DNA from: Clostridiisalibacter paucivorans DSM 22131
Lineage (GTDB): Bacteria > Bacillota > Clostridia > Tissierellales > Clostridiisalibacteraceae
Assembly: GCF_000620125.1 (NCBI RefSeq)
Contig: NZ_JHVL01000038.1
Span: forward strand, 1-34,603
DNA length: 34,603 nucleotides
Direction of reading: 5' to 3'
The notes beneath the pieces were generated by a model, which made no database searches, was not told where the DNA came from, and saw nothing but the letters and a program-made list of their open reading frames with translations. The stretch's first letter is position 1. Each line of letters starts with the position of its first letter. A program made the position numbers and the translations under genes. Shown one piece after another: positions 1 to 34,603 of the stretch.

Positions 1-104
1 AGTTAGTGGTTATTATTTAGTAGTTAGTGGTTGGTGATAGAAATCTTGCAGATTTCATCATTGGACTGGGAACTATTAACTAATACCTACTAACTTTTTT
101 TACT
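1..104. repeat. Heptad-armed hairpin repeat, copy 1 (cut by window edge)
   Basis: This intergenic element has a left arm of 7-bp units related to GTTAGTG/GTTAGTA, a core hairpin (GAAATCT at 40-46, loop TGC, AGATTTC at 50-56), and a right arm of complementary units ending in CTACTAAC plus a run of seven T at 95-101. It shares this architecture with 13713-13832 and 20876-21073. The left end is missing because the window starts inside it. Its function is unknown; the hairpin plus T-run could terminate transcription from the left. Confidence 0.7.
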
Positions 105-209
105 TTTATTGCTCTATTTGATTGGTTAAATATTTATTTAAATATTATTTTTGTTTTAAAAGGATTTTGAGTATTTATAGTGAATTATTATATAGGGTAG
201 GTGTTATGC

Positions 210-1274
210 ATGGAAAATAAGGGTATTATACGAAAGATATTGATGTTAGTTTTGTTACTCACTACTTTATTTATAGTATTTTTAGGGAAACCTTTTAAAA
301 ATAAGATTTTAGGATTTTTAGATGGAGATATATCCATAAAGGCTGTGAATAAGATAGATGCATCAAATGTTCAAGATATAGATTTTATAAGTGATATATT
401 GATTATAAAAGGCAATGAAGATATAAAAGCCTATGATATAGATGGGGCTATGGTTTGGAGTAAAGACAGAGGTGGAAATAAGAATTACTACATAGGAAAT
501 GATGCAATATATGAAAGTGAAAACAAAGGAAATTATGTAAAGGCGTATAATAATAAGGGAAAAGAAATTTGGAATATTAGCAAGTTAGATCCTATAGATA
601 AAACAATTGAAAGCAATGGGGGAATTTTTGCTATAACAAAAACAGATAATGGGTTTGATAAACTGATACTGATAGATAAAGACGGAAATTTAATATCAAA
701 TTGTGTTTTTGAAAATGAAAGCATTATAGGCGCATATTATAATGAAGATAGCTTCTGTGCTACAACTTTGAATATAGAAAATGAAGAATTAAAAAGTACA
801 ATGTATCATTATGATTTAAATGGCAAGCTTTTATGGGAAGTGACATTCAAAAATCAAATAATTGCTAAAGTAAGTTTTCTATCAGATAGAGATACATTAA
901 TATTATCGGATGAAAAGATAATGAGGTATAATAAGGACAAATTACTTTGGAGTAAGGAATTTGAAGGAATATTAAAGGATGCTGAGATTGCAGATGGGAT
1001 TTATTTATTATTTAATAATTCTAAAGACTTTGTGGAATCTATAGATTTTAATGGTAAGACTCAGTATAAAAATAGTTTAAACATTGAAGGGGATAGTATA
1101 TTTAGTTCCAATAGAGATATATTTATTATAGGAGACAAGATATTAGTAGGATATGATAACAATAAAGGTTCCAATGAATATATAATGAATGATAAAATAG
1201 AAGACTTTGCTTATAATGATAGATATGTGGCATTGCTATCATCAGGAACTATTAGTATCATAAGTATAAAATAA
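210..1274 (+). CDS. Membrane-anchored PQQ-like beta-propeller protein
   Basis: The protein has about 354 residues. A positively charged N-terminus is followed by one hydrophobic segment (about residues 8-26), so it is probably anchored with its C-terminal domain outside the membrane. The rest is a series of short beta-strand repeats with recurring D-x-D-G and W-S/E motifs (for example YDIDGAMVW, YNNKGKEIW, YDLNGKLLW), typical of PQQ-like or quinoprotein propellers (compare DUF5711). A GTG at 201 would add three residues; I chose ATG 210 because a GTAGGTG Shine-Dalgarno-like stretch lies about 7 nt before it. The next gene, CvpA, follows after 36 nt, so they are probably co-transcribed. No catalytic residues are recognisable, and a structural or binding role in the envelope is inference. 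Confidence 0.8.
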   Translation: MENKGIIRKILMLVLLLTTLFIVFLGKPFKNKILGFLDGDISIKAVNKIDASNVQDIDFISDILIIKGNEDIKAYDIDGAMVWSKDRGGNKNYYIGNDAIYESENKGNYVKAYNNKGKEIWNISKLDPIDKTIESNGGIFAITKTDNGFDKLILIDKDGNLISNCVFENESIIGAYYNEDSFCATTLNIENEELKSTMYHYDLNGKLLWEVTFKNQIIAKVSFLSDRDTLILSDEKIMRYNKDKLLWSKEFEGILKDAEIADGIYLLFNNSKDFVESIDFNGKTQYKNSLNIEGDSIFSSNRDIFIIGDKILVGYDNNKGSNEYIMNDKIEDFAYNDRYVALLSSGTISIISIK

Positions 1275-1310
1275 AGAGAGGGTTATATTGTATAACGGGG
1301 TGGAGTATAT

Positions 1311-1988
1311 ATGGATTTAACGGTAATAGATATTATAATAGTTGGAATTGTAACTATAAATGGGATAATGGGAGCAATGCATGGGTTAATATTGTCGGTA
1401 TTTAATTTTTTAGGTATAATATTTTCTTTATATCTAACAAAATTATATTATCCTATTGTTTCTAAATATATATATAAAAATCCACCTATGTATGGTCCTA
1501 TAAAAGAATTCGTAGACAAAAGATTGGTAAGCATAACTCCAGAAATAGGAAATGGACAAGGGCTAGATGCAGTAGTTGAAATATTAAAAATTCCTAGGAT
1601 TACAGGACTGGAGACCCAAGCCAATGAGTTTATAGGAGCAGGTGGGGAAGTTATTTCTAATACTATAACTAATTTTATAATAAATATGATAAGTATAATT
1701 ATAGTATTTATAACTATAAAGTTTTTAATATATTTACTTATGAAGGCTTTAGATACAATTGCTAAGTTGCCAGTATTAAAACAGTTTAATAAAGTGACAG
1801 GTTTTTTATTTGGTATAGTTAAAGGTATAATAGTTGTCTATATAATATTTGCTATTCTTACACCTATTGTCTCTATTTTTCCAGAACAAGATATGGCAAA
1901 TTTAATCTATAGATCTAATCTTGGATATTTTTTCTACGATAATAATATTATAATAAAATTTTTAGAGGTAAACGGATTTATAGGTTAA
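1311..1988 (+). CDS. CvpA family membrane protein
   Basis: This is a 225-residue protein with several hydrophobic helices: two near the N-terminus (about 5-45), a long one at about 120-145, and two near the C-terminus (about 165-195). The first helix pair, beginning with the DLTVIDIIIV type of start, is characteristic of CvpA (colicin V production/CvpA family). In Firmicutes these proteins are integral membrane proteins of uncertain function, linked to envelope homeostasis. ATG at 1311 lies shortly downstream of a purine-rich GGGGTGGAG. It ends only 13 bp from the convergent DUF2089 gene, with no obvious terminator between them. Confidence 0.85.
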   Translation: MDLTVIDIIIVGIVTINGIMGAMHGLILSVFNFLGIIFSLYLTKLYYPIVSKYIYKNPPMYGPIKEFVDKRLVSITPEIGNGQGLDAVVEILKIPRITGLETQANEFIGAGGEVISNTITNFIINMISIIIVFITIKFLIYLLMKALDTIAKLPVLKQFNKVTGFLFGIVKGIIVVYIIFAILTPIVSIFPEQDMANLIYRSNLGYFFYDNNIIIKFLEVNGFIG

Positions 1989-2001
1989 TATACAATTCTT
2001 T

Positions 2002-2271
2002 TTACTTATTTATATGTAAAGCTGATACTATTGATTCTAATCTATTTTTTACAGTAGGGTATGAAATAGACAATTCTCTTTCCATTTCTTTTATACTTCC
2101 TTTGTTTTTAAGAAATATTTTAATAAAATTTTTTTGTTCTTTACTCAATTTACAGAAGTCACATAATTCAAATTCACCTTCTATTGAAGTATTGCAACTA
2201 GAACAATAGAGTTTAGTGATTTTCATATTTTCACCACAAAAAGGACATTTTCCTAAAGATTCTTTAGACAT
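2002..2271 (-). CDS. DUF2089 family zinc-ribbon/HTH protein
   Basis: From the chosen start the protein has 89 residues. It carries two Cys pairs in a zinc-ribbon arrangement (CPFC and CSSC, then CDFC), followed by a helix-turn-helix-like C-terminal half including SISYPTVKNRLESI. This is the DUF2089 pattern, a putative small DNA-binding protein. An upstream in-frame ATG at 2313 would add 14 residues. I prefer 2271 because a perfect AGGAGGTG lies just before it, inside the longer reading, and because the family starts near the zinc ribbon. It faces away from yedF, with a shared upstream region of about 260 bp. Its target is unknown. Confidence 0.85.
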   Translation of the reverse strand: MSKESLGKCPFCGENMKITKLYCSSCNTSIEGEFELCDFCKLSKEQKNFIKIFLKNKGSIKEMERELSISYPTVKNRLESIVSALHINK

Positions 2272-2532
2272 AAGGGCACCTCCTAAATCTACAGTTTGTA
2301 TTTTTTTTAACATGAACTTTATAATTATAGAATATTAGTATATACTAGAAAAGTCAATTGTTATTTTTAAAAATAATATATTGTTATAAAAAGTATGACA
2401 ATTATTTATTATTTTTTGTCATAATAAATAGCATAATTATAGAGATTATAAATAGATATATTTAATGTGCTTAGTAGATGATATAATTTTATATATAGAA
2501 CAAAGATTTTACAATATAGGAGGAGTATTTTT

Positions 2533-3126
2533 ATGAAAAAAGAGGTAGATGCGCGAAATCAAGATTGTCCTAAGCCAGTTATAATGACTAAGAAGGCATT
2601 AGATTCTATAGATTATGGCATTATAACTACTTTAGTAGATAATGAAGTCGCAAAAGAAAATGTATCAAAGCTTGCAAGGAGTTCAAATTTTGAATATACA
2701 GTAGACAAGACAAATGAAGGAGATTTTCTTGTAAGTATAACTAAAGGCGAAGTAGGTGATGAGGAAAAAGTTTGTATACCTGATACATTCAAAGACATTA
2801 CAGTAGCCATATCTTCAGATAAAATGGGGAAAGGAAATGATGAATTAGGCAGTATCCTTATAAAGGGATTTATTTATACATTAACTGAAGCTGTACCATA
2901 TCCAGCTACTATTTTGTTTTACAATAGCGGTGTAAAATTAACAACTGAAGGTTCTGAAGTATTACAGGATCTTAAGAAATTAGAAGCTCAAGGTGTCGAA
3001 ATACTATCTTGCGGAACGTGCCTAGACTTTTTTAATATAAAAGACAAATTAAAGGTTGGAGAAATTTCAAATATGTATACAATTGTTGAAAAACTAAAAA
3101 ATACTTCAAATACTATAAATATATAA
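2533..3126 (+). CDS. yedF: Selenium metabolism protein YedF
   Basis: The 197-residue protein has an N-terminal TusA-like domain (about 1-70) with the CPxP signature (DCPKPV, Cys12) and a C-terminal DsrE-like domain (about 85-190) with a conserved CGTC near residue 156. This two-domain build matches the YedF family that co-occurs with selenium-utilising genomes and is thought to handle sulfur or selenium in persulfide/perselenide form. AGGAGG lies directly before ATG 2533. A DUF3343 gene follows, as is common. The link to selenium fits the selenoprotein PrdB encoded elsewhere in the window. The biochemical role of YedF is not settled. Confidence 0.92.
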   Translation: MKKEVDARNQDCPKPVIMTKKALDSIDYGIITTLVDNEVAKENVSKLARSSNFEYTVDKTNEGDFLVSITKGEVGDEEKVCIPDTFKDITVAISSDKMGKGNDELGSILIKGFIYTLTEAVPYPATILFYNSGVKLTTEGSEVLQDLKKLEAQGVEILSCGTCLDFFNIKDKLKVGEISNMYTIVEKLKNTSNTINI

Positions 3127-3140
3127 AATTGATTCTATAT

Positions 3141-3169
3141 AGCGACTGAAAAGCGGTCGCTTATTTTAG
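3141..3169 (+). terminator. Rho-independent terminator after yedF
   Basis: AGCGACTG (3141-3148) pairs with CGGTCGCT (3154-3161) around a 5-nt loop, giving an 8-bp stem with one G-U pair. It is followed by TATTTTA. It separates yedF from the DUF3343 gene, though read-through is possible. Confidence 0.75.
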
Positions 3170-3245
3170 ATATCAAATTAAAGATAAAGGAATTATTGAT
3201 TAATTATTATAAGAAAGATAAATAGAATATAGGAAGAGTGGTTAT

Positions 3246-3530
3246 ATGACAGTAGAAATTTATGGTATAATAACATTTGAATCTACACATCATGCAATAA
3301 GAGGAGAAAATATAATAAAAAAATTAATTAATAATATTAGAACTATACCTACTCCCAGGGAAATTACTACTAGTTGTGGATTATCTATAAAATTTGATAT
3401 TTCTGATAAAAATGCTATAATTGAAACAATAAAAAAATCTAATCTTGCTATAAAAGGAATATATAAAATAACTAAAAAGGGTCATGAAAAGAAGATAGAT
3501 ATAATATATAGTAATAATGGTGGTGACTAA
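3246..3530 (+). CDS. DUF3343 protein, putative Se/S carrier-like
   Basis: This is a 94-residue protein with the DUF3343 pattern: a short alpha/beta fold beginning with YGIITFESTHHAIRGE, a PTPREITTSCGLSIKF stretch with a single conserved Cys, and a C-terminal helix/strand. Members are annotated as putative Se/S carrier proteins and are often found beside selD, yedF or cysteine desulfurases; yedF is the upstream neighbour here. A GGAAGAG Shine-Dalgarno lies before ATG 3246. The gene ends 2 nt before the MscS gene, so these two are translationally close. A carrier role is family inference. Confidence 0.8.
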   Translation: MTVEIYGIITFESTHHAIRGENIIKKLINNIRTIPTPREITTSCGLSIKFDISDKNAIIETIKKSNLAIKGIYKITKKGHEKKIDIIYSNNGGD

Positions 3531-3532
3531 CG

Positions 3533-4384
3533 ATGGAAAAATTAGACGAATATATAAGTGTCTGGTTAAGTGGAGATAATTCACAACTTTCTATACTTGA
3601 AAAGGGCATAAAGATAGTAATTATATTAATATTAATTAGAGTAGGTATTAAAGTATGTCATGTTATTATTGATAAATTTTTTGATCAACAAAAATCATTG
3701 AAATATAGAATGGAAGATAGAAAGGCAAAAACTTTATCAGCGATATTAAAAAGTGTAGTAAAGTATGTAATATATTTTATAGGTATTATCCCCATACTTG
3801 AAATATTTGGGATACAAACTACGTCTATATTGGCTACAGCAGGTATAGGTGGTTTGGCTATAGGTTTTGGTGCACAAAACTTAGTTAGAGATGTAATTAC
3901 GGGTTTCTTTATACTTTTTGAAGATCAATTTTCTGTTGGAGATTACATTAATACCAGCGATTTTGAAGGTATAGTTGAAGAACTTGGGATTAGGGTTACT
4001 AAGATTAGAGATTTTAATGGAGATTTACATATAATACCCAATGGGAAAATAGAAATAGTTACAAATAGGTCTAAGGGTAGTGTAAGAGCCTGGGTAGATG
4101 TGGGGATAGCATATGAAGAGGATATAGATAATGCAATAAATGTTTTAAATAAGTTAATGGAAGAAATAAAGGAAACAAATAAGAATATAGTTGAAGGGCC
4201 AACAGTTCTGGGAGTTTCTAACCTTGGATCATCGGATGTTGTTTTATCCATAGTTGCTCAGACAAAGTCCATGGAGAAGTGGTCAGTAGAGAGAGAGATA
4301 AGAAAGAAGATTAAGGATACTTTTGACAGAGAGGGAATAGAGATACCTTATCCTAGAAGAGTGGTAATAGATAAAGATAGTTAA
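3533..4384 (+). CDS. MscS-type mechanosensitive ion channel
   Basis: A 283-residue small-conductance mechanosensitive channel. Hydrophobic helices at about 25-45 and 75-95 precede the pore helix and beta-domain entry (about 96-140), which shows the typical GIGGLAIGFGAQNLVRD run of small residues and the following FEDQFSVGDYI. A soluble mixed alpha/beta C-terminal domain ends in IPYPRR, as in the family. It should release solutes on hypo-osmotic shock. The gene starts 2 nt after the DUF3343 gene, and the DUF951 gene follows closely, so it sits in an operon unrelated to its function. Confidence 0.93.
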   Translation: MEKLDEYISVWLSGDNSQLSILEKGIKIVIILILIRVGIKVCHVIIDKFFDQQKSLKYRMEDRKAKTLSAILKSVVKYVIYFIGIIPILEIFGIQTTSILATAGIGGLAIGFGAQNLVRDVITGFFILFEDQFSVGDYINTSDFEGIVEELGIRVTKIRDFNGDLHIIPNGKIEIVTNRSKGSVRAWVDVGIAYEEDIDNAINVLNKLMEEIKETNKNIVEGPTVLGVSNLGSSDVVLSIVAQTKSMEKWSVEREIRKKIKDTFDREGIEIPYPRRVVIDKDS

Positions 4385-4429
4385 AATGTAAAATAAAAAT
4401 ATTTATATAAATCCTTGGAGGTGAATATA

Positions 4430-4618
4430 ATGCCTTTGAAAATCGAAGTGGGAGATGTGGTTCAATTAAAAAAGAAGCATCCATGTGGAGAGGATAGATG
4501 GGAGATAATGCGTACTGGTATAGATTTTAGAATTAAATGTTTAGGCTGTCAAAGGCAGGTGTGGTTGCCTAGGAGAAAATTGGAGAAAAGAATTAAAAAG
4601 ATAATAGAAAAGGAATAA
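4430..4618 (+). CDS. DUF951 family protein
   Basis: A 62-residue basic protein with the conserved layout VGDVVQLKKKHPCGEDRWEI, then RIKCLGCQRQVWLPR, that defines DUF951. The Cys residues (PCG and CLGC) suggest a small metal-binding or nucleic-acid-binding fold. A TTG at 4415 opens the frame, but GGAGGTG sits inside that extension, so ATG 4430 is the better start. In Firmicutes this gene often follows an MscS gene near the origin, as here. Function is unknown. Confidence 0.88.
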   Translation: MPLKIEVGDVVQLKKKHPCGEDRWEIMRTGIDFRIKCLGCQRQVWLPRRKLEKRIKKIIEKE

Positions 4619-4688
4619 TAGTGTAAAAATATTCCAAAAACATGGACAGGAATAATACCATATAGTAAAATAGTTATATAAGGTATGA

Positions 4689-4714
4689 TATTAATTTATT
4701 AAAATAAATTAATA
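4689..4714 (+). terminator. AT-only stem-loop before the aminotransferase gene
   Basis: TATTAATTTA (4689-4698) pairs perfectly with TAAATTAATA (4705-4714) around loop TTAAAA and is followed by TAAAATTTTTT. It may terminate the DUF951 transcript or influence the start of the next gene. It contains no G-C pair, so the fold is weak. Confidence 0.4.
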
Positions 4715-4741
4715 TAAAATTTTTTGGGGGTGTATATTTAT

Positions 4742-5923
4742 ATGGGTTTAAATTATGCAAAGAGAATGGATAATATTAAGGCATCTGAAATTCGTGAGCT
4801 TCTCAAGCTCACTCAACAGCCAGAGATTATATCTTTTGCTGGAGGACTGCCTGCACCAGAGTTATTTCCAGTTAAGCAAATGGCTGAAGTTTCCAAACAA
4901 GTATTGGAAGAAGTAGGAAGTAGCGCACTTCAATATGGTCCCACAGAGGGATATGGTCCTTTTAGAGAACAAATAGTTAAAAGAATGAAAAAAGGACAGA
5001 TTGAAACTAGCAAAGAAAATATACTTGTAACTAGTGGTTCTCAACAGGGATTAGACTTAACAGGTATGATATTTTTAAATCCAGGTGATGTAGTATTATG
5101 TGAAAGCCCTAGCTATTTGGGTGCTTTAAATGCATTTAAGGCCTATCAACCTAAATTTAAAGAGGTTTCCACCGATGATGATGGAATGGTTATGGAAGAT
5201 TTAGAAAAAATCCTTGAAGAAACAGAAAATGTTAAATTTGTATATGTAATACCTGATTTCCAAAATCCATCAGGAAGAACTTGGTCTATAGAAAGAAGAA
5301 AAAAATTAGTTGAATTAGCAAACAAATATAACATAGCTATAATAGAAGATAATCCATACGGAGAATTAAGATTTGAAGGGGAGATACCTCCAGCAGTTAA
5401 ACACTATGATACTGAGGGTAGAGTAGCATACTTAGGTACATTTTCTAAGACTTTTGCACCAGGAATGAGATTGGGTTGGATTTGTGCAGAAGGAGAGTTT
5501 TTACAGAAATATATCTTTGTAAAACAAGGTACGGATTTACAAACAAGCACAGTTTCACAAATGCAATTAGCTAAATATTTAGAAAAATATGATTTGGATG
5601 AACATATTGAAAAAATAAAGGTTGTATATAAGAAGAGAAGAGATTTAATGTTAAATACTATGAAATCAGAATTTCCAGAAGGGGTTAAATTTACTTATCC
5701 AGAGGGAGGATTATTTACTTGGGTAATTCTTCCTGAACATATAAATGCCAAAGATTTAGCTAAATTGGCTATTGAGAAAAAGGTTGCTTTTGTACCAGGA
5801 GGTTCGTTCTTCCCCAATGGAGGAAATGAAAATACTTTAAGATTAAATTATTCTAATATGGACGAAGAAAGAATAGTTTTAGGAATCAAGAGATTAGCTG
5901 AGTGTATAAAAGAAATGCTTTAA
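4742..5923 (+). CDS. PLP-dependent class I/II aminotransferase
   Basis: A 393-residue fold-type I aminotransferase. Visible signatures are the N-terminal FAGGLPAPELFP, the substrate/PLP region GSQQGLDL, the PDFQNPSGRTWS motif (Asn and Pro near PLP), the PLP-lysine context GTFSKTFAPGMRLGW, and the C-terminal LRLNYSN arginine. The pattern fits the MocR-related / 2-aminoadipate (LysN/ARO8-like) group that transaminates several amino acids, but the substrate cannot be read from sequence. GGGGGTG lies 10 nt before ATG 4742; the frame extends six codons upstream through this Shine-Dalgarno, so the longer start is unlikely. In an amino-acid fermenter it could feed oxidative deamination, which is inference. 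Confidence 0.92.
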   Translation: MGLNYAKRMDNIKASEIRELLKLTQQPEIISFAGGLPAPELFPVKQMAEVSKQVLEEVGSSALQYGPTEGYGPFREQIVKRMKKGQIETSKENILVTSGSQQGLDLTGMIFLNPGDVVLCESPSYLGALNAFKAYQPKFKEVSTDDDGMVMEDLEKILEETENVKFVYVIPDFQNPSGRTWSIERRKKLVELANKYNIAIIEDNPYGELRFEGEIPPAVKHYDTEGRVAYLGTFSKTFAPGMRLGWICAEGEFLQKYIFVKQGTDLQTSTVSQMQLAKYLEKYDLDEHIEKIKVVYKKRRDLMLNTMKSEFPEGVKFTYPEGGLFTWVILPEHINAKDLAKLAIEKKVAFVPGGSFFPNGGNENTLRLNYSNMDEERIVLGIKRLAECIKEML

Positions 5924-5924
5924 T

Positions 5925-5958
5925 ATTTAAAGGACAGTAAATTTACTGTCCTTTAAAT
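5925..5958. terminator. Terminator after the aminotransferase gene
   Basis: A near-perfect 16-bp inverted repeat: arms 5925-5940 and 5943-5958, containing AAAGGACAGTAA / TTACTGTCCTTT. It starts 2 nt after the stop codon. The downstream tract is alternating AT rather than pure T, so termination may be imperfect or bidirectional. Confidence 0.75.
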
Positions 5959-5995
5959 ATATATATATATATTAATTGTTTTATAGAAAATACCC

Positions 5996-6024
5996 TTGTA
6001 ATAAAATTTAACTAGTGATATAAT
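5996..6024 (+). promoter_or_regulatory. Sigma-A-type promoter for rpsF-ssb-rpsR
   Basis: TTGTAA (5996-6001), a 17-bp spacer and TATAAT (6019-6024) form a good housekeeping promoter. Transcription would start near 6031 and give a leader of about 55 nt before rpsF. Confidence 0.75.
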
Positions 6025-6040
6025 CTTAGAATGTGATAAT

Positions 6041-6070
6041 GTCCTTGCTCCGGAAGGAGCCGTTAGTCCA
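6041..6070 (+). promoter_or_regulatory. Candidate S6:S18 (rpsF) mRNA leader
   Basis: A short hairpin (GCTCC 6047-6051 with GGAGC 6056-6060, loop GGAA) sits between the promoter and the rpsF start, followed directly by CCG. Hairpins with exposed CCG upstream of rpsF are the known S6:S18 autoregulatory leader type. Position and CCG fit, but I could not score it against a covariance model. Confidence 0.5.
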
Positions 6071-6086
6071 AAAGGAGGTGAAATGT

Positions 6087-6371
6087 ATGAATAAATATGA
6101 AGGTGTTTTTATTTTTGAGCCAAATATGGAAGAAGAGTCTAGAAATGAACTCTTTGAAAAAGTCAAAGGAATAATTGAAGAAAATGGTTCAATTACAGAT
6201 ATTGATGAGTGGGGAAATAGAAAGCTTGCTTATGAAATAAAAGATTTTACAGAAGGATACTATATAGTTATTAAGTTTGAAACAGCTGTAGATGCTATCA
6301 ATGAAATTGGTAGAATTTGTAAGATTTCTGAAAAAGTTATCAGGCACATGATCGTTAATGATGATGAATAA
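6087..6371 (+). CDS. rpsF: 30S ribosomal protein S6
   Basis: A 94-residue S6 beginning MNKYEGVFIFEPN with the expected DEWGNRKLAYEI core and the GYYIVIKF strand. It is the usual length for bacterial S6. An in-frame ATG at 6033 lies inside the leader, but AAAGGAGGTG ends 6 nt before ATG 6087 and the family starts there. It is first in the rpsF-ssb-rpsR operon. S6 pairs with S18 on the 30S platform. Confidence 0.97.
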   Translation: MNKYEGVFIFEPNMEEESRNELFEKVKGIIEENGSITDIDEWGNRKLAYEIKDFTEGYYIVIKFETAVDAINEIGRICKISEKVIRHMIVNDDE

Positions 6372-6392
6372 ATTATTAAGGAAGGTGCTTTC

Positions 6393-6827
6393 GTGAATAC
6401 TGTAATTTTAATTGGAAGATTAACTGCCGATCCAGAGTTACGTTTTTTACCTGGAAATGGTACCGCAGTAGCTAATTTTAGTGTTGCTGTAGATAAAGAT
6501 TTATCTAAAGATAAAAAGCAGGAGTTTGAGCAACAAGGAAAACCTACTGCTGACTTTCCTAGAATAGTGGTTTGGGGAAGGCAAGCTGAGAATTGTGCCA
6601 ATTACTTAGCCAAAGGAAGAATGGTTGGAGTACAAGGAAGATTACAGACAAGAACATATGATAATGCTCAAGGACAAAGGGTTTATGTTACTGAAGTTGT
6701 AGCAGAAAGAGTACAATTCCTAGAGTGGGGAGATAATAAGAATAATAATACTAATAATACTGGTACAGATGATTTCGGGATATCAAGTGGATTTCAACCG
6801 GTAGATGATGATGACATACCATTCTAA
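6393..6827 (+). CDS. ssb: Single-stranded DNA-binding protein
   Basis: A 144-residue SSB with an OB fold (about 1-105; MNTVILIGRLTADPELRF start), a short Asn/Thr-rich linker and the acidic protein-interaction tail ending DDDDIPF. It starts with GTG at 6393 after GGAAGGTG. It sits between rpsF and rpsR, as in most Firmicutes, and protects ssDNA at forks made by the DnaB helicase encoded downstream. Confidence 0.97.
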   Translation: MNTVILIGRLTADPELRFLPGNGTAVANFSVAVDKDLSKDKKQEFEQQGKPTADFPRIVVWGRQAENCANYLAKGRMVGVQGRLQTRTYDNAQGQRVYVTEVVAERVQFLEWGDNKNNNTNNTGTDDFGISSGFQPVDDDDIPF

Positions 6828-6842
6828 AAAGGAGGGAAAAGA

Positions 6843-7070
6843 ATGGCTAGAAGAAATTTTAGAAGAAGAAAAAAAGTATGTAATTTTTGTGTAGATAAAG
6901 TAAATCACATTGATTATAAAGATATAAATAAATTAAAGAAATATGTAACTGAAAGAGGAAAAATTCTTCCTAGAAGAATAACAGGAAACTGTGCAAAACA
7001 TCAAAGACAATTAACTAGAGCTGTAAAAAGAGCAAGAAACATAGCGTTATTGCCATATACAGCAGAGTAA
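6843..7070 (+). CDS. rpsR: 30S ribosomal protein S18
   Basis: A 75-residue, highly basic protein. The [10 protein letters not shown] start, [32 protein letters not shown] core and [15 protein letters not shown] end are diagnostic of S18. It has two N-terminal Cys (CNFC) and another Cys before the KHQR motif, as in zinc-binding (C+) S18 versions. AGGAGG precedes ATG 6843. It is the last gene of the operon and is followed by a strong terminator. Confidence 0.97.
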
Positions 7071-7075
7071 AAAGG

Positions 7076-7098
7076 CGGCCACATAGATGGCCGTTTTT
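7076..7098 (+). terminator. Rho-independent terminator after rpsR
   Basis: CGGCCA (7076-7081) pairs with TGGCCG (7088-7093) around a 6-nt loop, followed by six T. It begins 6 nt after the rpsR stop. Confidence 0.9.
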
Positions 7099-7235
7099 TA
7101 TTTAGGTTTAATGGATTTTTGCTTGGCTTGTTTGACATAATCTTTTCCAGTGTATAGAATCTTATTAAGACTTTAAGTTTTCTATGTATATTAGACATAT
7201 AGTTCTTTGATATAATATAATAGGGAGGGATTATT

Positions 7236-7553
7236 ATGAATTTAAATATAGATATAACTAAAAATATTAAGGTTATAGAATGGCTAAAAAGTGAATTGCT
7301 TACTACAATAGCATCATTATTTGAATTGTTGGTCAATGGAGCAAAGAGTAGTCAAGATGCTATATTGGATGTGCTAGCTAATATTATTTTTGTTACATAT
7401 TTATTGGGTAAAAGATTGGGAATTTCTTATGAAAAAATAAATTTGCATATTGAAAACAAAATAAAGCTGGGAATAATTGAAAATCATAAGATAGAGAAAT
7501 GGTATGGTGATCTAAGTGAACTTTCAAATCATTTTAATAGAAATAATAGATAG
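7236..7553 (+). CDS. MazG-like family protein
   Basis: A 105-residue, mostly helical protein with the pattern of the short MazG-like proteins of clostridia (NIDITKNIKVIEWLKSELLTT, later LLGKRLGISYEKI). Classical MazG hydrolyses NTPs using an EEXXE/D metal motif, which is not evident here, so catalytic activity is doubtful. AGGGAGGG precedes ATG 7236. It lies 12 nt before the DUF2232 gene, so they are probably co-transcribed. The same pairing upstream of yybS and gdpP occurs in related genomes to my knowledge. Confidence 0.75.
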   Translation: MNLNIDITKNIKVIEWLKSELLTTIASLFELLVNGAKSSQDAILDVLANIIFVTYLLGKRLGISYEKINLHIENKIKLGIIENHKIEKWYGDLSELSNHFNRNNR

Positions 7554-7565
7554 AGGTGAATATAT

Positions 7566-8507
7566 TTGAACTTAAAGGATAAAACTACGAAATTTACTGA
7601 AATAGCAATAATTACTAGCATAATGACTATTTTTATATTTTTAGGTTTATATGCTATACCAATTATATTTATACTTTACCCAGTACCTTTTATAGTATTG
7701 GCTGTTAGACATGGAATAAAATATAGTATTATGTCAATACTAGTGTCTTGTGCTTTAGCATCTATATTAATAGAATTTTTTGTAGGCGTATTTATATTTA
7801 TAATATTTGGAGCTATATCAGTTGTATTGGGATATATGATTAATGAAAAGTATAAATCATATCAAATTATAGGTGGTGGGACTTTAATATCTTTGGTTAC
7901 AGTTGCATTACTTTTATATGTAATGGGAATTTTCACAGGAATAAATTTAGTAGATCCAATAAAAGATTTTTTCAATGAGGCATTACAATTTCAGAAACAA
8001 ATATTGGGAACTATGGATTTTACACAATATGAGATAAATGAAATACTAGATATGTTAAAACAAGGCTATAATTATACTATGCTTGCAATGCCTACTATAA
8101 TAATTATAAGCTCAGTTTTTTTGGTGTATATAAACTACTATATTTCAGTAGTGATTTTAAATAGATTAGGAAATAAAGTTGATTATATACCTAAATTTAA
8201 ACATTTCAAGTTACCAGGAAATGTACTTATGGGTATTTTAGTAATATTTCTTGGAACTACTATAATAAGAGTATTAAAGTTATTTTATTATGATACTATA
8301 TTTTTAAATGTAATTACTGTATTGTCTTTTATATTTCTTATACAAGGGCTAGCAGTGGTAATGTTTTTTTTAGATAGAAAAAAGATAAATAAGTTTATAA
8401 AGGCAATTTTATTTGTACTAATTTTATTATCGGGGCCATTGAATATAATAATATCTTTTATAGGAGTAGCCGATATATTATTCAATTTTAGAAAAATAAA
8501 AAGATAA
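7566..8507 (+). CDS. DUF2232 (YybS-like) membrane protein
   Basis: A 313-residue integral membrane protein with about eight hydrophobic segments and almost no soluble part, matching the DUF2232/YybS family. The start is TTG at 7566, placed by the AGAGGTGA Shine-Dalgarno 5-8 nt upstream. YybS-like genes nearly always precede gdpP (yybT), rplI and dnaB in Firmicutes, as here. It may be a membrane partner or transporter; the family has no established activity. Confidence 0.85.
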   Translation: MNLKDKTTKFTEIAIITSIMTIFIFLGLYAIPIIFILYPVPFIVLAVRHGIKYSIMSILVSCALASILIEFFVGVFIFIIFGAISVVLGYMINEKYKSYQIIGGGTLISLVTVALLLYVMGIFTGINLVDPIKDFFNEALQFQKQILGTMDFTQYEINEILDMLKQGYNYTMLAMPTIIIISSVFLVYINYYISVVILNRLGNKVDYIPKFKHFKLPGNVLMGILVIFLGTTIIRVLKLFYYDTIFLNVITVLSFIFLIQGLAVVMFFLDRKKINKFIKAILFVLILLSGPLNIIISFIGVADILFNFRKIKR

Positions 8508-8555
8508 CAAAGGTCTTTATTGTTTCTATCTATGCTTTTTTGGGAGGATATAACG

Positions 8556-10556
8556 ATGATTAGTAATAAGTTCTTTAAGTTTTTAAATGTAGATACTAAG
8601 ATATATCTTTGGATAATAGGAATATTGATAGGAATTATTTCTATATATGAACCAAAGATAGGAGCTTTTGGGGTAATATTACTTATATATTTAATATATT
8701 ACCACTGGAAGAATATACATCTAAGAAAGGTTGAATGGCAAAAATATATAGAAGGATTAACGGCAGAATTTGATTCTGCTACGAAACATGCCATATTAAA
8801 TTTACCTATACCATTAGCAATGATAGAAGTAGATGGAACTATAAATTGGTATAATCCTAAATTTTCAGAGATAATAGAAAAAGAGGATATATTAGAAAAA
8901 AATATAAGTGAGATTATACCTAATTTTAATGTGGATGATATAATAGAAAAAGATAAAGAGATGTTTATTGAGGCTACTTTGAAGGATAGACAATATAAGG
9001 TTTTATATAATGTAGTAAAACTTAAAAATAGGTCCGACAGGGACTATATAATAATGCTCTATTGGATAGATATAACAGCTTTTTCTACGCTTAAAACTAA
9101 ATATAATAGTGAAAAAGATAATGTATGTCTTATACAGATAGATAACTATGAAGATGCAATAAAAACTATGGATGAAACAGAGAGACCAATTATACTGGCA
9201 GAGATAGACAAAAGAATAAACACTTTATCTTCTAGAATAAATGGTTTAATTATAAAATATGAAAGTGATAAATATATTATAATATTTGAAAACAAATATT
9301 TAGATATGCTAGAAAATAAGAAATTTAATATATTAGACGATATAAGAGAGATAAATTTAGGAAATGATATTCCCGTAACATTAAGTATAGGAGTAGGTGT
9401 AAACGGGAAAAATCCTAGTCAATTATATGAATTTGCTAAAGGGGCAATAGAAATAGCTTTAGGTAGAGGTGGAGACCAGGCAGTAGTTAAAAAAATTGAT
9501 AAATTAAGTTTTTATGGTGGGAAAAGTAAGGCTGTAGAGAAGAGAACTAAAGTTAAAGCTAGAGTTATATCCCATGCGTTAAGACAACTTATAGATCAAT
9601 CTGAAAAAATATTTATAATGGGACATAAAATAGGAGATATGGATAGCTTTGGTGCATCTGTAGGCATATTGAGGGCAGTAAAAAATAGAAATAAAACAGG
9701 ATATATAGTATTGGATGGAATAAACCCCTCTATAAAAAGTATATTTGAAAAAATAAAAAATGAACATCCCGAGTATTTAAAAAATATAATTTCTCCAGAA
9801 GAAGCAGTATCATTAGCTACCAAAGATTCTCTATGTGTGGTGGTAGACATACATAGACCAAACTATACTGAAGCCCCTGAATTATTGGATATAATAGAGA
9901 AAAAAGTACTTATTGATCATCATAGAAGGGGAGCAGCATTTATAAAGGATCCAGTGCTTATTTATTTAGAACCTTATGCTTCATCTACATGTGAATTAGT
10001 TACTGAGATATTATATTATATGGCAGATAAGTCTAGTATAGAAAAATTTGAAGCTGAGGCTCTTTTAGCAGGAATAACTGTAGATACTAAAAGTTTCACA
10101 TTTAAGACAGGAGTAAGGACCTTTGAAGCAGCTTCATTCTTGAGGAGATCTGGGGCAGATACCACTGCTGTAAGGCAATTATTTCAAGATGACTTAAATA
10201 CATTTATATTAAAAGCTAATGTAGTAAAAAATGCAAAAATAATAGATAAAAGGATTGCTATTTCAACTATGGATACGGAAACAGATGATGCAATACTTAT
10301 AGCTGCTCAGTCTGCAGATGATTTGCTTAATATAAGTGGAATAACTGCATCCTTTGTATTGACTATGTATGATGGTATAGTCCATATAAGTGGCAGATCT
10401 TTGGGGGATATAAATGTACAAGTTATAATGGAAAAATTAGGTGGTGGTGGACATCTAACTGTAGCAGGAGCTCAGCTAAAAGATATAGAAATCTGTAAGG
10501 CAGTAGAAATGGTTGAAGAAGTCATAAAAGAATATTTAGAGGAAGGTGATGATTAG
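8556..10556 (+). CDS. gdpP: Cyclic-di-AMP phosphodiesterase GdpP/YybT
   Basis: A 666-residue membrane phosphodiesterase. Two N-terminal transmembrane helices (about 10-50) lead to a PAS-like domain (about 75-170), a degenerate GGDEF domain (about 170-310), a DHH domain (about 325-480; [13 protein letters not shown] and VLIDHHRRG metal motifs) and a DHHA1 domain with GGGGH near residue 630. GdpP hydrolyses c-di-AMP to pApA, controlling potassium and osmolyte balance and wall stress. An upstream TTG at 8520 keeps the frame open, but GGGAGGA sits just before ATG 8556. It ends 1 nt before rplI. Confidence 0.95.
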
Positions 10557-10557
10557 A

Positions 10558-11004
10558 ATGAAGGTTATTTTAATAAAAGATGTAAAAGGACTTGGAAAAA
10601 AAGGAGATGTAGTAAAGGCTAAAGATGGATATGCAAGAAATTATTTATTGCCCAAAGGTTTAGCTAAAGAGGCTACAGATGGAAACATAAAAGTTCTAAA
10701 GGAACAAAAAACTGCTAAAAAGATAAAAGAACAGGAACAGTTAAAAAAGGCTAAGGAATTATCTAAAAAGATTTCTGAAAAAGAAGTTAAAATAAAGAGT
10801 AAAGCAGGAGAAAATGGAAAGCTGTTTGGGTCCATAACTACAAAGGACATAGCAGATGCATTGAAGAAGCAACATAAAATAAAAATAGATAAAAGAAAGA
10901 TTGTACTAGATAATAATATAAAGACTTTAGGGGTTACTATAGTAGAGGTAAAGGTATATCCTCAAGTGAGTGCTAAGCTAAAAGTACATGTTATGGAGCA
11001 ATAA
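10558..11004 (+). CDS. rplI: 50S ribosomal protein L9
   Basis: A 148-residue L9 with the N-terminal domain [17 protein letters not shown]...[13 protein letters not shown], a long charged connecting helix (about 40-75) and a C-terminal domain with [19 protein letters not shown] 10558 matches the family start; GAAGGTGAT, inside the end of gdpP, is its ribosome binding site, so translation is coupled to gdpP. Confidence 0.96.
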
Positions 11005-11035
11005 TTAAAAGTATTTAGATATGGAGGTAACAATA

Positions 11036-12376
11036 ATGGAAGGGAATCTGGACATAGGCAAGGTTCCACCCCAAAGTTTAGAGGCGGAGCAATCGGTTTT
11101 AGGTTCTATGATTTTAGACAGAGAGGCAATAGTTACTGCATCGGAAATATTAGATGCTGATGATTTTTATAGTGAAGCCCATAGGGAGATATATAGCTGT
11201 ATATTGTCTTTATATAATAAAAATGAACCAGTGGACTTGATTACATTATCTGAAGAGTTGAAAAAAAGAGACACCTTGGAATCTGTTGGTGGAACTATAT
11301 ATTTAGCTAATCTTTCTGATAGTGTATATACTACTGCTAATATAAAACAATATTCTGAAATAGTGGAAGAGAAATCTATATTGAGAAGGCTTATCAAGGC
11401 GTCTAATGAGATAATTTCAGAGGGTTATAGTGATAGTAAGGATATAAATCTAGTAATTGATTTTGCAGAGAAAAAAATATTTGATATAACTCAAAAAAAG
11501 AGCCACGATGGATTTGCTCCTATAAAAACTGTCTTATTAGATAGTTTTAATAGAATAGAAGAATTATATGAAAGCGAAGGTGGATATACAGGACTTCCAA
11601 CTGGTTTTATAGATTTAGATAATAAAACATCAGGATTACAACAATCAGACTTGATATTAGTGGCTGCTAGACCCTCTATGGGTAAGACAGCATTTGCATT
11701 AAATATAGCACAGAATACTGCGTTGAAGCAGGGAGCATCTGTTGGGATATTTAGTTTAGAGATGTCTAAAGAACAGTTGGTACATCGTATGCTTAGTGCA
11801 GAATCTCATGTGGAAATTCAAAAGATAAGAAATGGAGACTTATCTGAAGATGAATGGCCAAAATTGATAAGGTCTATGGGTCCCCTTTCACAAGCCAACA
11901 TATTTATAGATGATACTCCAGGAATAACTTTAAATGAGATGAGGGCTAAATGTAGAAGATTAAAGATAGAACATGGTCTAGATTTAGTACTTATAGATTA
12001 TTTGCAGCTTATGAATTCTGATAGCAGAGGAGAAAATAGGCAACAAGAGATATCTTCTATATCTAGAGGTCTAAAAGGACTTGCTAGAGAAATGGACTGT
12101 CCTGTGATGGCACTGTCTCAGTTGTCTAGGGCACCAGAACTTAGGGCTGACCATAGACCAATAATGTCAGATTTAAGAGAATCGGGAGCAATAGAACAGG
12201 ATGCCGATGTGGTACTTATGTTGTATAGAGATGAATATTATCATCCAGACAGTGATAAAAAGAATATAGGAGAGGTAATAATAACTAAACAAAGAAACGG
12301 ACCTACAGGGACAGTAGAATTAGTATGGATGGGGCAGTTTACTAAATTCTTAAGTATAGAAAGATTTAGGGAGTAA
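11036..12376 (+). CDS. dnaB: Replicative DNA helicase DnaB (Bacillus DnaC)
   Basis: A 446-residue hexameric helicase. The N-terminal primase-interacting helical domain (about 10-150; KVPPQSLEAEQSVLGSMI start) is followed by a RecA-like motor with Walker A AARPSMGKTAFAL, Walker B DLVLIDYLQLM, the SQLSRAPE sensor region and DLRESGAIEQDADVV. ATG 11036 follows GGAGGT; the longer ATG at 11021 would place this site inside the gene. The rplI-dnaB order and the nearby purA are typical of the origin-proximal region in Firmicutes. The DnaI- and DnaD-like loader genes lie about 9 kb away. Confidence 0.97.
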   Translation: MEGNLDIGKVPPQSLEAEQSVLGSMILDREAIVTASEILDADDFYSEAHREIYSCILSLYNKNEPVDLITLSEELKKRDTLESVGGTIYLANLSDSVYTTANIKQYSEIVEEKSILRRLIKASNEIISEGYSDSKDINLVIDFAEKKIFDITQKKSHDGFAPIKTVLLDSFNRIEELYESEGGYTGLPTGFIDLDNKTSGLQQSDLILVAARPSMGKTAFALNIAQNTALKQGASVGIFSLEMSKEQLVHRMLSAESHVEIQKIRNGDLSEDEWPKLIRSMGPLSQANIFIDDTPGITLNEMRAKCRRLKIEHGLDLVLIDYLQLMNSDSRGENRQQEISSISRGLKGLAREMDCPVMALSQLSRAPELRADHRPIMSDLRESGAIEQDADVVLMLYRDEYYHPDSDKKNIGEVIITKQRNGPTGTVELVWMGQFTKFLSIERFRE

Positions 12377-12438
12377 TGATTATGTTTAAGTTTTTTGGGT
12401 ATTAAATATAAGGATTGAGAATATTATAGCAGATATAT

Positions 12439-12456
12439 TTGTTAGGTTTATAACAA
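12439..12456. promoter_or_regulatory. Rex-like operator upstream of flavodiiron gene
   Basis: TTGTTAGGTTTATAACAA is an 18-bp dyad that fits the established Rex consensus TTGTTAA-N4-TTAACAA, with 6 of 7 bases right in each half. It lies 16 bp upstream of a TATAAT (12472-12477), over the expected -35 region, which would suit NADH-sensitive repression. Binding is inferred. Confidence 0.65.
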
Positions 12457-12497
12457 ATTGACTTGTTGATATATAATTTTGTAGAAGGAGGATAAAT

Positions 12498-13697
12498 ATG
12501 GACAATAAAAAAGTACTTGATATTAATGAAACTGTAAAGTGGATAGGTATTTTAGATCCAAGTTTAGTAACCTTTGATGTAGTGATGGAGACAAAATATG
12601 GAACAACATATAATTCTTATTTTATTGATGCCGATAAAAAGGCTATAATAGAAACTTCAAAGGAAAAATATAAAACAGAATATCTTGAAAAAGTTAAAAC
12701 GGTAGTAAATCCTGAAGAGATTGATTATATAATTCTTAACCATACTGAGCCAGACCATTCAGGAAATTTAAGACATCTTCTAAGATTGGCTCCAAATGCT
12801 AAAGTTGTAGGGTCGAAGTCTGCAATTAATTTTTTAAAGCATATAGTAGATATTGACTTTGAATCTATAATAGTTAAGGATGGAGATACACTGGATTTAG
12901 GAAATAAAACATTGAAATTTATATCAGCTCCGTTTTTACATTGGCCTGATTCAATGTATACTTATCTAGAAGAAGATAAGACATTGTTTAGTTGTGATTC
13001 ATTTGGATGTCATTTTTGCGATGAAAGGATGTTTGATGATTTAGTAGATAATTTTGATGATGCGTTTAAATATTATTTTGATGTAATACTTAAACCCTTT
13101 AGCAAATATATGCTACAAGCTATAGATAAAATAGAGGGATTAGATATAGATGTTATTTGTCCAGGACATGGACCTATACTCAGAAGCAATTGGAAGAAGT
13201 ATGTAGAATGGTCAAAGGAATTATCCCAACCAAATAAAATAGAGAAAAAGCATAGGGTATTTATCCCTTATGTATCGGCATATGGAAATACTGGCAAGAT
13301 GGCAGAAAAAATAGCAGAGGGCATAAAAGAGTATGAAGATGTAGAGGTAGAGGTATCAGATATAGAAATGATGGATATATTTGATTTAGAAGAGAAGGTA
13401 GAAAAGAGTACGGCTTTAATTGTGGGTTCACCTACTATAAACCAAAATATATTATTACCTATTTATAAGTTATTTGCCATACTTAACCCTATAACCAACA
13501 GAGGCAAACTTTCAGCTGCATTTGGTTCTTATGGTTGGAGTGGAGAAGGAGTAGAGATAATAGAGAACAATTTAAAAAATCATAAATTAAAAGTTCCTAT
13601 GAAGGGATTAAAGGTAACATTTGTTCCCTATGAGGATACTTTTGAAAAGTGTAAAGAATTTGGCAGGGAATTTGGCAAGAAACTTATGGAAAAATAG
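12498..13697 (+). CDS. fprA: Flavodiiron protein (FprA-type A flavoprotein)
   Basis: A 399-residue protein with an N-terminal metallo-beta-lactamase-like diiron domain (about 1-250) and a C-terminal flavodoxin domain (about 255-399). Diiron ligands are visible in [10 protein letters not shown] (H-x-E-x-D-H), HWPDSMYTY, the Asp of SCDSFG and the His of CPGHGPI. FMN binding is indicated by [12 protein letters not shown]. These enzymes reduce O2 to water, and in some cases NO to N2O, protecting anaerobes, usually with rubredoxin as donor; there is no rubredoxin domain or gene here. It is monocistronic, with AGAAGGAGG before ATG 12498 and a Rex-like site upstream. Confidence 0.95.
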
Positions 13698-13712
13698 ATT
13701 ATATTTCTTGTG

Positions 13713-13832
13713 AAAAAAGTTAGTAGATGTTAGTTAGTAGATATTAGTTAGTGGTTAGTAGTTTAATGATGAAATCCATAAGATTTCATCCATCGACTAC
13801 TAGCTGTTAATTACGAACTACTAACTTTTTTT
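13713..13832. repeat. Heptad-armed hairpin repeat, copy 2 (complete)
   Basis: The element is bounded by perfect 14-bp outer arms: AAAAAAGTTAGTAG at 13713-13726 and CTACTAACTTTTTT at 13818-13831. Between them, 7-bp units (GTTAGTA, GATGTTA, GATATTA, GTTAGTG) run in register up to a core hairpin (GATGAAATC 13768-13776, loop CATAA, GATTTCATC 13782-13790). It begins 15 nt after the flavodiiron stop. The T-run means it could act as that gene's terminator. It is related to 1-104 and 20876-21073. Confidence 0.75.
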
Positions 13833-13927
13833 ATAGTAAAATTAAATTTAATAATTAATTTTGTAGTATAGACCAAGAAATAAACATATTATATACTTAT
13901 AATATAATTTATTTTTGGAGGCATTTT

Positions 13928-14605
13928 ATGGTTGTCGCAATGGGAAAAAACATATATGTGGATAATTTAAAAATTGAAGATGTATATGGTATGACTATGT
14001 GGGGAAAACATTTTGATCCGTTGTTTTATGATTATAATTTTCCTTCACTTGATCAAAGACAGGCAAAGGAATGGTTTAAGCTTAAGACCAAAAAAAGTAA
14101 CAAAGAGAGCTTTGGTATATATAATAAAAAAAATGATATAGTGGGATTTTTAACCATAAGAGATATAAAAAAAATAAGAAAGCATAGTACATTAGGTATA
14201 GTATTGGACCCCAATTGCTTAAATAGAGGTTATGGCACTGAAGCTATAAGATTGTTTCTAGACTATTATTTTGAAGTGTTGAAAATGAATAGTATGGATT
14301 TGCAAGTTGCAAAATTTAACAAACGGGCTATAAGATGTTATGAAAAATGTGGGTTTAGAAAGATAGGTCAGTATATTGATAAATATGAAAATCAAAAATT
14401 AGATGTATTTAGTAATAAATTAGAAAATATAAGGGAATCCTTTATAAGAAAAGATGGAATATTGTATTGTATATACTATGAAATGGAAATATCCACACAG
14501 AATAAGGGAACATTTGTGCATAACATTGTGGATATGTTGATAAGTTTCATAAAACCTTTAAAATTAAAGACTAAACTGTGGATAACTTTCAAATTACATC
14601 AATAG
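13928..14605 (+). CDS. GNAT family N-acetyltransferase with extended C-terminus
   Basis: A 225-residue protein. Residues about 5-170 match the RimJ/RimL-type GNAT fold: the LGIVLDPNCLNRGYGTEAIRLFLDYYF acetyl-CoA motif and the NKRAIRCYEKCGFRKIGQY motif B are clear. The last 40 or so residues (after about 185) look unlike a GNAT domain, and their DNA carries DnaA-box-like 9-mers (14489-14585), so the frame may simply have run into a regulatory site. GGAGG precedes ATG 13928; an in-frame ATG at 13946 is an alternative. The substrate (amino group of a small molecule or protein) is not predictable. Confidence 0.85.
   Translation: MVVAMGKNIYVDNLKIEDVYGMTMWGKHFDPLFYDYNFPSLDQRQAKEWFKLKTKKSNKESFGIYNKKNDIVGFLTIRDIKKIRKHSTLGIVLDPNCLNRGYGTEAIRLFLDYYFEVLKMNSMDLQVAKFNKRAIRCYEKCGFRKIGQYIDKYENQKLDVFSNKLENIRESFIRKDGILYCIYYEMEISTQNKGTFVHNIVDMLISFIKPLKLKTKLWITFKLHQ
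14489..14585. other. Cluster of DnaA-box-like 9-mers
   Basis: Five sites resemble TTATCCACA or its complement TGTGGATAA: ATATCCACA (14489-14497), TGTGCATAA (14515-14523), TGTGGATAT (14527-14535), TGTTGATAA (14535-14543) and a perfect TGTGGATAA (14577-14585). The first four each have one mismatch. They lie inside the 3' end of the GNAT frame, between two origin-proximal gene blocks. A secondary DnaA-binding site is inferred. Confidence 0.5.
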
Positions 14606-14651
14606 AAAAGCGAATGTTATTATATTTTTGTATAGTAACATTCGCTTTTTT
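14606..14651 (+). terminator. Terminator between GNAT gene and purA
   Basis: AAAAGCGAATGTTA (14606-14619) pairs perfectly with TAACATTCGCTTTT (14636-14649), 14 bp around a 16-nt loop, ending in a run of six T. It may work in both directions because of the matching A-run. Confidence 0.85.
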
Positions 14652-14652
14652 A

Positions 14653-14682
14653 TTGACACGAATCTTGATGTTTGATACTATT
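14653..14682 (+). promoter_or_regulatory. Probable purA promoter
   Basis: A perfect TTGACA -35 (14653-14658) is followed after 18 bp by TACTAT (14677-14682), a weaker -10. It sits just after the terminator and about 60 nt before the purA start. The exact -10 is uncertain. No purine riboswitch fold was seen in the leader. Confidence 0.5.
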
Positions 14683-14743
14683 AGTATTGTTCAAAATGAA
14701 AATTAAAACTAATTTTAAAATAAAAAGTAAAGGAGATGTCTCT

Positions 14744-16030
14744 ATGTCTACTCTTGTGGTTTTAGGGGCTCAATGGGGCGACGAAGGTAAAGGAAAAATA
14801 ACAGACTATTTAGCAGAAGAGGCGGATTTAGTAGTAAGATATCAAGGTGGTGACAATGCAGGTCACACTGTTGAAGTAGGAGATAATAAGTATAAATTAC
14901 ATTTAATTCCTTCAGGTATATTTTATAAAGATAAATTGTCTATTATAGGAAATGGAGTTGTGGTAAATCCTAAAGCTCTTTTAGAAGAAATTAAATACTT
15001 AAACGAATTAGGTGTATCTACAGATAATTTAAGGATTAGTGATAGAGCCCATATGATTCTTCCATATCATATAAGGATAGATCAATTGGAAGAAAAAAAG
15101 AGAGGAAAAGATAAAATAGGGACTACTACTAAAGGCATAGGTCCTTGTTATAAAGATAAAGTTGAAAGAATAGGTATTAGACTATGTGATTTGTTTTATG
15201 AAGAAGAATTTGAAGAAAGATTAAGGCGAAATATAAGACTCAAAAATGAAATAATACAAAAGGTTTATCAAGAAGAAGTGTTAAATGAAGAAGAAATTAT
15301 AAAAGAATATATATCTTATGGAAGACAAATAAAAAAATATATTGTTGATACATCGGTTCTTATAAACGAGAGCATAGAACAAGGGAAAAAAGTGTTATTT
15401 GAAGGTGCACAAGGTACACTTTTAGATATTGATTTTGGAACATATCCTTATCTTACTTCATCACATCCTATTTCAGGTGGTGTACCTGTAGGTACAGGGA
15501 TTAGTCCATTTCAATTAAAAGGAGCATTAGGAGTAGTTAAGGCATATACTACAAGGGTAGGAGAAGGTCCTTTTCCTACAGAACTATTGGATGAAACAGG
15601 AGATTTGATTAGAGAAAAGGGATTTGAGTTCGGTACTACTACTGGTAGACCCAGAAGATGTGGATGGCTAGATGGAGTTATGCTAAAATATGCTTCAAGG
15701 CTAAATGGATTGACTTCTTTAGCTATTACTAAATTGGATACTTTAGCTGGATTTGACAAACTAAAGATATGTACTGGATATGAATTGAATGGAGAAATAA
15801 TAAGAGATTTTCCTGCTAGTTTAACAACATTAGGCAAATGCAGCCCCGTATATGAAGAACTAGATGGCTGGTCAGAAGAAGAGATATTGGGAGTTACTTC
15901 TTTTGATCAATTACCAGAAAATGCAAAGAAATATATACAGAGGATAGAAGAATTAAGTGGAGTAAACGTGGATATTGTTTCTATAGGTCCTAAAAGATCG
16001 GAAACGATGATTAGGAGAGATATATTATAA
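14744..16030 (+). CDS. purA: Adenylosuccinate synthetase
   Basis: A 428-residue enzyme that joins IMP and aspartate using GTP, the first committed step to AMP. It shows the GTP-binding start [68 protein letters not shown] and the C-terminal [10 protein letters not shown]. Length is normal. The frame stays open upstream to 14672, but AAAGGAGATG lies 6-7 nt before ATG 14744, which is the family start. It is followed by a terminator, so it is probably a single-gene unit. Confidence 0.97.
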
Positions 16031-16057
16031 GATGTCTTTTATAGGCATCTTTTTTTA
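16029..16057 (+). terminator. Rho-independent terminator after purA
   Basis: AAGATGTC (16029-16036) pairs with GGCATCTT (16044-16051) around loop TTTTATA, followed by a T-run. The stem overlaps the stop codon by two bases. Confidence 0.88.
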
Positions 16058-16251
16058 TTTATAAAATTATAATTTGTAATTATTCATAATTATTAGAAAA
16101 AATAGGGGACAATTAAGTTTTTGTAATAATGGGGATATATATTTGACAAAAAGTGGGTTTTTATGAAAAAATCTATATACGTGAAAGTATACAAAGGTAT
16201 ATTTTCACAAAATTTATTAAATTTAAAAAATGTGTAAAGGAGGAAGATGAA

Positions 16252-18213
16252 ATGGCCGATTCAAAATCAAGTAAGGTCAATGCAGAGCAGGAGTTTGTAC
16301 CGTATATACCTGCAGACAAGATTATGCCAGAGTTTACTATAACTTCTATAATTATTGGTATACTCATGGCTGTAGTTTTTGGTGCTGCTAATGCTTATTT
16401 AGGATTGAGGGTAGGTATGACCATAAGTGCTTCAATACCAGCCGCAGTAATTTCAATGGGAATTATAAGAGGATTATTAAAAAAAGAATCTATTCTTGAA
16501 AATAATATCGTTCAAACTATTGGTTCAGCTGGAGAATCTCTAGCAGCAGGAGCTATATTTACTTTACCAGCTTTATTTATATGGTCTAAAGAATTAGGAT
16601 TTGCAGAACCAAGCTATATGAGAATTATGGCTGTAGCATTAATTGGAGGAATATTGGGAGTATTATTTATGGTACCTTTGAGAAAAGCGTTGATAGTAAA
16701 TGAACACGGAGTACTGCCATATCCTGAAGGAACAGCTTGTGCTGAAGTTCTTTTAGCAGGGGAAGTAGGAGGTTCCAAGGCAGCAACTGTGTTTAAAGGA
16801 CTAGGAATAGGGGCATTATATAAATTTATATCAGATGGTGTTAAATTATTTCCCAGCAGTATAGAATGGAATATTAAAGGCTATAAAGGTGCAGTTATCG
16901 GTGGAGATATATTGCCAGCCTTACTAGGTGTAGGATTTATAATTGGACCTCAGATATCGGCATATATGCTAGGAGGGGCTGTACTAGGCTGGATTGTTAT
17001 AATACCATTAATGACTCATTTAGGTACATTTGTAACAGAGGCTATATATCCAGCATCAATACCTTTAAGTCAGATGGGTCCCAGTAAGATATGGGATAGT
17101 TATCTTAGATATATAGGTGCTGGAGCTGTAGCGTTTGGAGGTATAATAAGTCTTATAAAATCTCTACCTCTTATAGTTAAAACTTTTGCAGCTGCCATGG
17201 GAGGATTGAAGGCAGGTTTTGAAGGTGGAGAAAATATAAGAACAGACCAAGACATGTCTATGACATTTGTTTTATTGGGAGTATTGGTATTGGTATTAAT
17301 AATGATGTTTACTCCTCTTATTCCAGTGGGATTAATGGGAGCAATACTTATAGCTATATTTGGATTTTTCTTTGCTACTGTTTCATCGAGACTAGTAGGT
17401 CTTGTAGGTAGTTCATCAAACCCTGTATCAGGTATGACTATTGCCACATTATTGTTTACATCTATAATATTTAAGGCTATAGGGTTCGATGGTTCTGAAG
17501 GAATGATAGGAGCACTGTCTGTGGGAGGAGTTATTTGTATAGTTGCAGCAATGGCTGGAGATACTTCTCAGGATTTGAAGACAGGATTTTTGGTAGGTGC
17601 TACGCCTAGAAAGCAACAATACGGAGAACTTATAGGTGCTGTAATTTCTGGACTAGTAATAGGTGGGGTTTTAGTATTATTAAATAGTGCATGGGGATTT
17701 GGATCATCAGAATTACCAGCTCCTCAAGCTAATCTTATGAAATTAGTTATAGAAGGAGTTATGGGAGGTAATCTTCCATGGGTACTAGTATTTACTGGAG
17801 TCGGCATTGGTCTTGTAGTGGAACTTTTAGGCATCCCTGTATTGCCATTTGCTGTAGGTCTATATCTTCCTATACATTTGAGTACTCCTATAATGGTTGG
17901 AGGTATATTAAGAGGAATATTGGATAAATCCAAAGAAAAAGGACAGGAGATTAAGCATAAGATAGATGGAGGCATTCTATATTCATCTGGATTAATTGCA
18001 GGCGAAGGCTTAATAGGTGTACTTCTAGCTATATTAGCTATAATACCAACAGGAACAAAATTTGTTGAAGGCAAAGAGGTAATAATATCTCTTGGAGATA
18101 GAATAGCAGTAGGCAACGGTGCATTGGGCAAATATGGAGCACTGTTGGTGTTCATACTACTGGTATTGACATTGGTTAAGAGTTCATTTGGAGCAAAGGC
18201 CGAAAATAAATAA
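16252..18213 (+). CDS. OPT family oligopeptide transporter
   Basis: A 653-residue membrane protein with about 14-16 hydrophobic segments. The N-terminal FTITSIIIGILMAVVFGAANAYLGLRVGMTISASIPAAV and the later LPYPEGTACAEVL and SSNPVSGMTIATL are characteristic of the prokaryotic OPT (oligopeptide transporter) family. It probably imports small peptides with protons, consistent with the pepV dipeptidase gene downstream. The open frame begins at 16153, but AAAGGAGGAAG lies 6 nt before ATG 16252. It is followed by a 36-bp palindrome. Substrates are unknown; some OPT members carry metal chelates instead. Confidence 0.92.
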   Translation: MADSKSSKVNAEQEFVPYIPADKIMPEFTITSIIIGILMAVVFGAANAYLGLRVGMTISASIPAAVISMGIIRGLLKKESILENNIVQTIGSAGESLAAGAIFTLPALFIWSKELGFAEPSYMRIMAVALIGGILGVLFMVPLRKALIVNEHGVLPYPEGTACAEVLLAGEVGGSKAATVFKGLGIGALYKFISDGVKLFPSSIEWNIKGYKGAVIGGDILPALLGVGFIIGPQISAYMLGGAVLGWIVIIPLMTHLGTFVTEAIYPASIPLSQMGPSKIWDSYLRYIGAGAVAFGGIISLIKSLPLIVKTFAAAMGGLKAGFEGGENIRTDQDMSMTFVLLGVLVLVLIMMFTPLIPVGLMGAILIAIFGFFFATVSSRLVGLVGSSSNPVSGMTIATLLFTSIIFKAIGFDGSEGMIGALSVGGVICIVAAMAGDTSQDLKTGFLVGATPRKQQYGELIGAVISGLVIGGVLVLLNSAWGFGSSELPAPQANLMKLVIEGVMGGNLPWVLVFTGVGIGLVVELLGIPVLPFAVGLYLPIHLSTPIMVGGILRGILDKSKEKGQEIKHKIDGGILYSSGLIAGEGLIGVLLAILAIIPTGTKFVEGKEVIISLGDRIAVGNGALGKYGALLVFILLVLTLVKSSFGAKAENK

Positions 18214-18233
18214 CATTGACATTATGATATAAT

Positions 18234-18269
18234 AATTTAAGGAGAATAATTAATTATTCTCCTTAAATT
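18234..18269. terminator. 36-bp perfect palindrome, probable terminator
   Basis: Two 18-nt arms (18234-18251 and 18252-18269) are exactly complementary with no spacer. The arms contain AAGGAGAATAATT. A TTTTATAT tract follows. It lies 20 nt after the OPT stop and about 30 nt before the PqqD-like gene, so it most likely ends the OPT transcript. Confidence 0.75.
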
Positions 18270-18297
18270 TTATATATATAAAATGAGGAGTTTGATT

Positions 18298-18642
18298 ATG
18301 GGAAAGGGAAAAGGAAAAAATTTTTTAGAATTTATACCGATAAAAAAGGAAGGCATGCAGTGGGATAAAAGAGATGATGGAAATGTTCAATTAATAATTT
18401 TGAGGGACTCTTTACTTGATAAGATAGTCAGAAAGTTTTTTAAAACACCAGAGAAAACAATAATAGATTTGGATGAATTAGGTAGCTTTGTATGGGAGAA
18501 TATCGATGGAGAAAAAAATGTACATGAAATAACAATAAATATAGAAAATGAGTTTGGAGAAAAAGCAGAACCTGTAAGGGATAGATTAATAACATATATA
18601 AAGATATTAAAGAATAATAATTTTATTGATTTAAAGGAGTAA
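18298..18642 (+). CDS. PqqD family peptide-chaperone-like protein
   Basis: A 114-residue protein with the PqqD/RRE layout: an N-terminal beta part, then IIDLDELGSFVWENIDGEKNVHEITINIENEF, the conserved D-x-x-G-x-x-x-W core, and C-terminal helices ending in a KNNNFI motif. PqqD-like domains bind precursor peptides for radical SAM enzymes, but no such partner gene or precursor lies nearby. ATG 18283 is in frame upstream; GAGGAG lies before ATG 18298, which I prefer. The next gene starts 9 nt later. Its role here is unknown. Confidence 0.85.
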   Translation: MGKGKGKNFLEFIPIKKEGMQWDKRDDGNVQLIILRDSLLDKIVRKFFKTPEKTIIDLDELGSFVWENIDGEKNVHEITINIENEFGEKAEPVRDRLITYIKILKNNNFIDLKE

Positions 18643-18651
18643 TAAAGATAT

Positions 18652-19005
18652 ATGTTTAAATATATTATTGGAATTATATTTTTTGCATTGGCTACAATGA
18701 TCTTATATTCATGGGGATATGTAAAAGAACAAAGGATGCCCGTAGTACTAATGAATAAACTGAACAAAAAGGCTGAAGAAAAAATTATAAAAGCGCTAAA
18801 AAATAAAGGAGGGATGACTAAAAAAGAGATTGTACAGATATTGTCAGGCATAAAGGTCTCGGAATTTGGTACTAGGAAGAGCTTAGTTGTGAAAGATTCA
18901 AAAGCATTGACTAAAAATGTATTAAAAAAGTTAATAGATGATGGCATTATTAAAGTAGATTATACTGAAAGACCAAATAAATATGTTTTTTTAGAAAAAG
19001 AATAG
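18652..19005 (+). CDS. Small membrane-anchored protein of unknown function
   Basis: A 117-residue protein I do not recognise. It begins with one hydrophobic helix (about 3-22), then a basic segment (NKLNKKAEEKIIKALKNKGGMTKKEIVQIL) that resembles the first helices of a winged-helix domain, and ends in a short strand pair (KVDYTERPNKYVFL). It may be a membrane-tethered winged-helix protein, which is inference only. It sits 9 nt after the PqqD-like gene and 10 nt before pepV, so the three are likely one transcript. Confidence 0.7.
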   Translation: MFKYIIGIIFFALATMILYSWGYVKEQRMPVVLMNKLNKKAEEKIIKALKNKGGMTKKEIVQILSGIKVSEFGTRKSLVVKDSKALTKNVLKKLIDDGIIKVDYTERPNKYVFLEKE

Positions 19006-19015
19006 GAGGGATTTT

Positions 19016-20422
19016 ATGAATTTAAATACTTATGTTGACAATTATAAAGAAGATATAATATGTAAAACCCAAGAATTGATAAAGATAAAGAGTGTTGAAG
19101 AAGAACCTAAAAAAGGTATGCCCTTTGGAGAGGGACCATATAGGGCATTAGAGTATGTATTAGAGTTGTCTGAAACACTGGGATTAAAAACTTTAAATGT
19201 AGATGGATATGCTGGACATACTGGATATGGGCAAGGCAATGAGACAGTAGGTGTATTGGTGCATTTAGATGTTGTGCCAGAAGGTGAAGGCTGGACATAT
19301 CCACCCTATGGGGGAGAAATTCATGATGGCAAAATATATGGTAGAGGGATAGTAGATGATAAAGGACCTGCAATTGCAGCTATATACGCATTGAAGGCAT
19401 TGAAAGATTCAGGAGTTTCTTTATCTAAAAAAATTAGAATAATCTTTGGTACCAATGAAGAAACTGGTTGGGGAGGTATAAAATATTACATAGATAAAAT
19501 AGGAGTTCCTGATATGGCATTTACTCCAGATGCTGAATATCCAGTAATACATGGAGAAAAGGGCATATTAATATTTGATATAGTGAAGAAATTGGAAAAT
19601 GAATCTAATGGAGATATAATTATAGAAGACATTATAGGAGGCAATGCCCCTAATATGGTGCCTGATGCTGCTAAGGCTAAAATAAAGGTATCAGAATATG
19701 GAAAGAAAGAAGTAGTGGAAAAGTTTAATACTTTTGTTGAAAAGACTGGTCATCAAATGGAGTTAACAGAAGATGAAATAGGGCAATCAGTAACTATATT
19801 AAGTAAGGGAGTATCAGCCCATGGCAGTATGCCTCAATTAGGAAAGAACGCCATATCCATATTATTAAGTTTTCTTGGACAGTTAAATAAAATAAATGGA
19901 GATTGGGCTAATTTTATTAAAGACTATAATGAAAAGATAGGAATGGAGTATTATGGCCAATCTATAGGGTGTGGATTTGAGGATGATATATCAGGAAAGC
20001 TAGTGTTCAATGTAGGAAAAATAAATGCAGCAAAGGATAGTGTTAAGATATCAGTGAATATAAGATATCCAATAGAGATTGATTCAAAGGATGTATATGA
20101 TGGTATAAAAAAATCATTAGAAGATAGCAATATAAAATTAGTAGAAAAAAGTCATCAATCTCCTATATATATACCTAAAGATGATATTTTAGTTCAAAAA
20201 CTTATGAAAGTATATAGAGAGATAACAGGGGATGAAGAAAGTGATGCTATAACTATAGGTGGTGGCACATATGCTAGAGCTATGGACAATGCAGTTGCCT
20301 TTGGACCAGCATTTCCAGGGAATGAAGATGTAGCTCATCAAAAGGATGAATATATGTCTATAGATGATTTAATAAAGAATGCACAGATATATACAAAGGC
20401 ATTATATGAGCTTAGCAAATAA
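19016..20422 (+). CDS. pepV: Dipeptidase PepV (M20 family)
   Basis: A 468-residue zinc peptidase. Metal and catalytic motifs are visible: HLDVVPEGEGW (zinc His and catalytic Asp), YGRGIVDDKGPAI (bridging Asp), GTNEETGWGG (catalytic Glu and zinc Glu), TPDAEYPVIHGEKG (zinc Asp) and a C-terminal AFGPAFPGNEDVAHQKDE (His). The inserted lid domain (about 185-380) is present. PepV cleaves dipeptides with an unblocked N-terminus in the cytoplasm. AGGAGGG precedes ATG 19016. Together with the OPT gene upstream it suggests peptide uptake and breakdown that feeds amino acid fermentation. Confidence 0.95.
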   Translation: MNLNTYVDNYKEDIICKTQELIKIKSVEEEPKKGMPFGEGPYRALEYVLELSETLGLKTLNVDGYAGHTGYGQGNETVGVLVHLDVVPEGEGWTYPPYGGEIHDGKIYGRGIVDDKGPAIAAIYALKALKDSGVSLSKKIRIIFGTNEETGWGGIKYYIDKIGVPDMAFTPDAEYPVIHGEKGILIFDIVKKLENESNGDIIIEDIIGGNAPNMVPDAAKAKIKVSEYGKKEVVEKFNTFVEKTGHQMELTEDEIGQSVTILSKGVSAHGSMPQLGKNAISILLSFLGQLNKINGDWANFIKDYNEKIGMEYYGQSIGCGFEDDISGKLVFNVGKINAAKDSVKISVNIRYPIEIDSKDVYDGIKKSLEDSNIKLVEKSHQSPIYIPKDDILVQKLMKVYREITGDEESDAITIGGGTYARAMDNAVAFGPAFPGNEDVAHQKDEYMSIDDLIKNAQIYTKALYELSK

Positions 20423-20506
20423 ATTTTAAAAAAATAGATTTTTTTAGACAAAATTCTTGACAATAGGTTGTTTATACTGTAATATATATAAATGTGAGCA
20501 ATAAGT

Positions 20507-20582
20507 GACCCATTAGCTCAGTTGGCAGAGCACCTGACTTTTAATCAGGGTGTCCGGCGTTCGAGTCGCCGATGGGTCACCA
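20507..20582 (+). tRNA. tRNA-Lys (TTT)
   Basis: Acceptor GACCCAT pairs with ATGGGTC; the anticodon loop CTTTTAA places TTT at 20540-20542; the T loop is TTCGAGT. The CCA end is encoded (20580-20582). It is the first of five tRNAs. Confidence 0.97.
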
Positions 20583-20590
20583 TTTTTTTC

Positions 20591-20665
20591 GGCCCTATGG
20601 TCAAGCGGTTAAGACACCGCCCTTTCACGGCGGTAACCCGGGTTCGAGTCCCGGTAGGGTCACCA
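20591..20665 (+). tRNA. tRNA-Glu (TTC)
   Basis: Acceptor GGCCCTA pairs with TAGGGTC (one G-U); the anticodon stem CCGCC/GGCGG holds loop CTTTCAC with anticodon TTC. CCA is encoded. It begins 8 nt after tRNA-Lys. Confidence 0.97.
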
Positions 20666-20669
20666 TTAT

Positions 20670-20745
20670 GGGCGCGTAGCTCAGCTGGGAGAGCACCTGC
20701 CTTACAAGCAGGGGGTCACAGGTTCGAGCCCTGTCGCGCCCACCA
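20670..20745 (+). tRNA. tRNA-Val (TAC)
   Basis: Acceptor GGGCGCG pairs with CGCGCCC; the stem CTGC/GCAG holds loop CTTACAA with anticodon TAC. CCA is encoded. It begins 4 nt after tRNA-Glu, so the three are co-transcribed. Confidence 0.97.
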
Positions 20746-20788
20746 TAATAAGGTAATAGTAAGTAGTTAGATTAAAATAAAAAAAATT

Positions 20789-20865
20789 GGCCTGGTAGTT
20801 CAGTTGGTTAGAATGCCAGCCTGTCACGCTGGAGGTCGAGGGTTCGAGTCCCTTCCAGGTCGCCA
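20789..20865 (+). tRNA. tRNA-Asp (GTC)
   Basis: Acceptor GGCCTGG pairs with CCAGGTC (one G-U); the stem CCAGC/GCTGG holds loop CTGTCAC with anticodon GTC. G discriminator and encoded CCA. Confidence 0.97.
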
Positions 20866-20875
20866 AAGTTATACT

Positions 20876-21073
20876 TAGTAGTATATGGTTCGTAGTTAGT
20901 AATCCTTAGATGAAAACCTACGGATTTTCTTAATTCTTTTATCAATAGGACAAGTTTAGTAGAAAAGTTCGTAGTTCGTAGCAAGTAGCCCATAGAAGAA
21001 ATCCTATAGATTTCTATATTATTTACTAAGAACTAAGAACTAAGAGCTAAGAACTGAGAACTAAGAACTAAAT
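20876..21073. repeat. Heptad-armed repeats between tRNA-Asp and tRNA-Thr (copy 3)
   Basis: This gene-free stretch holds two core hairpins of the repeat family: GAAAACC (20912-20918) with GGATTTTC (20922-20929), and AGAAATC (20997-21003), loop CTATA, GATTTCT (21009-21015). The second core is preceded by GTTCGTA, GTTCGTA, GCAAGTA (20967-20987) and followed by seven tandem 7-mers close to ACTAAGA (21025-21073). Arm sequences differ from copies 1 and 2, but the 7-bp register and the GAAATC/GATTTC core are the same. Confidence 0.7.
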
Positions 21074-21079
21074 AATCAT

Positions 21080-21205
21080 GCTGGTGTAGCTCAATTGGTA
21101 TAAGCAGAGAACCCAAATCTTCATTATGATTTGGTGTGAATCGCTTAGTACGGTACAATGAAGAGTTGACGAAAAGTAATTAAATAGTACAAAGTAAATA
21201 ATCAT
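21080..21205 (+). pseudogene. Partial tRNA-Thr duplication with inserted structured DNA
   Basis: The first 21 nt (21080-21100) match the 5' part of tRNA-Thr, with a proper GCTGGTG acceptor strand and D-arm start, then diverge. The preceding AATAATCAT is duplicated too, before 21206, so the unit repeats with a 126-bp period. The inserted part contains paired segments: CCAAATC with GATTTGG, and CTTCATT with AATGAAG. It cannot form a tRNA alone. Confidence 0.65.
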
Positions 21206-21282
<77 letters not shown>

Positions 21283-21284
21283 AA

Positions 21285-21323
21285 AAAAGGTCGGAGACGC
21301 GAAAGGCTCTCTGGTCTTTTTTT
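21285..21323 (+). terminator. Terminator of the tRNA cluster
   Basis: A 13-bp stem with several G-U pairs (21285-21297 with 21308-21320) and a 10-nt loop begins 3 nt after tRNA-Thr and ends in a run of seven T. Confidence 0.82.
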
Positions 21324-21324
21324 A

Positions 21325-21360
21325 TTTAAAAAAAGATATAGACTAAATGTCCATATCTTT
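21325..21360 (-). terminator. Terminator of the dnaD-dnaI operon
   Basis: On the minus strand, AAAGATATGGAC (21360-21349) pairs with GTCTATATCTTT (21343-21332) apart from one mismatch, around loop ATTTA, followed by a T-run. It overlaps the stop codon of the dnaI-like gene. Confidence 0.8.
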
Positions 21361-22344
21361 ATTTTCCCATCTTAAATCTTTTCCATAGAATCTTAATGCC
21401 CTGAAATTATTAAATATTCTAGAAAAAATCCTATCGGTATATATTTCTGCCATCTCTTTTGGAGATAAATTTGTAGATATAACAGTTTTTTTATTGTCTA
21501 TAAGTCTTGAATTGACTATATTGAATATTTCACTATTTGTAAATGATGTAGGATTCTCTGTTCCTAGATCGTCAATAATCAATAGATCTGAATCAAATAA
21601 TAGATTATACTCTGTGTCGTCACTTTTACTATTAATGTTATTTTCAAATTTATGACTTCGAATAATATCCATCATTTTAAAAGCAGTTTGATATATTACT
21701 ATTTTTCCCCTATCCAGAAGCCCCTTTGCTATACAGTTACACATAAATGTCTTTCCCAATCCAGTTGTACCATAAAAAAATAAATTTTCAGTGTGTTTAT
21801 CATCAAATTGAAATACAAATTCTTCTGATATACTTAGGATTTGTAACATATTTTCCCTTGGACTTATATCTTCTCCTTCGAAGGGATTTTCAGAGAATAG
21901 ATTTATATCAAAGGTTTTAAAGTTTTCCCTTTCTAAGACTCTAGATATATTAGACATTTTGTATGCACGATTTATTAATTCCTGTTTAAAACAACTACAT
22001 TTATTGCCATTTTTCAAAAAACCAGTATCTTGACATTTATCACATGAGTATTTAATATCTAGGTATTCCATGGGTATATTATTTTCTGTTAACAGTATTG
22101 CCTTTTCTTTTTTTAGTTCTTCCATAATATTTTTTATCTCATATACCTTTTCTTCATACGAATCAGGATTGTTCAATATGGTCTTAGATATCAAAAGTCC
22201 AGTTCTAGAGATAGTGTCATCAATTTCTTTTATTCTTGGAATTTTTTTATAGATTTTTGTTTGCTTAATTTTTTGTTCATGAATCGCCTTGTCTCGTTTT
22301 TTTTCATAATCTTTAAGTATTACATTTATAATTTCCTTTTTCAT
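21343..22344 (-). CDS. DnaI/DnaC-like helicase loader ATPase
   Basis: A 333-residue AAA+ protein. The N-terminal helical, highly charged part (about 1-95) precedes a Cys cluster (CDKCQDTGFLKNGNKCSCF) typical of the zinc element in DnaI-type loaders. The ATPase follows with Walker A FYGTTGLGKTFMC, Walker B LLIIDDLGTE, sensor 1 VISTNLS and an arginine-finger region DRIFSRIFNNF. It should load the DnaB helicase onto origin DNA. It starts 2 nt after the DnaD-like gene ends; GGGGATT is its ribosome site. IstB transposon ATPases are related, but the gene pair points to replication. Confidence 0.88.
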   Translation of the reverse strand: MKKEIINVILKDYEKKRDKAIHEQKIKQTKIYKKIPRIKEIDDTISRTGLLISKTILNNPDSYEEKVYEIKNIMEELKKEKAILLTENNIPMEYLDIKYSCDKCQDTGFLKNGNKCSCFKQELINRAYKMSNISRVLERENFKTFDINLFSENPFEGEDISPRENMLQILSISEEFVFQFDDKHTENLFFYGTTGLGKTFMCNCIAKGLLDRGKIVIYQTAFKMMDIIRSHKFENNINSKSDDTEYNLLFDSDLLIIDDLGTENPTSFTNSEIFNIVNSRLIDNKKTVISTNLSPKEMAEIYTDRIFSRIFNNFRALRFYGKDLRWENKDMDI

Positions 22345-22346
22345 AA

Positions 22347-23429
22347 TTAATCCCCTGCCTTTTTAAACTTCCATCTTACCATATCTTCTAACTCTTTAGC
22401 AGAATATTTAGAAGTTCGTTGTTCAAAGTTATGAAATTTAGTTTTAATTGTATTACGTGAGTTAAATTTCTTTGTATTGGAATTTTTTGTAGTAGTATTT
22501 TGCGTTATAATATTTCTGTTTTCAACATCCTCTAAGGTCTTAATACCTTCTTTGTACCAATTTTCTAATATGCCATCTACATATTTTAAATTGGGTTCTC
22601 TGATTTTAATAGTTTCATCACAGGCCCTTAATATCATATCTAGACTGAAATTCCAATCATTAAACCATTTATCAATTATTTTTTTCTGAGAATTAGTTAG
22701 ACCTTTAAGACCAATAGAGTTTAGTATTTTATTGTACTTTAAATAATCAATATCTTTATTGGCAAAATATTGTTCCATGGCCTCTATTGTAGTGATGCCC
22801 TCATCAAACCAATTTTTTATTATGCCTTGAATATAGAATATATTTCTTTTATTTTTCTTTTCATTTGCATATTTATAGGCACCTATAATTACGTCAGGAC
22901 TCATATTGTAGTTAATAGTCCATTCAATAATTTTTTTACATTCATTTGGATCTAAAGGTCTTCTAATTATATATGTTATTTCTTCAAACATTTTATTATA
23001 TGATGAAGAGGACTTAGCTTCGATTAAATCCTCTGAAGAACAAGTATATCCGCTGTTAGAATTGACCACAGAATTTTCATTATTCATAGAAGGTTTTATA
23101 ACATTGTTTATATATAATTGCTTTAAATTTACGAATTCTACAGAATAATTATATTTATCTTTATTGTTATTTATATTTTTCTTTATAATCTTTTTATCTT
23201 CCCAAAAGTCCCATGCATTAAGTACATCTATTAGAGGAATATCTAGTTGTTTAGCTATGGTTTCATTGGTTACTTTATCTTTTAATTCCACATCATTGGC
23301 ATATCTATATCCTAAAAGATATACTTTAACATATGTACCATCAGCCATCGGCATAAAATCATTTATAAATATATTTTCTATGGAAGTATCACCCAAATCT
23401 ATATCTGTTATTTCCATATTAAAAGCCAT
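22347..23429 (-). CDS. DnaD domain protein (primosome)
   Basis: A 360-residue protein with an N-terminal winged-helix-like part (about 30-100; VYLLGYRYANDVELKDKVTNETIAKQLDIPLIDVLNAWDFWEDKKII) and two DnaD/DnaB_2-type helical repeats (about 150-220 and 235-305), each ending in a YIxGIIKNWFDEGI / YVDGILENWYKEGI motif. Such proteins remodel origin DNA and recruit the loader during initiation and restart. It is first in a two-gene minus-strand operon with the DnaI-like gene. AGAGGGTGA precedes ATG 23429. Confidence 0.88.
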   Translation of the reverse strand: MAFNMEITDIDLGDTSIENIFINDFMPMADGTYVKVYLLGYRYANDVELKDKVTNETIAKQLDIPLIDVLNAWDFWEDKKIIKKNINNNKDKYNYSVEFVNLKQLYINNVIKPSMNNENSVVNSNSGYTCSSEDLIEAKSSSSYNKMFEEITYIIRRPLDPNECKKIIEWTINYNMSPDVIIGAYKYANEKKNKRNIFYIQGIIKNWFDEGITTIEAMEQYFANKDIDYLKYNKILNSIGLKGLTNSQKKIIDKWFNDWNFSLDMILRACDETIKIREPNLKYVDGILENWYKEGIKTLEDVENRNIITQNTTTKNSNTKKFNSRNTIKTKFHNFEQRTSKYSAKELEDMVRWKFKKAGD

Positions 23430-23787
23430 AAAATCACCCTCTGTATAACGTATTTAAAATTATTATATCATAAAACATTATAAATATGATGTAATCGCTC
23501 AATAGGTTGAAAGATAATAAAAAATAAAAAAAGCTAAATTCTTTGAGAATCTAACTTGATTATGTAGAAATTTGAACATAAATATTATAAAATAGTCACA
23601 TTTGGAATAAAATATAAAAAGACTGTTGTAAGATTGATTAAATATGATATAATGTAAAAGTAGTTTTATATTACAGTCTGATTACAATATTATTACCCGA
23701 ATATTACTGACATTAAACGGGAAAACAAAAAATAAATCTCTTAATTACACATAAGTGTGAATTAAAACACAAGAGAGGAGTTAAAGG
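23430..23787. other. Divergent intergenic region, 358 bp
   Basis: This AT-rich region lies between the dnaD-like gene (minus) and the cell-wall peptidase gene (plus). It holds the plus-strand promoter listed separately and presumably a minus-strand promoter near 23455-23475. The leader before the peptidase has weak pairings (CCCG 23696-23699 with CGGG 23718-23721, and CTCTT with AAGAG near the ribosome site). I looked for a c-di-AMP riboswitch, which often precedes such hydrolases, and did not see its conserved segments. No ORF or RNA gene was found. Confidence 0.5.
23626..23653 (+). promoter_or_regulatory. Promoter of the M23 peptidase gene
   Basis: TTGTAA (23626-23631), a 16-bp spacer and TATAAT (23648-23653). 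The transcript would have a leader of about 125 nt. Confidence 0.6.
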
Positions 23788-25212
23788 ATGGACAATGTAA
23801 GTTTGCATTTTGAAAACAAATTTATTAATAAGATAATAACTAGACTTAAAGATAAAAATATTAGAAAACAATTGATAATTACTTTGATATTAGGAATAGT
23901 TTTAGGTGCTTCGGCCAAGACAATATATAAATATGAGGTAAGTACTAGAGCCTTTAGGGTAGCATTGGGAGATAAAGAGATAGGAATTGTTAGAACTAAA
24001 GGAGAGGTTGAAGAATTAGTAAATTCTATGGAAGAACGGCTTACCAAAGACTATAATTTGGACATAGTGTTGGGCGAAGATATTGTATATGAACCAATAC
24101 ATGCCAGTGATGAAGAAGTAATGTCTCAGTACATATTAGAAAATAAATTAAAATCTCAGCTCAAGTTTGAAGTGTGGGGATACTCGTTACAAGTGAATGG
24201 AAAAGATATAGGTACAGTAAAATCTAAAGATATGGCTAATGAGATATTAAATAAGATAAAGGAACCTTACATAGAGTTAGTGAAGAAAAAGAATGGAAAA
24301 GTAGAAGAGGTTAAGATAGTAGAGGACGTAAAGATAGTAAAGGAAAAAGTTCCTGTGTCACAGATAAAAGAACATGATAAAGTGTTAGCTATACTGCAGA
24401 GAGGGACCGATGAAGAAAAAATTCATGAGGTAAAAAAAGGGGAAAGTTTCTGGTCTATAGCTCATAAATATAATATAACGGTAGATGATTTAATAGCTGC
24501 AAATTTAAATAAGGATTCGGAGTTGATACAGCCTGGAGATAAACTTAACCTAATAGTACCTAAACCATATCTTACAGTTGCTACTGTAGAAGAAAAAACC
24601 TTAACAGAAAAAATAGAATATGAAGTCAAATATGAAGATGTAAATTACTTATATAAGGATGAAACTAGAATAAAAAGAGCAGGTAAATACGGTGAGAGAG
24701 AAGTATTAGCTAAAGTGAAAAAACAAAATGGTATAGAGGTTGCTAGAGAGGTTATTTCTGAGACTATAAAGAGTCAACCTGTAGCTCAGATAGTACTAAA
24801 GGGAACCAAAGCTATACCTGCTGTAAAGGGAACGGGAGTTTTTATGTCTCCTACTCGTGGTAAGCTGACATCAAGATTTGGATCTAGATGGGGTAAATTC
24901 CATGAAGGGGTTGATTTGGCTTCCAGAACGGGTACACCAATTAAAGCTGCCGATGGTGGTACGGTTACCTTTGCAGGTTGGAGAGGTGCATATGGCTATA
25001 TGGTTGAGATAGACCATGGTGGGGGATTTATTACAAGGTATGCACATTGTAGTAAGATATATGTAAAGAAAGGTGAAAAAGTCTATAAAGATAAAACCGT
25101 AGCTGCTGTTGGGAATACTGGGAGGAGCACAGGTCCCCACGTACATTTTGAAGTTAGAAAATATGGTACACCTAAAAATCCTTTGAGTTATATAGGGAAA
25201 AAATATAGATAA
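23788..25212 (+). CDS. LysM-G5-M23 cell-wall metallopeptidase
   Basis: A 474-residue exported or anchored protein. A single hydrophobic helix (about 28-46) follows a basic N-terminus, consistent with a signal anchor. A LysM domain (about 213-258; HEVKKGESFWSIAHKYNITVDDLIAAN) binds peptidoglycan, a G5-like domain (about 265-345) follows, and the C-terminal M23 endopeptidase (about 360-470) shows GSRWGKFHEGVDLA, YGYMVEIDHGGG and GPHVHFEVR with the zinc ligands. It should cut peptide cross-links in the wall. AGAGAGGAG precedes ATG 23788. It is monocistronic, with a promoter before it and a strong terminator after. Confidence 0.94.
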   Translation: MDNVSLHFENKFINKIITRLKDKNIRKQLIITLILGIVLGASAKTIYKYEVSTRAFRVALGDKEIGIVRTKGEVEELVNSMEERLTKDYNLDIVLGEDIVYEPIHASDEEVMSQYILENKLKSQLKFEVWGYSLQVNGKDIGTVKSKDMANEILNKIKEPYIELVKKKNGKVEEVKIVEDVKIVKEKVPVSQIKEHDKVLAILQRGTDEEKIHEVKKGESFWSIAHKYNITVDDLIAANLNKDSELIQPGDKLNLIVPKPYLTVATVEEKTLTEKIEYEVKYEDVNYLYKDETRIKRAGKYGEREVLAKVKKQNGIEVAREVISETIKSQPVAQIVLKGTKAIPAVKGTGVFMSPTRGKLTSRFGSRWGKFHEGVDLASRTGTPIKAADGGTVTFAGWRGAYGYMVEIDHGGGFITRYAHCSKIYVKKGEKVYKDKTVAAVGNTGRSTGPHVHFEVRKYGTPKNPLSYIGKKYR

Positions 25213-25216
25213 TAAG

Positions 25217-25257
25217 AGACTTGACTTAATATTAAGTCAAGTCTTTATATTTTTTTG
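25217..25257 (+). terminator. Rho-independent terminator after M23 peptidase
   Basis: AGACTTGACTTAAT (25217-25230) pairs perfectly with ATTAAGTCAAGTCT (25231-25244), followed by TATATTTTTTT. Confidence 0.9.
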
Positions 25258-25408
25258 CTTATTAAAAGAAACAATAAAATATATGGGAGTATATTGTTAG
25301 ATTGAATTTCTCTTTGATTAGGAATTTGTTGATGTATTTTCGCTACCAGAATTATATAATAATTTAACTTCTAATATATTTCACTTAACTTTTTCAACTT
25401 TTGGAAAT

Positions 25409-25440
25409 GTTTAGTAAGAAGGAAGGAGTTTAGTAAGAAG
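25409..25440 (+). repeat. 13-bp direct repeat upstream of prdR
   Basis: GTTTAGTAAGAAG occurs at 25409-25421 and again at 25428-25440, a 19-bp period, 54 nt before the prdR start. TTGTAG and TATAAT follow (25441-25446 and 25462-25467, spacing 15). The repeat could be a regulator site over the prdR promoter; no regulator is identified. Confidence 0.45.
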
Positions 25441-25493
25441 TTGTAGAATAGATGATAATAATATAATTATTTTATATAAAGGTTGGTGATTGC

Positions 25494-27230
25494 ATGTTCT
25501 CACAGTCTTACGATATACCTGCTAAGAAAGTTATGTCAAAAGATTTTATTATAGTAAAAGAAAATATAAATATGGATGATGTATCAAATATATTAATCAA
25601 AAACATCGGGAGAGAAGTTTTTGTTATTAATAATTCAAATAAATTAGTAGGTATTATTACTTTAAAAGATTTATATAATATTTGTAAAAGTAGTAGTAAT
25701 TATAAACAAATAAGAAAATTTATTTTGAAAGATATAATTCACATTAATCCGGATGTTTCATTATTAAACTGTAGGAATATTATGGTATATAAAAATATAG
25801 GGAGATTACCAGTAATAGAGAATGAAAAGCTTATAGGGGTTATAAGACAGGAACATATTAGAGATTATTTGTATATGGGGATAGAAAAAACTGATGTCAT
25901 ATTAAAATATATATTAAATAATATTAATGAAGCAATATGTTTTGTTGACGATGAAGGAAAAGTAGTTATATGGAATAATAATGCAGAAAAGCTCTATGGT
26001 ATTAGTACTTCAGAAATACGAGGAAAGTATTTAAAAGATTATTTTCCTAACGCAATAGATGTAAAACTATTAAGTACTAGAAAACCAGTTAAAAATATAT
26101 ATCATACACCTAGAGATGGATGACATATAATTATTAGTGCAGCTCCTATTTATGTTAATAATAAATTTATTGGAGTTGTAAGTACTGATAGGGACATATC
26201 AGAAATAAAGAAAATGCAAGATGAGCTACAGAAAGCAAATGATACAGTAGAGTTTTTGCAAAGAGAGGTTAACAAATATTCTTTTGGAGGAGTTATAGGT
26301 AAAAGTAAGATTATTCAACAAAAAATAGAAATGTCTAAACAGGTAGCAAGAACTAACGCATCGATATTGATTGTTGGAGAAAGTGGCACCGGCAAGGAAG
26401 TTTTTGCAAGGGCTATACACGATTATAGTGGAGCAAAAGGTTATTTTGTTCCTGTTAATTGTAGCGCTATTCCTGCAGAGTTGTTTGAAAGTGAATTTTT
26501 TGGATATGAAGAAGGAGCTTTTACGGGAGCAAAAAAAGGTGGTAAGATGGGATTGTTTGAATTATCTAATGATGGTACCATTTTTTTAGATGAAATCGGA
26601 GACCTTCCACTATTTATGCAAGCGAAACTTTTAAGAGTATTACAAAATAAAGAGATTAAAAAAGTTGGTGGAGAGAAAAATATTAAATTAAATTTAAGAG
26701 TTATTTCTGCTACAAATAAAAATCTCCAAGAAATGGTAGAAAAAGGGGAGTTTAGAGAAGATTTATACTATAGGATAAATGTAATAGAGATAAAACTTCC
26801 TCCTTTGAGAGATAGAAAAGAGGATATTATATTACTTTTCAAATATTTTCTAAAAAATATATGTAAAGAGAATAAGAGGCAAGTACCTAAAATAGATAGT
26901 GAAGTTGCAGATATGTTAATTAAATATGATTGGTATGGAAATGCCAGAGAATTAAAAAATACTGTAGAGCATATAGTTGCTTTAAATAGAGACGATGTTA
27001 TAACTAGTGATTTAATACCTCGCCATATTAGGCATAAAGTATCAAGTGAAAATGGTATAGAAAAAATATATACTACTGACTTGGGTTTAAATGAATCGGT
27101 TGAAAAATTTGAAATATCATTAATAAAAAAGGCATTAGAAATATCTAATGGGAATAAGTTGAAAGCAGCGAATCTATTAAATATACCTAGAACTACATTA
27201 CATTCTAAAATTAATCGCTATAATATATAG
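25494..27230 (+). CDS. prdR: Proline reductase regulator PrdR, with in-frame TGA (possible Sec)
   Basis: Read through one TGA, this is a 578-residue sigma-54 activator: two CBS domains (about 1-125), a PAS domain (about 138-240), an AAA+ domain with Walker A GESGTGKE (about 295) and the sigma-54 contact motif GAFTGA (341-346), and a Fis-type helix-turn-helix at the end (about 545-575). PrdR is known to activate prd genes in response to proline. The single TGA (26121-26123) is codon 210, in the PAS domain. The frame resumes at once with [22 protein letters not shown], typical PAS sequence, and the regulated promoter lies downstream. A SECIS-like stem-loop follows. Without read-through only a 209-residue CBS-PAS fragment is made. 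A Sec residue, a sequence error or a nonsense mutation all remain possible. Confidence 0.85.
26121..26180 (+). promoter_or_regulatory. Candidate SECIS-like element after prdR TGA
   Basis: After TGA at 26121-26123, a 9-bp lower stem forms between 26138-26146 and 26172-26180 (two G-U pairs). A 6-bp upper stem, ATTTAT (26148-26153) with ATAAAT (26161-26166), closes a 7-nt loop GTTAATA. The loop starts with G, 30 nt after the TGA, which fits the general bacterial SECIS rules. The upper stem is all A-U, so chance is possible. Confidence 0.5.
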
Positions 27231-27244
27231 TGACGAAAACATAA

Positions 27245-27270
27245 CTATGTCGAAAAACAGTCAAACATAG
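27245..27270. repeat. Inverted repeat downstream of prdR
   Basis: CTATGT (27245-27250) and ACATAG (27265-27270) form an interrupted dyad with a 14-nt gap, starting 15 nt after the prdR stop and about 150 bp before the sigma-54 promoter. It could be part of an upstream activator site or a weak transcript-end hairpin. Confidence 0.35.
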
Positions 27271-27326
27271 TATAGTGAGCTAATAACAGTGTTCAAATAA
27301 TTAAGAATAAATAAAAAAGATTAAAA

Positions 27327-27342
27327 TGACTAATTTTAGTCA
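27327..27342. promoter_or_regulatory. Candidate upstream activator site for PrdR
   Basis: TGACTAATTTTAGTCA is a dyad (TGACTA-N4-TAGTCA) about 90 bp upstream of the sigma-54 -24 box, the usual distance for an enhancer-binding protein. Assignment to PrdR is inference. Confidence 0.4.
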
Positions 27343-27364
27343 ATATTATAAAAATGATGTAAAT

Positions 27365-27414
27365 AAAGAAAGGGTTGAAATCAAGTGATATCACTTGATT
27401 TCAACCCTTTCTTT
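27365..27414. terminator. 50-bp perfect palindrome between prdR and prdC
   Basis: Two 25-nt arms (27365-27389 and 27390-27414) are exactly complementary without spacer; each contains AGGGTTGAAATCAAGTGA or its complement. As RNA it would form a long hairpin ending in CCCTTTCTTT, which could terminate prdR. It also stops only 3 bp before the sigma-54 promoter, so it might bind a regulator or form a cruciform. Confidence 0.65.
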
Positions 27415-27417
27415 GTC

Positions 27418-27434
27418 TTGGCATGTTTTTTGCT
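27418..27434 (+). promoter_or_regulatory. Sigma-54 promoter for the prd operon
   Basis: TTGGCATGTTTTTTGCT matches the -24/-12 consensus, with GG (27420-27421) and GC (27432-27433) separated by exactly 10 bp. It lies 39 nt before prdC and follows the gene for a GAFTGA-containing activator, so PrdR-driven expression of prdC onwards is strongly suggested. Confidence 0.88.
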
Positions 27435-27473
27435 ACTAACTATAGATGAAACTTATTAAAAGGAGGTGAAGTA

Positions 27474-28775
27474 TTGAATATATCAATATTATTAAAGCAG
27501 CATATAGGAGGACCATGTAAAGCAATAGTATCGGAAGGACAAGAGGTAAGCAGAGGTGAACTTATTGCAGTACCTGATGGATTAGGAGCTAATATTTATT
27601 CAAGTGTATCTGGCAAAGCTAAAAAAATTGAAAAAGACAGAATAGTGATTAATGCTTATGAAGAACAACCTAAGGAATATGCGAAGATTAAAGTTACTAA
27701 TGATTATTTGGAGGCGATAAAAGAAGCAGGAATAGTTGGAGCAGGTGGAGCAGGATTTCCTACTCATATAAAGCTCAAAACTGAAATGCCAAATGGATAT
27801 ATAATAGCAAATTGCGTTGAATGTGAACCTGCACTTCATCATAATATAGCTTTGCTCGAAAAAGACCCTGGAATGGTTGTAAGGGGAATAGAATATGCAA
27901 TGAAGATAACCAAGGCTTCAAAAGCATATATAGCAATTAAAGCGAAAAATTTGAAAGCAATTAAAGCAATAAACAAATATTTGTCAGGTTCAAAAAATAT
28001 TGAAGTCAAAGAATTAAAAGATATATATCCAATGGGAGAGGAAAGAGCGATTATTCATGCTATATTTGACAAATGGCTTGAACCGACACAGCTTCCTCTT
28101 GAGGCAGATTGTGTAGTTTTAAATGCTGAAACTCTTTCAAATATGACAAGGGCTATTGAGGATAGAAAGCCTGTTATAGACAAAGATGTCACTGTTGTTG
28201 GAAAAATAAAAGGAGGAAATAAACCTCATATCCTTTTTCAAACACCTATTGGGACTCCAATTGCAAGTCTTATAGAAAAGTGTGGAGGAATTGATGGAGA
28301 ATATGGAGAGGTAATTATTGGTGGTCCATATACAGGAAAAGCAGAGGATTTAGATAGTACTGTTGTGACTAAGACTTCAGGAGGTGCAATAGTAACTATA
28401 CCTTTACCAAGATATGAAGGACCTATAGGGCTTTTGGTATGTGCCTGTGGAGCTAATGAAGAAAGATTAAGAGATATTGCTTCGAAAATGGGTTCAAAAG
28501 TTGTTGGCGTAACAAAATGTAAAAATGTTGTAGATGTAAGAGGAGCTAATAAATGTAAAACTCCAGGAGAATGTCCGGGGCAAGCAGAGAAAATTATATT
28601 TCTCAAGAAAAATGGAGCGAAAAGAGTTCTTATTTCGAATTGTAGCGATTGTTCTAATACAGTAATGTGTTGTGCACCTAAGATGGGAATACCCGTATAT
28701 CATCATACTGACCATGTTTTTAGAACATTAGATTATCCATTGACTAGAAGATTGCCTATGGAAGAAAATAAATAA
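27474..28775 (+). CDS. prdC: Proline reductase-associated electron transfer protein PrdC
   Basis: A 433-residue RnfC-like protein. It has an N-terminal barrel-sandwich segment (about 1-60), the flavin/NADH-binding region with GAGGAGFPTH (89-98) and NCVECEPALHHN, and a Cys-rich C-terminal end (CACGANEE, TKCKNVVDVRGANKCKTPGECPG, SNCSDCSNTVMCCAP). PrdC is thought to pass electrons from NADH or the Rnf system to proline reductase. Some PrdC homologues have been reported as selenoproteins; here no internal TGA is present and all these positions are Cys. It starts with TTG at 27474, supported by AGGAGGTG. It is the first gene after the sigma-54 promoter. Confidence 0.93.
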   Translation: MNISILLKQHIGGPCKAIVSEGQEVSRGELIAVPDGLGANIYSSVSGKAKKIEKDRIVINAYEEQPKEYAKIKVTNDYLEAIKEAGIVGAGGAGFPTHIKLKTEMPNGYIIANCVECEPALHHNIALLEKDPGMVVRGIEYAMKITKASKAYIAIKAKNLKAIKAINKYLSGSKNIEVKELKDIYPMGEERAIIHAIFDKWLEPTQLPLEADCVVLNAETLSNMTRAIEDRKPVIDKDVTVVGKIKGGNKPHILFQTPIGTPIASLIEKCGGIDGEYGEVIIGGPYTGKAEDLDSTVVTKTSGGAIVTIPLPRYEGPIGLLVCACGANEERLRDIASKMGSKVVGVTKCKNVVDVRGANKCKTPGECPGQAEKIIFLKKNGAKRVLISNCSDCSNTVMCCAPKMGIPVYHHTDHVFRTLDYPLTRRLPMEENK

Positions 28776-28792
28776 ATGAAAGGAGAATATAT

Positions 28793-30895
28793 ATGTCAAT
28801 AAGTGCTGAACAGGCGATAGAGATGAAGAACAAAATAGCTATTGTGTGTTGTAGGACAGAAGCAGATACGGTACTTGAACCAGAGAATTTAGAAGATCCA
28901 AATATAATTCCAGATCTTGTAGATTCGGGGCTTTTGACTATTCCAGATGATTGCTTAAAAATAGGTGAAGTTATTGGTGCCAAGGTTATAAAAACAATAG
29001 ACTCACTAACACCGCTTACTCCAGACATAGTTGAAGGAGTGAAAAAAATTGAAAAAGGTGAAGATGTAAAGTTAACCGAAGAAGATGAAAAGGCTGTTTT
29101 AAAATACAATAAAAATGCAGGAGAGGTAATAAATATAGAAGATTTAGAAAATCCAATGCATTTTGAAAAGCTTTCAGATTCTCTTCTTGCAGATTTAAAT
29201 GATAGTGTGCTTACTAGAAAGGAAGTTATAGGAGAAAAACTAATAAAAGATGTAGCCGCTTTGACTCCTATAACAGCTGATTTACTTGAAGGTTATGAAA
29301 ATGTTGTTTTGGAAGAAACAGAGATGAATCAAATTGCTACTGCAAATAGTGGGATTTTAAAGATAAAGATAAGTGAAGGAAAAGGAATAGACATAGAGGT
29401 GCCTTTAGGGACTGGAGGAGTTGGAACTAATATTCCAACGAAGGTTAAATCTCCTAAAGCAGATAAAAAGTTAGAAACTTTAGAAGAACCAAAAATAAAG
29501 TATGAAGAAAAAGAAATAAGAAAATTAATTAGGAAGCATTTTAAAATTGATGAGGTTAAGTTTGGACCTGAAACTAAAATAGAGGGTACAACTTTATTTA
29601 TTAGGGAAGATATTTGTAAAGATGCTATGGAAACCGAAGAGTTAGTTGTTGATATGAAAATAGAAATTATTACTCCAGAAAAATATGAAGAATATAGTAA
29701 TACTATTATGGATGTTCAACCTATAGCTGTTAAGGAAGAAGGAGAAGTTGGAGAAGGTATAACTAGAGTGATTGATGGAGCTATAGTAATGGTTACAGGA
29801 ACAGATGAAAAAGGAGTTCAAATTGGAGAATTTGGTTCTTCTGAGGGTATATTAGAAAGAAATATTATGTGGGGTAGACCTGGTTCTCCAGAAAAAGGTG
29901 AGATATTTATAAAAACAGATGTAACAGTAAAAGAAGGTACAGGAATGGAAAGACCTGGTCCTATGGCTGCTCATAGAGCTACAGATGTAATAACACAAGA
30001 AATAAGGGAAGCATTGAAAAAATCAGATGAAAGTTTAATTGTGAATACTGATGAATTTGTACAGAAAAGACGTTTTGGAAAGAAAAAAGTTGCTATCATA
30101 AAAGAAATAATGGGGCAAGGTGCTATGCATGATAACTATTTGATGCCTGTTGAACCAGTAGGCACTTTGGGCGCAAAGGCAAATGTGGATTTAGGGAATG
30201 TTCCAGTAGTTGTATCTCCACTTCAAATACTAGATGGATGTATTCATGCATTGACATGTATTGGACCTGCATCAAAGGAAACTTCAAGACATTATTGGAG
30301 AGAACCACTAATATTAGAAGCTATGAATGATGAAGAAATAGATTTAGTAGCTGTAATATTAATAGGATCTCCACAAGTAAATTCAGAGAAATTTTATGTA
30401 TCAAAACTGTTGGGAATGTCAATAGAAGCAATGGATTTAGATGGTGCTATAGTTACAACGGAAGGGTTTGGAAATAATCATGTTGATTTTGCAAGTCACA
30501 TAGGAGAAGTAGGTGAAAGGAATGTATCAGTAGTTGGAGCAACATATGCAGCCGTTCAAGGTCAGTTAGTAGTAGGTAATAAATATATGGATGCTATGAT
30601 TGATCTTAATAAGTCAAGGCAAGGAATCGAAAATGAAATACTAGAAAATAACTGTTTGGCTTATGAAGATGCTATAAGAGCTTTATGCATGTTAAAAGCA
30701 AAAATGTCAGGGGAAGATATAAAAGAGCCTGAAAGGTCATGGAATCCAAATGTAAAATTGAATAATATTGATATGATAGAAAAAGCAACTGGTAAAGAAA
30801 TAGAACTTGCACCAAATGAAACTACTTTAAAAAAGAGTAAGAAGAGAAGAGAAATTTATGAAAAAGATGAACCATCCTCAGTACTTCATCCATAA
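28793..30895 (+). CDS. prdA: D-proline reductase proprotein PrdA
   Basis: A 700-residue proprotein of D-proline reductase, which reductively opens D-proline to 5-aminovalerate. In this family it is cleaved at an internal Cys that becomes the pyruvoyl cofactor; the site here is Cys489 (codon 30257-30259) in IHALTCIGPASKETS, giving parts of about 488 and 212 residues, the latter close to the known 23-kDa subunit. The N-terminal part is longer than I expect (about 420 residues) because the segment at about 26-85 (NLEDPNIIPDL...GEVIGAKVIKTIDSLTPLTPDIVEG) is repeated at about 111-171. Typical ends NPNVKLNNID and SKKRREIYEKDE are present. AAGGAGAA precedes ATG 28793, 17 nt after prdC. Confidence 0.96.
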   Translation: MSISAEQAIEMKNKIAIVCCRTEADTVLEPENLEDPNIIPDLVDSGLLTIPDDCLKIGEVIGAKVIKTIDSLTPLTPDIVEGVKKIEKGEDVKLTEEDEKAVLKYNKNAGEVINIEDLENPMHFEKLSDSLLADLNDSVLTRKEVIGEKLIKDVAALTPITADLLEGYENVVLEETEMNQIATANSGILKIKISEGKGIDIEVPLGTGGVGTNIPTKVKSPKADKKLETLEEPKIKYEEKEIRKLIRKHFKIDEVKFGPETKIEGTTLFIREDICKDAMETEELVVDMKIEIITPEKYEEYSNTIMDVQPIAVKEEGEVGEGITRVIDGAIVMVTGTDEKGVQIGEFGSSEGILERNIMWGRPGSPEKGEIFIKTDVTVKEGTGMERPGPMAAHRATDVITQEIREALKKSDESLIVNTDEFVQKRRFGKKKVAIIKEIMGQGAMHDNYLMPVEPVGTLGAKANVDLGNVPVVVSPLQILDGCIHALTCIGPASKETSRHYWREPLILEAMNDEEIDLVAVILIGSPQVNSEKFYVSKLLGMSIEAMDLDGAIVTTEGFGNNHVDFASHIGEVGERNVSVVGATYAAVQGQLVVGNKYMDAMIDLNKSRQGIENEILENNCLAYEDAIRALCMLKAKMSGEDIKEPERSWNPNVKLNNIDMIEKATGKEIELAPNETTLKKSKKRREIYEKDEPSSVLHP

Positions 30896-30915
30896 CTTGA
30901 AGGAGAGATAGATAA

Positions 30916-31185
30916 ATGGATAAATTAAAGTATGTTTCTACTGAAAGATATTATGAAGGGATAATTGTTGAAATAAATGATTGTGCTATAGCTATAGATT
31001 TTAAGGGGAGAATGGGAAAGGTATATGTGCCTAGAAGAATGGTCATAAGTGATTATGATTTAAAGATAGGTCAAGAAGTTGGTTTTATGATGACGTATCC
31101 CGAAGTTTTAGGACCAGATATCGATGAAAATTATGCCAACAATGCTAAAAGACAGCTTAAAATCAAGAAAAATTTGAAATTGTAA
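30916..31185 (+). CDS. CBO2463/CBO2479-type small protein between prdA and prdB
   Basis: An 89-residue protein with a beta-rich core (RYYEGIIVEINDCAIAIDFKGRMGKVYVPRRMVIS) that looks like a small barrel, and a basic tail. It matches, as far as I recall, the CBO2463/CBO2479 domain proteins encoded between prdA and prdB in clostridial proline reductase operons. AAGGAGAG precedes ATG 30916, 20 nt after prdA. Its constant place inside the operon suggests a role in assembly or processing of the reductase, which is inference. Confidence 0.75.
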   Translation: MDKLKYVSTERYYEGIIVEINDCAIAIDFKGRMGKVYVPRRMVISDYDLKIGQEVGFMMTYPEVLGPDIDENYANNAKRQLKIKKNLKL

Positions 31186-31276
31186 AAGTAAGTTTATTAA
31201 TGTGGTCGATTGCAAAATTATTGTAAAATAAAATTTTGTGGACTTCAAATTTATTAATGAATAAGGAGGAAGAGTT

Positions 31277-32002
31277 ATGAGTTTAACAGTTGTAAGTAGT
31301 TTACAATCTGAAATTTATGTTCCAATCACACCTCCAGTAGTGTGGACTCCAGTAGAAAAGCCATTGAAAGAAATGACTGTAGCTTTAGCTACTGCCGCAG
31401 GTGTTCATCTTAAAAGTGATAAAAGATTTAATCTTGCTGGAGATACGGGGTATAGAGTAATACCAGGTGATGTTGATAGCAAAAATTTAATGGTATCACA
31501 TGGAGGATATGATAACAGTGATGTAAATAAAGATATAAATTGTATGTTTCCAATAGATAGATTAAGAGAATTAGCAGAAGAAGGATTGATAAAAGAAGTT
31601 GCTCCAAAGCATGTAGGTTTTATGGGTGGAGGAGGAGATGTTAAAGTATTTACTGAAGAAACAGGTCCTCAAATAGCAAAAATATTGAAAGAAGAAGGAG
31701 TAGATACAGTTTTATTAACAGCTGGCTGAGGCACATGCCACCGCTCTGCCGTGATTGTGCAGAGAGCGATTGAAGAAGCTGGTATTTCTACTATAATAAT
31801 TGCAGCATTGCCACCAGTAGTTCGTCAAGCTGGTGCACCGAGAGTGTCTGCTCCATTAGTTCCAATGGGGGCTAATGCAGGTGAACCGAATAATTCCGAT
31901 ATGCAGAGAAATATAGTTAAGGATACATTAAAGCAATTGGAGATAATAGAAACGCCAGGAAGAATAGTTAATCTTCCATATGAATATATTGCCAAAATTT
32001 AA
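31277..32002 (+). CDS. prdB: D-proline reductase selenoprotein PrdB
   Basis: A 241-residue subunit read through TGA at 31727-31729 as selenocysteine, residue 151, in the context LTAG-Sec-GTCHRSAVIVQRA. The frame continues without change to the TAA at 32000-32002, and both halves are typical of PrdB (IYVPITPPVVWTPVEKP near the start; ALPPVVRQAGAPRVSAP after the Sec). The Sec attacks the alpha-carbon side of proline while the pyruvoyl of PrdA binds its amine. An annotation that stops at TGA would split the gene. AAGGAGG precedes ATG 31277, 91 nt after the small gene upstream. Confidence 0.96.
31727..31764 (+). promoter_or_regulatory. SECIS element of prdB
   Basis: TGA (31727-31729) is followed by a stem CTCTGC (31744-31749) with GCAGAG (31759-31764) and a 9-nt loop CGTGATTGT. 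The loop begins 20 nt after the TGA and has G in its second position, as expected for bacterial SECIS elements that recruit SelB. Confidence 0.85.
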
Positions 32003-32051
32003 AATATCATAGCAGTACTTTATTGAAAATTAAAAAGGAGACATAAGATAA

Positions 32052-32807
32052 ATGAGTAAAGCACAAAGAAAGTTAACAATAAAATGTTTCCATATAAATA
32101 AAGTTGAATTCGCAGATAAAAATTTTATACATAATTGTACTTTATCAATAGATAAAAAATATGCTCAAAAGTGCAATTATGATAAAAAAATTATCAAGAA
32201 AATAGATGTAGATATAATAAAACCAAAAGAACACAAAAAAGATGTAAATAATATTTTAGATTTTATTCCTATTTCAGTAAAAGCATTAGGGGATATAGGA
32301 GAAGGAATAACGCATACCTTAACAGGAGTTTATGTAATGCTTACTTGTGCGAATGATGATGGAGTGCAAATGGCTGAATTTGGATCTTCTCATGGTATAC
32401 TCAAAGATAAGGTTTATTTTGGAAGAGTAGGAACTCCATCTGCTGCTGATTATATAATACATTTTGATGTCATTATTAAGGGGGATCTTCTTGGTGAAAG
32501 AAGATTCCCGATGGCAGCACATAAAGCATGTGATAATTTTATTCAAAGTGTAAGAAAAGCATTAAAAGAATTAAATGGAAGTAAAGCTGATGAAGTTCAT
32601 GAGTATATAGATAAAATAAGTATGAATAATAAAAAAGTAGTTCTAATAAAACAAGTAGCAGGGCAGGGAGCGATGTATGATAATGTGTTATTATCTAATG
32701 AACCGTGTGGAGTTGAAGGGGGTAAATCAATAATTGATATGGGAAATATGCCAGTGATTTTATCTCCAAATGAATATAGAGATGGTGCAATAAGAGCTAT
32801 GACTTAA
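32052..32807 (+). CDS. prdD: PrdD, paralogue of the PrdA N-terminal part
   Basis: A 251-residue protein similar to the middle and end of the large PrdA fragment: compare IPISVKALGDIGEGITHTLTGVYVMLT with the PIAVKEEGEVGEGITRVIDGAIVMVT of PrdA, and AEFGSSHGILKDKVYFGRVG with GEFGSSEGILERNIMWGRPG. It ends at RDGAIRAMT, exactly where PrdA reads LDGCIHALT before its pyruvoyl Cys. Its function in the operon is unproven. AAGGAGACA precedes ATG 32052. prdE follows 23 nt later. Confidence 0.92.
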   Translation: MSKAQRKLTIKCFHINKVEFADKNFIHNCTLSIDKKYAQKCNYDKKIIKKIDVDIIKPKEHKKDVNNILDFIPISVKALGDIGEGITHTLTGVYVMLTCANDDGVQMAEFGSSHGILKDKVYFGRVGTPSAADYIIHFDVIIKGDLLGERRFPMAAHKACDNFIQSVRKALKELNGSKADEVHEYIDKISMNNKKVVLIKQVAGQGAMYDNVLLSNEPCGVEGGKSIIDMGNMPVILSPNEYRDGAIRAMT

Positions 32808-32830
32808 TTTTCAAGTAGAGGTGTATAAAT

Positions 32831-33295
32831 ATGGGGATAGGACCATCAACAAAAGAAACTACATTACATCATTTTAGAGATCCATTACTTAATGTTATTA
32901 CAAAGGATAAAGATGTCGACTTATTAGGAGTCATCATAGTAGGGACTCCTCAGGACAATAAAGATAAACATTTTGTAGGTGAAAGAGCGGCTCAATGGGT
33001 AGAATCAATGCAGGTTGACGGAGTTATTATTTCAGCAGATGGTTGGGGTAACTCTGATGTAGATTTTGCAAATACTATAGAAGAAATAGGGCAAAAGAAT
33101 ATCCCTGTAGTTGGTTTGAGTTTTATAGGCAAACAAGGTAAATTTGTTGTAACTAATAAGTATATGGATACAATTGTTGATTTCAATAAGTCGAAAAAGG
33201 GTATTGAAACTGAAGTAGTAGGAGAAAACAATATTGACAAGATTGATGCAAAAAAATCATTAGCATTATTAAAATTAAAAATGATGAGAAAATGA
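32831..33295 (+). CDS. prdE: PrdE, paralogue of the PrdA C-terminal part
   Basis: A 154-residue protein similar to the small, pyruvoyl-bearing PrdA subunit: MGIGPSTKETTLHHFRDPL matches CIGPASKETSRHYWREPL, and SADGWGNSDVDFANTIEEIG matches TTEGFGNNHVDFASHIGEVG. Met-Gly takes the place of the Cys, so no pyruvoyl group can form. With PrdD it recreates a PrdA-like pair as two genes. AAGTAGAGGTG precedes ATG 32831. Confidence 0.92.
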   Translation: MGIGPSTKETTLHHFRDPLLNVITKDKDVDLLGVIIVGTPQDNKDKHFVGERAAQWVESMQVDGVIISADGWGNSDVDFANTIEEIGQKNIPVVGLSFIGKQGKFVVTNKYMDTIVDFNKSKKGIETEVVGENNIDKIDAKKSLALLKLKMMRK

Positions 33296-33317
33296 TAATT
33301 AGAAAAGGAGTGTTTTA

Positions 33318-34247
33318 ATGGTAACTATTCTTTTTTCAATATTAGGTTGTATATGCTTAATTTATTTGATCATCTTTGTTAAAGATTTCATAAAGAATAA
33401 AGAAAAATTAGAGAATAATTCTTGGTGGAAGTTATCAACAATAGGTTTTGTAACTAACTTTTTTGATGTGTTAGGGATAGGGTCATTTGCAACAGGAGCG
33501 TCTATGCTTAGAATATTTAAACAGAGTAGTGATAGAGTTATACCTGGGACATTAAATGTTGGATATACAATACCTGTTATACTTGAAGCTTTAATATTTA
33601 TAAAAGTAATAAAGGTTGAAGCATTAACATTAGTAGGCATGATTGTATCTGCATTAATAGGTGCATGGATAGGAGCAGGATTAGTTGCGAAATTTTCAGA
33701 AAAGAAAGTACAAAAAGTTATGGGATTCGCTCTTATTGCTACAGGTATTTTAATGTTGTCTAGCCAAATAGGATTAATTCCTAGCGGGGGAACAGCAATA
33801 GGTCTTAAAGGAGGCAAATTGATTTTTGCTTTAATTGTAAACTTTATCTTAGGAACATTAATGACTGCTGGAATAGGACTTTATGCACCATGTATGGTTT
33901 TAGTTTATTTTTTAGGTATGTCACCAAAAGTTGCATTTCCAATTATGTTTGGTTCGTGTGCTTTTCTAATGCCTATTGCTTCAATAAAATTTATAAAAGA
34001 GGGTGCATATAATAGAAAAGCTTCTATGGCATTTTCTACTATTGGAGCTGTGGGTGTTTTAATAGCTGCTTATCTTGTTAAGTCTCTTCCTATTAAAATA
34101 CTTACTTGGGTAGTTATTGCAGTAGTGTTCTATACAGCTATATCTATGTTAAATACAGCAGCGAAGGCAAATAAGAATAGTAAAAAAGAAAATGAAGAAG
34201 AGAGAAAAAATAGTAAGTTAGCCCATGAGATTGATCAAATGCAATAG
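33318..34247 (+). CDS. TauE/SafE-type permease at the end of the prd operon
   Basis: A 309-residue membrane protein with about eight hydrophobic helices and two inverted-looking halves (first half with FVTNFFDVLGIGSFATGAS, second with FILGTLMTAGIGLYAPCMV), a feature of the TauE/SafE sulfite exporter superfamily. The tail is charged and soluble (about 280-309). AAAAGGAG precedes ATG 33318, 22 nt after prdE with no terminator between, so it is probably co-transcribed with the prd genes. It might move proline, 5-aminovalerate or a sulfur/selenium anion; nothing in the sequence decides. Confidence 0.85.
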   Translation: MVTILFSILGCICLIYLIIFVKDFIKNKEKLENNSWWKLSTIGFVTNFFDVLGIGSFATGASMLRIFKQSSDRVIPGTLNVGYTIPVILEALIFIKVIKVEALTLVGMIVSALIGAWIGAGLVAKFSEKKVQKVMGFALIATGILMLSSQIGLIPSGGTAIGLKGGKLIFALIVNFILGTLMTAGIGLYAPCMVLVYFLGMSPKVAFPIMFGSCAFLMPIASIKFIKEGAYNRKASMAFSTIGAVGVLIAAYLVKSLPIKILTWVVIAVVFYTAISMLNTAAKANKNSKKENEEERKNSKLAHEIDQMQ

Positions 34248-34301
34248 AAAAGTAGTGTATAATAAAAAGGGCTGTTTCAAAATATAGTTCCTAAATAAAA
34301 G

Positions 34302-34341
34302 AAAAAGAGCTAAAAAATCTATTGATTTTTCAGCTCTTTTT
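34302..34341. terminator. Hairpin inside the IS left end
   Basis: AAAAAGAGCT (34302-34311) pairs with AGCTCTTTTT (34332-34341) and, past one mismatch, AAAAATC (34313-34319) with GATTTTT (34324-34330), loop TATT. It would stop transcripts coming from the prd operon and so shield the transposase gene. Confidence 0.75.
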
Positions 34342-34359
34342 TAGTATGTTTTATCTGAT

Positions 34360-34603
34360 ATGAAATCACATACTAAAATTAATAATAAAACAAAAATCAA
34401 AAAAATGCAACTATCTTTTAGTTTTGATTTAACTAATAATTTTGATATGGATGACGAGGTTTTCTTGGTGCACAATATTATTGAGGAGATGAATTTAAAT
34501 TTTTTAACCAGTGCCTACTCTCATAAAGGTAGAAAGCCAGTTGTAGAACCACGTACTATGTTAAAAATATTAGTTTTTGCATATTTAAATAGAAAATATT
34601 CAG
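34360..34603 (+). CDS. IS1182-family-like transposase, N-terminal part
   Basis: Only the first 81 codons are inside the window. The frame opens with MKSHTKINNKTKIKKMQLSF and contains the pattern GRKPVVEPRTMLKILVFAYLNRKYS, which resembles the N-terminal domain of IS1182-type DDE transposases (usually R-P-x-x-x-P-x-x-M-x-K-I-L-x-x-A-Y). No internal stop is seen. Catalytic residues lie beyond the window, so activity cannot be judged. Confidence 0.75.
   Translation, partial: MKSHTKINNKTKIKKMQLSFSFDLTNNFDMDDEVFLVHNIIEEMNLNFLTSAYSHKGRKPVVEPRTMLKILVFAYLNRKYS

Follow-up and report, generated by a model that had tools for sequence, protein, structure and literature searches.

A large family of heptad-armed hairpin repeats at gene ends in Clostridiisalibacter paucivorans

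The hairpin between two genes at 13713-13832

The window, the whole 34,603-nt stretch of DNA analysed, is one contig (C28) of the 3.25-Mb genome of Clostridiisalibacter paucivorans DSM 22131, which is assembled in 85 contigs. A long hairpin lies between two genes of the same direction. The upstream gene is taken here to be FprA-like and is referred to as fprA.

12498..13697, + strand: upstream gene with ODP/metallo-beta-lactamase and flavodoxin domains; its stop codon is 15 nt before the hairpin start
13713..13832, - strand in the family orientation: complete heptad-armed element; model match at 13730-13828, 103.8 bits
13768..13790, no strand: core hairpin, GATGAAATC (13768-13776)-CATAA-GATTTCATC (13782-13790), within the best-conserved part of the family
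13928..14605, + strand: downstream gene with a GNAT acetyltransferase domain; its start is 95 nt past the element

The layout given in the preliminary description, heptad arms around a core with A-run and T-run ends, is present. The hairpin is made up of A6 (13713-13718), a left arm of heptads, the core, a right arm of heptads and T7 (13826-13832). The region 13700-13850 folds at -46.8 kcal/mol (z -6.24), and none of 200 shuffles folds equally well. Two extra heptads and the A6/T7 ends lie beyond the model match. The 5' arm has two heptads more than the family consensus, and part of it folds as a small side hairpin. With up to three mismatches, the core pattern matches twice in the window (13765-13794 and 33-62) and never in 100 shuffles. 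The hairpin is confirmed as real and as a member of a large repeat family.

Family size and consensus

A genome search with the DNA of 13713-13832 gives 78 matches, many of which are one place found on both strands. A covariance model, R1, was built from 24 copies with 84% mean column identity; a duplicate (L022) and five irregular copies among the first 30 loci were left out of its alignment. Across the whole genome, R1 gives at least 150 matches with both strands counted, 150 of 3213 candidates having been scored. The absence of further copies had been named in the preliminary description as an outcome that would speak against a family, and a genome-wide search had been proposed. At 37.6 bits or more, the family occupies 136 distinct places in about 1.01 Mb of the 3.25-Mb genome (80 stretches and the window). 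This DNA (797,602 and 213,106 bases) was mostly chosen with the hit list known. Matches below 37.6 bits are omitted, and only the stronger strand is counted at each palindrome; the figure of 136 is thus a minimum for the whole genome rather than a measure of density. The copies appear unevenly distributed, with 27 on contig C1 (188 kb) and one in five 20-kb fill blocks that were picked with the hit list known (C42:1-20000, C2:20001-40000, C3:1-40000 and C7:1-20000).

In the family consensus, an asymmetric core, GTTGATGGTGGAAATC-CTATG-GATTTCATCATTAAAC, lies between two sets of four 7-bp units. Written out by hand in one orientation, its left half is AGTTAGTAG-TTCGTAG-CTAGTAG-TTAGTAG-TTGATGGTGGAAATC-CTATG and the right half that follows is GATTTCATCATTAAAC-TACTAAC-TACTAAC-TATTAAC-TACTAACT. 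Because the core is asymmetric, each copy has a direction.

Rfam models match the tRNAs alone in the window, with no family matching the element. At a lax threshold in loci L001 and L189, they give microRNA matches alone, far below gathering scores. A CRISPR was rejected, as it had been from the outset: the palindromes are single and scattered, and their 7-bp units are contiguous and without spacers.

Other copies in the window

Two further loci in the window had been assigned the same layout.

1..104, + strand: second copy, truncated where the contig begins; 83.5 bits, fold z -6.18
20876..20960, + strand: possible truncated left arm and core of another copy, recognised by eye; no model match
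20964..21057, + strand: third copy, decayed, between tRNA-Asp and tRNA-Thr genes; 50.4 bits

The first of these loci is a true copy. The second, 20876-21073, holds up in part: 20964-21057 is a decayed copy whose right side is extended into GAACTAA/GAGCTAA/GAACTGA heptads, whereas 20876-20960 is not matched by the model and the locus as a whole folds only modestly better than its shuffled versions (z -2.18, with 7 of 200 reaching its stability). Contig C16 ends in the reverse complement of window positions 1-100, and the sequences diverge beyond. This suggests two identical copies, both of which are at contig ends, where an assembly cause is possible.

Position of the copies relative to genes

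Positions relative to genes were counted for 93 copies with gene calls made by codon usage, in DNA that is 87% coding. None of the 93 has more than half of its length inside a called gene, and 23 overlap a called gene end, by 19 nt at most. Between same-direction genes there are 71 copies, between convergent genes 17 and between divergent genes one; the four copies at stretch ends are left out of these orientation counts. The window copy at 20964-21057 is counted as convergent only because the gene calls omitted tRNA genes. Gaps of at least 100 nt in this DNA, element gaps included, number 235 between same-direction, 19 between convergent and 39 between divergent genes.

The same-direction copies are generally closer to the upstream stop codon than to the next start (61 of 71; p 5e-10). 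The median gap between the stop and the model match is 21 nt, and that between the match and the following start is 121 nt. The stop is within 30 nt in 46 of the 71 copies, and the distance is zero or less in 15. The element has the direction of the gene in 48 copies and the opposite direction in 23 (n = 71; p 0.004). Since the heptads hold stop codons, open frames end at the elements and the gene calls lean towards a gene end. Nevertheless, four element-bearing genes, fprA, aspS, pyrG and tatD, are matched over most of their length by genes of relatives.

The base of the element stem is A+T-rich. At least six T in eight positions are found at the gene-strand exit in 28 of the 71 copies and at the other exit in 15, compared with 12.7% of random intergenic 15-mers. 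The mean T content of the two exits, 4.59 and 4.61, does not differ (Wilcoxon p 0.94). An additional terminator-like hairpin is found past the element in 7 of 57 cases; among genes without an element, 62 of 287 are followed by such a hairpin, a weak difference. A bias towards gene ends would also be expected of a purely selfish element with no role in ending transcripts, if insertions elsewhere were removed. The equal mean T content and the separate terminator beyond some copies (7/57) agree with such an element; the roughly threefold enrichment of T-runs at the gene-strand exit (28/71 vs 12.7%) argues against it.

Distribution among relatives

All of the relatives searched belong to other families, and Clostridiisalibacteraceae is represented by this genome alone. 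Among 59 other genomes of the order, no clear family copy is found under strict filters. R1 matches six of 60 order genomes, its own strongly and five weakly. The weak matches (L061-L067) are heptad palindromes of other wording and were rejected as family members. The exact core pattern has no match in the named-genome collection, from which records very near this genome may have been left out, and none in viral contigs. A strict heptad pattern occurs in five of 299 genomes of the phylum sample and in three of 150 of the order sample, with this genome included in each.

Of 35 loci retrieved for the comparison at fprA, 12 from relatives were taken further. In six of six relatives, a strong hairpin directly follows the stop codon and the element is absent (Caloranaerobacter azorensis, L132; Anaeromonas, L134 and L138; MAGs, L133, L140 and L164). 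By eye, four of the six hairpins have a clear T-run; L133 and L164 look near-identical. In the window, this hairpin is absent and the element starts 15 nt past the stop. Terminator-like hairpins lie downstream of aspS in 13 of 25 relatives, at a site that holds the element in this genome. That the relatives' hairpin is missing at fprA and aspS where the element sits is a second point against a purely selfish element. Insertion is inferred here without an empty site from a close relative, because the relatives are all from other families.

Downstream of tatD, a terminator-like hairpin is found in four of 25 relatives, with three loci (L279, L282 and L296) misread by the script; in many of the relatives' loci the next gene directly adjoins. 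Further 7-bp arrays lie near tatD at L281:2346-2393 and L280:1331-1376 (TCTCTGT and CTATTCG units), in two genomes of one other genus, and seven period-9 arrays are present among the tatD loci. Among 21 relatives, the pyrG 3' end carries differently worded heptad arrays in G009 and G011, identified by regular expression, and GTACTNG-type units are seen by eye in G007 and G023.

L263 and L267: heptad arrays at the pyrG 3' end in other families
L257 and L258: the same, recognised by eye

Heptads at gene ends thus recur across the order in different words, and the family itself is not seen there. The arrays at pyrG (two by expression and two by eye, of 21) and the other-wording palindromes in L061-L067 could point to native terminators that lengthened where they stood through 7-bp slippage, with no transposition. 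Independent growth would not be expected to give the core and arm sequence that the copies share, at a median of 80% identity over 3,488 pairs, and this origin is improbable.

Heptad arms and common descent

Tandem arrays in 797,602 bases of DNA, chosen largely around family copies, have a period of 7 in 58 cases; periods of 5, 6, 8, 9, 10 and 11 occur 0, 0, 1, 1, 1 and 1 times. The 7-bp arm units vary in number and wording between copies and between the two arms of a copy. For example, the left arm of the copy at L079:917 is built from TTAGTTC/TTAGTTA-type units and its right arm from CTACGAA/CTACGGA units, and the copy at L088:15170 has a long TTCTTAG array in the left arm only. These changes in number and wording look like slippage of 7-bp units. 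Heptad arms also surround other cores, GGGGGCACTAGCGCCCACC at L083:19159-19261 and GGGACGCCCACGTCCC at L064 of a relative, so this type of arm is not tied to one core.

In the 67 copies that score at least 80 bits, mean identity is 87.5% to the consensus and 79.9% between pairs, near the value for a star (76.6%). Median identity is 80% in the 3,488 copy pairs aligned over at least 75 nt. After the pair with 100 identical nucleotides, the closest pair is 95% identical over 77 nt. Single changes at consensus pairs of the 67 copies keep a G-U pair in 152 cases and break the pair in 107 transitions and 190 transversions. Double changes leave the position paired in 34 cases, compared with 21.8 expected, and unpaired in 11. 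Change on both sides is found at two of 28 consensus pairs in the 24-copy alignment. Judged by these substitutions, pairing is favoured weakly at most, and common origin accounts for most of the shared layout.

The first reading of the window held that the architecture seems kept as the sequence drifts, and this is supported in part: the copies descend from one ancestral sequence (87.5% identity to the consensus), gain and loss of 7-bp units make up much of the change in wording, and pairing is at most weakly favoured. A regulatory RNA family with its structure under selection would account for the deep fold, the excess of paired double changes (34 vs 21.8) and the surplus of G-U-keeping changes over pair-breaking transitions (152 vs 107). 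It is hard to reconcile with 190 pair-breaking transversions in 67 copies, with two-sided change at only 2/28 pairs in 24 copies and with the lack of any Rfam match, and it has little probability. Near-star decay and weak structural constraint do suit the purely selfish element introduced above. Taken with the points at the T-runs, fprA and aspS, that reading is unlikely, though it retains appreciable weight.

Ends of the element and candidate movers

In the fullest copies, the element continues into additional inverted ends, with the by-eye consensus GATTGTTGACAAACATACAGTTATAATGACAAAGGTATAAAAACAG. In the extracted DNA, the best matches to this consensus adjoin heptad elements (best 80 of 399). 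The outer 24 nt, with up to three mismatches, occur at two places in the genome, each at a heptad element; the 34-nt outer-end pattern has no match in the genome. Among 74 fully flanked copies, an outer end exceeds the 99% shuffle threshold on the left in 12, on the right in 17, on both sides in two and on either side in 27.

The copies at L092:5882, L084:15942, L120:16338 and L208:1359 are each flanked by an imperfect direct repeat, about 17-25 nt long and resembling a terminator hairpin, with one side more intact. Direct-repeat scans skip copies with heptad flanks or incomplete flanks and cover 111 of the 136. With 120-nt flanks, 9 of the 111 copies score 26 or more, compared with 2.7 expected; with 60-nt flanks there is no excess (one case of at least 24 vs 0.67 expected). 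Only three of the nine top cases are of the hairpin type, and the top case, L125:3629 (score 38), is of another type. The repeat at L120:16338 scores 23 in the 120-nt-flank scan and 25 in a separate scan. Several copies with good outer ends, such as those at L091:14241 and L077:6959, are outside the best direct-repeat cases. Target duplication by the element is suggested by these repeats but not established.

The element shares several features with MITEs. It is short (about 100 nt, longer with outer ends), non-coding and present in many copies (136), and its paired heptad arms form terminal inverted repeats. A related autonomous transposon with the same ends was not found in this genome, whose 85 contigs could let a collapsed element escape.

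The preliminary description suggested a Y1/REP-type enzyme as a possible mover. One long candidate gene is present, which we take to be RAYT-like.

L072:1048-1869: full-length Y1_Tnp gene, 274 aa, flanked by GGGGTCAGGCTCACCTTTAAAC-type repeats

This suggestion is not borne out. The flanks of the L072 gene are another repeat, GGGGTCAGGC..., and R1 has no match in the 3.3-kb locus. The loci searched around the other seven Y1 matches hold no family copy (best 20.9 bits, L069). That the element is of the REP type and is mobilised by a Y1 (RAYT) transposase with GTAG and a hairpin as its recognition site is accordingly very improbable: there is a long Y1_Tnp gene, GTAG recurs in many heptads (TTAGTAG, TTCGTAG and CTAGTAG) and, in the text cited, many REPs begin with GTAG (PMC2817692), but the long gene lies between GGGGTCAGGC repeats at a locus without the element, the other seven loci are empty of it, and at about 100 nt or more the element is longer than the REPs described in that text (PMC2817692). 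Closely similar IS200-like pieces lie at the contig ends L069, L070 and L071 and are a possible cause of assembly breaks.

Comparison with known repeats

No description of this family appears among the titles listed by searches of open-licence PubMed Central papers. The comparisons here are with each system as portrayed in the excerpts of the papers cited. The nearest in behaviour is the SPRITE of Streptococcus pneumoniae, a short A+T-rich interspersed hairpin with AAAA/TTTT ends near gene 3' ends (PMC3049150). It is favoured between convergent genes and is suggested to have been co-opted as terminators, and its target duplication could not be established (PMC3049150). The heptad element is likewise a hairpin with A-run and T-run edges at gene 3' ends. 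The likeness is one of description: the SPRITE has an 18-bp stem and another host, whereas the heptad element has a longer stem, 7-bp modules and an asymmetric core.

The BrickBuilt MITE of Porphyromonas gingivalis is intergenic and is constructed around tandem repeats; both inverted ends are present in 4 of 19 copies, and predicted terminators or polyadenylation sites adjoin 10 of the 19 (PMC4596501). As described there, its 23-nt unit forms a tandem block between leader and tail in 19 copies, whereas the units of the heptad element are in both hairpin arms. Terminator-like MITEs are also named in a review (PMC10969869).

Heptamer arrays are reported from Beggiatoaceae, Cyanobacteria, Bacteroidetes, Xanthomonas and Nostoc (PMC4679880, PMC4853749, PMC4692102) and from Geobacter (PMC2700814). 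The unit is TAACTGA in the first three groups (PMC4679880) and G-rich in Xanthomonas and Nostoc (PMC4692102), and these arrays are largely intergenic. Their length and wording differ between relatives, and slippage tied to unit size has been proposed (PMC4679880, PMC4692102). By our own comparison, the TAACTGA unit resembles the TAACTAC/TAACTAA of the heptad element. In these excerpts, the arrays are direct and, in the BOGUAY genome, mostly just upstream of starts, whereas the heptad element has paired arms and lies at gene ends. REP/BIME sequences with a RAYT are extragenic palindromes, usually in more than 100 copies, and many REPs begin with GTAG (PMC2817692); as portrayed there they are much shorter than the heptad element, and the Y1 gene of this genome has no heptad element at its flanks.

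Interpretation

The family is probably a lineage-specific, non-autonomous, palindromic dispersed repeat of the MITE/SPRITE-like kind that settled at gene ends and often forms a 3'-end hairpin. The two readings first offered for the hairpin, a terminator-like repeat and a mobile hairpin, both fit the family. From sequence comparison we infer that the element may move and may act as a terminator. It would have spread by transposition, with machinery that was not found here. In favour of such spread are the lack of a clear copy in 59 other order genomes under strict filters, the pair identical over 100 nt, the near-star divergence and the imperfect direct repeats at four copies. Copies behind stop codons may have survived because insertion there does no harm. 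Given their long stem and the A and T runs at the edges, such copies could form 3'-end hairpins that serve as intrinsic terminators on either strand or protect mRNA ends. At some genes, the element may have replaced the terminator that was there before, and slippage of 7-bp units during replication would renew the wording of the arms.

The comparison at fprA and aspS illustrates how gene ends may come to include a repeat as a standard component. With its strict 7-bp modularity, the family lends itself to asking why heptamers are over-represented among the longer tandem units of bacteria, and its many copies offer natural replication for studying how long A+T-rich hairpins affect transcript ends.

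A second repeat family

A second repeat family, R2, is about 47 nt long (AAGCAGAGAACCC...GTGAATCGCTTAG) and has a conserved hairpin. No Rfam family matches it.

21066..21227, + strand: R2 between direct repeats; core at 21102-21148, repeats at 21066-21100 and 21192-21227
L096-L102 and L104-L109: further R2 loci
L304:6183-6227: R2 in a phage

A left arm ending in GTTGATGG precedes R2 at 7 of 13 loci listed. R2 follows a 5' fragment of tRNA-Thr in the window, of tRNA-Cys in L104, of tRNA-Lys in L108 and, read in antisense, of a 5S rRNA gene in L107. At these four loci, a complete target recurs 39-56 nt past R2. The length of the direct repeats is about 36 nt at tRNA-Thr, where they hold the tRNA leader and 5' part, 39 nt at tRNA-Cys, 23 nt at tRNA-Lys and 24 nt at the 5S rRNA gene. 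No direct repeat surrounds R2 in L105 and L109. R2 is also found inside heptad elements, with repeats of 37 and 43 columns in L098 and L099, but adjacent heptad arms are alike in any case.

A speculative joint reading, which we consider doubtful, is that the heptad element and the unrelated-looking R2 both enter structured nucleic-acid sites and produce direct duplications roughly 17-43 nt long without a transposase of their own, by an undescribed, hairpin-targeting kind of movement. The heptad element would then act as a mobile substitute for terminators, with 7-bp modules that each lineage rewrites. The structured sites, on the same doubtful footing, would be intrinsic terminators, the 5' parts of tRNA-Thr, tRNA-Cys and tRNA-Lys, the 5S rRNA gene and the heptad hairpin. 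In the tRNA-Lys version of R2 and in the phage version, which lies inside an open reading frame (L304), the stem is changed on both sides.
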